A stretch of DNA of 58,118 bases from Flavisolibacter sp. GTDB lineage: Bacteria; Bacteroidota; Bacteroidia; Chitinophagales; Chitinophagaceae. The notes under the pieces were generated by a model, which saw only the letters and a program-made list of their open reading frames with translations, was not told the DNA's origin and did no database searches. Position numbers and translations under genes: made by a program. The stretch's first letter is position 1. Every line of letters begins with the position of its first letter. This document shows, in pieces, positions 1 through 58,118 of this stretch. The stretch covers positions 1-58,118 of the forward strand of contig JAQBNG010000138.1 of NCBI GenBank assembly GCA_028288675.1, in the 5' to 3' direction.

Positions 1-350
1 GCATCGTAATACTGAGCGCCGCAAACGGCTTCAATAGAATCAGCAATAATGTCACGGCTTACCAGCGAGTACCGCATGCCATCCGTTCCATTACTCATAC
101 CATCGCTAACGCCAATTGTATTAAATATTAACCCTACTAAATCAGCATCCCAAACTCCTTGCTTAACAATCTTCGCCAGATCATTCAGGTGCATATTGCA
201 GGTATTGCCATCATAGCCCATACTTACAATTCCTACCTGCGCTTTATTCAGATCTTCATCTGTTAAGCCAATGCCGTAAAGCATCGCCTGGGCTGCAGGT
301 TGGGTTTCATCCTGCGTCAGAACTTTGCTGTATTTATTTAATTCAGTCAT
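1..350 (-). CDS. ilvD: Dihydroxy-acid dehydratase, N-terminal part (cut by window edge)
   Basis: The reverse strand reads [17 protein letters not shown] and continues through [20 protein letters not shown] and [16 protein letters not shown]. This is the characteristic start of the IlvD/Edd family, including the NTCNMH segment whose cysteine binds the iron-sulfur cluster. IlvD makes the 2-keto acids for valine, isoleucine and (through leuA) leucine. The start codon at 350 overlaps the ilvE stop in an ATGA arrangement, which indicates translational coupling. About 115 codons are present and the rest lies to the left of the window. Confidence 0.95.
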
Positions 351-1240
351 GCTATAGTTGCTATGTTTCTATATTCTTTCTCAAATACGAGGGCCTTATA
401 TGCTTTTTGAATGGTGGCTCCGATGGTTTCTTTGAAAGGCTTTTTAAAAGCAATGTCATCCAGTGATGCTATACCTACAATCTCAGCTCCGGTACCGCAG
501 AAAAAGGCGCCATCTTTGCCATGAACATCTTCCAGCGTTAATTGCTTTTCGACTACTTCAATTTCCAATTCGTTACAGATATCCAACACCGTCGCCCTTG
601 TGATACCGGGCAGAATGCTTCCGAGTTGCGGCGTATATAAAACACCCTCATCTTCAATAAAAATATTAGCGCCGGGACCTTCAGCCACAAAGCCAGCCAC
701 ATCCAGCATCAGGGCTTCATCAAAGCCGGCATCTTTTGCTTCCTGCGTAGCCATGATGGAATTGATATAATGACCTGAAACTTTCGCTGCTACTATAAAA
801 CTCGAGGGAGAAATTCTGCGGAAGGATGAAGTTTTCAATCGTAATAACTTATCGCCTAAGTAGGCCGCCCAATCCCAGGCAGCAATAAAAATTTCAGACT
901 GTTTTCCTTTTGTTAAAGACATGTTAGGTGTACAGCTCACCAGTGGTCGGATGTACGCATTCTTCAGGTTGTTTCTCCGTAACACTTCGTATGTAATCTC
1001 CGTTAATTTATCGCTATTGAATTCGTAAGGCATTTTTATAGCATCAGCGGAAAATTTCAGACGGTCGTAATGTTCTTTTGCCTTAAAAATTCGTGTACCA
1101 TTCTTTGTGTCATAAGCACGGATGCCTTCAAACACGGAATACCCATAGTGCAAGGATTGATCGTAAGGATTACCTTTTGCTTCTGCGGCTTTTATGAAGT
1201 TGCCTTTGTAGTAAATGATCGTTTCTTCGTTATAGTACAT
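347..1240 (-). CDS. ilvE: Branched-chain amino acid aminotransferase
   Basis: This 297-residue protein of PLP fold type IV performs the last transamination to leucine, isoleucine and valine. [13 protein letters not shown] (31-43) is the family substrate-binding segment. K153 in [11 protein letters not shown] is the expected PLP lysine, and E187 in [10 protein letters not shown] contacts the cofactor. The length is normal for bacterial IlvE. It sits between leuB and ilvD and overlaps ilvD by 4 nt. A gap of about 175 nt with a short hairpin repeat separates it from leuB, so it could be read from the leu promoter or from a weak internal one. Confidence 0.96.
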
Positions 1241-1314
1241 AGTCTGGCTTAACAGGGTTTACTTAAAAAGTTTTGACTTTATAGCCAGCAAGCGTTAGAG
1301 CGGCCTCACCCCGA

Positions 1315-1334
1315 CCCTCTCCGCCTGGAGAGGG
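1315..1334. repeat. Short intergenic hairpin repeat
   Basis: CCCTCTCC (1315-1322) and GGAGAGGG (1327-1334) form a perfect 8-bp stem with a GCCT loop, preceded by CCTCACCCCGA. This resembles a short palindrome found between genes in many unrelated bacterial genomes. It lies between leuB and ilvE and has no T-run, so it is not an intrinsic terminator. It could affect transcript stability. Confidence 0.6.
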
Positions 1335-1417
1335 CCATCCTTACACAGCCCTTGCTTTTCGGAGAAACTGAAAAGAATACAGTCACGTCGAAGAGCCAGC
1401 CTTGTGCTGTTGGTGGC

Positions 1418-2539
1418 CTATATCAGTGTTGATTTTCTCAGTTCAATGTTTGACCGGTTCATGTCATTCGGCAGCCTGTCAGCTACATAATCACTCACCA
1501 GGTCACCTATAGTTGATGTGAAATAATAATTGATTGGGTCAATGTCCTTAGTTACAAATTTTGCATTCAGCAACCATGCTACTGCTTCCCTTACCAATGC
1601 TGCTTCTTCTTCCATACTCAGGTATTGCAACATCATGGCGGTAGATAGAATTGAGCCAATTGGGTTGGCAATATCTTTTCCTGCCGCTTGCGGATAGGAA
1701 CCATGAATCGGCTCGAACAATACAGTGCCGGTACCTACAGATGCAGACGGCAGTAAGCCAAGTGAACCAGTTAAAACGCTTGCTTCATCGCTGAGAATAT
1801 CGCCAAACATATTTTCTGTAAGAATAACATCGAACTGTTTCGGGTTGATGATGATCTGCATAGCTGCATTGTCAACAAACATATAATCAACGGTAACATT
1901 GCTGTATTGAGGAGCAATCTCCTGCACTACTTTTCTCCAAAGGCGGGAAGTCTCAAGCACATTGGCTTTATCTACTAAGGTCAGTTTTTTTCTGCGTTCC
2001 GGTTTTCCTGCGAAGTGAAACGCAAGATGGGCAATGCGCTCAATTTCTTCGCGGCTATAGGTACAACTATCGCTGGCGATGGTGCCTTCCGCATTAAGAC
2101 TTTTCTCTCCGAAATAAATGCCACCAGTCAACTCACGAAAGATTATAAAGTCAACATTTTCTAAATTCTTTTCTTTCAGCGGAGAAAGATGATGTAGAGA
2201 TGGATACGTTGTTATTGGGCGGATGTTTGCATACAACTGCAACTCTTTCCGGATGCGCAACAGCCCTTGCTCGGGACGCACTTTTGCTGTGGGGTCGTTA
2301 TCATATTTTGGATGGCCGATGGCACCGAATAAGATGGCATCGCTATCCTTACACATCTCTAATGTTTCGTCAGGCAATGGATTGCCGGTTTTATCAATAG
2401 CATCAGCGCCCATTAAACCATACGAATAATGAAACTCATGCCCGAATTTTTTAGAAACAGCGTCTAATACTTTAAGCGATTGTTTTGTGACTTCCGGTCC
2501 AATCCCATCTCCTAATATGACTACAATATTTTTATCCAT
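1418..2539 (-). CDS. leuB: 3-isopropylmalate dehydrogenase
   Basis: This 373-residue member of the isocitrate/isopropylmalate dehydrogenase family oxidises and decarboxylates 3-isopropylmalate with NAD+. Visible family blocks are ILGDGIGPEVT (8-18), the arginine-rich substrate site around RIRKELQLYANIRP, the YMFVDNAAMQI segment, and ENMFGDILSDEAS with the metal-binding aspartates. The nucleotide site GSAP-like block reads EPIHGSYPQAAGKDIANPIG. It lies 5 nt after leuD, consistent with one transcript. Confidence 0.97.
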   Translation of the reverse strand: MDKNIVVILGDGIGPEVTKQSLKVLDAVSKKFGHEFHYSYGLMGADAIDKTGNPLPDETLEMCKDSDAILFGAIGHPKYDNDPTAKVRPEQGLLRIRKELQLYANIRPITTYPSLHHLSPLKEKNLENVDFIIFRELTGGIYFGEKSLNAEGTIASDSCTYSREEIERIAHLAFHFAGKPERRKKLTLVDKANVLETSRLWRKVVQEIAPQYSNVTVDYMFVDNAAMQIIINPKQFDVILTENMFGDILSDEASVLTGSLGLLPSASVGTGTVLFEPIHGSYPQAAGKDIANPIGSILSTAMMLQYLSMEEEAALVREAVAWLLNAKFVTKDIDPINYYFTSTIGDLVSDYVADRLPNDMNRSNIELRKSTLI

Positions 2540-2544
2540 AATAC

Positions 2545-3129
2545 TTAAGCTGGTTGTTTTTCAAATGCTGTGATATCTTCTTTTATGCTTAGCAAAAAAT
2601 CAATATCATCATAGCCGTTCAGCAGGCAGGTCTTTTTATAGTTGTTGATTTCAAAGGTCTCCTGCTCGCCGGTCGCATCAATTGCGATCGTTTGTTGTTC
2701 AAGGTTTATTGTTAGCGTTGATGTGTTATCCTGTTCAAATATTTTCTGCAAGAATTCATCGCTCACCTGCACTGGCAACACGCCATTGTTGAGGGCATTG
2801 TTTTTAAAAATATCTGCGAAAAAACTTGATACCACTACCCTAAAACCATAATCTAAAAGCGACCATGCGGCATGTTCTCTTGACGAACCGCAACCAAAAT
2901 TTTTACCCGCAACCAAAATTTCGCCTGAGTAATATGGGTTGTTTAAAACAAAATCCGCCTTCGGGGTCGTTTCATCATTATTCTCATAACGCCAATCGCG
3001 AAAAAGATTTTTTCCAAAACCATCTTTGGTTGTCGCTTTTAAAAAGCGGGCAGGAATGATCTGGTCTGTATCCACGTTTTCCAGTCGTAGAGGAATGAAC
3101 GTGCTATGTATAGTTTGTAATGATTCCAT
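2545..3129 (-). CDS. leuD: 3-isopropylmalate dehydratase small subunit
   Basis: LeuD is the swivelling small subunit that with LeuC interconverts 2- and 3-isopropylmalate. Visible blocks are [13 protein letters not shown] near the N-terminus and [25 protein letters not shown], both diagnostic of the family. I chose the ATG at 3129 ([10 protein letters not shown], 194 residues). The open frame extends upstream, but the extra 17 codons fall in a palindromic repeat and do not look like LeuD. About 180 nt of repeat-rich sequence separate it from leuC. Confidence 0.94.
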
Positions 3130-3132
3130 TTT

Positions 3133-3225
3133 TCTTTTTTTAACTACGGAGGCACAAAGGCAGGTAGATGCACGGAGCATTATCTCTGTGTTTCCTCTGT
3201 GTCTTTGTGTCGCTGTGGTTTACAG
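3133..3225. repeat. Long imperfect intergenic palindrome (leuC-leuD gap)
   Basis: The left arm begins AACTACGGAGGCACAAAGG (from about 3139) and the right arm ends TCTTTGTGTCGCTGTGGTT (to about 3220). The arms are imperfect reverse complements over roughly 35 nt, with the sequence GATGCACGGAGCATTATCTC in the middle. This has the look of the 'cacagag/ctctgtg' dispersed palindromes common in many bacteria. Its position explains the spurious N-terminal extension of the leuD frame. Confidence 0.65.
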
Positions 3226-3227
3226 AT

Positions 3228-3305
3228 GTTGAACAAAGAACAAAGCGTACAAGAGTGTAACGCAACGATGTTTGATTGATATTCTCTTGCCTGGTTCATA
3301 AAAAG
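3228..3305 (+). repeat. Dispersed ~80-bp intergenic repeat, copy A
   Basis: It contains CAAAGCGTACAAGAGTG, followed by TAACGCAAC and ending TGCCTGGTTCATAAAAAG. These match copies C and D at both ends, with a more divergent centre. It abuts the 3' end of leuC inside the leu operon, on the strand opposite to the genes. Confidence 0.7.
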
Positions 3306-3312
3306 TATTTCT

Positions 3313-4764
3313 CTATTGTAATAATTCCCTGACATCGGTAACCACTCCTGTAATTGCTGCCGCAGCCGCCGTTAGTGGACTTGCTAGTAACGTTCTTGCA
3401 CCTGCACCCTGGCGACCTTCAAAATTTCGATTGCTTGTAGAAATGCAGTACTCACCAGCAGGAATTTTATCTTCATTCATTCCCAAACAAGCACTGCAAC
3501 CAGCTTGTCGAACTTCAAATCCTGCATCTTCAAAAATCTGGTTCAAACCTTCTGCTTTTGCTTGTGCAGCTATTTGTTGCGAGCCCGGAACTATCATCAC
3601 TTTTACATGCTCGTTCTTCTTTTTTCCTTTCACTATTCCAGCTACTAAACGCAGGTCTTCGATCCTTGAATTAGTGCAACTGCCAATAAAAATATTTTGT
3701 ACGGGCATGCCCTGAAGTGAGCCACCAGCTTTCAACCCCATATATTCTAAAGCCTTAACAATATTCTTTCTTTCACCTTCATCAGGGATGCTTTCTAGTG
3801 TTGGTATCAACCCATTAATAGCAATTCCTAACCCTGGGTTAGTGCCATAAGTTATCATTGGTTCTATGTCAGATGCGTTGATAGAAATCTCTTTATCAAA
3901 TTTGGCATTGTCATCAGTAAACAACGTTTTCCAATGTTTCAATGCATTGTCCCATGCTTCACCAACGGGAGCAAACTGTCGTCCTTTTATGTAATTGAAA
4001 GTTGTTTCATCAGGAGCAATCATTCCGCCCCTTGCACCCATTTCAATGCTCATGTTGCAGATGGTCATGCGGGCTTCCATAGAAAGTGAACGAATAGCTG
4101 AACCTGCGAATTCTACAAAATAACCCGTAGCACCGCTGGACCTTATTTTAGAAATGATATAAAGGATAATATCTTTTGAAACAACGCCATTATTAAGAGT
4201 GCCTTCAATGTTTATCCGCATTAATTTAGGCCGGCTTTGCAACACACATTGCGATGCGAAAACCATCTCTACTTCGCTGGTGCCAATGCCAAAAGCAATA
4301 GAACCAAAAGCACCGTGAGTGGAGGTGTGACTATCGCCGCAAACAATGGTCATCCCCGGTTGCGTAATGCCTAGCTCAGGTCCAATAACATGAACAATGC
4401 CCTGGTAAGGATGACCTAAACCATAAAGCTCAACACCATGCTTTGAGCAGTTAGAAATAAGTTGTTCTACCTGCAATCTTGACAGCTGATCTTTTATTGG
4501 TAAATGTTGGTTCACTGTTGGAACATTATGGTCTGCAGTGGCTACTGTTTTATCAGGACGGGAAAGTTGAAGGCCTCTTTTTTCGATGCCTGCAAACGCC
4601 TGCGGGCTGGTTACTTCATGAATAAAATGCTTGTCAATATATAAGACATCCGGACCATCGGGGATAGACTTTACAATATGCGTATCCCAGATTTTCTCGA
4701 ATAAAGTTTTGCCCCCTGAAAGAGGATTTTGAAAAGTCGTTTTATTGTTAGTGTCGTTACTCAT
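3313..4764 (-). CDS. leuC: 3-isopropylmalate dehydratase large subunit
   Basis: This 483-residue aconitase-family protein is the catalytic partner of LeuD. The 4Fe-4S ligands are C363 in [13 protein letters not shown] and C423/C426 in [10 protein letters not shown], with the family spacing. Other blocks are [35 protein letters not shown] and the C-terminal NRNFEGRQG. It is somewhat longer than typical LeuC (about 465-470) because of a short N-terminal addition before [11 protein letters not shown]. It lies 19 nt after leuA. Confidence 0.97.
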
Positions 4765-4783
4765 TTTTTATTTCTACTCTTAA

Positions 4784-5962
4784 TTATGCTACGCTTGCTA
4801 ATGCCGTTTGAGATTCATATTGATTAGCTAATTCCCTAAGGTCTTCTTCTTTCACTTCTTTTTTTGAGTCAGCTACTTTCAAAAATTCGTCGTATAAAAC
4901 ATCAATGTCATTACGGTTATATTCAAAGCCTAACTTTTGAAAGCGATAGGCCAGTGCGCTGCGGCCGCTTCTTGCTGTTAAAACAATTTTGCTTTGTTCA
5001 GCACCAACTTCAGCCGGGTTAATGATCTCGTACGTTTCGGCATCTTTCAAAAATCCATCCTGGTGAATGCCGGAGGAATGCGAAAATGCATTAGAGCCCA
5101 CAATGGCTTTGTTAGGCTGTACCGGCATGCGCATCGTATCGGAAACTAACCTGCTGATTGGATTCAATCCTTTTGCATTAATGTCTGTATAGATGCCCAG
5201 TTGCTTATGCTGCTTGATGATCATGACCACTTCTTCCAAAGATGTGTTCCCGGCTCTTTCGCCCAGGCCATTGATGGTGCATTCTATTTGACGTGCGCCA
5301 TTAAGTACACCAGCAATTGAATTAGCAGTAGCAAGACCTAAATCATTATGACAATGACAGGAGATAACCGCCTTGTCAATATTGGATACATTGTTTATAA
5401 GGAAAGCAATTTTCTCACCGTATTGGTGCGGTAAACAATAGCCGGTTGTATCAGGAATATTGACAGTGGTTGCACCTGCTTTAATAACGGCTTCTATTAC
5501 TTTGGCCAAATATTCATTATCGGTACGACCGGCATCTTCAGCATAAAATTCCACATCGTCGGTAAAGTTGCGGGCCCATTTCACGCATTGAACCGCTCTT
5601 TTTAAAATCTCTTCCCGGGTAGAGTTGAATTTACTTTTGATATGAAAATCAGAAGTGCCAATGCCGGTATGAATACGTGGACGGCGTGCATATTTTAAAG
5701 CCTGCGCTGCTACTTCTATATCTTTTTGAACGGCGCGGCTCAATCCGCAAACCGTTGCATCTTTTATTATTCGGGAGATGCTTTCCACAGATTCAAAGTC
5801 GCCGGGGCTTGAAATAGGAAAACCTGCTTCAATGATATCAACTCCCAATTCTTCGAGCTGCAATGCAAGTTCTACTTTTTCAGAAGTATTGAGTTTGCAA
5901 CCCGGAACTTGTTCTCCATCACGAAGTGTGGTATCGAAAATGAAAATTTTTTGATCTGACAT
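4784..5962 (-). CDS. leuA: 2-isopropylmalate synthase, short form without the C-terminal regulatory domain
   Basis: It catalyses the first committed step to leucine, condensing acetyl-CoA with 2-ketoisovalerate. Visible features are [14 protein letters not shown] (9-22), the metal site [15 protein letters not shown], the [15 protein letters not shown] block and [14 protein letters not shown] start it at the ATG at 5962 ([16 protein letters not shown], 392 residues). The frame is open for 35 more upstream codons that do not resemble LeuA. The protein ends soon after the subdomain following the TIM barrel, so it lacks the roughly 120-residue allosteric domain of E. coli-type LeuA; leucine feedback may be weak or absent. 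It is the first gene of the operon. Confidence 0.95.
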
Positions 5963-6129
5963 AACTATTGAATTACATGGTTGAATGCAGAAAGAAATTT
6001 GTGACTCGTCTTCTAAACTACACAAGCGTATATCGGTATTGAAAACAAAATATGCGGTATTTTGCATTGCTGAAACCCTGCTTTAACCAGTGAAAGCCTT
6101 TACTGTATTGGATTTCACTTAACTATTTT

Positions 6130-7698
6130 ATGATGCCTAGAAGTTCTGCCGATACCTTATTTCAGTTGATTCAGTCGCTCCAAAAAGGAGAGAAGCGGAA
6201 TTTTAAGCTTTATATCCAACGAAATTCCTCTAACGAAAACCTTAAGATCGTGGAACTTTTCGATGTGTTGGATAAGATGAATGTGTACGATGAGAACATG
6301 GTATTGGCTAAAATGGAAGGGTTAAAAAAAGACCAGTTGGCTAACCGCAAGGCGCATCTTTATAAACAGCTTTTGGCCAGTTTGCGTTTGCTAGAAACAT
6401 CGGACAATATCGATCTGCAGTTACATGAGCAGATTGATTATGCCCGTATTCTTTACAACCGTGGATTATACCTCCAAAGCCTGAAAATTTTAGATAAGAC
6501 AAAGGAAACAGCACGGGCCCATAACCAGTATTCTTTTTTAGTGCAGATTTTATTCTTAGAGAAAAAGATTGAATCGCTGCATATTACAAGAAGCCTGCAA
6601 GACCGGTCAAGGCAGTTGACGCTGGAGGCAAACGAAGTGATTGAAAACATCGCTTTGATCACACAATTATCTAACCTGTCGCTGGAGCTGTATGGCTGGT
6701 ATATCAATAATGGTCATGCCCGCAACGAAAAGGATGGGCAATCAGTAACGGAATTTCTTCAACAAAGCCTGCCACCTGATACAGCAGATGTTACCGGTTT
6801 TTATCCAAGGCTTTACCTCTACCAAAGCTATTGCTGGTACGCCTTTATCATGCAGGATTACCTGATGTATTACCGGTACACACAAAAATGGGTTGATCTT
6901 TTTCACGCTGAGCCTTTAATGATGGAGATTGAAACCGCGAATTATATAAAAGGGCTGCACAACCTTATCAGCGCACATTTTGATTTAAAGAACTATGACA
7001 AGTTTGATAAGACCTTGGCACAGTTTGAACTGTTTGCCGGTTCGGAAACGGTAACACGCAGCGAGAACAACAGCATCCAGGTGTTTGTTTATTTATACAT
7101 TGCAAAAATCAACCGTCATTTCCTGCATGGAAGTTTTAATGAGGGTCTGGTATTGGTTCCGGAGATTGTAAATAAGTTGAAGGAATATGCACTGTACCTA
7201 GACCGCCACCGGGTATTGGTATTTTATTACAAGATCGCATCCCTGTATTTTGGAAGCGGCGATTATGAGAACACTGTTGTCTACCTAAGTAAGATTATTA
7301 ACTGGAAAGTTGATCTGCGTAATGACCTTCAGTGTTATGCCCGCCTGCTGCACCTGATTGCTCACTATGAGCTAGGCAATTATGATTTGCTGGAATACCT
7401 GGTAAAATCGGTGTATCGCTTTATGGCCAAGATGCAAAATTTAGGCGCAGTGGAAGAGGAAATTTTCGGGTTTTTAAGGCGAAGTTTCCAGTTGTCGGCA
7501 GCACAGTTAAAGCCGGAGTTTGCGAAGCTATTAGACAGGCTAAAGCAATATGAGAACAACCGCTTTGAAACAAGAGCTTTTGCCTATTTAGACATAATTT
7601 CCTGGCTGCAAAGTAAAATTAACAATCTGCAAGTAGAGGAGATTATTGCTACCAAATACAGGGCCCACAAGCGTTACGGAAGCACAGGGCAATCTTAA
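6130..7698 (+). CDS. Helical-repeat (TPR-like) protein of unknown function
   Basis: This is a 522-residue soluble protein with no signal peptide or membrane segment. It is built from repeated amphipathic helices such as YNRGLYLQSLKILDKTKETARAH and ALYLDRHRVLVFYYKIASLYFGSGDYENTVVYLSKIINW. The last has the alternation of small and aromatic residues expected of tetratricopeptide units. It is transcribed divergently from leuA with about 165 nt between them. No enzyme motif is visible. A scaffold or regulatory role is possible, but nothing in the context fixes it. Confidence 0.8.
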   Translation: MMPRSSADTLFQLIQSLQKGEKRNFKLYIQRNSSNENLKIVELFDVLDKMNVYDENMVLAKMEGLKKDQLANRKAHLYKQLLASLRLLETSDNIDLQLHEQIDYARILYNRGLYLQSLKILDKTKETARAHNQYSFLVQILFLEKKIESLHITRSLQDRSRQLTLEANEVIENIALITQLSNLSLELYGWYINNGHARNEKDGQSVTEFLQQSLPPDTADVTGFYPRLYLYQSYCWYAFIMQDYLMYYRYTQKWVDLFHAEPLMMEIETANYIKGLHNLISAHFDLKNYDKFDKTLAQFELFAGSETVTRSENNSIQVFVYLYIAKINRHFLHGSFNEGLVLVPEIVNKLKEYALYLDRHRVLVFYYKIASLYFGSGDYENTVVYLSKIINWKVDLRNDLQCYARLLHLIAHYELGNYDLLEYLVKSVYRFMAKMQNLGAVEEEIFGFLRRSFQLSAAQLKPEFAKLLDRLKQYENNRFETRAFAYLDIISWLQSKINNLQVEEIIATKYRAHKRYGSTGQS

Positions 7699-7733
7699 AT
7701 CTCAAAAAATGAAACAAGGTTGAAAAAATAATT

Positions 7734-7750
7734 TCTACCAATCTGGTAGA
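7734..7750. promoter_or_regulatory. 17-bp palindrome upstream of the cys leader
   Basis: TCTACCA-ATC-TGGTAGA is a perfect inverted repeat with 7-bp arms and a 3-nt centre, 43 nt before the riboswitch. The size and symmetry fit a dimeric repressor or activator site, placed where the cys-operon promoter should be. The regulator is unknown and no other copy was noticed in the window. Confidence 0.45.
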
Positions 7751-7792
7751 CATTAAGGAATCTATTCTACATTCGCACTAGTTCTTTACATC

Positions 7793-7923
7793 ACTTATCA
7801 AGAAAGGCGAAGGGATATGGCCCTATGATGCCTTGGCAACCATCTCAGATAGTAATTGAGAAAAGGTGCTAATTCCATCCACTGCTTCGGCATGCTCAGC
7901 ATGACAAGTGTGGTTAGATAAGT
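7793..7923 (+). ncRNA. SAM-I (S-box) riboswitch aptamer
   Basis: P1 is formed by ACTTATC (7793-7799) and GATAAGT (7917-7923). Between them lie the conserved S-box segments in order: AGAAAGGCGAAGGGA, TGGCCC-TATGAT, GCCTTGGCAACC and AAGGTGCTAATTCC. These correspond to the kink-turn, the P2/P4 pseudoknot region and the P3 ligand pocket. SAM binding should stabilise P1. It controls the cys operon starting at cysH, so high SAM would lower sulfur assimilation. Confidence 0.93.
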
Positions 7924-7962
7924 CAGATGCTATGTTTATTATTTTTCAACCGAAATAGTAAG

Positions 7963-7993
7963 AGCACTTCTGATTTATCGGGAGTGCTTTTTT
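7963..7993 (+). terminator. SAM-riboswitch intrinsic terminator
   Basis: AGCACTTC (7963-7970) pairs with GGAGTGCT (7981-7988) over 8 bp with one U-G pair, followed by a T-run. The alternative antiterminator is also visible. GATAAGTCAGA (7917-7927) pairs with TCTGATTTATC (7969-7979), and TGCT (7928-7931) pairs with AGCA (7963-7966). The antiterminator therefore uses the 3' strand of P1, and SAM binding would release the terminator. Confidence 0.88.
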
Positions 7994-8062
7994 GTTTATA
8001 GCAAGCCCGGTAAAGTTTGATAAGTGATTGAAGATGTTCAATCACAACTTAAAATGTAAGAG

Positions 8063-8167
8063 ATGATAAAAACAACAAGACGCAGTACGCAAAAACAAAC
8101 AGCTCAATGTACTTCTAAAGGGTGCTTTAGTATCTGTTGTTGTATTGATTCAAGTTGTATTTGCTAG
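8063..8167 (+). CDS. Cysteine-rich 34-residue leader ORF (candidate attenuator peptide)
   Basis: ATG at 8063 to TAG at 8165-8167 encodes a basic N-terminal half and a C-terminal run CFSICCCIDSSCIC. Seven of 34 codons are cysteine (residues 16, 21, 25, 26, 27, 32, 34), including three in a row. It sits after the riboswitch terminator and ends 48 nt before the cysH start. A short ORF dense in the operon's end product is the classical layout of a leader peptide that senses charged tRNA by ribosome stalling; cysteine versions are known in mycobacteria. No strong Shine-Dalgarno is visible, which is normal for Bacteroidota. It could instead be a small metal-binding peptide. Confidence 0.6.
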   Translation: MIKTTRRSTQKQTAQCTSKGCFSICCCIDSSCIC

Positions 8168-8215
8168 TTCCCATCTAACGATTTCCTGCTCAATTTTTTT
8201 ATCGAAACAAATTTT

Positions 8216-8950
8216 ATGGCACAAGTGCTTAAAGAGGCTATGGCCTTTTTACAAAAAAATAGTGAGGATATGAGTGTAACAGGTGTACTGGAGCAGGTGG
8301 TAACCTCGTTCCCTGGTGCCGTTACATTTTCTACCAGCTTCAGTTATGAAGACCAGGTGATAACAGACCTCATTCACAAATCCAATGCTGGCATTTCAAT
8401 TTTTACTTTAGATACGGGGCGCCAGTTCAACGAAACCTACAGTACATGGAGCCGTACCATTGAAAAATACGGATTGAAGATCACTGCCTTTTATCCTGAT
8501 GAAACTGAACTGAAAGAATTTGTTTCGCAAAAGGGCCCCAATGCTTTTTACGAATCTGTTGAAAATAGAAAAAGCTGCTGCTATATACGTAAAGTGGTGC
8601 CGTTAAAAAAAGCACTTGAGGGCAAAGCCGTATGGGTAACAGGTTTAAGGGCACAACATTCACCCGACAGGAATAATTTACAGGCTTTTGAATGGGACGA
8701 ATCCAATCAAATTCTTAAGTACCATCCTTTGCTCCATTGGAGTACAGAGGAAGTTCGGGCCTATATAGATGAAAATAATGTTCCCTACAATTCGCTGCAC
8801 GATAAAGGCTTTGTAAGCATTGGATGTGCGCCGTGTACAAGAGCCATTAAGCCCGGTGAGGACTTTCGTGCCGGAAGGTGGTGGTGGGAAGATGCCAGTA
8901 AAAAAGAATGTGGTTTACATGTTCATCAAACAACAACCCTATCAAACTGA
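8216..8950 (+). CDS. cysH: Adenylyl-sulfate (APS) reductase, CysH family
   Basis: It reduces activated sulfate to sulfite. The 244-residue protein has the PP-loop-like TFSTSFSYEDQVI block and the catalytic cysteine C232 in KKECGLH. It also carries the extra cysteine pairs C121-C122 and C204/C207 (CAPC), the 4Fe-4S ligands that mark APS-specific rather than PAPS-specific enzymes. This fits the absence of an APS kinase gene or domain in the cluster. It is the first structural gene of the operon and is followed by cysD after 14 nt. Confidence 0.95.
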   Translation: MAQVLKEAMAFLQKNSEDMSVTGVLEQVVTSFPGAVTFSTSFSYEDQVITDLIHKSNAGISIFTLDTGRQFNETYSTWSRTIEKYGLKITAFYPDETELKEFVSQKGPNAFYESVENRKSCCYIRKVVPLKKALEGKAVWVTGLRAQHSPDRNNLQAFEWDESNQILKYHPLLHWSTEEVRAYIDENNVPYNSLHDKGFVSIGCAPCTRAIKPGEDFRAGRWWWEDASKKECGLHVHQTTTLSN

Positions 8951-8964
8951 AATAACAAATTAGA

Positions 8965-9870
8965 ATGAGCTATCAATTAGATTATTTAGATCAATTAGAG
9001 TCGGAAGCCATTTACATTATGCGGGAAGCTGCGGGCCAGTTTGAGCGACCTGCATTATTGTTTTCCGGCGGTAAAGATTCTATTACGTTAGTGCACCTGG
9101 CATTGAAAGCGTTTCGTCCGGGCAAGTTTCCTTTTCCCTTAGTTCATATTGATACCGGTCACAACTTCCAGGAAGCGTTGGACTTTAGGGATAAACTGGT
9201 GGCCGAAACCGGCGAGCAATTAATTGTACGGAATGTAGGAGATACCATCAGGAAAAAAGGATTGAAAGAAACAACTGGTAAGCTTGCCAGCCGCAACGCT
9301 TTGCAAACTTTTACCTTATTAGATACAATTGAGGAATTTGAATTTGATGCTTGCATTGGTGGCGCCCGTCGCGATGAAGAAAAAGCAAGAGCGAAAGAAA
9401 GAGTGTTTTCTGTTCGTGATGAATTTGGCGGTTGGGAGCCGAAAAAGCAACGTCCCGAACTATGGAATATTTACAACGGAAAAATAAGCAAAGGCGAAAA
9501 CGTGAGGGTATTTCCAATAAGCAACTGGACCGAATTAGATGTATGGAATTATATAAAAAGAGAAGGTATTGAGTTGCCAAAAATTTATTTCTCACATGAA
9601 AGGGAGATACTGGAATATGAAGGACAGTTGATCGCAAATTCTGAATTTATTCGTCGTGATGTTGGTGACGTGATTACAAGAAAAAAAGTGCGTTACCGCA
9701 CTGTTGGTGATATGACTTGTACGGCTGCCGTGGAAAGCAATGCAATTACGCTGGATGAAATTATTGCTGAAATAAGCGCTACCCGTATTAGTGAAAGAGG
9801 CGAAACAAGAATTGATGATCGCATATCGGAAGCAGCGATGGAGGACAGGAAAGTGAATGGGTATTTCTGA
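8965..9870 (+). CDS. cysD: Sulfate adenylyltransferase subunit 2
   Basis: With CysN this forms ATP sulfurylase, making APS from sulfate and ATP. SGGKDS (34-39) is the PP-loop that binds ATP. Other family blocks are PFPLVHIDTGHNFQEALDFRD, the GGARRDEEKARAKER region and the C-terminal RYRTVGDMTCT segment. The length of 301 residues is standard. A repeat element fills the 118 nt before cysN. Confidence 0.97.
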   Translation: MSYQLDYLDQLESEAIYIMREAAGQFERPALLFSGGKDSITLVHLALKAFRPGKFPFPLVHIDTGHNFQEALDFRDKLVAETGEQLIVRNVGDTIRKKGLKETTGKLASRNALQTFTLLDTIEEFEFDACIGGARRDEEKARAKERVFSVRDEFGGWEPKKQRPELWNIYNGKISKGENVRVFPISNWTELDVWNYIKREGIELPKIYFSHEREILEYEGQLIANSEFIRRDVGDVITRKKVRYRTVGDMTCTAAVESNAITLDEIIAEISATRISERGETRIDDRISEAAMEDRKVNGYF

Positions 9871-9886
9871 GGACTGCCATTACGAA

Positions 9887-9970
9887 GTGCTGAATAGCGA
9901 TAAGAACCCTGGAGAGTGCGACCCAACAAAAGCCAAATAGTAGTACTTAAGCTGGGTACAAAAAGATATA
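9887..9970 (+). repeat. Dispersed ~80-bp intergenic repeat, copy B
   Basis: It reads TGCTGAATAGCGATAAGAAC, then a segment like the GAGTGCGACGCAAC core of other copies (GAGAGTGCGACCCAAC), then AAAGCCAAATAG and GGGTACAAAAAG. It occupies the cysD-cysN gap in the same direction as the genes and is therefore transcribed within the operon. Confidence 0.75.
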
Positions 9971-9988
9971 AACGACAAATTTTTTTAA

Positions 9989-11230
9989 ATGGACTTACTA
10001 AGATTTATAACAGCAGGCAGTGTAGATGATGGAAAAAGTACCTTCATCGGAAGGCTGCTGTACGATAGTAAAAATATACTGACAGACCAGTTGGAAGCTT
10101 TGATGAGACAAAGCCGAACGACCTCTTATGCCGATATTGACCTGGCTTTGTTGACTGATGGCCTCAGGGCTGAAAGAGAGCAGGGCATTACGATAGATGT
10201 GGCGTATAAATATTTTTCTACACCCAAACGTAAGTTTATCATCGCCGATGCGCCGGGACATATTCAGTACACCCGCAACATGATAACCGGTGCCTCTAAT
10301 TCTGATTGTATCATTATTTTAATTGATGCACGTAATGGTGTGATTGAGCAAACAAGGCGGCATTCTATTATCGCTTCCTTGTTGAAAATTCCGCACGTAG
10401 TAGTTGCAGTAAATAAAATGGACATAGTTGGCTATAGCCAGGAAGTCTATGAAAATATTATTGGTGATTATAAAAAGTTGGCTGCCGAATTAGGCCTCCC
10501 TGATGTGTATTACATTCCTATCAGCGCACTAAAAGGCGACAACATTATTGAGCAGTCGGCTGACCTCTCCTGGTTCAATGGCGATCCGCTTTTAACGCAC
10601 CTTGAAAACGTGGAAGTTCATAAAGCTAACAGCAATGGCCCTTCCCGTTTTTCTGTGCAATATGTTATCCGTCCGCAGGCAGAAGAGCATCATGATTACA
10701 GGGGTTATGCGGGTAGAATCAGCAGTGGCCGGTATAAAAAAGGCGACTCGGTTCAAATACTTCCTTCGGGTTTTACATCGGTAATTAAAGCCATTGAGGT
10801 GAACAGGAAGGAAGTGGAAGAAGCGTTTGCAGGACAAAGTGTTGTGATTCACCTGGAGGAAAATATTGACATAAGCCGTGGCGACGCCATTGTGAAAACT
10901 GATGAGCAGCCAAGAATAGAAAACAATTTCGACGTGTTATTGTGCTGGATGGATAACCAGCAACTAACACCCGGCAATAAATACATATTGCAACATGGCA
11001 GCAGGCGGGTAAAAGCAATTGTAAAAGATATCGCTTACAAGCTGGATGTAAATACCCTGGAACAACAACCATCTCCCGCCTCGGCCGGATTGAATGATGT
11101 GATAAGAGCTACCATAAAAACAGCAGAGCCTTTATCGTTTGATTCTTATCAAAACCTACCAGCTAATGGTACCGCTATCCTTATTGATCAAACATCAAAC
11201 ATGACGGTGGGAGCCTGCCTGATTCAATAA
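9989..11230 (+). CDS. cysN: Sulfate adenylyltransferase subunit 1 (GTPase)
   Basis: This is the GTPase subunit that couples GTP hydrolysis to APS formation. The 413-residue protein shows G1 GSVDDGKST (10-18), the G3 block DAPGH, and G4 NKMD, followed by elongation-factor-like beta-barrel domains. It ends without the C-terminal APS-kinase (CysC) domain present in NodQ-like fusions, which agrees with direct APS reduction by CysH. The cysE start lies 8 nt downstream. Confidence 0.96.
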   Translation: MDLLRFITAGSVDDGKSTFIGRLLYDSKNILTDQLEALMRQSRTTSYADIDLALLTDGLRAEREQGITIDVAYKYFSTPKRKFIIADAPGHIQYTRNMITGASNSDCIIILIDARNGVIEQTRRHSIIASLLKIPHVVVAVNKMDIVGYSQEVYENIIGDYKKLAAELGLPDVYYIPISALKGDNIIEQSADLSWFNGDPLLTHLENVEVHKANSNGPSRFSVQYVIRPQAEEHHDYRGYAGRISSGRYKKGDSVQILPSGFTSVIKAIEVNRKEVEEAFAGQSVVIHLEENIDISRGDAIVKTDEQPRIENNFDVLLCWMDNQQLTPGNKYILQHGSRRVKAIVKDIAYKLDVNTLEQQPSPASAGLNDVIRATIKTAEPLSFDSYQNLPANGTAILIDQTSNMTVGACLIQ

Positions 11231-11238
11231 ATTTTTCT

Positions 11239-12069
11239 ATGAACGAAACAGCTTTTATAAACGATGTTATTGGCAATAAAATGTTGGGTATGCAACACTT
11301 TCCGGATAAAGTGTTAGCTCACTCTTTTATTGACGATATTTTTCGTTTTCTCTTTATCGGTAAAACCAGTGATTGGAATAATGATGTAGCGTTAAAAAAC
11401 TGGAATGGATTAAAAAGCAGTTTCGAATTTTTACTAGCTGAAACAACAACAGGGGAGAGAGAGTCTGCCAACTACGGCACTGAGTTTTTTAACAAGCTTC
11501 CCATTCTTTATAAGGCTCTGCTACAGGATGCAGAAGCTATTCTGGAGTTTGACCCTGCTGCGCAAAATATTTCGGAAGTAATTATGGCGTACCCGGGGTT
11601 TTATGCAACGGTTATTTATCGTTTATCGCATCATTTATGGCAAAATAATATCCGGTTATTAGCCCGCTTATTTACTGAATTCGCCCATAGCAAAACAGGT
11701 ATTGATATTCATCCCGGGGCGCAGATAGGACCGGCATTTGCCATTGACCATGGAACCGGGATAGTGATTGGAGAAACGGCCATAATTGGTAGCAACGTAA
11801 AAATTTACCAGGGGGTAACCTTAGGTGCTTTGCACGTAGAAAAATCATTGGCAAGTACCAAGCGCCATCCCACCATCGAAGATGAAGTTGTTATTTACTC
11901 CGGTGCCACCATACTTGGTGGTGAGACTGTTGTTGGTAAAGGAAGCATCATTGGAGGTAACGTTTGGCTTACTTACAGTGTGCCACGCAACTCTGTGGTT
12001 TATCATACCAGCGAAGTAAAGATCAAAGACAGAAATCCATTTCCCGAACCATTAAATTTTGTCATTTAA
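11239..12069 (+). CDS. cysE: Serine O-acetyltransferase
   Basis: It makes O-acetylserine, the acceptor for sulfide. The 276-residue protein has a helical N-terminal domain and a C-terminal left-handed hexapeptide-repeat domain beginning around [20 protein letters not shown]. That segment includes the catalytic histidine-aspartate region and the [24 protein letters not shown] block. The long N-terminal domain resembles the SAT form common in Bacteroidota. It ends 13 nt before cysK. Confidence 0.94.
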
Positions 12070-12082
12070 AACTTGCATATAT

Positions 12083-12997
12083 ATGAAAGCAGATAGCATT
12101 TTACAAACGATAGGAAATACACCACACATACGGCTAAATAAAATTTTCCCCTCAGATTACGAGGTATGGATAAAGTTGGAAAAGAATAACCCCGGAGGAA
12201 GTATCAAAGACCGTATTGCATTGTCAATGATAGAAGACGCTGAACAAAAAGGGATACTTAATAAGGATAGTGTTATTATAGAACCTACATCCGGTAATAC
12301 CGGGATAGGATTGGCATTGGTAGCTGCTGTAAAAGGGTATAAGTTGATATTGGTGATGCCGGAAAGTATGAGCATTGAACGCCGCCGGTTGATGTCATCG
12401 TACGGCGCTGAATTTGTTTTAACGCCCCGCGAAAAAGGAATGAAAGGTGCTATTGAAAGAGCCCGTGAAGTAGCGGCAGAAACACCTAACTCCTGGCTGC
12501 CTTTGCAGTTTGATAATCCGGCCAATACGGAGATTCATCGCACTACAACTGCACAGGAAATTATTGCTGATTTTGGTGATGGATTAGACTATGTAATCAC
12601 GGGTGTTGGAACTGGCGGGCACATTACTGCCATCGCTGAAGTTGTAAAGCAAAAGCTGCCTAACCTGAAAGTTTTTGCAGTAGAGCCTGAACTTTCACCG
12701 GTGCTAAGCGGAGGCGCTCCATCGCCGCATCCGTTACAGGGCATTGGTGCCGGCTTTATTCCTTCCATCTTAAATAGGGAAGCGTTAGATGGCGTGATTA
12801 CGGTAGGTAAAGAAGAAGCTTTTTTATACACACAGCGTCTTGCCAAAGAAGAAGGCATTTTAGCTGGAATTTCAACAGGCGCCGTGGTAGCTGCAGTAAT
12901 GAAAAAATTACCGGAGCTTCCCAAAGGTTCGAAAATTTTAACCTACAACTACGATACTGGTGAACGTTATTTATCCATCGAGGGATTATTCCCATAA
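12083..12997 (+). CDS. cysK: Cysteine synthase (O-acetylserine sulfhydrylase)
   Basis: This PLP enzyme joins sulfide to O-acetylserine. I use the ATG at 12083 ([18 protein letters not shown], 304 residues), which matches the family N-terminus; the longer frame overlaps cysE. K42 in NPGGSIKDR is the PLP lysine. [12 protein letters not shown] is the substrate loop and [10 protein letters not shown] the phosphate-binding loop. The CysK-type C-terminus ends in [12 protein letters not shown]. It completes the sulfate-to-cysteine route in this operon. Confidence 0.95.
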
Positions 12998-13017
12998 ACC
13001 AAATAACCGGGTATGAG

Positions 13018-13070
13018 AAACGCCAAGAAACTATTAACAGATAAATTTTTGATACGCACTGTTGGCGTTT
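13018..13070. repeat. Inverted repeat between cysK and cobA
   Basis: AAACGCCAA (13018-13026) and TTGGCGTTT (13062-13070) are perfect 9-nt reverse complements separated by 35 nt. There is no T-run after the stem, so it is not an obvious terminator. It could be an mRNA-processing or stability hairpin inside the operon. Confidence 0.4.
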
Positions 13071-13109
13071 GGGTGAAAGGGTTGTTCAATCAACGAAAAA
13101 CAATTAATA

Positions 13110-13934
13110 ATGAAGGGCAAAGTAATACTAATTGGGGCGGGGCCAGGAGATCCAGAGCTGCTAACCGTCAAAGCTTTTCGCATCCTGCAAATAGCAGACG
13201 TAGTCTTGACCGACCGCTTGGTCAGCCCTGAAATTCTTGCCACTTATGTTTCGCCAAAGGCAGAAATTATTTATGTTGGTAAGCAATGTCGCAAAGGTGC
13301 ATCAACTCCGCAGGCAACTATAAATGAGTTGATGGTAAGTCATGCGAACGAGGGCAAATTAGTAGTACGGTTAAAGGGAGGCGATGTTTCTATCTTCTCT
13401 AATATTCTTGATGAGTTAGAAACACTTGTCGAGAATAACATTCCCTATGAAATTGTTCCCGGCGTAACAGCGGCATTGGGTGCAGCGGCATATGCTGGCA
13501 TACCGCTAACTGCCCGAAATTATGCTACAGCACTACGCTTACTTACAGCCTATAAACCGGATGTAGTGCCAGCTAATTATTGGAAGGAACTGGCGGCTAC
13601 TGATGACACACTGGTGTTTTATATGTCATCAGAAACATTGGCAGATGTTGTTCAAAACCTTTGTGCTAATAAAATTTCGAAAGACAAATTATTAGCGGTG
13701 GTAGAGCAGGCAACTACACCATTTCAAAAAGTTCATATAAGCTCTTTATATGAGTACGATAAAAAGTTAAGCGACAAGAAATTTCGATCGCCTACACTTG
13801 TCATTATTGGAAAAGTGGTAGCACTTCACCAGCAGTTTGATTGGTTTAAGCCAAAAAACGGCAGCGTAGAATATTTCAGTTCTGCCGATAATAAGAGTAT
13901 TAATGTAAGCGAGCCTTTAGCGCTAACGGCATAA
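13110..13934 (+). CDS. cobA: Uroporphyrinogen-III C-methyltransferase
   Basis: It makes precorrin-2, the precursor of siroheme, using two SAM. The 274-residue protein shows ILIGAGPGDPELLTVKA, LVVRLKGGDVSIF and VPGVTAALGAAAYAGIPLT, all SUMT signatures. It stands alone, not fused to CysG-N; the dehydrogenase/chelatase half is in the fusion gene at 17875. Siroheme is the prosthetic group of the sulfite reductase CysI encoded nearby. cysJ begins 8 nt downstream. Confidence 0.94.
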   Translation: MKGKVILIGAGPGDPELLTVKAFRILQIADVVLTDRLVSPEILATYVSPKAEIIYVGKQCRKGASTPQATINELMVSHANEGKLVVRLKGGDVSIFSNILDELETLVENNIPYEIVPGVTAALGAAAYAGIPLTARNYATALRLLTAYKPDVVPANYWKELAATDDTLVFYMSSETLADVVQNLCANKISKDKLLAVVEQATTPFQKVHISSLYEYDKKLSDKKFRSPTLVIIGKVVALHQQFDWFKPKNGSVEYFSSADNKSINVSEPLALTA

Positions 13935-13941
13935 ATTATAA

Positions 13942-15627
13942 ATGATGTTGAGCAATATAAAAATAAAAAAAGTACAGGAGCTGGTGGCTGATTTAAGCCG
14001 TGATGAAATCATCTGGCTTAACGGTTACCTGGCTGGAATTGTTTCGAAAGAAGCCGCCGCTGAAGTAACACCTGTTGTGTCAGCAGTAAGTAAAATCACC
14101 ATTGCTTACGGCACTGAAACCGGTAATTCAAAAAAGTTGGCTACTGCATTTGCAGCCAAAGCAAAGCAGGCAAAAATACAGGCAAAGATTATTGCGCTTG
14201 AGCAATATAAATTACCTGACCTGTTGAAAGAAGAATGGCTGGTTGCCATCATCAGCACACACGGTGAAGGTGAGCCACCGACCGCTGCAAAGAAATTCTA
14301 CGATCATATTCATGAGAACGATTTATCACTTACGCAATTGAAATATGGCGTGCTTGCCCTTGGTGATACTTCGTATCCTTTGTTTTGCAAAGCCGGGGAT
14401 GATATAGACCAGCAACTGCAAAAATTAGGAGCTACTCCTATCATTCCCATTCAACGGTTGGATACGGATTACGATACGGAAGCTACCGATTGGTTCAGCT
14501 CTTTATTGAGTTCATTGACTACATCGGTGCCTTCGGAAGTACCTCTAACTGCTCCGGTTAGAAAATCAGGAAAGCAGATTTACAACGGCAGCATTCTTAC
14601 AAAAATCAACCTCAATGCAACCGGCTCCCAAAAAGAAACTTATCATATAGAAATTGGTGCGCAGGATGTAGCGTTTGAACCCGGCGATGCGTTAGGTGTT
14701 GTGCCAGCCAACAATAAAGAAACAGTAGAAAAAATTGTAGCCCTGAGTGGATTGGATGCAGGAGCAATTATTAATTATAAGAGCGAGGAGTACGTTGTTG
14801 ATGAATTGTTGAAACGCAAGTTGTCAATTTTTAATTTGTCGGAAAAGCAGGTAAGCCAGTACGGTGAAATTGTGCAGCAATCTATTCCCCCAACAAGAAT
14901 GGATTTGCTTGACCTTTTACGGATTTACCCGGTTAATAGCAGCGAGCAATTCATTGCGCTCCTTCAGTTGCTTCATCCAACGGTACCACGGTTATATTCT
15001 ATCGCTTCGTCACCTGCTATGCACGAAGGTGAAGTTCATCTAACGGTGGGCAGGCATAGCTTTCAAATTAATGGGCAAGACCGCAACGGCTTATGTTCCG
15101 ATTACCTGGCACAGTTGGAAGAAGGCAGTGCCATTGATTTTTACATACATAAAAATCATTTGTTCAAACTGCCTGCGGCCGATAAAGACATTATCATGAT
15201 TGGCCCCGGTACCGGCATTGCGCCGTTCCGTTCTTTTGTTGCTGAACGTGATGCTACAGGTGCTGAAGGCCGCAGTTGGTTGTTCTTTGGCGACCAGCAT
15301 TTCACTACCGATTTTTTATATCAAACCGAATGGCAGGCCTGGCTCGAAACCGGTGCCTTATCCAAAATGAATGTTGCCTTTAGCCGTGATACAAAAGAAA
15401 AGATTTATGTGCAGCATAAATTGTTGCAACATGCAAAAGAGGTTTTTGAATGGATAGATGGCGGTGCATATCTCTACATCTGCGGTGCAAAAGATCCGAT
15501 GGCTATTGATGTGGAGAATACGTTGTTCCAAATTATACGGCGCTATAAAAATGGTTCGGAAGAAGAGGCGGTTTTGTATTTGGAAGGCATGAAAGAGGAA
15601 GGAAGATTTTTGAAGGATGTGTATTAG
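13942..15627 (+). CDS. cysJ: Sulfite reductase [NADPH] flavoprotein subunit
   Basis: It transfers electrons from NADPH through FAD and FMN to CysI. The 561-residue protein has an N-terminal flavodoxin domain (ITIAYGTETGNSKKLA, then STHGEGEPPTAAKKFYD), an FAD domain with PRLYSIASSP, and an NADP domain with IGPGTGIAPFRSF. It ends in the aromatic tail FLKDVY typical of this family. A roughly 560-nt repeat-filled gap separates it from cysI. Confidence 0.96.
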   Translation: MMLSNIKIKKVQELVADLSRDEIIWLNGYLAGIVSKEAAAEVTPVVSAVSKITIAYGTETGNSKKLATAFAAKAKQAKIQAKIIALEQYKLPDLLKEEWLVAIISTHGEGEPPTAAKKFYDHIHENDLSLTQLKYGVLALGDTSYPLFCKAGDDIDQQLQKLGATPIIPIQRLDTDYDTEATDWFSSLLSSLTTSVPSEVPLTAPVRKSGKQIYNGSILTKINLNATGSQKETYHIEIGAQDVAFEPGDALGVVPANNKETVEKIVALSGLDAGAIINYKSEEYVVDELLKRKLSIFNLSEKQVSQYGEIVQQSIPPTRMDLLDLLRIYPVNSSEQFIALLQLLHPTVPRLYSIASSPAMHEGEVHLTVGRHSFQINGQDRNGLCSDYLAQLEEGSAIDFYIHKNHLFKLPAADKDIIMIGPGTGIAPFRSFVAERDATGAEGRSWLFFGDQHFTTDFLYQTEWQAWLETGALSKMNVAFSRDTKEKIYVQHKLLQHAKEVFEWIDGGAYLYICGAKDPMAIDVENTLFQIIRRYKNGSEEEAVLYLEGMKEEGRFLKDVY

Positions 15628-15661
15628 TAGGAACATGCCGTTAGCCTGTCCTGACAGAGGG

Positions 15662-15681
15662 CCTCAATGTTTGATTGAGGA
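15662..15681. repeat. Small hairpin after cysJ
   Basis: CCTCAAT (from 15662) and ATTGAGG (to about 15680) flank a short GTTTG loop. The stem is followed by ACCATAAAAATG rather than a T-run. It directly precedes inverted repeat copy E. Confidence 0.4.
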
Positions 15682-15693
15682 CCATAAAAATGA

Positions 15694-15780
15694 AGTTCTT
15701 TTTTTTGTTGACCGGCGGACGGAATATCTATTGGGCTCTTGTTGCATCGCACTCTTGTACGTTCTTATCGCTATGCAGCA
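15694..15780 (-). repeat. Dispersed ~80-bp intergenic repeat, copy E
   Basis: Read on the minus strand it gives TGCTGCATAGCGATAAGAAC, GTACAAGAGTGCGATGCAAC, CCAATAGATATTCCGTCCGC and an A-rich end. It is the best full-length representative when combined with copies B and D. It lies in the cysJ-cysI gap in the opposite orientation to copy C. Confidence 0.75.
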
Positions 15781-15829
15781 TGATGAAACATCATCAAATG
15801 TAGTAGTAAGAATAAAGTTCTTTTACACA

Positions 15830-16018
15830 AGCCTAAAGGGCTTGAATATGAATAGCCCTGGGTACAACCCAGGGTAATGGGGCAGTGAATGGTACGGCAA
15901 CCCCGAATGGGGTTGAACAACATCGAACAATGTTCAACCCCATTCGGGGTTGGGTGAAATTCGGCTATCCATTTCCACCGGTTTTACCGGCGGCTATTCA
16001 CATTTAAGCCCTCCGGGC
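15830..16018. repeat. ~190-bp compound palindromic repeat between cysJ and cysI
   Basis: The outer arms GGGCTTGAATATGAATAGCC (15838-15857) and GGCTATTCACATTTAAGCCC (15992-16011) are near-perfect reverse complements, and the match continues imperfectly outwards. The inner arms at 15898-15918 and 15932-15952 are an exact 21-nt inverted repeat beginning CAACCCCGAATGGGGTTG. Two further hairpins sit inside: CCCTGGGT/ACCCAGGG (15856-15874), and CCGG-rich arms around 15977-15992. The whole unit can fold into a long branched structure. Confidence 0.8.
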
Positions 16019-16063
16019 TATTGATAGGTTGCCCTAGATGTTTTGTCCTGAATTGATGAATCT

Positions 16064-16152
16064 TGCATAACGCTGAATAGAATTACAAAGCGTACAAGAG
16101 TGCGACGCAACAGACGATGCCATGAAATACAATTGCCGGGTACATAAAAACA
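16064..16152 (+). repeat. Dispersed ~80-bp intergenic repeat, copy C
   Basis: It contains GCTGAATAGAATTACAAAGC, GTACAAGAGTGCGACGCAAC and ends TGCCGGGTACATAAAAAC, 43 nt before the cysI start. It shares its first ~40 nt nearly exactly with copy D. Confidence 0.8.
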
Positions 16153-16194
16153 TAAATAAATAACAGAACAAAAAACATAAAAGGGCTATTGAAA

Positions 16195-17865
16195 ATGTCT
16201 GAAAAGAATTTATCACACATAGAAAAAATAAAAACATCAAGTGATGCTTTGCGGGGTACAATTAAAGAAAGCCTGCTGGATGAAATAACCGGTGCTGTTC
16301 GTGAACAGGATCACGCCTTGATAAAATTTCATGGCATGTACGAGCAGGACGACCGCGACCTGCGGGAAGAACGTGGCCAAAAAAAGTTAGACAAGCTCTA
16401 TTCTTTTATGATCCGTCTTCGCATTCCGGGTGGCTTAATTTCTCCTGAGCAATGGATTGCCTCGCACCATATTGCCGGCGATTATTCAACCGGGGTTATA
16501 AAAATTACTACACGGCAAACAATTCAATTGCACGGAATTTTAAAGCGGGATATAAAACCAACTTTGCAGGATTTTAACGAGGCAAAATTAGATTCCATTG
16601 CAGCCTGCGGCGATGTAAACAGAAATGTTATTTGTAGTGCCCATCCCGCTCAATCGCCCCTGCATAAAGAGATACATGCTTACGCAGATAAGATAAGTGA
16701 AGCCCTTCTGCCAAAAACAAAAGCGTACTACGAAGTGTGGCTGGATAATGAAGCCATTGCTGATAAAAAAGACGAAGATGATCCTTTGTACCAGGACCGG
16801 TACCTGCCAAGAAAATTCAAGATCGCAATTGCTATTCCCCCGGATAATGATGTAGATGTTTTCGGAAATGACCTGGGTTTGATCGCCATTGTTGAAGATG
16901 GAAAATTTGTTGGATTTAACGTTGCTATTGGCGGCGGTTTAAGTGCTACGCATGGCAACCCGGCTACGTATCCGCGGCTGGCAACTGAGATTGGTTTCGT
17001 TGGCGGTGATGAGAAAATAATGAAAGTGATTTATGAAGTGCTGACGGTTCAAAGAGACTTTGGCAATCGTGCCGACCGTAAGCTGGCCCGCTTAAAATAC
17101 ACAGTTGATAAGTTAGGGGTAGAAGGGTTTAAAAAAGAAGTGGAAGCACGTTGTGGGTTTGAATTAGAACCAGCCAGGCAGTATGAATTTAAGCAGCGTA
17201 GTGATCATTTTGGATGGCAGCAAAATAGCGAAGGCTTGTGGTATTATACTGTTTTCATAGAAAATGGAAGAGTGCTCGATAGTGAAGAAGTAGCTATGAA
17301 AACGGCGCTGTTGAAAGTTGCCGAAAGCGGTAAAGCGCAGTTCCGTTTTACCGCCAATCAAAATTTAATACTTGGCGATATAGCTGAAACTGACAAGACT
17401 GAAGTTGAAGAAATTCTTACAGAATATGGAGTTATCCGGCACACCGAAAGTGCAAGCCCGATTCGCAAGGCGAGTATTGCCTGTGTAGCCTTTAATACTT
17501 GTCCGTTAGCACTTGCGGAAGCGCAGCGATACCTGCCTGCACTCATTTCTAAAATAGAGCCGTTGCTCACTAAACATGGAATTAAAGACGATGAAATCAG
17601 TTTACGCATGACGGGTTGCCCTAACGGTTGTGGACGTTCGCCGCTGGCCGAGATTGGCTTTATAGGCACCGGCTACGGTTTATATAATATGCACATCGGC
17701 GGCGACAGGTTAGGTAACAGGTTGAACGTAAAATATAGGGACAGCGTAAACGAGGAAGGAATATTAAATGAGTTAGACGGCTTATTTGAAAGCTACAGTG
17801 CTAACAGATTTTCAGACGAAACTTTTGGTGATTTTGTAATACGGCAAAAGCTGGTGACAGTATAA
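16195..17865 (+). CDS. cysI: Sulfite reductase hemoprotein subunit
   Basis: It performs the six-electron reduction of sulfite to sulfide on a siroheme/4Fe-4S centre. The cluster ligands are visible as C-x5-C (CVAFNTC) followed exactly 38 residues later by C-x3-C (CPNGC), the CysI/NirA spacing. The siroheme-binding arginines lie in ITTRQTIQLHG and RKASIA. I start at the ATG at 16195 (MSEKNLSHIEK, 556 residues); an in-frame TTG lies two codons earlier. The fusion gene at 17875 follows after 9 nt. Confidence 0.95.
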   Translation: MSEKNLSHIEKIKTSSDALRGTIKESLLDEITGAVREQDHALIKFHGMYEQDDRDLREERGQKKLDKLYSFMIRLRIPGGLISPEQWIASHHIAGDYSTGVIKITTRQTIQLHGILKRDIKPTLQDFNEAKLDSIAACGDVNRNVICSAHPAQSPLHKEIHAYADKISEALLPKTKAYYEVWLDNEAIADKKDEDDPLYQDRYLPRKFKIAIAIPPDNDVDVFGNDLGLIAIVEDGKFVGFNVAIGGGLSATHGNPATYPRLATEIGFVGGDEKIMKVIYEVLTVQRDFGNRADRKLARLKYTVDKLGVEGFKKEVEARCGFELEPARQYEFKQRSDHFGWQQNSEGLWYYTVFIENGRVLDSEEVAMKTALLKVAESGKAQFRFTANQNLILGDIAETDKTEVEEILTEYGVIRHTESASPIRKASIACVAFNTCPLALAEAQRYLPALISKIEPLLTKHGIKDDEISLRMTGCPNGCGRSPLAEIGFIGTGYGLYNMHIGGDRLGNRLNVKYRDSVNEEGILNELDGLFESYSANRFSDETFGDFVIRQKLVTV

Positions 17866-17874
17866 TACTAATAC

Positions 17875-19383
17875 ATGCAGATAGAAGCGGATATAAAAGA
17901 ACCTGAGGTGCATAGGAACACGGATAATCCCCTGTTTCCCGTTTTTTTGAAACTGGAAAACATGAGTGTGTTACTCGTGGGTGCAGGTAAAGTGGGGCTT
18001 GAAAAATTAAACGCTCTTCTTACTAATTCTCCGGCAGCTAAAATAACTGTTGTAGCACCTGATATTTCAGTTGGAGTGCAGGCGCTGGCTACCGCTTATT
18101 CAACTATTTCAGTAGAAGAAAAAGCCTTTGATGCGACCGATCTTGAGGATAAAGACATTGTGATTATTGCTGTTAATAATAAAGAAACCAGCAGAAGCAT
18201 AAGGGACTTAGCTAAAGAAAAAAAGCTGTTGGTTAATGTGGCTGATACTCCTGACCTCTGTGATTTTTATTTAGGTTCCATTGTTCAAAAAGGATCGGTA
18301 AAGATTGCTATTTCCACCAATGGTAAATCGCCAACCATGGCCAAGCGCCTAAAGGAAACTTTGCAGGAGGCGATTCCTGACCAGATCAGCAGCGTAGCTG
18401 ATAACCTTCAAATTATACGCAACCGGCTGAATGGAAATTTTGCTGCCAAAGTAAAAAAGATGGATGCCATCACAAAAGTTTTGGTAGAGAATGAAGGTGA
18501 TGAGAAAGAACAAAAATGGAAGAAGATAGCTTCCTACATTTTGATCGCCTTCGGACTGATGCTGTTTGGTCACTTTATTCTTTCTTATGTGCCGCTAAAA
18601 GAAATTGGGGCTGCTTCGGTGGAGTGGGCAAAAGGCCTGGACCGTGCTTTCGCCTGGATGGTATTGGCTGGCTTTCTTGCACAACTTGTTGATGGCGCTA
18701 CGAGTATGGGTTATGGTGTCACCAGCGCTATCGTACTCATGTCAAGTGGTGTCAGTCCTGCTGCTATCAGCGGCAGCATCCATACCGCCGAAATGTTTGC
18801 CAGCGGTGCATCGGGGTACAGCCACTATAAATTTGGTAATGTCAATAAAAAAATGTTTAAGGCGCTTGTTATACCGGGTGTTATCGGGGCTATCCTTGGC
18901 GCTGTTCTTTTAGTAAAATTTGGCGAAACCCACATTCGTTATATCCGTCCTATAATGGCGATTTATACACTGTTCCTTGGGATAAAGATCTTTTATAACG
19001 CCTTTAAAAAAACCACTGCAAAAAAGAAGTTTAAACACTATGGCTGGCTGGCCGGGGCCGGAGGCTTTCTGGATTCTTTCGGCGGTGGTGGATGGGGACC
19101 GATAGTAACATCTACCTTAATTACAAAAGGGCGAACACCACGCTTTGTTGTAGGCTCTGTTAGTCTTACTGAATTTTTTGTGACAGTGGCCAGTGCGTTT
19201 ACTTTTTTTACGCTGATAGGTGTGCAGCACTGGCAGGTGATCATAGCCCTGATCATAGGTGGATTGTTGGCAGCGCCCATCGCTGCAAAGCTTTCAGGTA
19301 AGCTGCCTCGTAAAGCCTCATTTATTTTACTCGGAACGGTTGTCGTTATATGGAGTGTACGAATACTGGTTAAGGTTTTATAA
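17875..19383 (+). CDS. Fusion: precorrin-2 dehydrogenase/ferrochelatase domain + TauE/SafE (TSUP) transporter
   Basis: Residues 1 to about 205 are a Met8/CysG-N-like siroheme synthase. The NAD site is LLVGAGKVGLEK (34-44). The catalytic-aspartate region is NVADTPDLCDF (121-131), followed by KIAISTNGKSPTMAKRLKE. After a charged linker, residues from about 218 to 502 form roughly eight membrane segments of the TSUP family, with the family repeats WMVLAGFLAQLVDGATSMGYG and GAGGFLDSFGGGGWGP. The cytoplasmic domain would finish siroheme for CysI. The membrane part may export sulfite or import a sulfur compound; direction cannot be read from sequence. No frameshift is seen, so the fusion is genuine. 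Confidence 0.88.
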   Translation: MQIEADIKEPEVHRNTDNPLFPVFLKLENMSVLLVGAGKVGLEKLNALLTNSPAAKITVVAPDISVGVQALATAYSTISVEEKAFDATDLEDKDIVIIAVNNKETSRSIRDLAKEKKLLVNVADTPDLCDFYLGSIVQKGSVKIAISTNGKSPTMAKRLKETLQEAIPDQISSVADNLQIIRNRLNGNFAAKVKKMDAITKVLVENEGDEKEQKWKKIASYILIAFGLMLFGHFILSYVPLKEIGAASVEWAKGLDRAFAWMVLAGFLAQLVDGATSMGYGVTSAIVLMSSGVSPAAISGSIHTAEMFASGASGYSHYKFGNVNKKMFKALVIPGVIGAILGAVLLVKFGETHIRYIRPIMAIYTLFLGIKIFYNAFKKTTAKKKFKHYGWLAGAGGFLDSFGGGGWGPIVTSTLITKGRTPRFVVGSVSLTEFFVTVASAFTFFTLIGVQHWQVIIALIIGGLLAAPIAAKLSGKLPRKASFILLGTVVVIWSVRILVKVL

Positions 19384-19393
19384 AATACAGAAA

Positions 19394-19501
19394 ATGGAAA
19401 AAGCTAAATGGGATAATCATCACCTGAATGATTTCCTCACACACAAAGGCGAACAACTTCCTCATTATTTGATTTGTGATCGACAGCGATGTTGTGAATA
19501 A
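19394..19501 (+). CDS. 35-residue mini-ORF ending in cysteine codons
   Basis: ATG at 19394 to TAA at 19499-19501, starting 11 nt after the fusion gene. The peptide ends HYLICDRQRCCE, with three cysteine codons in the last eight positions right before the stop. The following gene is a TonB-dependent receptor starting 84 nt downstream. Position and cysteine placement suggest a second leader peptide, but it is less cysteine-dense than the ORF at 8063 and may be a small protein or chance. Confidence 0.4.
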   Translation: MEKAKWDNHHLNDFLTHKGEQLPHYLICDRQRCCE

Positions 19502-19584
19502 ATAAGCGCCTGCAATCTTTCGGATAATTTATTGAATCAATCTTAATACAAGGATGAAAATTTCGTCCATAACATTCTATTGCC

Positions 19585-22557
19585 ATGACAGCAATTAAAT
19601 CAAACCAACAACTTCTTTTCAAATTTTTTGTAACTGGTATTTTCCTGCTGTTCTCTTCAGGGATATATGCACAGGATGCCATTGAAATAACCGGCCTTGT
19701 TACTGGTGAGGAAACCCATACTGCGTTAACCGGTGTAACCGTCAACATCAAAGGAACTGTAACTGGTACGGTTACAAATAACGATGGATCATTTCGTCTT
19801 CGTACGAAGCAAAAACTTCCGTTTACGCTTGTATTTACCTCAGTGGGTTTTGCACCCCAGGAGGTGCAGGTCGCATCTCTCGGATCTGGTTTGCAGGTAG
19901 CCTTATCTACTCAAACTGTTCTTGGAAACGAAGTCGTAATTACTGCTTCCCGTGTGGCAGAAAGCATTTTAAAGTCAACGGTGGCCATTGAAAAATTAGA
20001 CATCAGGGCTATCAGAGAAACTCCGGCCCCCAGCTTTTATGATGCCCTGGAAAATGTAAAAGGCGTGCAAATGACAACTTCAAGCCTAACGTTTAAAGTA
20101 CCCAACACAAGAGGTTTCAACATCCCCAACAACTTCCGTTTTATGCAGTTGGTAGATGGTGTGGATATGCAGGCCGCTACCTTAGGCGTTCCTTTAGGCA
20201 ATGCCATCGGGCCAACAGAACTGGATATACAAAGTGTGGAGATTACGCCGGGTGCAGCTTCCGCGCTTTATGGCATGAACGCTATCAACGGCATGGCTAA
20301 CCTTCTTACCAAAAGCCCGTTCACACACCAGGGTTTAAGTGTGTATCAAAAAGGCGGGGTTAATCATATCAGCGATGCAGATCACGGTACCGCTTTTTTA
20401 TCTGAATCCGCTGTCCGTTTTGCAAAGGCCTTTCATAACCGCTTTGCTTTTAAAGTAAACTTTAGTTACATGCAAGGTATTGACTGGCGAAGTAATACAA
20501 GGCTTGATCAAAATACCAATATTTTAAAAAGCGCTAACCCCGGTTTCCCGCAATTGAATGGTGAGAATAATGTCGCGTTTGATGGATGGAATAAGTATGG
20601 TGATGATGCATTAGCAGGAAGTAATGTTGTTTCTATCACAGGTCTTTCTATTAACGGGAATGCTAATCAAACGTTGAGGGTTGCCCGTACCGGTTATTGG
20701 GAAACCGATTTGGTAAGCCCCAAAGTTGATAACCTGAAAGCTGACCTGGGCCTGCATTACAGGGTTTCGGAGAAAGCGGAATTGTCGTATTCCTATCGCA
20801 TAGGAAAACTGGATGGTGTGTTTCAACGCGGTAATAAAATTCAGTTGGATAATGTCATCGTGCAAAATCATAAGCTGGAACTAAGAGGTACCAATTACGT
20901 GGTGCGGAGTTACGTATCATTAGAAAATACCGGCGACTCGTACAACGTAAAACCATTAGCCGACAATCTTGATCTATACAGCGGTGGCGCTACCGATACT
21001 AGAACACCAACCAGTTGGGGTACAAAATACAAGAATGCTTTACAATCGTATGCAGCCGCTAATGGTGGCGGGCTTAGTTCATCCAACCTCGCAGCCGCAA
21101 CGCAATATGCACGGTTGCAGGCAGATGCTAGTAGGGTAAAGCCTGGAACGCCGGAGTTTGAAGCATTGAAGAATACTATTATCAAAATAAATAACTGGGA
21201 TATTAAATCAGGTACGATCCCCGATGCACCGGCAACAGGCGGTGCTGCACTTATCCAAAAAAGTCGGCTCTATCATACAGAAGCGCAATGGGATTTATCA
21301 AAGCAGGTAAAGATATTTGACCTGTTGCTTGGTGGCGATGTACGCATTTACCAGGTAGTACCGGATGGTAATAATTTCGTTGACTTTTCACGGCCGATTG
21401 CAGAACGGAATCAACCTTTAAAAGATGGAACATTTGGTGAAGATGTATTGTATAAGAAGTATGGCGCTTTTACACAAGTCACCAAAACTTTTCTTGGTGA
21501 TAAGCTAAAAGTTTTCGGCTCTGTGCGGTGGGATTATAACCCGGAGTTTGACCCTAAGTTCACTCCCCGCATTGCTGCTGTTTATACCTTCAAACAGAAA
21601 CATAATTTCCGTGTAACCTATCAACTCGGTTACCGGTTCCCGGCCTTGTTTGAAGCCTTGTCGTATGTAAACAATGGCCGTGTGAAAAGGGTAGGAAGCC
21701 TTTCTTATATTAATGAAGGTTTGGGTTATTTAGAGAACAGCTATACGCAGGCATCCGTCATCAATTTTAATGCGGCTGTGAGTGCACAGGGCAATACAGA
21801 TGCTTCGGCTTTGGCAGCCCGTAATTTACTGCAGGTTGCCAATCTTCCAAAAGCAAGGCCGGAACGCATAAACTCTATTGAAGCTGGTTATAAATCAGTT
21901 TTGTTTGATAATAAATTAGTGGTGGACATAGATGCGTATAGCAATACTTATGATGGCTTTTTAGGACAGGTGCAGGTGTTTGTTCCTAAGAGTGAAACCG
22001 TAGGTTCTGATGCGGCTGTGTTGGCCATGGTAGATAGAAACCGTGATGCAACAACAGCGGCAGGTGGTAACGCGGCCAGCAAAGGACAGGACCGTTATAG
22101 GGTTTACACCAATGCCAAAAACCAATACCGTAATTATGGTTCGGCATTAGGGTTAACATACAACTTCCATAAAAAATTTACGGTCGCCGGCAACATCAAC
22201 TTTAATAAAATAAAAGCTGCAGCCGCTGATGATATTTTTGTTACCGGGTTTAATACACCCCAGTGGACTACCAATCTTTCCTTTGGTAACCGGGAAATTG
22301 TAAAGAACATCGGCTTCAACATTGTCTGGCGCTGGCAGGATGCTTTTTTATGGGAAAGCCCTTTGGTAACCGGTGGTGTAAATGCATACAGTACGGTTGA
22401 TGCACAGGTAAGCTTTAAATTTCCGAAACTAAACTCCACGTTGAAGATTGGCGGCGCCGATATTTTTAATCATAAGTACATACAGTATGCAGGAGGGCCA
22501 ACACTTAGTGCCCTGTATTATGCTGCTATATCCGTTGAAGGATTATTAAATAAATAG
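19585..22557 (+). CDS. TonB-dependent outer-membrane receptor
   Basis: A signal peptide ends near GIYAQ. It is followed by a carboxypeptidase-like beta-sandwich (about 30-115, ITGLVTGEETHTALTGVTVNIKG), a plug domain (about 120-240, with RVAESILKSTVAIEKLDI and VEITPGAASALYGMNAINGM), and a long C-terminal barrel. The total is 990 residues. No SusD gene follows, so it is a stand-alone receptor rather than a glycan pair. Its place at the end of the sulfur cluster suggests uptake of a sulfur compound or metal-siderophore, but the substrate is not readable. Confidence 0.92.
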   Translation: MTAIKSNQQLLFKFFVTGIFLLFSSGIYAQDAIEITGLVTGEETHTALTGVTVNIKGTVTGTVTNNDGSFRLRTKQKLPFTLVFTSVGFAPQEVQVASLGSGLQVALSTQTVLGNEVVITASRVAESILKSTVAIEKLDIRAIRETPAPSFYDALENVKGVQMTTSSLTFKVPNTRGFNIPNNFRFMQLVDGVDMQAATLGVPLGNAIGPTELDIQSVEITPGAASALYGMNAINGMANLLTKSPFTHQGLSVYQKGGVNHISDADHGTAFLSESAVRFAKAFHNRFAFKVNFSYMQGIDWRSNTRLDQNTNILKSANPGFPQLNGENNVAFDGWNKYGDDALAGSNVVSITGLSINGNANQTLRVARTGYWETDLVSPKVDNLKADLGLHYRVSEKAELSYSYRIGKLDGVFQRGNKIQLDNVIVQNHKLELRGTNYVVRSYVSLENTGDSYNVKPLADNLDLYSGGATDTRTPTSWGTKYKNALQSYAAANGGGLSSSNLAAATQYARLQADASRVKPGTPEFEALKNTIIKINNWDIKSGTIPDAPATGGAALIQKSRLYHTEAQWDLSKQVKIFDLLLGGDVRIYQVVPDGNNFVDFSRPIAERNQPLKDGTFGEDVLYKKYGAFTQVTKTFLGDKLKVFGSVRWDYNPEFDPKFTPRIAAVYTFKQKHNFRVTYQLGYRFPALFEALSYVNNGRVKRVGSLSYINEGLGYLENSYTQASVINFNAAVSAQGNTDASALAARNLLQVANLPKARPERINSIEAGYKSVLFDNKLVVDIDAYSNTYDGFLGQVQVFVPKSETVGSDAAVLAMVDRNRDATTAAGGNAASKGQDRYRVYTNAKNQYRNYGSALGLTYNFHKKFTVAGNINFNKIKAAAADDIFVTGFNTPQWTTNLSFGNREIVKNIGFNIVWRWQDAFLWESPLVTGGVNAYSTVDAQVSFKFPKLNSTLKIGGADIFNHKYIQYAGGPTLSALYYAAISVEGLLNK

Positions 22558-22568
22558 GCATAGCACTT

Positions 22569-22639
22569 AGTCATGTGGCCGAGGGGACAGGCGGAGGTCT
22601 GCAAAACCTTTTACGATGGTTCGAATCCATCCATGACGT
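22569..22639 (+). tRNA. tRNA-Cys (anticodon GCA)
   Basis: The cloverleaf can be drawn by eye. The acceptor is 22569-22575 with 22632-22638, the D stem GCC/GGC, the anticodon stem GAGGT/ACCTT with loop CTGCAAA (GCA at 22601-22603), the T stem GATGG/CCATC and loop TTCGAAT. The discriminator base is T at 22639, as expected for cysteine tRNAs. The first acceptor pair is an A-G mismatch in this folding. CCA is not encoded. Confidence 0.88.
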
Positions 22640-22667
22640 CACTTCACATAGCAAGCAATACAGAACG

Positions 22668-22697
22668 AGGCGGCATTTCTATGCTGCCTTTTTTATT
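22668..22697 (+). terminator. Intrinsic terminator after tRNA-Cys
   Basis: AGGCGGCAT (22668-22676) pairs with ATGCTGCCT (22681-22689), one G-U pair, loop TTCT, followed by a T-run. It ends the tRNA and possibly the preceding receptor transcript. Confidence 0.8.
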
Positions 22698-22815
22698 TGG
22701 TTTGTTCCATTACGTACGGTACGGAGACAACTTTCCTACACAATAATCTATAGTTGAATTATTGTACTGCCACACGTTTTACTAACCCATTTACATTCTT
22801 TTTTGCCGATCAGTT

Positions 22816-22840
22816 TATACTTGTCATTTTTGCAAGTATA
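22816..22840. promoter_or_regulatory. Inverted repeat just upstream of cmk
   Basis: TATACTTG (22816-22823) and CAAGTATA (22833-22840) are exact reverse complements, ending 7 nt before the cmk start. TATACTTG also resembles the Bacteroidota -7 element TAnnTTTG with one mismatch, but no TTTG is correctly spaced upstream. It is a possible translational or promoter control site. Confidence 0.3.
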
Positions 22841-22847
22841 TAAGGTC

Positions 22848-23534
22848 ATGAAAAAAATAATTATAACAATAGATGGCTGGTCGTCGTGTGGCAAAAGCAC
22901 CCTGGCAAAAGCGATGGCAAAAGCACTCAATTATGTATATGTCGACAGCGGCGCCATGTACCGTGCCATTACGTTATACTTCCTTCGCAACCATGTAGAC
23001 TGGACCGATAAAAAAGAAGTGAATAAGGCGATGAAGGATATTTCGCTGGAATTTGTATTCAATGAAAAAAGCCAGCAGTCTGAAATTTACCTTAATGGAG
23101 AGAATGTTGAATATGTGATCCGTGATTTGGTAGTAGCTGAAAAAGTAAGCGAGGTAGCAACTATCAAAGAAGTGAGGGAAGCGGCTGTGGCCATTCAAAA
23201 AGAGATAGGCAAAGGCAGGGGCATTGTAATGGATGGAAGAGACATTGGGACAGTTGTATTTCCTGATGCTGAATTAAAGATTTTCATGACAGCAGACAAT
23301 GCTGTGAGAGTGGAACGCCGGTTTAAAGAACTCTATGAAAAGAACCCGAATGTTACCATCGAAGAAATAAAGGCTAACCTTGAAATGCGTGATTATATAG
23401 ATTCGCACAGGGAGATAAGCCCGTTAAAAAAAGCAGATGATGCGCTTGTTTTGGATAACACTAACATTACCGAGAAGGAACAGTTCCACAAAGCGATGAA
23501 GTGGGCTAAGGAAAGAAAAGGAGTGGTGGTTTAA
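22848..23534 (+). CDS. cmk: Cytidylate kinase
   Basis: It phosphorylates CMP and dCMP. I chose the ATG at 22848 (MKKIIITIDGWSSCGKST, 228 residues), giving a P-loop GWSSCGKST at 10-18 right at the N-terminus as in the family. Other blocks are YVDSGAMYRAITL, the CMP-site GRDIGTVVFPDAELKIFMTA and ERRFKELYEK. The upstream extension overlaps the inverted repeat and is not coding-like. Confidence 0.95.
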   Translation: MKKIIITIDGWSSCGKSTLAKAMAKALNYVYVDSGAMYRAITLYFLRNHVDWTDKKEVNKAMKDISLEFVFNEKSQQSEIYLNGENVEYVIRDLVVAEKVSEVATIKEVREAAVAIQKEIGKGRGIVMDGRDIGTVVFPDAELKIFMTADNAVRVERRFKELYEKNPNVTIEEIKANLEMRDYIDSHREISPLKKADDALVLDNTNITEKEQFHKAMKWAKERKGVVV

Positions 23535-23679
23535 CATAATCCGTTCTGATAGTAATTAAAGTTTAGAGATAGTAAAGTTCTTTTTTTTGTAAACCGGCTT
23601 TTGTACTGCTATCGGGCGACCGTGGCGACGCTCCATTGCCGCTGCGCTCCATAGGAATTGCTATTTAACAGCAGTTTCG

Positions 23680-23830
23680 TCCTTGTCATCCCGACGCAGG
23701 AGGGATCTTTGAACTGAATCGTAAACGACCACTGTCAAAAATAAAACTATCGGCAGCATTCATCAAACCACGATCCACAGATCCCTCCACAGCCTGTGCT
23801 GACGAAGGAAGCATCCGGATGACAAGCGAG
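23680..23830. repeat. Inverted 'GTCATCCCGACG' intergenic repeat
   Basis: TTGTCATCCCGACGCAGGAG (left) followed by GGATCTTTG, and on the right AGATCCCTCCACAGCCTGTG then ATCCGGATGACAAGC, form an interrupted palindrome. The outer arms are CTTGTCATCC and GGATGACAAG. The sequence resembles the short dispersed 'rhetoric' repeats seen in Chitinophagaceae genomes. It occupies the cmk-SRPBCC gap next to copy D. Confidence 0.6.
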
Positions 23831-23879
23831 AGGCTTTATGATAGCAATTAGATTCGACATTAGGAGAGGGGTTGTACAA

Positions 23880-23961
23880 TGTTGAATAGAATTACAAAGC
23901 GTACAAGAGTGCGACGCAAGTAAAGCCAAATAGTTATCCCGTCCGCCGGGTACATAAAAAT
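23880..23961 (+). repeat. Dispersed ~80-bp intergenic repeat, copy D
   Basis: It contains TGTTGAATAGAATTACAAAG, CGTACAAGAGTGCGACGCAA, GCCAAATAGTTATCCCGTCC and GCCGGGTACATAAAAATT. It is the most complete plus-strand copy and ends 27 nt before the next start codon, closely matching the placement of copy C before cysI. Confidence 0.8.
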
Positions 23962-23988
23962 TAAAATTCAATACATCATATAATATTC

Positions 23989-24450
23989 ATGCGGATTATT
24001 AAATTAGGCCTTATCAGTTTTGTTATCATCTTTGGAATAATCACCTTGATTTCATTGCTTTTCCCTTCTCATATCCGCTTGTCAAAAGCTACCAACCTGC
24101 CTAACAATAGGGAGCGGGTTTTTGCATTATTGAAGGATGAAAAAGCCTGGCATCCTGCCTACGCCGATTCCGCTTCGACGCTTAAAATGAATCTTCTCCA
24201 AAGAAAGATTATTGCACAAACCGATTCAACACTTATTACTGAATTGAAGCAAGAAGGCCGTAAACCGGTTATTAGTGGCCTGCAGTTATATGGCGGCCCG
24301 TCTTCCGATTCCTTAACGTTGCAATGGTATATGGACTTTCAATTATCGTGGTATCCCTGGCAAAAATTCAGTTCGCTTTTTTACGAACAGACTTACGGCG
24401 TTATGATGGAAAGAGGCTTAGCCAATTTTAAAAAGCAGCTTATCAAGTAA
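23989..24450 (+). CDS. Membrane-anchored SRPBCC-like small protein
   Basis: Of 153 residues, 5 to about 27 form one hydrophobic helix (KLGLISFVIIFGIITLISLLF). The rest resembles the polyketide-cyclase/START-like fold, with LPNNRERVFALLKDEKAWHPAYAD near the start of the domain and a C-terminal helix GVMMERGLANFKKQLIK. Such proteins bind small hydrophobic ligands in a cavity, but no specific role is indicated. It precedes the SusC gene by 75 nt and may be unrelated to it. Confidence 0.65.
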   Translation: MRIIKLGLISFVIIFGIITLISLLFPSHIRLSKATNLPNNRERVFALLKDEKAWHPAYADSASTLKMNLLQRKIIAQTDSTLITELKQEGRKPVISGLQLYGGPSSDSLTLQWYMDFQLSWYPWQKFSSLFYEQTYGVMMERGLANFKKQLIK

Positions 24451-24525
24451 TCTGTTGTCTTATATAAATTGTATACCGGATTTCAATAAAATTCTTCATC
24501 TTTCATCTTATAAAAAATTGCTATT

Positions 24526-27500
24526 ATGAGGAAACAATCAACACGCCTTTTATGGCCTAAAAAAATCTCACTTCTTTTACTGTTCCAGCTATTTGCTTTT
24601 GCGCTGTTGGCGCAAGTGCGACTAAGCGGCAGAGTAACTAACGAACAAGCCGAAGGTATTCCGGGTATCTCGGTTCAGGTGCAGAATACAACTTTTGGCA
24701 CTACATCGGATGCCACTGGCGCTTATTCAATTTCAGCTTCTTTACAACCGGGTACTTACCAACTATTGTTTACGGGTGTTGGTTTCCGGTCTGTTACACA
24801 AACCGTGCAAGTAGGTACTGCAACTACTTACACTACAAATGCACAATTAGCCGATGATGCATCCAAGATGGATGAAGTGGTAGTTACTGGTACATCGGCA
24901 GGCACTACCCGCCGCCAATTAGGAAATTATATATCTACCGTGAGGGCCGACGAACTTACCAAAGGTGCTACTGGCAATGTATTGGCAGCACTTCAGGGAA
25001 AAACCGCCGGTGCGCAAATCGTTCAAAACTCCGGCGATCCCGCTGGTGGTGTTTCGGTACGGCTGCGGGGTATTTCTTCTATTTCTTCATCATCAGAACC
25101 ATTATATATTGTTGACGGCGTAATTGTAAACAATGCCACAACTAGGGTTACCAATACATCGGGTAATTATGATGGCTCTACTTTCATTGGTACTATCGGA
25201 CAGAACCGGATGGTAGACATTAACCCTAACGACATTGAACGCATTGAGGTATTGAATGGTGCTGCCGCTGCTGCCATCTATGGTTCCCGTGCTAATGCCG
25301 GCGTAGTACAGATTTTCACTAAGCGTGGAAAGAGCGGGGCACCGGTTATCTCTTTTTCATCGCAGGTGATGGTAAGCCAATTGCGCAAACAGGTTCCTTA
25401 TAATACGGCGCCTACAAAATTCGGCCCTTCGGTTGAGGGCTTAACGCAGGATATTATTGCCACCGGCAGAAAGCAGATTAATGCTACAACTTTTATTGAT
25501 ACGTTGTCGACCTTGATCGTTCCTACGAACCGTTATAATTACCAGGATTATATTTTCCGCACAGGCATTGGTACTGACAATAATGTATCTATTTCTGCCG
25601 GTTCGGATAAAACGAAATTCTTTGCGTCGGGTTCTTATTTTTATAACCAGGGCATCATTAAAAACACCGACTTCCAGCGCTTCTCTTTCCGTGCAAATGT
25701 TGATCAATCTATTTCCAGTACACTCAGCCTTACTGCAGGATTAAATTATGTGAACAGCACCGCTAATGAGTTGCCTGATGGTAATTCCTTTTTTTCACCG
25801 ATGAATTCCGTTACCATCATTGGTAATATTCATGACCTCTTCACCCGTGATGCCAACAATAATTTAAAAGCGGTTGGAGAGCGGGGCCGTGTAAACCCGG
25901 TATCTGTCATAGAAGATATTAAGCAAAGGCAAACCACTAACCGTGTCATTGCCAACGCCGGTTTAAAGTTTAATCCTGTTCGGAACCTGAATTTCAATTA
26001 TACCATCGGTATTGATAATTATAGCCAGGCAGGCACTACATTCATTCCCCCTTTCGCCTACAACGTAAGCCCCGGATTTTACGGCGGTGGCTTTCCTATT
26101 GTTGAAAGCCAAAATGGTTATGCAAGTGCAGCTACCAATAGCTTCTTTCAGATCAATCATGAATTAAACGGTACTTACACCCATAATTTCAGCCAGAAGC
26201 TGACCTCTGTAACACAGGTAGGTTACTCTTTGCAATATGAGCGGCAGAATTATGTGCTGGCGCAAGGTCGTGGCCTTGCACCGGTGGTACAAACCGTTAC
26301 AGGCGCCACCACCATTTTACCACCGGGAGATGAACGGTCAGAGTTATCCATCTCCGGCGTTTTCCTGCAACAGAATTTTAAGTTCAATAACAACCTTTTC
26401 ATTACGGGTGCCTTGCGCCTCGATGGTTCGTCGGTGTTTGGCGAAAACCAGCGTAATCAATTGTATAAAAAGATCAGCGGCAGTTATATTATTTCCGGTA
26501 ACGATTTCTGGAAAAATAAGTCCTGGAATCTTTTTAAATTAAGGGCAGCCTATGGCGAAAGCGGAAACCTTACCGGTATTGGTGCTTATGCCCGCTTTAA
26601 CACTTACATCCCTACTTCTTTCCAAAACCGCACTTCGTTTACATCGCAGACCACACTGGCAAATGAGAACGTAAAACCTGAGCGTCAAAAGGAACTTGAG
26701 TTTGGTACGGATCTGGGCTTTTTTAATGACCGCATTACCTTAAGTGCCAACTATTATATTAAGCGGGTGGAAGATCTCCTTATCAACCGTGTTGTGGCGC
26801 CTACTACAGGTTTCTCAACCTTGCAGGATAATTTCGGAGAGCTGGAAAATCGCGGCTTTGAACTGGTTTTAAATGCAGCACCTATTGCTGGTAAAGATGT
26901 TCGCTGGAACGTTACTACTATCTTCAATCGTAACCGAAACAAAGCAGTGCGCATAGGCCAGGCGCTTACCCTATTAACTCTAAACGCCGGTGCACCAGTT
27001 GCCATTATCGAAGGGCAGCCCATTGGTATTTTCTATGGTTCGTTCTTTGCCACGGACGCTTCTGGTGGACAAATAAAAAATGGAGGCGGTATCCCGCAGA
27101 TAGAACGGGGTGTGCAAAATTCAGTACTCACTTACACACCGGGCCGCGATGCTAACGGACTCCCCAGCGGAAGCACTACTCTTCGTCGCATATTAGGGGA
27201 CCCTAATCCCGATTGGACCGGTACTCTTGTAAATGAACTCACTTATAAAAAGCTGAACCTGCGGGTGCAGGTAGATGCCGTGCAAGGTGTTGACGTATGG
27301 AATGCCGACTGGCGCACCCGCCAGGGAGTGGGCAATGGCGAAGTGGCCGAACAGGAACACCGCGGCCAGTTGCCACGTGGATACATTGCAGGTGTTTATG
27401 CTATTGAAGAGTGGCGCATTGATGATGGCTCGTTTGTGAAATTGCGTGAGTTGTCTTTGTCTTACAACCTTGGTAACCTGCGTGCTTTTCGCGACCTGAC

Positions 27501-27660
27501 CATCAGCTTTAGCGGCCGTAATCTTATTTCATGGGATAAGTACAAAGGGTACGACCCTGAAGTAAATGCCGGCGGACAAAGCACCATCTTACGGGGTATT
27601 GATTTTGGCTCCGTGCCCATTCCCCGGACATTCAGTTTTGGTATATCTACAAAATTCTAA
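24526..27660 (+). CDS. SusC/RagA-family TonB-linked outer-membrane transporter
   Basis: This 1044-residue protein has a signal peptide ending at LLAQ and a carboxypeptidase-like domain (VRLSGRVTNEQAEGIPGISVQVQN). A TonB box-like stretch DEVVVTGTSAG follows, then a plug with LAALQGKTAGAQIVQNSGDPAGGVSVRLRGISSIS and ERIEVLNGAAAAAIYGSRANAGVV, and a large barrel. It pairs with the SusD protein encoded 18 nt downstream to import a nutrient, usually an oligosaccharide or peptide. No glycoside hydrolase is nearby, so the substrate is open. Confidence 0.95.
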   Translation: MRKQSTRLLWPKKISLLLLFQLFAFALLAQVRLSGRVTNEQAEGIPGISVQVQNTTFGTTSDATGAYSISASLQPGTYQLLFTGVGFRSVTQTVQVGTATTYTTNAQLADDASKMDEVVVTGTSAGTTRRQLGNYISTVRADELTKGATGNVLAALQGKTAGAQIVQNSGDPAGGVSVRLRGISSISSSSEPLYIVDGVIVNNATTRVTNTSGNYDGSTFIGTIGQNRMVDINPNDIERIEVLNGAAAAAIYGSRANAGVVQIFTKRGKSGAPVISFSSQVMVSQLRKQVPYNTAPTKFGPSVEGLTQDIIATGRKQINATTFIDTLSTLIVPTNRYNYQDYIFRTGIGTDNNVSISAGSDKTKFFASGSYFYNQGIIKNTDFQRFSFRANVDQSISSTLSLTAGLNYVNSTANELPDGNSFFSPMNSVTIIGNIHDLFTRDANNNLKAVGERGRVNPVSVIEDIKQRQTTNRVIANAGLKFNPVRNLNFNYTIGIDNYSQAGTTFIPPFAYNVSPGFYGGGFPIVESQNGYASAATNSFFQINHELNGTYTHNFSQKLTSVTQVGYSLQYERQNYVLAQGRGLAPVVQTVTGATTILPPGDERSELSISGVFLQQNFKFNNNLFITGALRLDGSSVFGENQRNQLYKKISGSYIISGNDFWKNKSWNLFKLRAAYGESGNLTGIGAYARFNTYIPTSFQNRTSFTSQTTLANENVKPERQKELEFGTDLGFFNDRITLSANYYIKRVEDLLINRVVAPTTGFSTLQDNFGELENRGFELVLNAAPIAGKDVRWNVTTIFNRNRNKAVRIGQALTLLTLNAGAPVAIIEGQPIGIFYGSFFATDASGGQIKNGGGIPQIERGVQNSVLTYTPGRDANGLPSGSTTLRRILGDPNPDWTGTLVNELTYKKLNLRVQVDAVQGVDVWNADWRTRQGVGNGEVAEQEHRGQLPRGYIAGVYAIEEWRIDDGSFVKLRELSLSYNLGNLRAFRDLTISFSGRNLISWDKYKGYDPEVNAGGQSTILRGIDFGSVPIPRTFSFGISTKF

Positions 27661-27678
27661 CCCGCTTAAAATTAAATT

Positions 27679-28971
27679 ATGAATCATACTATAAAATTGG
27701 CGGCTGCATTGTTTCTGCTTACAGCCGTGACTTCCTGCAAAAAAGATTTTACCAACCCCAATGCGCCTACTGAAACGGAAACTTTTGCTTCTGAACGTGC
27801 AGCTACCGCAGTAGCCGCAGGGCTGCAACGTGTATATACCGCAGGTGCAGCTTCATCATTATACGCTTTGGTAAATGCCAATGGCTTTGTAACCAATGAA
27901 CTGATACTGCGCAACGCAGGTAACATTCCGGAACTGCAACTTTCTACCGGTGGCAGCGCTGTAGATGCTACCAATACCGTGCTGGCCAACATTTGGACAC
28001 GCAGCAATAAAATAATTTATGATGCGGATAATGTAATTCGTTTTGCCAATACGCTGGGCGATAAGAACTACAGCAGCGGACTCATTTCTTTTGTATCCAT
28101 TTTCAAAGCTTTGTCGTTGGGAAATATGGCCATGATGTGGGAACGAATACCCGATACAACAGGTAGTAATGTAACCTTCATCAGCCGCCAGGATGGTTTT
28201 AGAAAAGCAGTAACTGTCCTCAATATTGCAATAGCTGCATATAATGCTAATCCGCCAAACAGTCTTGTATTAAGCCGGCTGCCGGCAGGCATTAATATTC
28301 CTAACACCTTACAGGCCTTAAAAGCCCGCTATGCTTTATTTGCCGGTGATTATGCAACTGCCCTGGCAGCCGCAAATGCCGTTGACCTTACGGTACGTTC
28401 GGCGTTCAACTTTGATGCGTTAGTGCAAAACCCGGTTTTTGAGTCGGCTACTTCAACTAACAATGTTTTTCAACCTGTTGATTCAACATTGGGTTTGCCG
28501 CCGTCATTAGCGCCAAACCTTGCTGACAAGCGCATACCGTTTTACATCGGCATCAACACCAGCATTGCACCGCGGTACCGCATTAACGGGTTTTATGCCT
28601 CGGGTACAACGTCCGTTCCTGTGTATCTGCCAGGTGAAATAATGCTGATAAAAGCTGAAGCGTATGCACGCCAGGCAACACCCGATTTGGTGAATGCTGT
28701 AATAGAGTTGAATAAAGTTGTAACGAAACAACCGGCCAATGATGTATGGGGCGTAGGTGCCGGTCTACCTCCTGTAGCACCCGTTACGCAAGCTGATGTG
28801 CTGACCGAAATTTATCGTCAGCGGTCTATTGAACTTTTTATGAGTGGATTAAAGTTGGAAGACATGAGACGCTTTAACCGCCCTACTACGGAACGGAGAC
28901 GGAATTTTTTTCCTTATCCTTTCCAGGAGCGTGATAATAATACAAACACACCGCCCGATCCGGCATTTTAA
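27679..28971 (+). CDS. SusD/RagB-family nutrient-binding lipoprotein
   Basis: This 430-residue surface lipoprotein has a signal peptide ending in the lipobox VTSC (C20). The helical TPR-like SusD fold is supported by NIWTRSNKIIYDADNVIRFAN, the segment VYLPGEIMLIKAEAYARQ and the C-terminal EIYRQRSIELFMSGLKLEDMRRFNRP. It acts as the lid of the upstream SusC barrel. It is short for the family, whose members often exceed 450 residues. Confidence 0.93.
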   Translation: MNHTIKLAAALFLLTAVTSCKKDFTNPNAPTETETFASERAATAVAAGLQRVYTAGAASSLYALVNANGFVTNELILRNAGNIPELQLSTGGSAVDATNTVLANIWTRSNKIIYDADNVIRFANTLGDKNYSSGLISFVSIFKALSLGNMAMMWERIPDTTGSNVTFISRQDGFRKAVTVLNIAIAAYNANPPNSLVLSRLPAGINIPNTLQALKARYALFAGDYATALAAANAVDLTVRSAFNFDALVQNPVFESATSTNNVFQPVDSTLGLPPSLAPNLADKRIPFYIGINTSIAPRYRINGFYASGTTSVPVYLPGEIMLIKAEAYARQATPDLVNAVIELNKVVTKQPANDVWGVGAGLPPVAPVTQADVLTEIYRQRSIELFMSGLKLEDMRRFNRPTTERRRNFFPYPFQERDNNTNTPPDPAF

Positions 28972-28982
28972 TTCTTGTTTAG

Positions 28983-29013
28983 AAAAGGTTGTTCATTACG
29001 AACAACCTTTTTC
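28983..29013 (+). terminator. Intrinsic terminator after susCD
   Basis: AAAAGGTTGTTC (28983-28994), loop ATTAC, then GAACAACCTTTTT: a perfect 12-bp stem ending in T-run, directly after the SusD gene. Confidence 0.88.
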
Positions 29014-29050
29014 TTTTATGCTCATAGCCAAAAAATAATTGACTCATGCT

Positions 29051-29077
29051 GCAACGCCACACCTTCTTCGGTTGTCA
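29051..29077 (+). promoter_or_regulatory. ECF-type promoter of the sigma factor gene
   Basis: GCAACGCCACAC (29051-29062), 9 nt, then TTGTCA (29072-29077). The AAC and GTC cores are 18 nt apart, the usual -35/-10 spacing for ECF sigma factors. The same 12+6 bases at the same spacing occur at 31083-31109. It lies about 20 nt before the sigma start codon, consistent with autoregulation. Confidence 0.6.
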
Positions 29078-29098
29078 GGGAGTTTGTAATTACTATTG

Positions 29099-29656
29099 AT
29101 GGATGATCACCAGCTGGTAAAAGAATGTTTAAAAGGCAAGACTGCTGCACAACGGATGTTATACGACCGTTTCGCTTCCGCTATGCTGGCTGTGTGTTAC
29201 CGCTATACTAAGTCCATCGCTGATGCTGAAGATGTATTGCAGGATGGTTTTGTTAAGGCGTTTAAAAATCTGCACCAGTTTAAGTTTGAGGGTGAGCTGG
29301 GTGGATGGATACGAAGAATAATGGTAACAACGGCCATCAACTATTTAAAAAAGAACAGCCGTTATAATTCTGAATTGGTTTTTGGCGACGAACATCTTCA
29401 CGCAGTTTCAGCCTATCAGCCACACATGGCTTTAGAAGCAAAAGAGTTGGCTAACCTCATTAGGCAACTGCCCGCCGGCTATCAAACCATATTTAATTTA
29501 TATGCCGTGGAAGGATACAATCATTTAGAGATAGGAAAGATATTGGGCATACAGGAAGCCACATCGCGAAGCCAGTATGCAAGAGCAAGGGGGCTGTTGA
29601 TTCAATGGATAGAACAAAAAAATAACGAACAAAAAACCACCGTTTATGCACGATAG
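29099..29656 (+). CDS. ECF-family RNA polymerase sigma factor
   Basis: This 185-residue sigma-70 family protein contains region 2 (about 20-85: RMLYDRFASAMLAVCYRYTKSIADAEDVLQDGFVKAF, then GWIRRIMVTTAINYLKK). Region 4 lies at about 125-175 (LIRQLPAGYQTIFNLYAVEGYNHLEIGKILGIQEATSRSQYARAR). Start is taken as ATG 29099; a TTG codon precedes it. Its 3' end overlaps the next gene by 11 nt, as for a sigma/anti-sigma pair. Confidence 0.94.
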   Translation: MDDHQLVKECLKGKTAAQRMLYDRFASAMLAVCYRYTKSIADAEDVLQDGFVKAFKNLHQFKFEGELGGWIRRIMVTTAINYLKKNSRYNSELVFGDEHLHAVSAYQPHMALEAKELANLIRQLPAGYQTIFNLYAVEGYNHLEIGKILGIQEATSRSQYARARGLLIQWIEQKNNEQKTTVYAR

Positions 29657-31064
29657 TTTTGAAAAAGAGGTGCAACGAAAAATGGAGGAGCTGGGTCTCA
29701 CTCCATCGGCACCCGTGTGGGAAAAGATAGAAAGCCAGATCAAGCCTGAGAAAAGAAAGAGAAGAGCCATCTTCTGGTTTTTTCTTGCTTGCTTATTATT
29801 GGCTGGCGGATGGTGGAGCTATCAATCTTTAAATAAAAACCACCAGCAGGCAAGCATGGAAATTGAAGCCCCGGTTGAAAAAAATAGCCCTGCTAAAATT
29901 TCTATATCAACCGGTACACGCCAACAATCCGATAGTTCTACAGGCGTTGTTGATAGTGGTATCAATACTGAAAAAATTAAATCTCAGGATAGAAAGCCGC
30001 AAAGCCATTCAGTCGATATTAATTCAACAAATGTTATTGAAACGAAGAAGAGGCTAGAGAATAAAACCTTAGAAATAGTAAAGCCAAAAACCCGGGAAGA
30101 AAAATTTATACAGGAACAAATCGTTACTTCTGCAACAGCGCAAGAAGATCAAAGAAGTGACTTGCAAATCACCAGTGTTAAGCCGCTAAACAAAGAAACA
30201 AGTTCAGATAAAAATACATCTTCAACCAGCATCATAGATAGCCAGGTGGTTGCCAAAGAGCAGGTGCCAGTTACAATTGATTCAGCTGTAAGCCCGGTAA
30301 TTAATAAAGAGGAAATACCCCTTCTTAAAATTGATTCTTCTTTAAAAAAGAAAGTTGCCGCAGCCGGTAAGAAATGGAAAAAACAAATAACCATAAATGT
30401 TGGCCACAGCAGTTATGCATCAGGATTATTTTTTAATACGCCTGCACGTGTGAACGATGCTTTTCAATCATCAATTGGCGCACCCAATTTCATAAGTTCT
30501 TCACCAGCAAAGATTTCAAAGGGCCTTGCTTTTGCCGCCGGGTTTCTGCTTACCAGGCAGCTAAGTAAAAAGTGGGAATTTGCTGTTGGCTTACAATATT
30601 CTTATTACTCCACGCAAACAAGGATAGGCGATAAAAAAGCGATAGATACAGCCGTGACTTTTAATATGGATAAGATGGCGGTGGAAGAATTTTTTACTAA
30701 TACCGGCAATAACAATTATACGTCCCGCTTTCATGTGGCAGAGATCCCGGTAAGGTTTTCTTACCAGCCTTTACAAAAACTTCCCCTGCATATTTCGGTT
30801 AGCGCTTCTTACGGCCGGTTGCTTTCAACTAACGCACTAACTTATAGCAGGCCTTCAAATTTGTATTATAAAAACAAAGAAAATTACAATCGCGATTACA
30901 TGCCCATAACTGCTTCGGTGCAATACCGTTTTAAAAGCAAAAAAAGTTTTGCTATTCAAACCGGTCCGGTTATACAGTATAATGTGGTGAAGCTGCAAAA
31001 AGAGAATTTATCCAACATTCCACACATGTTCTTTGCCGGTTTAAAAACCGACATCCGGTTTTAA
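29646..31064 (+). CDS. Anti-sigma-like membrane protein with C-terminal outer-membrane-barrel-like domain
   Basis: The 472 residues divide into four parts. An N-terminal cytoplasmic helical part (1-38) reads EKEVQRKMEELGLTPSAPVWEKIE. A basic stop and single TM helix follow (41-59, AIFWFFLACLLLAGGWWSY). Then comes a low-complexity Ser/Thr/Lys-rich linker of about 180 residues, and a beta-rich C-terminus (about 245-472). The C-terminal repeats resemble PorT-type barrel strands (ITINVGHSSYASGLFFNTPA, LAFAAGFLLTRQLSKKWEFAVGLQYSYYS) and the last residue is Phe. Overlap with the sigma gene supports an anti-sigma role. One protein could link both membranes. Confidence 0.75.
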   Translation: MHDSFEKEVQRKMEELGLTPSAPVWEKIESQIKPEKRKRRAIFWFFLACLLLAGGWWSYQSLNKNHQQASMEIEAPVEKNSPAKISISTGTRQQSDSSTGVVDSGINTEKIKSQDRKPQSHSVDINSTNVIETKKRLENKTLEIVKPKTREEKFIQEQIVTSATAQEDQRSDLQITSVKPLNKETSSDKNTSSTSIIDSQVVAKEQVPVTIDSAVSPVINKEEIPLLKIDSSLKKKVAAAGKKWKKQITINVGHSSYASGLFFNTPARVNDAFQSSIGAPNFISSSPAKISKGLAFAAGFLLTRQLSKKWEFAVGLQYSYYSTQTRIGDKKAIDTAVTFNMDKMAVEEFFTNTGNNNYTSRFHVAEIPVRFSYQPLQKLPLHISVSASYGRLLSTNALTYSRPSNLYYKNKENYNRDYMPITASVQYRFKSKKSFAIQTGPVIQYNVVKLQKENLSNIPHMFFAGLKTDIRF

Positions 31065-31082
31065 AATTAAGTGCTTCCAGGT

Positions 31083-31109
31083 GCAACGCCACACGTGATT
31101 GTTTTGTCA
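31083..31109 (+). promoter_or_regulatory. ECF-type promoter of the first propeller lipoprotein gene
   Basis: GCAACGCCACAC (31083-31094), 9 nt, TTGTCA (31104-31109), identical in elements and spacing to the site before the sigma gene. It lies 20 nt before the lipoprotein start codon. Confidence 0.6.
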
Positions 31110-31128
31110 ACCTAAAAAAAATCAACGC

Positions 31129-32385
31129 ATGAAAAAAAGTATAAGCTTGCTGCTTTTTATCGTAGCCATCACTGCACTTTTACAAGGCTGCATTAAAGAC
31201 CAATGTAAAAACACATATCACTACACCTATTACGTACCGGTATACAAAACCACAGCACAAGTAAGGGCCAACATTCGCAGCAATGCACCACGGCCTATTG
31301 AGCAACCCGGGAAAATCTATATCCGGCCGCCTTATATTTTTTTAAATGAAATTGATAAAGGCATTCATATCATTGACAACTCTAATCCTTCTAATCCAAT
31401 AAATAAAGCCTTTATTGATATTCCTGGCAACATGGACATCGCCGTAAAAGGTAATACGCTGTATGCCGATTTATACACCGATATGGTGACAATTGATATT
31501 GCCAACCCATTGAATGTAGCAGTAACAAAAATTATAGATGGTGTTTTTCCTTACCGGTATTATGGCAGCTTCCATTCTGATTCAACTAAGGTTATTGCCG
31601 GCTGGGTAGAAAGAGATACCACGGTTACGGAGGATTGCAATGGCGGCAATCGCTGGCTTTTGGCGCAAACTGATGTATTTATGAGTAACAGCGCCAGCGG
31701 AAATTCCGATAGTAAGGCTTCGTCACCAATTGGTATGGGCGGCTCTATGGCACGTTTTGCTATAGTAAATGAAAGACTGTACACTGTTAGCACCAGCGAT
31801 CTTAATGTGTTCAATATTTCAAATCCTGCGCAGCCATCCTTCAGTAAAAAGAATAATATCGGCTGGAATATTGAAACGCTTTTTCCATTTAAGAACAACC
31901 TGTTCATAGGTTCAAACGTTGGCATGTTCATTTATAACATCAGCAGTCCGGACAACCCTGTAAAGACCGGGCAATTCAGCCATGTGCTAAGCTGTGACCC
32001 TGTAATAGCTGATGATAACCATGCTTATGTTACACTGAGGTCTGGCAACAACTGCCGTAACTCTGTCAATCAAATGGATGTACTGCAGTTGAATAATTTA
32101 ACCAATCCATCGCTGGTAAAAAGCTACCCGCTTACCAACCCGCATGGATTATCGAAAGATGGTAACCTTCTTTTGATCTGTGATGGAAAGGCTGGATTGA
32201 AAGTATATAATGCTTCCAACGCATCTAATCTGCAATTGCTAAGCACCATCAGCACCATAGAAACGTATGATGTAATTGCTATGAACGGAATTGCGATTGT
32301 AGTTGCTATAGATGGCTTGTACCAGTATAGTTATTCTGATCCTTCTAACCCTACGTTGTTGAGTAAACTAGCCATCTTAAAATAA
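31129..32385 (+). CDS. LVIVD-repeat beta-propeller lipoprotein, copy 1
   Basis: The ATG at 31129 gives MKKSISLLLFIVAITALLQGC, a signal peptide with lipobox LQGC. The mature part has repeated strands of the form 'hh-hhD-s-P--P': GIHIIDNSNPSNPINKAFIDIPG, LNVFNISNPAQPSFSKK, MFIYNISSPDNPVKTGQFSH and LKVYNASNASNLQLLS. This is the LVIVD/beta-propeller pattern of surface or periplasmic lipoproteins. Function is unknown. It is followed 4 nt later by a small barrel gene, and the pair is duplicated next door. Confidence 0.82.
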   Translation: MKKSISLLLFIVAITALLQGCIKDQCKNTYHYTYYVPVYKTTAQVRANIRSNAPRPIEQPGKIYIRPPYIFLNEIDKGIHIIDNSNPSNPINKAFIDIPGNMDIAVKGNTLYADLYTDMVTIDIANPLNVAVTKIIDGVFPYRYYGSFHSDSTKVIAGWVERDTTVTEDCNGGNRWLLAQTDVFMSNSASGNSDSKASSPIGMGGSMARFAIVNERLYTVSTSDLNVFNISNPAQPSFSKKNNIGWNIETLFPFKNNLFIGSNVGMFIYNISSPDNPVKTGQFSHVLSCDPVIADDNHAYVTLRSGNNCRNSVNQMDVLQLNNLTNPSLVKSYPLTNPHGLSKDGNLLLICDGKAGLKVYNASNASNLQLLSTISTIETYDVIAMNGIAIVVAIDGLYQYSYSDPSNPTLLSKLAILK

Positions 32386-32389
32386 GCTC

Positions 32390-32953
32390 ATGCGAATAAA
32401 AATAATTCTTTGCGCTTTGATGCTTTGCGGTTCTGTTCATCTGTTGGCGCAAAATGATAAGATCAAATTTCAATCGTCCGTGGCAGCTGGTTTATTAATT
32501 GGAGAAGGAGATCCGGCTTTTCAAATACAGGCCATTAATGGAATAAGATTTAGAACATGGTCGGCAGGTATTGGTGCAGGAATAAATCATTACCATACCC
32601 GCACTGTGCCACTTTTCGCTGATGTGTGTAAGGCACTTTCCAAAGGACCTAAGCCGGCTTTTATTTATGCAAGCGGTGGTTATAATTTCCCCTGGCTGCG
32701 GGAAGCGGATAAGACAGGATTTGGAAATAACGATACAAAAGGTGGTTTATATTTCGATGGAGGCGTAGGATTTTTACTCCCTGTTTTAAAAACACAGCAA
32801 CTTTTTTTCAGTGCTGGATGGAGCATGAAAAAGTTTACCAAGGTAATTAACACCATGCCTTTTCTTTCTATTTGGCCCCCGCCGGAAAATGCCTGGAGAG
32901 ACTACGATTACACGGTAACGAATGTATCGTTAAAAGCAGGGCTGCGTTTTTAG
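32390..32953 (+). CDS. Small outer-membrane beta-barrel protein, copy 1
   Basis: Of 187 residues, the signal peptide ends at HLLAQ. The mature part alternates hydrophobic and polar residues (SSVAAGLLIGEGDPAFQIQAINGIRFRTWSAGIGAG) and ends in LKAGLRF, a C-terminal Phe as recognised by the BAM machinery. It is homologous to the gene at 34354 throughout. It is probably a membrane partner of the preceding lipoprotein, with which it is co-transcribed. Confidence 0.78.
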   Translation: MRIKIILCALMLCGSVHLLAQNDKIKFQSSVAAGLLIGEGDPAFQIQAINGIRFRTWSAGIGAGINHYHTRTVPLFADVCKALSKGPKPAFIYASGGYNFPWLREADKTGFGNNDTKGGLYFDGGVGFLLPVLKTQQLFFSAGWSMKKFTKVINTMPFLSIWPPPENAWRDYDYTVTNVSLKAGLRF

Positions 32954-33086
32954 CACCTTCGATTTTTACTTATGCCTTTATCCAGTAAGTTTTAAGTTAT
33001 TGGCTGCGCCGAAAGTCTTCAAGCCAAATAAAGAATTTATAAAATTTCTCCCGATAGTTTATTTCAATCACGTCAAAACCATCATT

Positions 33087-34349
33087 ATGAAAAAGATATT
33101 TCGTTTTATGTACGTGGCTATTACTGCTGCCGCATTGTTGGCCCTGCAGGGTTGTCTGAAAGATGATTGCACCCGAACATATAGAATGTATCAGCCCATC
33201 TATAAATCGTTAACGCAGGTACGTGCCGATATGAAAAGCACAACACCGCAAGCTTTAAAAAATACGGGCAAACTGAACGTGGTTGGTGATTATATTTTTT
33301 TAAACGAAGTAAGCAAAGGCATTCACGTTATAGACAACTCTAACCCGTCCGCGCCAAAGAACATCGGCTTTATCAACATTCCAAACAATGTGGATATTGC
33401 CGTAAAAGGTTCGTACCTGTATGCTGACTCTTATTCGGATGTGATCGTATTTGATATTTCATCGCCCACCAACGTGAAGCCTGTTAAGTTTATGAATAAT
33501 GTAATGAAAGAAAAAAATGTGTACTGGTATAGTGGCATTACTAATGCAGATTCAATAAGTGTAGTGATTGGTTACACCGAAAAAGATACCACTGTTGATT
33601 GTAATACTTACAACAGGTGGGCAAACTGTCCTAGTTGTTCAGCAGGTCTATTCTCAAGTAGCCAGGCTTACGCAGCCGCCCCGCAGGCCATTGGTGTTGG
33701 TGGCAGCATGGCAAGCTTTACCATTGCTGCTGATTATCTATATGCCGTTTCATCGCAAAGCTTGTATTGCATCAATATTACTGATGGTGCTAACCCGCAG
33801 CAAACCGCAGTAAAAGCTTTAGGATGGGGTATAGAAACCATCTATCCTTTTCAAAATAAATTATTTATTGGTTCAAGAACCGGGATGTTTATTTACGATT
33901 TAACGAATCCTGCAAATCCATCAGCGCAGGGACAATTTTCACATGCTACCCGTTGCGACCCGGTGATTGCCGATGCGCAATATGCCTATGTTACCCTGCG
34001 TGGTGGCACAGCGTGCAATGGTGTAACCAGTGAACTGGAAGTAATTGATATAAGTAATTTATCGGCACCGGTTTTAAAAGCAAGGCACAACCTAAATAAC
34101 CCTTATGGCTTGTCGAAAGATGGAGCTACTTTATTTGTTTGCGATGGTAAAGAAGGATTGAAAGTTTATAATGCATCGGCTCCATTAAACCTGCAACTAA
34201 TAAAAGAAATTAAAGGCCTTGAGACCTATGATGTGATTGCTATGGATAACAGGGCTATTGTTGTAGCGAAGGATGGCTTGTATCAATACGATTATTCAAA
34301 CCCTGCCAATATTGTTCAAGTAAGCAAACTATCTATTACCAAAAACTAA
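33087..34349 (+). CDS. LVIVD-repeat beta-propeller lipoprotein, copy 2
   Basis: The ATG at 33087 gives MKKIFRFMYVAITAAALLALQG followed by the lipobox cysteine. It is a paralogue of the protein at 31129, with matching blocks: YIFLNEVSKGIHVIDNSNPS, IAVKGSYLYADSYSDV, IGVGGSMASFTIAADYLYAV, DPVIADAQYAYVTLRGG and CDGKEGLKVYNAS. It has extra cysteines in CNTYNRWANCPSC. No ECF motif was found upstream, unlike copy 1. It is followed 4 nt later by its own barrel gene. Confidence 0.82.
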   Translation: MKKIFRFMYVAITAAALLALQGCLKDDCTRTYRMYQPIYKSLTQVRADMKSTTPQALKNTGKLNVVGDYIFLNEVSKGIHVIDNSNPSAPKNIGFINIPNNVDIAVKGSYLYADSYSDVIVFDISSPTNVKPVKFMNNVMKEKNVYWYSGITNADSISVVIGYTEKDTTVDCNTYNRWANCPSCSAGLFSSSQAYAAAPQAIGVGGSMASFTIAADYLYAVSSQSLYCINITDGANPQQTAVKALGWGIETIYPFQNKLFIGSRTGMFIYDLTNPANPSAQGQFSHATRCDPVIADAQYAYVTLRGGTACNGVTSELEVIDISNLSAPVLKARHNLNNPYGLSKDGATLFVCDGKEGLKVYNASAPLNLQLIKEIKGLETYDVIAMDNRAIVVAKDGLYQYDYSNPANIVQVSKLSITKN

Positions 34350-34353
34350 TTGT

Positions 34354-34914
34354 ATGCAAGCAAGAACTTCATTGCTATTCATTCTGATTTTTTACAGCAC
34401 TGTTGCCATTGCACAAAAAAGGTCTTTCCCTTTAGAAGGAAATATCCAGGCTGGCTTGCTGGAAGGAGAAAAGGGAAGCGCTTTTCAGCTGAGTATGATG
34501 GGTGGGCTGAGATATAAAACATGGACAACTTCAGTAGGAACAGGGTTAGATTATTACGGCATCAGGAGCATTCCTCTTTATTTGAATGTGCAAAAAAGGC
34601 TTTTTAACCGTACACAAACGCCTTTTCTTTATTTGGGCAGTGGTTATCATTTTCCATGGGTAAATACAGATTATAAAGATTCGTGGAGAGAAACAAAAAC
34701 TAAAGGTGGTTTGTATTACAGTGGTGGCATCGGTTATCAATTACCGGCCATCAAAAAGGCAGCACTATTTTTTGCAGCTGGGTACTCTCTCAAGCAATAT
34801 TTTGAGGAGGTAACCTCTCTTTCTCCTTGCCTTATTGCACCATGTCCTGAGTACAAAGAAAAATTCAAGTATCGTCTCAGAAGATTATCGGTTACAACAG
34901 GCCTACGGTTTTAA
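34354..34914 (+). CDS. Small outer-membrane beta-barrel protein, copy 2
   Basis: Of 186 residues, the signal peptide ends at VAIAQ. The mature part parallels copy 1 ([49 protein letters not shown]) and ends VTTGLRF. Blocks such as [15 protein letters not shown] and the WV/WL-containing turn after GSGYHFPW match copy 1. The last 12 nt overlap the convergent queG gene. Confidence 0.78.
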
Positions 34915-35829
34915 AAACTTTATATTTCTTTGTATCCCTTTGTATTTACTGCGGCTAAGCGGAGAGTGTTTGAAAATCTTTTTAAAGGCTTCTTCGCTTA
35001 GCTCTTCCCATTCTTTTGTTGACAGGTTAAGCATTTGTTCCAACGGTTGAAAAGCTTCTTCGTTATGTGGCTTGCTAAAGCGGTTCCAGGGGCAAACATC
35101 CTGGCAGGTATCGCAACCAAACATCCAGTTATCAAACTTGCCCTTTACTTCTTCAGGAATAATTTCCTCTTTTAATTCAATGGTAAAATAGGAGATGCAT
35201 TTGTTACCATTTACAACCTTGCCTTCGCTGATCGCTTCTGTTGGACAGGCATCAATACACTTACGGCAACTGCCGCAAAAATCTTTTACAAACGGATCAT
35301 CATATACCAATTCCAGGTCAGTGATCAGCGTAGCAATAAAAAAGAAAGAGCCGCCCTCTTTTGTAAGAAGGTTGCCATTTTTTCCTATCCATCCCAAACC
35401 GCTTCGTTGTGCCCAGCTTCGTTCCAGCACAGGAGCGGAATCTACAAAACCTCTTCCCGAAAAATCTCCGATCTTCTCCTGCGCCGCTGCCATCATGCTT
35501 TTTAGCGATGCTTTTATTACCGTGTGATAATCGGTTCCGTAAGCATACTTAGAAATTTTATGATCACCGTTTATTGTTTCTGAAGGATAATAGTTCTTTA
35601 ATAGTGTGATGACCGATTTGGCTCCCGGCACCAGCTTCGCCGGATCAATGCGCAGGTCAAAATGATTTTCCATGTACTGCATTGTGCCATGCAGGCCCTT
35701 ATTCAGCCAGGCCTCCAGCCGACGTGCGTCATCATCTAAAACCTGCGCTTTGGCAATGCCGCAATAGTCAAAGCCATACTGGGTGGAGAGTGACTTTATG
35801 AGCTGGGTATGTTGTAGCGCCGTGTTCAC
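34903..35829 (-). CDS. queG: Epoxyqueuosine reductase
   Basis: This 308-residue cobalamin-dependent Fe-S enzyme catalyses the last step of queuosine tRNA modification. The catalytic aspartate is D130 in [24 protein letters not shown]. Two 4Fe-4S motifs are visible: C185[10 protein letters not shown]195 and C239DTCQDVC246. The size matches short QueG forms without the extra C-terminal HEAT domain. It converges on the barrel gene with a 12-nt overlap. Confidence 0.95.
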
Positions 35830-35850
35830 GTATGAAGAATGGATATAAGC

Positions 35851-36198
35851 TTACAAAGTTGCATCGTCAAGGTGCAGGCGGTGAATAATTCGGTGAATCA
35901 GCGGAGCCAGTATTACACCAATATTTGTAATAAAAACTACCCCGCTAAACAGAGCATAACAGGAAGAGAAAATTTTCCCGCCTGTAGATTCAGGGAACAA
36001 TACAGGCCCCATGCCGCTCAGTAGCATAGATGCATTATGAAAAGCATCTATCCAGGTAGCTTTTGCCAGTTGATGAAAGCCAATCAAACCAATAAGCAGG
36101 CAAAGGGCCAGGATAGACCCTGCTAATAACAAATTCTTCAACACTCTTGTATAAAAGAGAGATAACGAGGCCAGCGGTTGCTTTTTATGTTCGTACAT
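35851..36198 (-). CDS. Small membrane protein with ion-channel-pore-like segment
   Basis: Starting at the ATG at 36198 (MYEHKKQPLASL, 115 residues), there is a TM helix around 19-43 (LLLAGSILALCLLIGLIGFH) and a second around 85-108. Between them lies ASMLLSGMGPVLFPESTGGKIFSSCYALFSG. The layout helix, P-loop-like turn with G-x-G-P, helix resembles the two-TM potassium-channel pore. The selectivity sequence TVGYG is not present, so channel function is uncertain. It is divergent from the gene at 36273. Confidence 0.6.
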   Translation of the reverse strand: MYEHKKQPLASLSLFYTRVLKNLLLAGSILALCLLIGLIGFHQLAKATWIDAFHNASMLLSGMGPVLFPESTGGKIFSSCYALFSGVVFITNIGVILAPLIHRIIHRLHLDDATL

Positions 36199-36272
36199 AA
36201 TTTTTATTACAATAAATATTTCCGGGTCTCTAAAAAATATTGCATATTGAAGTACCAAACTTAAACTTGTTT

Positions 36273-38276
36273 ATGAAACTACTGCTAACGGCTCTTTCAG
36301 GTGCCTTAACGCTCTGCACTTACGCACAGGAAAGCCCTTATTTAAAATTCGGAAAAATTACTCCAGAGATCCTTCAGAAAAAAGTTTACCCTATTGATAG
36401 CGCTGCTAACGCCGTTGTATTAAGCGATATTGGCGATGCATCAATTGAAGGAAATACAAAGGGTTGGTTTTCTGTGCTAACCAGCCGGCATAAGGTGATA
36501 CACATTTTAAATAAGAACGGCTACGACGAGGCCAATGTGGAGATTCCTTTGTATACAAATGGTAGCGGAGGAGAAGAAAAGCTGGAAGATGTAAAAGCAA
36601 TCACCTACAATTTAGAGGGTGGCAAAATAGTGGAAAGTAAACTGGAGCGGAGCAATGTATTTACCGAAAAAAGAAGTAGGAACCTGATCGTTAAAAAATT
36701 TACACTGCCTAATGTAAAAGAAGGCTGCATTATAGAGTTTCAATACAGGGTTTCTTCCGATTTTATTCATCATATCGATCCCTGGCTGTTCCAGGGTGAT
36801 GTACCTGCGCTATGGAGCGAGTTTAAATTTTCGGTTCCCCAGTTTTTTAACTACGCCTTTTTACGGCGGGGCTACGTGCAATTATTTCTTTCCGATAAAA
36901 AAGACAGATCCAACTCCTTTACAGTGCGTGAAGAAGGAGGTACAACACGTACAGATTCATACACCTTTACTTCCGGTGTAACCGAATACCGGTGGGTAAT
37001 GAAAGATGTGCCGGAATTAAAAGAAGAAAATTTCACATCTACACTTGAGAACCATGTTTCTAAAATAGAGTTCCAGTTAGCCTCGCAAAGCAGTCCGCTT
37101 AATCCTCATGATTACCGGGGCTCCTGGCCAGGGCTGACAAAAGACCTTTTAACGTCTGAAAATTTTGGCAACGGCATCAAAGGATCGAACGGTTGGTTGT
37201 CGGATGAACTAAAGCCGATGTTCGCCAGCAATTTGCCCGATTTGGAAAAAGCGAAGAAAATCTACCGTCATGTACGGGATGGCTACACCAGTACCGATCA
37301 GACCTCCATCTACACAGAACAGTCGCTGAAAAATACATTCAAAACAAAAAAAGGCCGCTCTTCCGAAATTAATTTGCTGCTTACTGCTATGCTTCGTAAT
37401 GCAGGCATTCAGGCCGACCCGGTAATTCTGAGCCGTTCAAGCCGAGGCTATGTGTATGATTTATACCCGATGATTACCCGGTTCAATTATGTGGTATCGC
37501 AGGTAAAAATTGGAGACAATACTTTTTATCTTGATGCATCTCACAATCATTTGGGTTTCGGAAAGCTTTTGCCCGATTGTTACAATGGCCATGCACGGGT
37601 AGTTAATGAAGAGGCGACTCCGCTTTACCTGGTAGCCGATTCGTTACGGGAGCGAAAAGTAACAGCCTTATTTTTAAACAAAGGAGATAAGGAAGGATGG
37701 AAAGGAAACATGTCACAAACGCCGGGTTATTATGAATCATACAGGCTGCGCGAACGCATAACAGAAAAAGGGGAGGCCGAATTTTTTAAAGGGATACAAA
37801 AAGACTTTGGCAGTGATGTTAAGATTGAAAACGGCCATGTAGATTCGTTAGTGAATTATGATGAGCCTATAAGCATTAGCTATAACATTACTTATGTGCC
37901 GGAGGCGGAAGGTATCTTATACATTAACCCAATGTTTGGGGAGGGATATAAAAAAAATCCTTTTGCCGCTGCTGAGCGTTTTTACCCGGTAGAGATGCCT
38001 TATACAACGGATGAAACCTACATATTAACCATGGAAGTACCGGAGGGTTATGTGGTAGATGAATTGCCCAAGCAGATACTGGCGAAGTATGATGAAGAAG
38101 GCACTTCATACTTTGAATTCCGGCTGCAATTGTCAGGTAATACTATTTCACTGAGGTCGCGAATTAAATTAGCCCGTGCCTTTTACCAGCCCGATGAGTA
38201 CGAAGGGCTGCGGGCATTTTTTGCGATGGTTGTAAAAAAACACGGCGAACAGATCGTGTTTAAAAAGAAAAAATAA
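36273..38276 (+). CDS. DUF3857 / transglutaminase-like secreted protein, first of pair
   Basis: ATG 36273 gives a signal peptide (MKLLLTALSGALTLCTYAQ). The 667-residue protein has an N-terminal DUF3857-like domain (about 45-230, with GWFSVLTSRHKVIHILNKNG and NLIVKKFTLPNVKEGCIIEFQYR). A transglutaminase-like fold follows (about 330-430, KAKKIYRHVRDGYTST then SSEINLLLTAMLRNAGI). The Cys of the catalytic triad is replaced by serine in KGRSSEINLL, so it may be inactive. It lies 4 nt before a second family member. Confidence 0.85.
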   Translation: MKLLLTALSGALTLCTYAQESPYLKFGKITPEILQKKVYPIDSAANAVVLSDIGDASIEGNTKGWFSVLTSRHKVIHILNKNGYDEANVEIPLYTNGSGGEEKLEDVKAITYNLEGGKIVESKLERSNVFTEKRSRNLIVKKFTLPNVKEGCIIEFQYRVSSDFIHHIDPWLFQGDVPALWSEFKFSVPQFFNYAFLRRGYVQLFLSDKKDRSNSFTVREEGGTTRTDSYTFTSGVTEYRWVMKDVPELKEENFTSTLENHVSKIEFQLASQSSPLNPHDYRGSWPGLTKDLLTSENFGNGIKGSNGWLSDELKPMFASNLPDLEKAKKIYRHVRDGYTSTDQTSIYTEQSLKNTFKTKKGRSSEINLLLTAMLRNAGIQADPVILSRSSRGYVYDLYPMITRFNYVVSQVKIGDNTFYLDASHNHLGFGKLLPDCYNGHARVVNEEATPLYLVADSLRERKVTALFLNKGDKEGWKGNMSQTPGYYESYRLRERITEKGEAEFFKGIQKDFGSDVKIENGHVDSLVNYDEPISISYNITYVPEAEGILYINPMFGEGYKKNPFAAAERFYPVEMPYTTDETYILTMEVPEGYVVDELPKQILAKYDEEGTSYFEFRLQLSGNTISLRSRIKLARAFYQPDEYEGLRAFFAMVVKKHGEQIVFKKKK

Positions 38277-38280
38277 GAGC

Positions 38281-40194
38281 ATGAAAAGATTGATCCTGTT
38301 ACCTTTTATTCTTGTTGCTTTCCTCGAAGGTTTTACACAGGTAAAATACCCGTTTAGCGCCATTCCTGCCTCCTTATTAAAAGGGGCTGATGTAGTAAAA
38401 CGAATGGAAGACATACGTTTTGAAGTGCGCAGCCTGCAAGATGCAGTTTACACACGCAAGTTTGCTTTGACCATTTTAAATGAAGCAGGCCAGGGCTATG
38501 CTGATTTTGCAGTTGGCTATGATAAGCTGCATAAAGTAGCTAACATAGAAGGCGCTTTGTACGATGCTGCGGGTAACCAGCTAAAAAAAGTTAAGGGAAA
38601 AGATATCAGTGATTTTAGTGCCACAAGTGACATAAGCCTTTATGATGACAACCGGGTAAAAACGCATGATTTTTCTTATAAAGTATTTCCTTACACAGTT
38701 GAATACGAAGTGCAGGTTGAATACAATCATACTTTCTATTTCCCGGATTGGCTGCCCCAGTCGTTTGAAAATTTAGCTGTAGAGCAAAGCGCCTACACTT
38801 TTGTATCAGCCGACACGTATGCACTGCGTTACAAAACATTTAATTATAAAGGAGAACCTGTAATAGCCACTGACAAAGGCAAAAAAGGATTGCGCTGGGA
38901 AGTAAAAAATATACCTGCCATAACTAAACCCTTTGCATCACCACGCTGGAACGAATTAACGACTTCCGTGTTTTTTGCTCCATCCGATTTTGAGATCGAA
39001 GGCTATAAAGGCAATGCAGGTTCCTGGTTAGAATTAGGAAAATTTATGCTGGCCTTAAATAATGGCAGGGATAAATTGCCTGATGCTATCGTGCAAAAAG
39101 TAGCGTCTGTAACAAGTGGTATATCTGATCCTAAAGAGAAAGTAAGAAAGCTCTATCAATACCTGCAGCAAAATACCCGGTACATCAGTATCCAGTTAGG
39201 CATTGGCGGCTTTCAGCCATTTGAAGCAAGCTATGTAGCACAAAAAGGTTATGGCGATTGCAAAGCTCTTAGTAATTACATGTATAGTTTGTTGAAGGCG
39301 GCAGGTATAAAATCGTACCCGGCTTTAATAAGCGCAGGCAAAGGGCTTGATGCAAAATATTTAATAGAAGACCTGCCATCAACGCAGTTCAATCACATGG
39401 TACTTTTTGTGCCGTTTGCAAAAGATACGATGTGGCTGGAGTGTACCAGCCAGGAGGAATCGGCAGGTTATTCGGGCAGCTTTACCGGTAACCGGAAAGC
39501 ATTGGCAATTACAGAAGAGGGTGGTAAACTGGTGAACACGCCAAAATATACTGCAGCGGATAATTTACAGGCCCGCAGTATAAAAGGAAGGATTGATGAA
39601 GCAGGCAATCTTGATATGACGGTGATTACAAAATATGCCGCTTTACAGCAGGATTATCTCAGCGGAATGATCAATGCCTTATCGAAAGACAAAGTGAAAA
39701 AAATGTTGAATGAAGAACTGGATCTGTCGTCGTATGATATTTCCGATTTTGCCTACACTTCAAAAAAAGACAGGCTACCGGAGGTAGATGAAAGCTTAAA
39801 AATTGCCGTAGCCAATTATGCAACCGTTAGCGGCAGGCGCCTGTTTATAGTGCCGAATGTAATGACCCGTAGTGGACAAAGGTTTACAGTAGTTGAAGGC
39901 CGCACTGCGGATTATGTTTTTGATTACCCTTACCGTGATATGGATAGCATCGAAATTCTAATTCCTGCTGGTTATAACCTGGAAGCCGTACAACCAGATG
40001 TGGCCTTAAAAACAAAGTTTGGCAGCTATAGTTCTAAAGTAAAATTAGAAGGCGATAAAATTATTTACTACCGCAGCATAGAGCAATGGTCGGGCCGCTA
40101 CCCGGCAACCGATGGTACCGCCATTGCCGATTTTTATAGTACTATTTATAAAGCGGATAGGAGCAGGGTAGTGTTGGTTAAGAAGGAAGGGTGA
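38281..40194 (+). CDS. DUF3857 / transglutaminase-like secreted protein, second of pair
   Basis: The signal peptide is MKRLILLPFILVAFLEGFTQ. The 637-residue protein has the same order of domains as its neighbour. DUF3857 runs from DAVYTRKFALTILNEAGQG to VEYEVQVEYNHTFYFPDW. The transglutaminase core KVRKLYQYLQQNTRYISIQ is followed by QKGYGDCKALSNYMYSLLKAAGI, where the catalytic cysteine is present. The pair could be one active and one degenerate paralogue acting together in the periplasm. The substrate is unknown. Confidence 0.87.
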   Translation: MKRLILLPFILVAFLEGFTQVKYPFSAIPASLLKGADVVKRMEDIRFEVRSLQDAVYTRKFALTILNEAGQGYADFAVGYDKLHKVANIEGALYDAAGNQLKKVKGKDISDFSATSDISLYDDNRVKTHDFSYKVFPYTVEYEVQVEYNHTFYFPDWLPQSFENLAVEQSAYTFVSADTYALRYKTFNYKGEPVIATDKGKKGLRWEVKNIPAITKPFASPRWNELTTSVFFAPSDFEIEGYKGNAGSWLELGKFMLALNNGRDKLPDAIVQKVASVTSGISDPKEKVRKLYQYLQQNTRYISIQLGIGGFQPFEASYVAQKGYGDCKALSNYMYSLLKAAGIKSYPALISAGKGLDAKYLIEDLPSTQFNHMVLFVPFAKDTMWLECTSQEESAGYSGSFTGNRKALAITEEGGKLVNTPKYTAADNLQARSIKGRIDEAGNLDMTVITKYAALQQDYLSGMINALSKDKVKKMLNEELDLSSYDISDFAYTSKKDRLPEVDESLKIAVANYATVSGRRLFIVPNVMTRSGQRFTVVEGRTADYVFDYPYRDMDSIEILIPAGYNLEAVQPDVALKTKFGSYSSKVKLEGDKIIYYRSIEQWSGRYPATDGTAIADFYSTIYKADRSRVVLVKKEG

Positions 40195-40386
40195 TACGCT
40201 AAGAGGAAATTTAAAGAGTATGAAATAGCCTTGTGTTTTAAATACCAGCATGTGAGAACACGAGATATTTTTGAGCACCACGACGCTTTCATTAGCATTT
40301 ACAAATCTTGCTGCCATGGTTACCGCCTTAGAATATATGAATGTACTTACTGAAAATAAATATTGTGTTGGCTATATCTCCTGCTT

Positions 40387-41514
40387 ATGACAATAACTGC
40401 CGGGCGTTTTACTGCTCTTGATGTATTTCGTGGAATGACGATTTGTTTTATGATCATTGTAAATACACCAGGTAATGGCGCCACCACTTTTTCGCCGATG
40501 CTTCATGCAAAATGGGATGGCTTTACTCCCACAGATCTAGTGTTTCCCTCTTTTTTATTTGCAGTGGGTAACGCTATAAGTTTTGTGATGCCTAAATGGA
40601 ATACGCTTACTCAAAGCCAGGTGTTATGGAAAATTTTTAAAAGAACGTCTATCATTTTTTTATTGGGGTACCTGATGTATTGGTTTCCTTTTATGCAAAG
40701 AGATGCAGCAGGAAATATCGTAAGCTTTCCTTTTTATTCAACAAGAGTTTTTGGTGTGCTGCAAAGGATCGCCCTTTGTTACGGGATTGCATCATTACTA
40801 ATTTATTATTGTAAGCCCAAAACAACCGTACTGCTAAGTGTGGTGTTTTTATTTGCCTATTGGTTATTATTATATGTACTTGGCGATGCTACTAATCCAT
40901 TGAGCTTGCAGGGTAACGCGGTATTGCGGATTGATAAATGGCTGTTGGGAGAAAACCATTTGTACCACGGGGAAGGACTTGCGTTTGACCCGGAGGGTTT
41001 ATTAAGTACGCTGCCGGCAATTGCTAATGTAATAGCTGGATATATTGCGGGGAGATACATTCAGCAAAAAGGTAAGACCTACGAAGGGCTAACTGTTTTA
41101 TTACTTTCAGGCGCTGCATTGATTTTTCTTGCCTATTGCTGGAACTTACATTTTCCAATCAATAAAAAATTATGGACCAGCTCATTTGTAATATATACAG
41201 TTGGTTTGGATTGTATAATAATTGCCGCAATTATTTATATCATCGATTTCAGGCATAAAACCGGCTGGACTTATTTTTTTGAAGTCTTTGGCCGCAACCC
41301 TTTGTTTATTTACCTGCTATCTGAATTAGCGGCCATCTTATTATATTTTTTTAATACAGACAGTAAAACATCTGTTTTCCAATGGTTATACAAAAATATT
41401 TTCTCGCATGCAGGCAGTTACCTTGGGTCTTTTTTGTTTGCACTGTTTTTTATGATGCTTTGCTGGCTCGTTGGCTATTTTTTGGATAAAAGAAAAATAT
41501 ACATCAGGGTTTGA
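40387..41514 (+). CDS. NagX-like / heparan-alpha-glucosaminide N-acetyltransferase-type membrane acyltransferase
   Basis: From the ATG at 40387 (MTITAGRFTALDVFRGMTIC, 375 residues) the protein has about ten hydrophobic segments. The family motif is RFTALDVFRGMTICFMIIVNTPGN, followed by HAKWDGFTPTDLVFPSFLFAVG with the conserved histidine and D-L-V-F-P-x-F. Members acetylate amino sugars across the membrane in sugar recycling. The context gives no substrate. Confidence 0.87.
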   Translation: MTITAGRFTALDVFRGMTICFMIIVNTPGNGATTFSPMLHAKWDGFTPTDLVFPSFLFAVGNAISFVMPKWNTLTQSQVLWKIFKRTSIIFLLGYLMYWFPFMQRDAAGNIVSFPFYSTRVFGVLQRIALCYGIASLLIYYCKPKTTVLLSVVFLFAYWLLLYVLGDATNPLSLQGNAVLRIDKWLLGENHLYHGEGLAFDPEGLLSTLPAIANVIAGYIAGRYIQQKGKTYEGLTVLLLSGAALIFLAYCWNLHFPINKKLWTSSFVIYTVGLDCIIIAAIIYIIDFRHKTGWTYFFEVFGRNPLFIYLLSELAAILLYFFNTDSKTSVFQWLYKNIFSHAGSYLGSFLFALFFMMLCWLVGYFLDKRKIYIRV

Positions 41515-41672
41515 TGATAGTTATTATTACAGGGATTTCAGTACTTTATAAAGTATGTGGTATGCTTTTGATCTTACCTTATAAATCCGGGAGGAAGGAC
41601 TACAATAGTATTCTGCGGTGTCAGTTAAATGCAACTTCATCGTTACAAAAAATATTGATGATTACTATTTTC

Positions 41673-41708
41673 AGAAGTCCCTGTAGCTACCGCAAGGGAC
41701 TTCTTTGA
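41673..41708. terminator. Hairpin between convergent genes
   Basis: AGAAGTCCCT (41673-41682) pairs perfectly with AGGGACTTCT (41695-41704) across a 12-nt loop, followed by TTGAAA. It lies between the acyltransferase and the convergent serine hydrolase; the T-run is short on both strands. Confidence 0.6.
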
Positions 41709-41733
41709 AAACCGCCTTACATCAGGTAGCTGA

Positions 41734-42786
41734 TTACTTGCTGTTATATTGCTTATCAATTATTTTCTTCAACCCTAAATAAGCATCTGCCTTCTGCTCA
41801 CTCAACAAATTCTTTACAAAAAATACACAGGCATAACTCCTGCTGAAATCTATTAGTGGCCAAGTGCCAAACAAGCCGGGACAAGCTAATGTAGTTGCGG
41901 ATCCACCAATTGCACCAGAACCTTCTTCTACCCAACTACCTAAGGCATACGTAAACCCTTCGGCTGCCTTTGGTGCATATTTAATTTGTTCTTTAGTTAC
42001 CTGCACCTTCTTCAGTTCAGCAACCGATGCTTCACTTAAAATTTGCTTGCCTCCGAACTTCCCGTTATTCAATAACATCTGCAAAAATTTGGTATAGTCG
42101 ACCGCCGTTGACTTAGCACCACCCGAAGGATTCGGCGCCGTTCCATCTAAGGTGCTGAACGTTGTGTTGCGCATTCCAAGTGGTGTAAATAATCGTAGCT
42201 TGATCAGTGCATCAAACTTTTTCTTTGTTACCACTTCCGCTATTCTTCCTGCAATGTTTAATCCCATGTTATTGTAGCGAAAGTCAAGTCCTGGATTATT
42301 CTGAATTTCTTTCTTTGCAAACTCGGTTACCTCCTCATCAAGCGTATTAAATTTTTTTCTATCAAACATTCGCTCAAGAATATTAGCGGGTCCCTGTATA
42401 CCCGTCTGGTGGGAAAGGCAATGGCGGATGGTAATATAATTTTTGCCATAGCTTTCAAACACAGGCAGGTATTTACTTATTTTATCATCCAGCGAGATCT
42501 TGCCTTCATCTACCAATTGCATAATTAAAGCTGCTGTTAACCATTTGCCGGAGGAGGCGATTGGCGCCTGGGTTTTATTATTGAAATTGCCATATTCTTT
42601 TTGGTAAGTGATACTATCTGCGTTAGCTATAATTACCACCAGGTCATTTCCTAAAATGGTTTTTTGTGCTTCGACGGCTTTCTCTAATTCACTAAAATTT
42701 TTTTGAGCATAAATAGTCTGAAGTAATAGCAGGCTACCGGCTATCAGACTGAATTTGAGGCAGATTGCTTTAAATTTATATGACAT
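41734..42786 (-). CDS. Serine hydrolase of the beta-lactamase/penicillin-binding-protein-like class C family
   Basis: The ATG at 42786 (MSYKFKAICLKFSLIAGSLL, 350 residues) gives a signal peptide ending near IYAQ. The catalytic S-x-x-K reads SSGK in IASSGKWLTAALIMQL. The second motif is Y-N-N in DFRYNNMGLNIAG, and the block HCLSHQTGI is typical of the family. It is probably a periplasmic esterase or peptidase rather than a resistance enzyme. The upstream in-frame extension reads into the clpB promoter region and was not used. Confidence 0.9.
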   Translation of the reverse strand: MSYKFKAICLKFSLIAGSLLLLQTIYAQKNFSELEKAVEAQKTILGNDLVVIIANADSITYQKEYGNFNNKTQAPIASSGKWLTAALIMQLVDEGKISLDDKISKYLPVFESYGKNYITIRHCLSHQTGIQGPANILERMFDRKKFNTLDEEVTEFAKKEIQNNPGLDFRYNNMGLNIAGRIAEVVTKKKFDALIKLRLFTPLGMRNTTFSTLDGTAPNPSGGAKSTAVDYTKFLQMLLNNGKFGGKQILSEASVAELKKVQVTKEQIKYAPKAAEGFTYALGSWVEEGSGAIGGSATTLACPGLFGTWPLIDFSRSYACVFFVKNLLSEQKADAYLGLKKIIDKQYNSK

Positions 42787-42904
42787 AGTTACAAGATTAA
42801 TAGTATGGAGTTCAATTTGATAGAGAGCATTCGCTGTCCTGATACAGAACAGCACAAAATAATTAGTAACCTTTAAATTAAATCCCACGTTGGGGGTAAA
42901 TCAT

Positions 42905-45526
42905 ATGAACCTTAACAATTTCACAATCAAAGCAGCCGAAATTATCCAGGCTTCGCAGCAGGTGGCCTTTAATCATTCTCACAGCAGTATAGAAACAGAA
43001 CATTTCTTAAAGGCAATGCTGGATCAACAAGATTCTCCTGTAGAATTTTTATTGAAAAAGAACGGCGTGAATGTGCAGCAGTTAGAAACAAAGCTGGATG
43101 CTCAATTGGCTCGCTTGCCAAAAATATCCAGCGGCGAACCGGCACAAACAATTGGCCGTGATGCAAATAACGCCGTACTAAAAGCCAACGCTTCATTAAA
43201 AACATTTGGCGATGAGTTTGTAACGCCGGAGTACCTTTTATTAGCTATCGTGCAGGGGAACGATAGCACCGCGAACTTGTTAAAGGATGCCGGTCTCACT
43301 GAAAAGGGCTTGAAAGCAGCGATACAGGATTTACGCAAGGGGTCAACGGTAAGTTCGCAAACTCAGGAAACACAGTTCAATGCTTTAAATAAGTATGCAA
43401 AGAACTTAAACGAAGCAGCCCGAAATGGTAAGCTGGATCCTGTGATTGGCCGCGACCAGGAGATCCGTAGAACACTGCATATTCTATCTCGCCGCAGTAA
43501 GAATAATCCCATTTTAGTGGGTGAACCCGGTGTAGGTAAAACAGCAATTGCAGAAGGTTTGGCCATTCGTATTGTGAATGGAGATGTGCCGGAGAACCTG
43601 AAATCAAAAGTGATTTTTGCACTGGACCTGGGCCAATTGATTGCCGGTGCTAAATATAAGGGCGAGTTTGAAGAGCGGTTGAAAGGCGTGATAAAAGAGG
43701 TTACAACAGCCGAAGGGGAAATTATATTATTCATTGATGAAATACATACACTGGTCGGTGCAGGTGGTGGCGAAGGCGCTATGGATGCCGCTAATATTTT
43801 AAAGCCTGCATTAGCCCGCGGAGAGTTAAGAGCTATTGGTGCAACAACTTTAAACGAGTATCAAAAATATTTTGAAAAAGACAAAGCATTAGAGCGCCGC
43901 TTTCAAAAAGTATTGATTGACGAACCATCGGTGGAGGATGCTATCTCTATTTTACGTGGCTTGAAAGACCGTTACGAAACGCATCACCACGTTCGTATAA
44001 AAGATGAAGCAATTATCGCAGCGGTAGAGCTATCTACCCGCTATGTTACCGACCGTTTTTTACCCGATAAAGCCATTGACCTGATTGACGAAAGCGCTGC
44101 CAAACTTCGCCTGGAAATGAATTCAATGCCGGAAGAACTGGATAAGCTTGAACGGGGTATCCGGCAGTTGGAGATAGAACGCGAAGCTATAAAAAGAGAG
44201 AACGATGAGGACAAGTTAAGGGAGTTGAATACCCACCTGGCTAACCTTGCAGTAGAACGTGATACTTTAAAAGCAAAGTGGCAGGAAGAAAAAGAGTTAG
44301 TTGAAAAAATTCAATCCGCTAAGGCAGGTATCGAAGGTTTAAAGCAGGAAGCCGAGCAAGCCGAACGTGAAGGCAATTATGGAAAAGTAGCGGAAATACG
44401 TTATGGAAAGATAAAAGATCAGGAAGCTAAAATCGTTACGTTACAGGATGATCTGAACGAGATGAGCACACACAGCAAACGCCTGATGAAAGAAGAAGTT
44501 GATGCGGAGGATATTGCTGAAAGTGTGGCAAAAGCGACTGGCATTCCGGTATCGAAAATGTTGCAAAGCGAAAGGGAAAAATTATTAAATCTTGAAGATG
44601 AATTACACAACAGGGTAGTGGGACAAGATGAGGCCATAACCGCTGTTGCTGATGCTATTCGCAGAAGCCGCGCCGGTTTGCAGGATCCTAAACGTCCTAT
44701 TGGTTCTTTTATTTTCCTGGGTACTACAGGCGTTGGTAAAACAGAACTGGCAAAAGCTTTGGCCGATTATCTTTTCGATGACGAGCACATGATGACCCGC
44801 ATTGACATGAGCGAGTACCAGGAAAAACATTCTGTGTCCCGTTTAGTAGGTGCCCCTCCGGGCTATGTAGGGTATGATGAAGGTGGGCAGTTAACAGAAG
44901 CGGTTCGCCGAAAGCCTTACCAGGTTGTGTTGTTAGATGAAATTGAAAAGGCGCATGCTGACGTATGGAACATTATGTTACAGGTATTGGATGATGGCCG
45001 TTTGACTGATAACAAAGGCCGTGTGGTGAATTTTAAAAACACAATCATCATCATGACCTCTAACATGGGCAGTGATATTATCCAGGAAAATTTTGCCGAT
45101 GTTACAGAACGCAATAAAGATGTAATTGTAGAGCGTACAAAAGTTGAAGTGATGACAAGGTTAAGGGAAACTATTCGTCCGGAGTTTTTAAACCGTGTAG
45201 ATGAGATCATTCTCTTCCAGCCCCTGATGCGCAGCGAGATAAAAGGCATCATTAAAATACAATTAGAAGGACTTAAGCAATTGGTGGCTCAAACAGGCAT
45301 TCAATTACAGTTTTCTGATTATACTATTGACTATTTATCCGAGAATGGCTTCGATCCACAATATGGTGCAAGGCCATTAAAACGATTGATACAAAAGGAA
45401 ATAGTAAATGCATTAAGTAAAAGAATTCTTGCTGGCGATATTGACAAAAGCCATCCCGTGCTGGTAGATGTGTTTGATGGCGTGGTAGTCTTTAGGAACG
45501 AAGTTGAGCAGGGAGAAGTTGTATAA
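42905..45526 (+). CDS. clpB: ATP-dependent disaggregase ClpB
   Basis: It rescues aggregated protein together with DnaK. The 873-residue protein (ATG 42905, MNLNNFTIKAAEIIQ) has the N-domain pair of Clp repeats and AAA1 with GEPGVGKTAIAEG and LFIDEIHTLVGAGG. The long coiled-coil middle domain (about 400-530) follows, then AAA2 with GTTGVGKTELAKALA and LLDEIEKAH. The C-terminal domain contains GARPLKRLIQ. The presence of the middle domain distinguishes it from ClpA/C. Confidence 0.97.
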   Translation: MNLNNFTIKAAEIIQASQQVAFNHSHSSIETEHFLKAMLDQQDSPVEFLLKKNGVNVQQLETKLDAQLARLPKISSGEPAQTIGRDANNAVLKANASLKTFGDEFVTPEYLLLAIVQGNDSTANLLKDAGLTEKGLKAAIQDLRKGSTVSSQTQETQFNALNKYAKNLNEAARNGKLDPVIGRDQEIRRTLHILSRRSKNNPILVGEPGVGKTAIAEGLAIRIVNGDVPENLKSKVIFALDLGQLIAGAKYKGEFEERLKGVIKEVTTAEGEIILFIDEIHTLVGAGGGEGAMDAANILKPALARGELRAIGATTLNEYQKYFEKDKALERRFQKVLIDEPSVEDAISILRGLKDRYETHHHVRIKDEAIIAAVELSTRYVTDRFLPDKAIDLIDESAAKLRLEMNSMPEELDKLERGIRQLEIEREAIKRENDEDKLRELNTHLANLAVERDTLKAKWQEEKELVEKIQSAKAGIEGLKQEAEQAEREGNYGKVAEIRYGKIKDQEAKIVTLQDDLNEMSTHSKRLMKEEVDAEDIAESVAKATGIPVSKMLQSEREKLLNLEDELHNRVVGQDEAITAVADAIRRSRAGLQDPKRPIGSFIFLGTTGVGKTELAKALADYLFDDEHMMTRIDMSEYQEKHSVSRLVGAPPGYVGYDEGGQLTEAVRRKPYQVVLLDEIEKAHADVWNIMLQVLDDGRLTDNKGRVVNFKNTIIIMTSNMGSDIIQENFADVTERNKDVIVERTKVEVMTRLRETIRPEFLNRVDEIILFQPLMRSEIKGIIKIQLEGLKQLVAQTGIQLQFSDYTIDYLSENGFDPQYGARPLKRLIQKEIVNALSKRILAGDIDKSHPVLVDVFDGVVVFRNEVEQGEVV

Positions 45527-45544
45527 TTTACTCTGGTTAAATTT

Positions 45545-45575
45545 AAAAACCCCGGTTGGTTACCCGGGGTTTTTT
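45545..45575 (+). terminator. Intrinsic terminator after clpB
   Basis: AAAAACCCCGG (45545-45555), loop about 8 nt, CCGGGGTTTTTT (from 45564). It is a strong GC stem flanked by A- and T-runs 18 nt after the clpB stop. Confidence 0.88.
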
Positions 45576-45641
45576 ACTGCATACATCCTCGTTTTGAAAG
45601 CCTGGTTTATCCCATATTTTCTTCATCAGTATCTTAGAGCA

Positions 45642-46508
45642 ATGAGTAAAGCAACACTACTTGAGATTAAGAATATTTTCCTGATTGTTATAGGCATCCT
45701 GTCCGCAGGCATGGGTATTAAGGGGTACCTGCTTTCCAGTCATTTTATTGATGGGGGCGTAACCGGTATTTCCATGCTTTTAAATAACATTTTCGGCTGG
45801 CCTTTGTATGTTCTTTTACCGGTAATAAATCTTCCGTTCGTCATTCTGGGTTATTATCAAATGGGTTTGAAATTTGCTATTAAAAGCAGCGGTGCTATTT
45901 TAGGTTTGGCGCTTTGCCTTGCTTTTATTCCTTACCCCGATATAACACCTGATAAATTATTAACTGCCTTATTCGGCGGCTTTTTTATTGGCCTTGGCAT
46001 CGGCCTTGCCATACGTGGGGGCGCTGTGCTTGATGGTACTGAAATAGCAGCGCTACTGGTAAGTAAAAGCAGTGGCACTTTAAAAGTTGCCGACGTTATT
46101 TTAATTCTCAATATTATCATTTTTGGCACTGCAATTTTCTTTCTTGGTGTGGAGCCGGCTTCATATTCTATCGTCACTTATTTTGCTGCTGCAAAAACCA
46201 TTGACTTTCTTTTACATGGTTTAGAGGAGTACACAGGCGTAACAATCGTCTCAGAAAAAAGCGATGCAATTAAAGCCGCGATTGTAGATGAACTGCAACG
46301 GGGCGTGACCGTTTATAGCGGCAAGGGCGGTCATGGCAAAAGGGGCGAATCGGTGAGCGAGAATGAAATCATTTTCACAGTAGTAACCAGGCTGGAGATA
46401 GGACGGCTACAGACGTTAATAAAAGCGATTGATGAAAATGCTTTTATCATTCAGCATAGTATCAATGATATGCAGGGTGGCATGATTAAGAAGATGCCGA
46501 TGCATTGA
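45642..46508 (+). CDS. YitT-family membrane protein
   Basis: The ATG at 45642 (MSKATLLEIKNIFLIVIGIL, 288 residues) lies after the clpB terminator; the longer frame overlaps clpB and was not used. About six TM segments carry the family blocks FIDGGVTGISMLLNNIFGWPLYVLLPVINLPF and RGGAVLDGTEIAALLVSK. The C-terminal soluble DUF2179-like domain reads EYTGVTIVSEKSDAIKAAIVDELQRGVTVYSGKGG. The transported substrate, if any, is unknown for the family. Confidence 0.93.
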   Translation: MSKATLLEIKNIFLIVIGILSAGMGIKGYLLSSHFIDGGVTGISMLLNNIFGWPLYVLLPVINLPFVILGYYQMGLKFAIKSSGAILGLALCLAFIPYPDITPDKLLTALFGGFFIGLGIGLAIRGGAVLDGTEIAALLVSKSSGTLKVADVILILNIIIFGTAIFFLGVEPASYSIVTYFAAAKTIDFLLHGLEEYTGVTIVSEKSDAIKAAIVDELQRGVTVYSGKGGHGKRGESVSENEIIFTVVTRLEIGRLQTLIKAIDENAFIIQHSINDMQGGMIKKMPMH

Positions 46509-46531
46509 ATTAGGGGAGAGATATCCACTTA

Positions 46532-46582
46532 AAGTAGTTTTTTTTACCAGGCGGACGGAATATCTATTTGGCTTCTGTTGCA
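46532..46582 (-). repeat. Dispersed ~80-bp intergenic repeat, copy F (partial)
   Basis: On the minus strand it reads GCAACAGAAGCCAAATAG, then ATATTCCGTCCGCCTGG and an A-rich end. This is the 3' half of the element; the first half is not recognisable beyond it. Confidence 0.65.
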
Positions 46583-46641
46583 CAGTTTATGCTGAGGTCT
46601 TCGAAGTACACTCTACGCCTTTAATTCTATTATGCATTTGT

Positions 46642-46744
46642 CCGAACTGGGGAGAGTGGGAAGTGTGAGATAGTTATCCCGGTATCAAATCCATCCTACT
46701 TATCCCAGTTCGGATACCAGGACATTCGCCTTAGGCGGATGTCC
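46642..46744. repeat. Nested intergenic palindromes
   Basis: CCGAACTGGG (46642-46651) and CCCAGTTCGG (46704-46713) are exact reverse complements. Beside them GGACATTCGCC (46720-46730) and GGCGGATGTCC (46734-46744) form an 11-bp hairpin with one mismatch and a TTA loop. Confidence 0.6.
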
Positions 46745-47145
46745 CTGCAAAGCCTGCCTTTCTTTGCCCCTTTGCCTCTTTGCATGATACATGATTTGCA
46801 GGAACCCTTCCTACCGCCGATAGTCATATTAAATATTTGTTTTACGTATACTTTTCTCTAACTTTATAAACCCGGATAATTGAAGTGTAAAATTTTGATT
46901 TCCGGGGCTTCTATCCCCCATGAAGCGATTTATATTTTGTACACTCCTCTGAAGATTTTAGATCATACCCAATCTTTTAAAAGTGCAATCTACCTCCCTT
47001 GTAAAGCAATTTTAATTCCGGCCTGAAGCGTCAACCATTTTCTTCATCATAACATTCGCCTATGGTATTATGCCAGCCTTATTCAGTTAGCCACCACGTA
47101 TCACCATCAGTACACAATTTGTTTTTCACCTAAAAATTTTTTAAA

Positions 47146-49338
47146 ATGCAAAAGCACACAAATGGTCATTCCGACACTGCAATTGAGCCAGGGGCACCGG
47201 TAGCTGATGTCTCTGATTTTAAAACAACACTCCAACCTGGAATGCCTGCTATGGCAATGCGGGAAGAACTTCTTCTTTCGCCGCAGGAACTTGATGAAGC
47301 AACTGAATTAGACACCTTATATGAAGACAGTGGTATAAGTACCGGGGCTATTGCACCTATCCCCATTCCAATTGCAAAAAATAAAGTATATGGTACTTAT
47401 AAAGGAGTAAACGGAACGTTTGAGTTAGAACTTCGCGTTGATACCGATGGACCTACTCCACTTCAAAAAGTGAGTGGTGATTATTATACCGTCTCCGGTG
47501 CCACTAAAACGTATTTTGGATCTTTTGTCGCTAATGGTGTAGCCGTTGTTATTGCAGCCGGTGTAGTTACCATTACCGGCACAGTGCAAAGCACCTGGAG
47601 TACGCCTTACACTAAAATCAAATTATCTATTAATCAAACGAATTTATTACAACCGCTGGCGCCTGCAAAATTGCAATGGATACATGGTACCACCGGCGCA
47701 CCCGGCGCTCTCTATGTTTGTAATTATGCAAAGCGTGGTTACAGAACCGTACGTCTTGAGCAAGACTTCACCGCTGGTGTAGTGCCTTTTACTAATTACA
47801 ATACTGGCTCTCTGCCTTCCGGCGGTGCAGCAAGAGTGCTTAGCATAAATACAGCATATGCAGAAGCCGGTGTAGATATGCTTAGTGCTGGTGTTGCCAA
47901 TGTAGTGCCTATTGCTTTAGCTGGCGCTGATGCCAAATGGACGGATGCGGAATTGCACAATGCTATGGTTAATCATTTCAGTCTTTACCAAAATAACCCG
48001 GTATGGGATGTATGGCTGCTGCATGCTTACGAACATATTATTGGTCCTGGCTTGTATGGTATTATGTTCGATCAGCAAGGCCTTCAACGGCAAGGTGCGG
48101 CTGTTTTCTATCGTGGAATAGGCGGCAACACAGCCGAACAGAAAAGGCTGCAGCTATATACCTGTGTACATGAACTCGGACATTGCTTTAACCTGCTGCA
48201 TTCATGGCAAAAAAGTTTAGCTACACCGCCTAAGCCAAATATTCCCGCCTCGCTTTCCTGGATGAATTATCCATGGAGCTTTCCTGGTGGCGGGGCTCCT
48301 GTATACTGGGGTGCTTTCCCATTCAGGTTCGATAATGTTGAACTGGCACACATCCGTCATGGTTTCCGTAATAACGTTATCATGGGTGGTAATGCGTTCA
48401 CTGTAGGATCTTCATTGGAAGATATAAGCGCCCTGTTTGAAAAGCCTGTAGAAAACAATGCAAACCTGGATATTGTATTAGAGTCACGCAGGTCTTATTT
48501 CCTTGGTGAGCCTGTTGACCTTGAGATCAAACTCAAAACCACCACTTTCAAAAACAACCAGGTTGTTAGTAACCTGCACCCCGATTTTGGTTTTGTAACT
48601 ATTGGCATTAAAAAGCCGGGCGGTAACGTTGTGGTTTACGAACCACTTGCCGAAAAGTGCATTATTCCTGAGCATTCTATCCTGAATGTAGCCAATCCAT
48701 CTATTTACGAAAACGCCTACATCGGCTTTGATAAGAATGGGTTCATCTTTGACCAGCCAGGCAAGTACGAAATAGTAGCGCTGTATTATGCCGAAGATGG
48801 TTCACGCATTGTTTCAGACCCCCTTTCGCTTAGGGTAAAAAATCCGGTAACAGCCGATGAAGATGAACTGGCGGATCTTTATATGGCAGACCAGGTAGGC
48901 TTCCTCATGAAGTTTAAAGGAAGCGATGCATCTTACCTGCAAAAGGGCAATGACGCACTTGACCTTGTTATTGATAAATTTAAGGACCATCCGCTTGCTG
49001 TGTATGCCGAGTATGTAAAAGGAGTAAATGCACAGCGTACGTTTAAAACCATCACCCCAGGTAAGGACCTTATAGTTAGAAAGCCTGATTTTGCTGAAGG
49101 TGAAAAACTATTAACGCAGGTAATTGAAAAATCAAAAGCAGGCGATGGCTTAGATGATATCCGGTTGAATAAAACAATGAGAACATTAGCAACCGCCTAT
49201 CTACGCGAAGGAAACATGGAAGAAGCGCAGGCTACCATGAACAATATGGTTGCGTACTTTAATGAGCAGCCTATCAAGCAGCATGTAAAAGATCTTGTTG
49301 CAGTGCAGGCTGAAAAAACGCTCCAGGAAAAGCCATAG
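47146..49338 (+). CDS. Metzincin-like zinc metalloprotease without recognisable signal peptide
   Basis: This 730-residue protein has the zinc motif H342-E-x-x-H346-x5-H352 (CVHELGHCFNLLHSW) followed by a Met-turn-like SWMNYPW with M373, the metzincin pattern. Residues 1-78 are acidic and hydrophilic and end in the proline-rich IAPIPIPIAKNK. Residues about 80-165 look like a beta domain, and the C-terminus (about 590-730) is helical and TPR-like. There is no N-terminal hydrophobic segment, so secretion would need a non-Sec route or release by lysis. It is a single gene with a terminator after it. Confidence 0.8.
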   Translation: MQKHTNGHSDTAIEPGAPVADVSDFKTTLQPGMPAMAMREELLLSPQELDEATELDTLYEDSGISTGAIAPIPIPIAKNKVYGTYKGVNGTFELELRVDTDGPTPLQKVSGDYYTVSGATKTYFGSFVANGVAVVIAAGVVTITGTVQSTWSTPYTKIKLSINQTNLLQPLAPAKLQWIHGTTGAPGALYVCNYAKRGYRTVRLEQDFTAGVVPFTNYNTGSLPSGGAARVLSINTAYAEAGVDMLSAGVANVVPIALAGADAKWTDAELHNAMVNHFSLYQNNPVWDVWLLHAYEHIIGPGLYGIMFDQQGLQRQGAAVFYRGIGGNTAEQKRLQLYTCVHELGHCFNLLHSWQKSLATPPKPNIPASLSWMNYPWSFPGGGAPVYWGAFPFRFDNVELAHIRHGFRNNVIMGGNAFTVGSSLEDISALFEKPVENNANLDIVLESRRSYFLGEPVDLEIKLKTTTFKNNQVVSNLHPDFGFVTIGIKKPGGNVVVYEPLAEKCIIPEHSILNVANPSIYENAYIGFDKNGFIFDQPGKYEIVALYYAEDGSRIVSDPLSLRVKNPVTADEDELADLYMADQVGFLMKFKGSDASYLQKGNDALDLVIDKFKDHPLAVYAEYVKGVNAQRTFKTITPGKDLIVRKPDFAEGEKLLTQVIEKSKAGDGLDDIRLNKTMRTLATAYLREGNMEEAQATMNNMVAYFNEQPIKQHVKDLVAVQAEKTLQEKP

Positions 49339-49372
49339 AAACGATGTAAACTTTAATGAACAACTTAGGTGA

Positions 49373-49399
49373 AGGTGAGGTAAATGCCTCACCTTTTTT
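49373..49399 (+). terminator. Intrinsic terminator after the metalloprotease
   Basis: AGGTGAGG (49373-49380), loop TAAATG, CCTCACCT (49387-49394), followed by TTTTT. It overlaps the stop codon region of the convergent small gene. Confidence 0.85.
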
Positions 49400-49685
49400 A
49401 TTGCTTATGCAGCGAGGTAAGTACAAGGGGTTGTCCTGCCATCAACTCGTTAGGATTTACTTCTTTTACCGTGCCGCTAAACATAACTTTAAGGCCTTCC
49501 TGTTGACAATCTTCGGGGAGGTTAAGAGGTAAAAGCAGGTTACCGTCTGCCGGGGTTTGTATGCCAAAGTTTACGGGATCAATTTTTACGATTTGCCCTT
49601 CTTCATCCTGAATTGTTTGCACAGTTTTGCGTGCAGCAAGGGGATGGTCAGGAGATAAAAAGAGAGGCGTTTCAGAATTGCACAT
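49398..49685 (-). CDS. Hypothetical small beta-rich protein
   Basis: Taken from the ATG at 49685 (MCNSETPLFLSPDHPLAARK, 95 residues). The C-terminal half contains LLLPLNLPEDCQQEGLKVMFSGTVKEVNPNELMAGQPLVLTSL. That pattern ('NLPE--K-EGL-V-FSG-V') recurs in small Bacteroidota proteins with an OB-like beta fold. No signal peptide is seen with this start. I do not assign a function. It converges on the metalloprotease terminator. Confidence 0.6.
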   Translation of the reverse strand: MCNSETPLFLSPDHPLAARKTVQTIQDEEGQIVKIDPVNFGIQTPADGNLLLPLNLPEDCQQEGLKVMFSGTVKEVNPNELMAGQPLVLTSLHKQ

Positions 49686-49937
49686 GATAACGTGATTTAA
49701 CGTGGAGCAATACAAGTTGAATACACTGAAAAATTACAATTAATCCTAAAATACTCACACTTAACTTTTAGCCAATCGACTGTATTGCTACAGCTCTTTA
49801 AATTACCAGTCAAAAAACACCATTGTAAATCTCTTCATCCTTTTATAAAATTTGAAGTAAGAAACACTGTGGCATTATTTTTCCTGCATTCTTTATTAAC
49901 CATTTTATTCTTCCCTGCTTTCTTACTAACCCGGTTA

Positions 49938-50243
49938 ATGAAAAACAATTCCGACAAGGAACTTATCACTTTGCTGGCTAGGGTGTATAACCATTCTATC
50001 CAATATTACTATCATTTTCCTGAGGTAATTATTTACGGCACAAAGCGGTTAGAAGCCGAAGACTTTACCCGACTGCTCACTAATAATTTTATTGAAGCGC
50101 ATTACACCGATTCTTTTGGAAAGCTATACCATCTTTCAAAAAAAGGAGAAGAGGTGTTACATCAATCTATCCATACCAAAAAGCGAAAGGCAGGTTCAAT
50201 CAATTACATTTCTCCAAGACAATGCAGTCTGCAATTTTTTTAA
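49938..50243 (+). CDS. Hypothetical winged-helix-like small protein
   Basis: The ATG at 49938 (MKNNSDKELITLLARVYNHS) gives 101 residues. A possible helix-turn-helix is followed by a wing: GTKRLEAEDFTRLLTNNFIEAHYTDSFGKLYHLSKKGEEVLHQSI. The 'L--N--IE-----G-LY-LS-KG-E-L' pattern is that of PadR/MarR-like winged helices or phage-type regulators. The frame is open 51 codons upstream with a hydrophobic stretch, which I did not include. Function is unknown. Confidence 0.5.
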   Translation: MKNNSDKELITLLARVYNHSIQYYYHFPEVIIYGTKRLEAEDFTRLLTNNFIEAHYTDSFGKLYHLSKKGEEVLHQSIHTKKRKAGSINYISPRQCSLQFF

Positions 50244-50331
50244 ACTTTGTTTAATACATAACACTGCGATTCATTCAATGATTTAACGGATGAGGTATGG
50301 CACTGTTTTCCTTTCAAAAAAGAAAAAGGTT

Positions 50332-50595
50332 ATGATTGCAATTGAGTTTAAAGTACCATTGGAAGTAACTACCGCTTATGGGGATGGTTACATCTGGTAC
50401 ATGATGGATTATGGCGCACATGCGGATACCCTCTATACGATAATCATTAAAGAAAGTGGCGAATGCTGGCAAATGTCTCATAAAGATTTCCGGGTAAAAA
50501 GCAATACTTCACTTGGCATTCGTAAACAATATCCCGGTTTGGAAAAAGTAAACGGGCACATAAAGCCGGTTAATGGACATAGCGTTCCGCAATAA
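50332..50595 (+). CDS. Hypothetical small protein
   Basis: The ATG at 50332 (MIAIEFKVPLEVTTAYGDGY) gives 87 residues. It contains the run GYIWYMMDYGAHADTLYTIIIKESGECWQMSHKDFRVKSN in two pieces that suggest a small alpha/beta fold. I do not recognise the family. Neighbouring genes are also small and unassigned. Confidence 0.5.
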   Translation: MIAIEFKVPLEVTTAYGDGYIWYMMDYGAHADTLYTIIIKESGECWQMSHKDFRVKSNTSLGIRKQYPGLEKVNGHIKPVNGHSVPQ

Positions 50596-50649
50596 GACCT
50601 TATTAATTGCTGGCACATTTTTTTAAACAGCAATAGCAAATTATTTATT

Positions 50650-50766
50650 ATGCCCGGATGGTTAAGAGCTTTAATTGCTGGCTATGGAGCCAAAAAAATG
50701 GGAGGTGGTTGTTTTGGAACTATCATCGTTTTTGTTTTGATATACTGGTTATTAGGGCATTGTTAA
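50650..50766 (+). CDS. 38-residue membrane mini-protein
   Basis: ATG at 50650 to TAA at 50764-50766. The N-terminal half is an amphipathic basic stretch (MPGWLRALIAGYGAKKMGGG) and the second half is a single hydrophobic helix starting CFGTIIVFVLIYWLLGHC. The composition looks deliberate: glycine hinge, one TM, terminal cysteine. I recall similar short sequences in Bacteroidota genomes but cannot verify this here. It lies about 120 nt before the AsmA-like gene. Confidence 0.55.
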   Translation: MPGWLRALIAGYGAKKMGGGCFGTIIVFVLIYWLLGHC

Positions 50767-50882
50767 GAATACTAATTCTGTGCTTACACTTAAACTCTAA
50801 GCATAAGCATTGTTTAGTTTATTTAAAGTTGCCACATATACCTATTGACGAGGTGGCCTGCAATTTGAATCAGTAGAGGCCT

Positions 50883-52622
50883 ATGAATAAGAAAATCTTT
50901 TGGATCATTCTCATTCCGGCCCTGTTGATCATTGGTGGTTACCTTTTTATTCGTTTCTCACTTCAATCCTCCATTAATAAAGGGGAGAAGGACGCAGCAG
51001 CTGCCGGCAGTGATACAACTGCCGTTCAAAAGAGTTCCCCACTTGATTTACGACCGCTGTTCATTAAAAAGCTGCAACAGGTAGTAACGAAAAGTTCCGG
51101 AGGCTTATATACCCTTTCTGTTGCCGATATGCAATTGGATGTACTGTCGTCGAGTGTTTCATTGCAAAATGTTTCTGTAATTCCCGATAAAGAAGTATTG
51201 GCTTCGCTGGTAAAAGAGGCACAGGCACCAAACGATGTATTTACCGTCTCCTTTAAAACATTAATAATAGAAGGTGTGAATTTAGATGATGCCATTACCA
51301 GCAAAACGATGGATTATAAATTGATAAAGTTGGTGAACCCCATAATAGAAGTGCATCATAAAAAGCGAACGACGGTTAAAAAAAGCGACGAAGATTTTTC
51401 ACAACGGTTTTTGAAAGAGATGCAAAAACTTTCTGTAAATAAAGTAGTGATAGAAGGCGCCGCTTTAACGCATTACAATGATGATAAAAAAGGAAAGCAA
51501 ACAAAGCTGAATGACTTCGCACTTACGATGACCGACATTCTTGTTGATTCAACAACCCGCGATAATAAGGATCGTTTTCTTTTTGCGAAAGAAGCCGCCA
51601 TTTCCTTCAAAAATTTCAGCACTGCTACAACTGATAAAATCTACAATTTAGAAATAGGCAGTGTGTCTATAAAATCGCCACGGCAAACGGTAAGCTTGCA
51701 AAATTTTAGCTTTAAAACGAAGCTGAGTAAAGAGGCCTTTCAAAAAAGATTTAAAACAAGAAAGGAAATATTTGATCTCAGCATTCCATCCATCATCGTA
51801 CAAAAAATGGATTGGTGGGATTTGTTGAACGAAGAAAGAATAGAGGCTGATGCAATCACCGTATCCGGTTTGAAGCTTGATGTGTATTTAGACCGAAGGC
51901 CCCTTCCTTCGTCAAGAATGGGCAATTTCCCTAACCAGGTGATCATGAATATGCCTATAAAGATTTCGGTTCCGAAGATCAAATTTGAAAATATGGAAGT
52001 CGCTTACACAGAGTTCAATCCAAAATCGAAACAGAATGGAACAGTTGTTCTTGACAGAATTAATATGACGATGACAGGTGTAACAAATAGAGCTGAAAAG
52101 ATGGGAGCAACCAAAAAGATGAACGTTTCGGCTTCTGCAAGATTTATGAGAACCGTACCCCTTAATGCGGTTTTCAACCTGGATATGAAAGCTTACAAGA
52201 AAGGGGCCTTCTCTGCCGCTCTTTCTCTTGGCGGCTTTGATGGTACAATAGTCAATTCATTTGCCGGTCCGATGGGCATGGTGAATGTAAAAGAAGGAAG
52301 CCTGCAAAAGGTAGAAATAAAAGTTTCAGGTGATGAGATGAAAGCAACTTCGGAAGTGCTGGTTTTATACAAAAATTTAAAAGTTTCTCTTTTAGAAAAA
52401 GATAGCGGTAAAAAAGCTTTGGATAAAAAAGATGTCACTTCATTTTTAGCAAATTTTATTATCAAAAATGATAACCCAAAAGGAGATAAAGAACCCCGGA
52501 GAGAAAGAGGCGAGTTTGTTCGCAACCCGGACGCAGGCTTTTTAAATCTTGTGTGGAAGGCTGGTCTTGTAGGAATTTTAAAAACCGTTGGAGCACCAGC
52601 AAAGCTGGCATCTAAACCATAA
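50883..52622 (+). CDS. AsmA/DUF748-like membrane-anchored protein
   Basis: This 579-residue protein has an N-terminal TM helix (MNKKIFWIILIPALLIIGGYL) and a long beta-rich body. Repeats of the type 'hhIEGVNLDDAI', 'VNKVVIEGAALTHYND', 'LEIGSVSIKSPRQTVSLQNFSF' and 'MVNVKEGSLQKVEIKVSGDEM' resemble the repeating-groove proteins that move lipids between the membranes. The C-terminus is LVWKAGLVGILKTVGAP. Lipid transport is inference from fold type only. Confidence 0.7.
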   Translation: MNKKIFWIILIPALLIIGGYLFIRFSLQSSINKGEKDAAAAGSDTTAVQKSSPLDLRPLFIKKLQQVVTKSSGGLYTLSVADMQLDVLSSSVSLQNVSVIPDKEVLASLVKEAQAPNDVFTVSFKTLIIEGVNLDDAITSKTMDYKLIKLVNPIIEVHHKKRTTVKKSDEDFSQRFLKEMQKLSVNKVVIEGAALTHYNDDKKGKQTKLNDFALTMTDILVDSTTRDNKDRFLFAKEAAISFKNFSTATTDKIYNLEIGSVSIKSPRQTVSLQNFSFKTKLSKEAFQKRFKTRKEIFDLSIPSIIVQKMDWWDLLNEERIEADAITVSGLKLDVYLDRRPLPSSRMGNFPNQVIMNMPIKISVPKIKFENMEVAYTEFNPKSKQNGTVVLDRINMTMTGVTNRAEKMGATKKMNVSASARFMRTVPLNAVFNLDMKAYKKGAFSAALSLGGFDGTIVNSFAGPMGMVNVKEGSLQKVEIKVSGDEMKATSEVLVLYKNLKVSLLEKDSGKKALDKKDVTSFLANFIIKNDNPKGDKEPRRERGEFVRNPDAGFLNLVWKAGLVGILKTVGAPAKLASKP

Positions 52623-52672
52623 GCTTTGTTGATGTGTTGCAGATCAAATAAAATTCCACCTTATTTTACACT

Positions 52673-53668
52673 ATGCAAGTCTCAGATCACTACAATGGAA
52701 AGATATTTTTAAACCCTGTACCAACTGATGTAATGGAGCCTGGTGCTTTTTTTAGGGTACTGCGTAAGTATTTTCAAAAGCATCCCGGGAGCGAACCCAA
52801 AGAACCACCCGGCCCTTTTAAAATTGATGCTGCAAAATTTAAATACTCGCCACCAACAGGCATTCGTGTAACCTGGCTGGGACATTCAAGCCTGATCTTA
52901 GAAGTGGATGGCAAGCGTTTTTTAACCGACCCGGTTTGGTACCAAAGGGCTTCGCCTGTTAAGTATGCCGGCCCCAAACGGTTCTTTGAGAACCCATTGG
53001 ATATAGACCAACTGCCTCAAATTGACTATATCCTTTTGTCGCACGACCACTACGATCATTTGGATAAGCAGGCTATCATTAAGCTTACCCGCAAAGGCAT
53101 TCGCATACTTACGTTGTTAGGTGTAAAAAAACGATTAACGGATTGGGGTATCAATAAAGACCTCGTTTCGGAATTAGACTGGTGGGATACAATGTTACTT
53201 GACCATGATTTTAAAATTACAATCGCCCCGGCCCGTCATTTTTCAGGTCGTGGGCTTACCGATAGATTCACAACTTTATGGGGCTCCTTCGCTATAAAAG
53301 GCCCTGAGCACAATGTTTATTTCGGAGCCGATTCGGGATACTATAATGGCTTTACAACAATTGCTGAAAAGCTGGGGCCATTTGATTTAGCCTTATTGGA
53401 AATTGGAGCTTATAACCAGGAATGGGAACACATTCACCTGGGTCCGGAGAACGCCGTGCAGGCAGCTATAGATTTAGGAAGGCCGCTGGTTATGCCAATA
53501 CATTGGGGCACTTTTAATTTAGCCATGCACCCCTGGAAAGAGCCGGTGGAGCGGCTAATAGCCGAAGCTGCTAAAAAAAATGTACAATTATTATTACCTG
53601 CACCTGGGGAAACCGTTGTTGTCAATAATCAACCCTATAATAGTATGTGGTGGATGAAATGCAAGTAA
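52673..53668 (+). CDS. Metallo-beta-lactamase-fold hydrolase (NAPE-PLD-like)
   Basis: This 331-residue protein shows the metal-binding H124-x-H126-x-D128-H129 (LSHDHYDHLDK) preceded by VTWLGHSSLILEVDGKRFLTDPVW. Further metal-site histidines lie in APARHFSGRG, DSGYYN and MPIHWGTF. The arrangement and length fit COG2220/NAPE-PLD-like enzymes acting on phospholipid- or lactone-type substrates. No signal peptide is seen, so it is probably cytoplasmic. The substrate cannot be read. Confidence 0.87.
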   Translation: MQVSDHYNGKIFLNPVPTDVMEPGAFFRVLRKYFQKHPGSEPKEPPGPFKIDAAKFKYSPPTGIRVTWLGHSSLILEVDGKRFLTDPVWYQRASPVKYAGPKRFFENPLDIDQLPQIDYILLSHDHYDHLDKQAIIKLTRKGIRILTLLGVKKRLTDWGINKDLVSELDWWDTMLLDHDFKITIAPARHFSGRGLTDRFTTLWGSFAIKGPEHNVYFGADSGYYNGFTTIAEKLGPFDLALLEIGAYNQEWEHIHLGPENAVQAAIDLGRPLVMPIHWGTFNLAMHPWKEPVERLIAEAAKKNVQLLLPAPGETVVVNNQPYNSMWWMKCK

Positions 53669-53778
53669 GCAAATATTACCATCACCATTATGTTCAATCA
53701 TATTTTTTTCTCAATCCATTATTTTAAACAGGAGAGGTTTGGGTATGTTACTTGATTCCATTTTATTAAAAGATAAGT

Positions 53779-54063
53779 ATGGCAACAGCAACAAAAAAAG
53801 CAGCAGCGAAAAGCAAGCCCGGTCCTAAAAAATCGGCTTTTAAAACAGCTCCTACCAAAAGAAGCACAACAAAAAAATCCGCATCAAAGAAAACCGCTTC
53901 TAAAAAAGGAAGTACCAAAAAGAACAAACTTGGTGTAAAAAATTCATTGGTAAATAATATCAACAGGCATAAAGAAAAAGGTGATTCAAAGAGTAAAAAG
54001 AAGTCTTCGGTAGATAAAAAATCGTACAAGAAAATGGAAGACAATTGGGGCAAAGAAAAGTAA
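53779..54063 (+). CDS. Lysine/alanine-rich histone H1-like protein
   Basis: This 94-residue protein is dominated by lysine, alanine, serine and threonine, with repeated KKSASKKTASKKGSTKKNK-type runs resembling the tail of histone H1. The final third is less repetitive (SLVNNINRHKEKGDSKSKK). It is probably a DNA- or RNA-binding, intrinsically disordered protein. No structured domain is visible. Confidence 0.7.
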   Translation: MATATKKAAAKSKPGPKKSAFKTAPTKRSTTKKSASKKTASKKGSTKKNKLGVKNSLVNNINRHKEKGDSKSKKKSSVDKKSYKKMEDNWGKEK

Positions 54064-54069
54064 TAGGTT

Positions 54070-54126
54070 ATGGCAAGATTTAAATTATCAGGAGATGAGA
54101 CAGCCTGTTTAAAAATTGAAAAGTAA
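54070..54126 (+). CDS. Possible 18-residue ORF
   Basis: ATG at 54070 to TAA encodes MARFKLSGDETACLKIEK. It lies between two small genes and has no supporting conservation visible here. It is recorded only because it follows directly on the histone-like gene. Confidence 0.15.
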   Translation: MARFKLSGDETACLKIEK

Positions 54127-54176
54127 GGCAGAATGATTTTTGCATTACTTATTTTTCATCATTTTAAAACAAACGT

Positions 54177-54386
54177 ATGGAAGAGAATACAACCAAGCAG
54201 CAAGAGCAACAAACCGGGGAGAAGAATCCTACACTTGACAGCCCCGGTTCTAAAGTAGCAGACTATGGCAATACAACAGGAGGTACCGCCACCGAAGAAT
54301 TAGAACAAAAGCATGGAATGAATAGTAACCGGCAGGGCAACTCAAGCATACCGCCTGATGAAGATGAAACCGCTGGTATTCCTTAG
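54177..54386 (+). CDS. Hypothetical disordered small protein
   Basis: This 69-residue protein is rich in Gln, Glu, Asn, Thr and Gly with no hydrophobic core (MEENTTKQQEQQTGEKN, then GNTTGGTATEELEQKHGMNS and a PPDEDE tail). It is likely disordered and perhaps stress-related, as acidic hydrophilic proteins of this type often are. A strong terminator follows. Confidence 0.5.
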   Translation: MEENTTKQQEQQTGEKNPTLDSPGSKVADYGNTTGGTATEELEQKHGMNSNRQGNSSIPPDEDETAGIP

Positions 54387-54400
54387 TAGTAATTTTATAT

Positions 54401-54434
54401 AAAAAGCCCCCGCTATCAGCAGGGGCTTTTTATT
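54401..54434. terminator. Bidirectional terminator between convergent small genes
   Basis: AAAAAGCCCC (54401-54410) and GGGGCTTTTT (54422-54431) form a 10-bp stem with A/T flanks that serve as a T-run on either strand. Confidence 0.85.
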
Positions 54435-54714
54435 AAGCAGAAGGATCGTTCATGATTTGCTGGGCAATTTCTTTCTTCAAATTTTTCTCTTCCACATTTC
54501 CCGGTGTAAGTATATCGTAAAGCGGTGTAACGGTGATAGTGGTGTGATGCAATATGGTAAAATGTTCCCCCACTATTTTTTGCAATTCAGGGTCATCAAT
54601 AAAAACGGCATATACATTTAAAAAAGGGATAGGTGTCATGCTCATATCTATCATTTCCATTTTGTACTGAACCTTATACCCTTTGCCGTTAAACTTCACT
54701 TTGATCGTTCTCAT
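54433..54714 (-). CDS. Hypothetical small protein
   Basis: From the ATG at 54714 (MRTIKVKFNGKGYKVQYKME, 93 residues), with strands and helices typical of a small alpha/beta fold: EMIDMSMTPIPFLNVYAVFIDDPELQKIVGEHFTILHH in two pieces. I do not recognise the family. The 31-codon upstream extension of the frame is not coding-like. Confidence 0.55.
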   Translation of the reverse strand: MRTIKVKFNGKGYKVQYKMEMIDMSMTPIPFLNVYAVFIDDPELQKIVGEHFTILHHTTITVTPLYDILTPGNVEEKNLKKEIAQQIMNDPSA

Positions 54715-55047
54715 GTAAATTATTTTGAGAGATACATTAAAATATTGTACCGATATTTTGTTGCCCTTGTTTGTAGTAGACGAAGCAATACGGTGGCGCC
54801 CACCCAACTATTAATTTGATTAAGCAAAAAGTGGCCGCTACAGCTATGCGGTTCAGAGATTTAGATAGTGTAGTGTTGAAGAGGGGAACGTATAGTTTGC
54901 CAATGGTGGATTCTTTTTGCTTGCAATAGGAGCGAGTTTTTCGTATGTAGTAAAAATTTGCTTTTTAATTTCCTGACCCGTAGCTTGACATATCTTTCTG
55001 GTTATGCTATGGTGCTTGAGAAAAATGTGGTGAATCTCCTATAGAGT
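54715..55047. other. Gene-free stretch before the tandem lipoproteins
   Basis: No ATG-initiated frame is convincing. The minus strand is open without a start codon over 54853-55038 (62 codons), and other frames are broken. Together with the coding relic that follows, this looks like decayed gene remains. Confidence 0.35.
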
Positions 55048-55140
55048 TTGAACCAGCTAAAAGGCGACCTCCAAAACAACCTACCTGCGGGAGTTACAAA
55101 TGCCCAGATAGAACAATTAGTAAACCAATATTATTAATGT
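55045..55140 (+). pseudogene. C-terminal coding relic 1 (no start) before lipoprotein 1
   Basis: The frame after a TAG at about 55042-55044 reads SLNQLKGDLQNNLPAG, then VTNAQIEQLVNQYY and a TAA ending 1 nt before the lipoprotein ATG. It has no start codon. Its last 15 residues recur before lipoprotein 2. Between the two copies three base changes within those codons (GTT/GTA, GCC/GCT, AAC/AAT) are all synonymous in this frame and non-synonymous in the alternative. This supports past coding selection. Confidence 0.55.
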
Positions 55141-55141
55141 T

Positions 55142-55606
55142 ATGAAACACTTATTTTGGCTTTTGCTTATTTCTATTTCTTCCTGTACAAAGGGAAAAAC
55201 GACCTATTCCCGTGCCTATTGGATAAACGCTACAAGCCATCATATTGAGGTAAGACCTATAGGAAAAGGCATAGTTATTTCGCAGAATGTAGTTAGGCTT
55301 CTACCTGGGTCAAAACTTGAAATCGCTGCTTCATCCTTTCGCGATATCGTAAATCGTCCGATGTTTGACAGTAGGTATTTTGAAGGGGCAGATTCATTGA
55401 TTGTAGTGTACGATAGTCTTTACACTATAACTCACTATGCCAACACTCCGATTGCGTTAAGCCCAAAACATTATCTTTTCTCATCTACCCGCAATATTGG
55501 TAATCCAAATAGCTACAAATTTGAATTTCAAGATAAATCAAAGCACAAACGTGAGACATTTAATACTTTCACCTTCACTGAGCAAGATTACTTAGATGCA
55601 AAATAA
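55142..55606 (+). CDS. Small lipoprotein, tandem copy 1 (candidate immunity-type protein)
   Basis: This 154-residue protein has a short signal peptide and lipobox (MKHLFWLLLISISSC, Cys15). The mature part is beta-rich (RAYWINATSHHIEVRPIGKG, then DSLIVVYDSLYTITHYANTP) and ends in KRETFNTFTFTEQDYLDAK. It aligns without gaps to the protein at 55727. Tandem, divergent, small lipoprotein paralogues each behind a truncated C-terminal relic recall immunity genes left after toxin-cassette exchange. That is inference; the sequence alone shows only paralogy. Confidence 0.7.
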   Translation: MKHLFWLLLISISSCTKGKTTYSRAYWINATSHHIEVRPIGKGIVISQNVVRLLPGSKLEIAASSFRDIVNRPMFDSRYFEGADSLIVVYDSLYTITHYANTPIALSPKHYLFSSTRNIGNPNSYKFEFQDKSKHKRETFNTFTFTEQDYLDAK

Positions 55607-55625
55607 TGCGACATCATAAAAAAGC

Positions 55626-55658
55626 AAACGGCTCTGGCAATACACCAGAGCCGTTTTT
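55626..55658 (+). terminator. Intrinsic terminator after lipoprotein 1
   Basis: AAACGGCTCTGG (55626-55637) and CCAGAGCCGTTT (55645-55656) form a perfect 12-bp stem with a 7-nt loop and T-run. It interrupts the second relic just after its beginning. Confidence 0.9.
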
Positions 55659-55725
55659 AGTTAACCGATTTACTGGAGTAACAAATGCTCAGATAGAACA
55701 ATTAGTAAATCAATATTATTAATAT
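55651..55725 (+). pseudogene. C-terminal coding relic 2 before lipoprotein 2
   Basis: The frame reads PFLVNRFT, then GVTNAQIEQLVNQYY and TAA, 1 nt before the second lipoprotein ATG. The 3' part is the same as relic 1, while the upstream part diverges and runs into the terminator. The duplicated unit is therefore relic tail plus lipoprotein. Confidence 0.5.
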
Positions 55726-55726
55726 T

Positions 55727-56191
55727 ATGAAGTATTTAATCTGGATTTTACTGCTCACCCTTTTTTCCTGTAATAAAGAAAAAACAACTTACGCCAGCGG
55801 CTTTTGGGTCAATTCTACAAGTCACTATATTGAAGTAAGGCCGGTTTCTAAGGGTTTAGTAGTTTCACAAAATATTTTGAGATTAATGCCGGGACAAAAG
55901 TTGCAAGTCGGAGGGGCTTCGTTTCGTGGCATATTAGATCATCAGTTATTTGATAACGAATACTTTTCTGATGCCGATTCGGTGCTCGTGATTTATGACA
56001 GCACGTTTGTTGTGTCTCACTATTTTGTAACTCCATCAAGTGTTCGTCCGAAACATCACTTACGGTTATCGCCTCGGAACATAATAAATCAGGCTAACTA
56101 TGATTTTAAATACGAGGACGATTCAAAACACAAGCGGCAAACATTTAGCACTTATACCTTCACCGAGCAAGACTATTTAGATGCGAAGTAA
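55727..56191 (+). CDS. Small lipoprotein, tandem copy 2 (candidate immunity-type protein)
   Basis: This 154-residue protein has signal and lipobox MKYLIWILLLTLFSC. The mature part parallels copy 1 (GFWVNSTSHYIEVRPVSKG, RLMPGQKLQVGGASFRGIL) and ends KRQTFSTYTFTEQDYLDAK. In the last 22 residues it differs from copy 1 at only three positions, while the centre is more divergent. Same length and no gaps point to a duplication followed by divergence. Confidence 0.7.
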   Translation: MKYLIWILLLTLFSCNKEKTTYASGFWVNSTSHYIEVRPVSKGLVVSQNILRLMPGQKLQVGGASFRGILDHQLFDNEYFSDADSVLVIYDSTFVVSHYFVTPSSVRPKHHLRLSPRNIINQANYDFKYEDDSKHKRQTFSTYTFTEQDYLDAK

Positions 56192-56208
56192 AACACAACT
56201 GTAATTAT

Positions 56209-56243
56209 TAAAAAGGCTTCCGCTAACTACTGGAGCCTTTTTG
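56209..56243 (+). terminator. Intrinsic terminator after lipoprotein 2
   Basis: AAAAAGGCTTCC pairs with GGAGCCTTTTT (one bulged base) across a 10-nt loop, followed by GTTTTT. It lies before the convergent YihY gene. Confidence 0.78.
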
Positions 56244-56270
56244 TTTTTACCACTTTAGTATTGTTCAAGC

Positions 56271-57218
56271 TCAGTTGTTTCCCTCCGGCACTTCAGTTAA
56301 CTTATAGTGTGCCGCATACGGCATCGGTTTTATGGTTTGCTGCCGGTACTCCGCCCAAATTCGGGTAAAGGCTGCACCAAAATACATAATGAGCGATGTG
56401 TAAAAAACAAAGAGCAACACCAACACAACTGAAGCCGATGTGCCGTACAAAGAATTAAGGTTGCTGCCGGTGAGCAGTAATCGCAAAAGATACTTCCCCA
56501 GGTTAAATAATATGGCAGTGACAATGGCACCTGTAAAAGCCACTTTCCAGGGAGGCCGTGCATCAGGCAATAGCCTGAAAATAATTCCAAACCAAAGCGT
56601 TACAAAAAGCAGCGAAAGCAAATACGTAAGACTGCTTATAAAATAAAAAGCGGCATTGGGCGACAAGCGGGAAATGGTGTTGCCCACCTGGGATTTTCCA
56701 GCTTCGGCAACTATGCTGATAAGAAATAAAATTCCGGTAGCGGCAATAATCAAAACGGATTTCAAGCGGGTGCCAAGCTGGCTAAAAAAACTCCTCTTGC
56801 TCTCCACTCTTATTCGCCACAATTGGTTTATAGATCCTTTAATAACCATGAGGAGAGTGGTAGATACAAGCAATAGAAAAACAACTCCGGCAATGGTTAC
56901 AAATATGTTATTGGCTAAATGCCGGAATGCAATTAGGGTATCCACCATTTGCCGTACACTTTGTACGCCAAAAATGCCTGAGAGGTCTTCAAAAAGTTCT
57001 TGTCTTAACTTTTGTGGATCTATTATAAGTCCTAATACCTGTAACAGGAGTATAAGAATAAAGGGCAGCGCAAAGGAGGTAAAAAAGGCGGTGGCACCCT
57101 CCATGCGCAGGGGATCATTCTGCACCAGGATTGAAAATGCTTTTTTCAATAGCCGTGGTAAATTTTTCAAAGAAAAACTGGCTTTGGCTGGCGTTGTTGG
57201 CTGCATGTTACCTATCAT
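56271..57218 (-). CDS. YihY/BrkB-family inner-membrane protein
   Basis: This 315-residue protein has about six TM helices. Family features are NDPLRMEGATAFFTSFALPFILILLL, the loop FGVQSVRQMVDTLIAFRHLANNIF, and the later segment SLYGTSASVVLVLLFVFYTSLIMYFGAAFTRIWAEY. Members were once called ribonuclease BN, but are membrane proteins of unknown function. The long frame on the opposite strand (56656-57258) is a shadow. Confidence 0.93.
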   Translation of the reverse strand: MIGNMQPTTPAKASFSLKNLPRLLKKAFSILVQNDPLRMEGATAFFTSFALPFILILLLQVLGLIIDPQKLRQELFEDLSGIFGVQSVRQMVDTLIAFRHLANNIFVTIAGVVFLLLVSTTLLMVIKGSINQLWRIRVESKRSFFSQLGTRLKSVLIIAATGILFLISIVAEAGKSQVGNTISRLSPNAAFYFISSLTYLLSLLFVTLWFGIIFRLLPDARPPWKVAFTGAIVTAILFNLGKYLLRLLLTGSNLNSLYGTSASVVLVLLFVFYTSLIMYFGAAFTRIWAEYRQQTIKPMPYAAHYKLTEVPEGNN

Positions 57219-57277
57219 TAAAAACTGGTGCCATAAAAAAGGTTATCACCATAATTAAAAAGAAAGTCTTTTGAAGG

Positions 57278-57408
57278 AATGTAAAATATAAAATATAAAA
57301 CTGCAAAATTTAAAATTGGTGAAAGCACTCTTCCGATGGACAGATTTTAAATAAGAAAAGCATCTTACCCTGTAGTAAAGAACAGTTTTACATTTTATAT
57401 TTTACATT
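57278..57408. repeat. Inverted AT-rich repeat
   Basis: AATGTAAAATATAAAAT (57278-57294) and ATTTTATATTTTACATT (57392-57408) are exact 17-nt reverse complements about 97 nt apart, both in AT-rich flanks. It separates the YihY gene from the HNH gene and may be chance in such composition or a structured element. Confidence 0.45.
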
Positions 57409-57456
57409 CTGCGGTTTTACATTTTCAAAAGGTATGTTTCTTGTTTACATAGAAAT

Positions 57457-57747
57457 ATGAACGAAAAAGATAAAGAAATCTGTTCCTTGTGCGATCGCGA
57501 ATTGGCGGTTCCCTTTAACCGACATCACTTGCTGCCATTAAGCAAAGGCGGCAAAGGCACGCCAACAATTTTGCTGCATAAGATTTGCCACAATAAAATA
57601 CACGCTGTATTTACCGGGATGGAATTAAAGCGCCGCTATAATACAATAGAAAGTATAAAAGAACAGGAAGAAATGGCCGCCTTTATTAAATGGGTAGCCA
57701 AAAAAGAGCCGCAGTTTTATGATAGTTCTGTGCGCAAAAAACGATGA
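57457..57747 (+). CDS. HNH-type small nuclease-like protein
   Basis: This 96-residue protein has a zinc-knuckle pair C9-x2-C12 (ICSLCDREL), the HNH histidines in NRHHLLPLSKGGKGTPT (H23-H24) and the third motif LHKICHNKIHAVF (C44, H45, H49). This matches the HNH endonuclease fold with CxxC zinc ligands. It stands alone, not beside a restriction or phage gene. Its stop is directly next to the stop of the convergent gene. Confidence 0.8.
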   Translation: MNEKDKEICSLCDRELAVPFNRHHLLPLSKGGKGTPTILLHKICHNKIHAVFTGMELKRRYNTIESIKEQEEMAAFIKWVAKKEPQFYDSSVRKKR

Positions 57748-58118
57748 TCACTTGTAGGCGGCTTCCCGCATTTCATCAATCTTCTTTTTATCTTTTGCAT
57801 TAATAATTCCTATCCATTCTTTTACTTTTTGCGCTGCTTTTGAAGCAGGATATTCTGCAAGCAAATGACTATAAGCGTCTTTAAATTCTGGTGTCAGTGT
57901 AATTGAATTATAGTCAATTGAAGGAGTGTTGTCGGAACCTAGCAGGAGCGCATTGGTGTAATACCTGTTCTTTAAAATAATGTCTTCTGCAAACTGGCCT
58001 GGCAGTTTTTGCCCAGTTAGTTCTTCGCTGCCAATAAGCCGGCTGATTAAATCCTTCATATCTATTGCAAGGCCTGCGTCCAAAAGTGCCGGGTTGCTTT
58101 TTTCCTCCGCCAGCAATA
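57748..58118 (-). CDS. C-terminal part of an unidentified protein (cut by window edge)
   Basis: The minus-strand frame enters from the right edge and ends at 57748 after about 123 codons. Helical stretches are LLAEYPASKAAQKVKEWIGIINAKDKKKIDEMREAAYK and GLAIDMKDLISRLIGSEE. The leftmost codon that could serve as start is a TTG at the edge, but the frame is open to the end, so the gene most likely continues. I do not recognise the family. Confidence 0.6.
   Translation of the reverse strand, partial: LLAEEKSNPALLDAGLAIDMKDLISRLIGSEELTGQKLPGQFAEDIILKNRYYTNALLLGSDNTPSIDYNSITLTPEFKDAYSHLLAEYPASKAAQKVKEWIGIINAKDKKKIDEMREAAYK

What the first reader, a model, noticed from the sequence alone, without database searches (positions are those of the whole stretch)
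8063..8215. Unannotated seven-cysteine leader ORF immediately upstream of the sulfate-assimilation operon
Seen: an ATG-to-stop ORF of 34 codons with seven Cys codons, including CCC, lies between the riboswitch terminator and cysH, with 48 nt to the cysH start. Known: short ORFs dense in the end-product amino acid act as attenuators, and cysteine versions exist in mycobacteria. Inferred: ribosome stalling on Cys codons when tRNA-Cys is uncharged controls cysH, in series with SAM sensing. I know of no described cysteine leader peptide in Bacteroidota.
Basis: partly seen in the sequence, partly recalled or inferred. Interest (0 to 1): 0.85.

Follow-up and report, generated by a model that had tools for sequence, protein, structure and literature searches.

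The report
Cysteine-sensing leader peptide before cysH
Just before its sulfate-to-cysteine operon this bacterium carries a tiny gene full of cysteine codons, and many relatives keep such a gene before cysteine-related genes, so a ribosome probably acts there as a cysteine gauge, here placed in series with a second (SAM) sensor.

Summary
The ORF is real: 8063-8167, 34 codons, 7 Cys, 48 nt before cysH; it has the most Cys of 683 short ORFs in the window, and 2 of 5,000 shuffles match it. By one fixed rule a Cys-run mini-ORF precedes cysH in 61 of 119 fetched loci (58 of 114 distinct), against 2 of 119 reverse-strand and 0.74% shuffled controls; 6 of 12 in the genus. The same kind of ORF precedes cysS, the cysteinyl-tRNA synthetase (12 of 30), and metY. 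Cys codons are kept while the rest drifts: a leader peptide, not a small protein. In seven Saprospiraceae-type loci a strong terminator follows, in six with a significant antiterminator arm: a trp-style attenuator for cysteine. The window lacks that terminator; in its type the Cys run usually abuts the stop, and an unstructured pyrimidine-rich gap follows, which fits Rho-dependent output, unproven. The SAM riboswitch in series is confirmed. Cys leaders are published for Actinobacteria and Rhodobacterales; my library searches showed none for Bacteroidota. New variant of a known kind.

The parts
7734..7750 (.). perfect palindrome TCTACCAATCTGGTAGA, possible operator of the leader promoter
   Evidence: 0 mismatches; one other window site has 2 mismatches; chance mean 0.40 sites with up to 2 mismatches; regulator not identified
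7792..7924 (+). SAM riboswitch aptamer (RF00162)
   Evidence: 74.5 bits, gathering score 44.4
7960..7991 (+). terminator-like hairpin with T run, presumed riboswitch output
   Evidence: 14-pair stem
8024..8045 (+). hairpin GTGATTGAA-gatg-TTCAATCAC between riboswitch and leader, role unknown
   Evidence: sequence; kept in L003-L006, missing in L002
8063..8167 (+). cysteine leader peptide ORF, 34 codons, 7 Cys, stop included
8135..8164 (+). clustered Cys codons (three in a row, then two more up to the stop): presumed stall site
   Evidence: inferred
8168..8215 (+). 48-nt gap, pyrimidine-rich (0.67) and C over G (skew 0.57), no terminator: possible Rho-loading stretch
   Evidence: function inferred
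8216..8950 (+). cysH (PAPS/APS reductase)
8965..9870 (+). cysD
9989..11230 (+). cysN
11239..12069 (+). serine O-acetyltransferase (cysE-like)
   Evidence: over the EpsC cut-off, under the cysE cut-off
12083..12997 (+). cysK (ORF may start at TTG 12059)
13110..13934 (+). uroporphyrinogen-III C-methyltransferase (siroheme)
13942..15627 (+). sulfite reductase flavoprotein, cysJ-like
   Evidence: under the cysJ cut-off

Best explanation
The ORF is a ribosome-read cysteine gauge. RNA polymerase first passes the SAM riboswitch, which should stop transcription when SAM is plentiful. If it reads on, a ribosome translates the 34-codon leader. With charged tRNA-Cys plentiful the ribosome runs to the stop codon and leaves, and cysH expression stays low; with tRNA-Cys uncharged it stalls on the clustered Cys codons at the end of the leader, and the parked ribosome lets cysH and the genes behind it be expressed. 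Output in this family, inferred: the parked ribosome covers the start of the unstructured pyrimidine-rich gap and keeps Rho from loading (tnaC-like geometry, with starvation as trigger); I put about 45% on Rho and the rest on translational control or RNA stability. In related families the same sensor works through an intrinsic terminator. Shown from sequence: the ORF, its recurrence, Cys-codon retention, the target genes, terminators elsewhere, the riboswitch in series. Inferred: translation, stalling, direction of response, Rho. The confidence below is for a cysteine-responsive leader peptide, not for Rho.
For: 61 of 119 cysH loci and 12 of 30 cysS loci have a Cys-run mini-ORF, controls 2 of 119, 0 of 30, 0.7% of shuffles. 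Of 363 other ORFs in the same loci 5 have one, and all five stand before metY. Cys codons retained against other codons, p 3.5e-7. Cys run, antiterminator arm and terminator in seven Saprospiraceae-type loci, arm better than shuffles in six. In 58 of 67 distinct terminator-less leaders the last Cys is within two residues of the stop; the gap has C-G skew 0.40 against 0.07 and pyrimidine 0.62 against 0.50 in the same genes without leader. SAM riboswitch in series in 6 of 6 genus leader loci. rho present.
Against: 58 of 119 cysH loci and 18 of 30 cysS loci have no leader by the rule; the window genome's own cysS and metY have none. The window copy is weaker than its five genus relatives: 7 Cys but only one run of three. 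No terminator after it, so the output is a guess. Hairpin pairing in the genus is not supported. No expression or profiling data.
Confidence: 0.82

Rival explanations
1. Translational output: the end of the leader pairs with RNA near the cysH start; a ribosome stalled on the Cys codons breaks the pairing and opens cysH to ribosomes. The sensor is the same, the output differs from Rho.
For: Five Rufibacter loci can pair their last Cys codons with RNA behind the stop, 96.4% of cells paired and two pairs changed on both sides (15 of 500 shuffles as high). Translation attenuation is named for cysteine genes of M. smegmatis in a passage of PMC13236596.
Against: In the window's genus the matching helix has no support (251 of 500 shuffles as high); the 58 nt before the gene are less folded than in the same genes without leader (median -4.2 against -6.6).
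Confidence: 0.35
2. The ORF encodes a functional Cys-rich small protein, for example a metal or sulfur binder made together with the cys operon.
For: Seven Cys in 34 residues.
Against: Outside Cys the sequence drifts: 52 synonymous and 183 nonsynonymous changes in 20 pairs, other codons keep their residue in 250 of 349; lengths and N-termini differ widely; the same ending precedes cysH, cysS and metY; no NCBIfam family over cut-off for seven leaders tested.
Confidence: 0.05
3. The window copy is a decayed relic of a leader that works in its relatives.
For: It lacks the CCCC and CCC blocks of its five genus relatives; its genome's cysS and metY have no leader.
Against: Seven Cys remain at the right place, ending at the stop; 2 of 5,000 shuffles equal it; the start MIKTT resembles the relatives' MKKTT and the gap has the same composition.
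Confidence: 0.09
4. Chance: a Cys-rich frame without function.
For: A few shuffled stretches give such frames (2 of 5,000; 0.74% by the laxer rule).
Against: Recurrence at the same place in 61 of 119 cysH loci and before two other cysteine-linked genes.
Confidence: 0.02

Closest known systems
Leaderless poly-cysteine sORF attenuators of mycobacteria (Canestrari et al. 2020; not held, seen only as cited in passages of PMC13236596 and PMC9094748)
   Same: Short ORF with Cys codons before cysteine genes; cysS leaders here also look leaderless (box 4-10 nt before ATG in 14 of 18).
   Different: Other phylum; window leader lies behind a SAM riboswitch; cysS and metY are targets here; terminators in some families. 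cysH leaders mostly have a box 19-40 nt before the ATG (42 of the 50 with a box, of 62), so are not leaderless.
Actinobacterial cys leader peptides (PMC1262725, passages)
   Same: Runs of Cys codons near the stop, no terminator found, Rho suggested by the authors.
   Different: Other phylum and genes; here the gap composition was tested against controls and differs.
uORFC-8-2 motif before cysS of Rhodobacterales (PMC8632094, passage)
   Same: Cys codons in a leader before cysS, terminator output, tRNA-Cys charging as proposed signal; resembles the Saprospiraceae-type loci.
   Different: Two Cys codons in tandem there; here longer runs, mainly cysH, and the window type has no terminator.
tnaC leader of E. 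coli (PMC8429421, passage)
   Same: A ribosome held at the end of a leader ORF would mask an adjoining Rho site.
   Different: tnaC stalls through its peptide with free Trp; here lack of charged tRNA-Cys is proposed, and Rho is inferred.

Membership tests
Ribosome-mediated amino-acid leader peptide (general) | short ORF upstream, in the leader of the operon, rich in codons for the pathway's product | tested here: met
Ribosome-mediated amino-acid leader peptide (general) | control codons conserved while the peptide drifts | tested here: met
   120 of 130 against 250 of 349; pairs share members
Ribosome-mediated amino-acid leader peptide (general) | ORF translated and ribosome stalls in starvation | not testable with these tools
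   needs ribosome profiling
trp-type attenuator (intrinsic terminator and antiterminator) | terminator between leader and gene, in the window | tested here: not met
   none in 8168-8215; so the window is not filed here
trp-type attenuator (intrinsic terminator and antiterminator) | terminator and antiterminator in seven Saprospiraceae-type loci | tested here: met
   arm beats all but 0-14 of 300 shuffles in six; not in L087 (77 of 300)
Mycobacterial leaderless poly-Cys sORF | transcript starts at the ORF's ATG | tested here: not met
   window: the leader lies behind a riboswitch and no box within 60 nt; cysS leaders of relatives fit by box distance (14 of 18), start sites unmapped
tnaC-like Rho attenuator | stall site next to the stop, unstructured C-over-G stretch behind it | tested here: met
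   composition only
tnaC-like Rho attenuator | Rho-dependent termination before the gene | not testable with these tools
   rho gene present; needs 3'-end mapping
SAM riboswitch (S-box) | match to RF00162 over its gathering score, terminator behind it | tested here: met

The most novel reading that the evidence does not exclude
One cysteine sensor with exchangeable outputs: within the Chitinophagales the same Cys-codon leader governs sulfate assimilation, cysteinyl-tRNA synthetase and homocysteine synthase, acting through a trp-type terminator in some families and, in the window's family, through a starved ribosome that shields a Rho site (tnaC geometry, opposite kind of trigger), wired in series with a SAM riboswitch so that one transcript reads both SAM and charged tRNA-Cys.
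Probability: 0.4. Interest if true: 0.82.

Novelty: new variant of a known kind. Interest (0 to 1): 0.68.

Why it matters
How Bacteroidota sense cysteine is little known (recalled). If true, many members of one order read cysteine through tRNA charging with unannotated mini-ORFs. The order offers natural pairs of one sensor with terminator and terminator-free outputs, a direct way to study how attenuators change mechanism. SAM and charged tRNA-Cys read in series on one RNA would be an uncommon two-input design.

Tried and rejected
Counting poly-Cys-before-stop sites over genomes: rejected as evidence, since 53 of 60 fetched (TGY)4-TRA sites overlap a long reading frame and 66 of 96 (TGY)5-TRA sites lie inside one. 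They served only to find candidate genes.

First passes over whole-genome loci (in part) read minus-strand hits in the wrong orientation; corrected, whose counts are the ones given. L013, a partial cysH match, was left out before the count. Four terminator-type loci (L078, L083, L085, L086) fail the counting rule and are not among the 61; L079 passes it but its terminator was missed by the scan and taken by eye.

Genus hairpin between the Cys codons and the gap: no support. metY hairpin over the stop: constant, so no covariation evidence. A streptolysin-family match of one relative's leader (E 0.018, 14.9 bits, cut-off 35) reflects Cys composition.

metY in other families: 5 of 16 loci examined have a leader by the rule; an antiterminator arm is clear in L394 and L396 and not better than shuffles in L391, L393, L395, L398, L399.

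Full report
What is there. The ORF 8063-8167 is as described: 34 codons, seven Cys, ending Cys-Ile-Cys-stop, 48 nt before the cysH ATG. Of 683 ORFs of 20-60 aa in the window it has the most Cys, and 2 of 5,000 dinucleotide shuffles of 8001-8215 contain an ORF with as many. Upstream lie a SAM riboswitch (7792-7924, 74.5 bits) and a terminator-like hairpin (7960-7991). Downstream lie cysH, cysD, cysN, a serine O-acetyltransferase, cysK, a uroporphyrinogen-III methyltransferase and a cysJ-like flavoprotein.

Is it conserved. I fetched cysH loci from named genome contigs (the best 80 of 219 confirmed) and from unnamed whole genomes (13 of 18 genus genomes match; the best 30 of an order draw of 148 genomes, 27 of them new). 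One fixed rule was applied: an ORF of 8-60 aa whose stop lies 15-130 nt before the gene, with CCC or at least four Cys including CC in its last 20 residues. cysH: 61 of 119 loci; reverse strand of the same stretches 2 of 119; shuffles 88 of 11,900. With identical upstream stretches merged: 58 of 114. In the window's genus 6 of 12 loci have it; one partial match, L013, was left out. The five genus relatives carry two Cys blocks, the window a looser version. About half of the loci have no leader.

Other genes. Poly-Cys sites outside long frames led to cysteinyl-tRNA synthetase, cysS. Examined directly, 12 of 30 cysS loci have a leader (reverse strand 0 of 30; shuffles 21 of 3,000); six more cysS leaders came from the pattern sites. 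The 30 are the best-scoring of 145 genomes with a match, so they stand for near relatives only. As a further control, 363 other ORFs of the same loci gave 5 leaders, and all five stand before one gene, O-acetylhomoserine sulfhydrylase, metY (one of the five named by profile), each with a SAM riboswitch on the same strand upstream. Two genomes of one other genus have a poly-Cys ORF before a glutamate-dehydrogenase-like gene (L148, L270; L148 scanned), which I cannot explain. The window genome's own cysS and metY have no leader; its metY has a SAM riboswitch.

What is selected. Over 20 chosen near pairs, some sharing a member, codons with Cys on either side stayed Cys in 120 of 130, while other codons kept their residue in 250 of 349, Fisher p 3.5e-7 (the pairs are not independent). 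In all, 52 synonymous and 183 nonsynonymous changes show no general protein constraint. That is the mark of a leader peptide: the codons matter, not the peptide.

Two architectures. In seven loci (L069, L079, L078, L083, L085, L086, L087; six labelled Saprospiraceae or Saprospirales, L069 only Bacteroidota) the leader runs on for 36-54 nt after the Cys run, and an arm that begins 3-13 nt after the run can pair with the 5' half of a strong terminator (dG -25 to -31). The pairing is matched by at most 14 of 300 shuffles in six, but by 77 of 300 in L087. Stalling on Cys would leave the arm free and allow read-through: trp logic with Cys codons. In L085 and L086 the element lies about 560 nt before cysH. 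In the other leaders, the window among them, the terminator scan found nothing: 2 of 61 cysH (L069 and L087, both of the type just described) and 0 of 12 cysS (L079 was missed by the scan). There the last Cys is within two residues of the stop in 58 of 67 distinct cases, and the gap (median 60 nt) is more C-over-G, more pyrimidine-rich and less folded than the same genes' upstream without leader (skew 0.40 against 0.07, p 1e-13; pyrimidine 0.62 against 0.50, p 1e-13; folding p 6e-6; 67 against 70), and than 253 other gene upstreams. Gap lengths vary while controls are 58 nt. A ribosome parked on the Cys run would cover the start of this gap, as in tnaC, where the stalled ribosome blocks Rho (PMC8429421, passage). 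The genome has rho. I take Rho as the likeliest single output, not as shown. A translational output remains open: five Rufibacter loci can pair their Cys codons with RNA behind the stop, two pairs being changed on both sides in one of the five (15 of 500 shuffles as high); the window's genus shows no such support.

Start of the leaders. For cysS leaders a TAnnTTTG-like box (Bacteroidota -7 element, recalled; one mismatch allowed, no shuffled control run) lies 4-10 nt before the ATG in 14 of 18, which suggests transcripts that begin at or near the ATG. For cysH leaders 50 of 62 have a box, 42 of these at 19-40 nt. Start sites are unmapped.

SAM in series. Of 20 loci that I chose, 16 have a SAM riboswitch: the six genus leader loci, five Sediminibacterium-like leader loci, and the five metY loci; L215 and L229 have a cysH leader without one in the stretch held; L024 and L068 have neither (L024 holds only about 200 nt upstream). 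Expression in the window would then need both low SAM and low charged tRNA-Cys: inferred from order alone.

Spread. In draws of 90 genomes from the phylum, 1 of 27 newly fetched cysS loci (L346, another family of the class) and 4 of 30 cysH loci pass the rule; two of the four are the window and a genus mate, the other two may be chance. So the leader is centred on the Chitinophagales, with Rufibacter (Cytophagales, recalled) beside them.

Known before. Cys-codon leaders are published for Actinobacteria (PMC1262725, passages), mycobacteria (Canestrari 2020, not held; cited in passages of PMC13236596 and PMC9094748) and cysS of Rhodobacterales (PMC8632094, passages). Leader-peptide attenuation before amino-acid operons is mentioned for Flavobacterium without naming cysteine in the section read (PMC9723704, section 19), and leader-like sORFs for B. 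thetaiotaomicron (PMC7366714, passages); supplements were not read. Of ten library searches nine bore on this point (listings seen); none listed a cysteine leader in Bacteroidota. Most subscription papers are not held, so this is weak evidence of absence.

Verdict. Observation confirmed; interpretation supported in its core; output mechanism open. A new variant of a known kind.

Noticed in passing
window 7734-7750: Perfect palindrome TCTACCAATCTGGTAGA before the SAM riboswitch; similar sites lie near cysH promoters of many relatives (seen by eye). Possibly the operator of a sulfur regulator (Rrf2/CymR type is a guess).
   Followed up: partly
window 8024-8045: Nine-pair hairpin GTGATTGAA/TTCAATCAC between riboswitch terminator and leader, kept in four of five genus relatives with a leader. 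Role unknown.
   Followed up: partly
L148, L270: Poly-Cys mini-ORF 98 and 70 nt before a glutamate-dehydrogenase-like gene in two genomes of one genus: no obvious link to cysteine.
   Followed up: no
L259, L308, L310, L295: Poly-Cys mini-ORFs about 300 nt before a TonB-type receptor (L259, L308) and roughly 230 nt before small exported-looking proteins (L310, L295); function unclear.
   Followed up: no
L026, L031, L043, L072, L090 (minus strand): metY leaders with a constant ATGCC/GGCAT hairpin at the end of the ORF, over the stop codon in four of them; could also be a DNA palindrome.
   Followed up: partly
L391, L393-L396, L398, L399: metY of other Chitinophagales families has Cys-codon ORFs followed by terminator-like hairpins; antiterminator arm clear only in L394 and L396.
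   Followed up: partly
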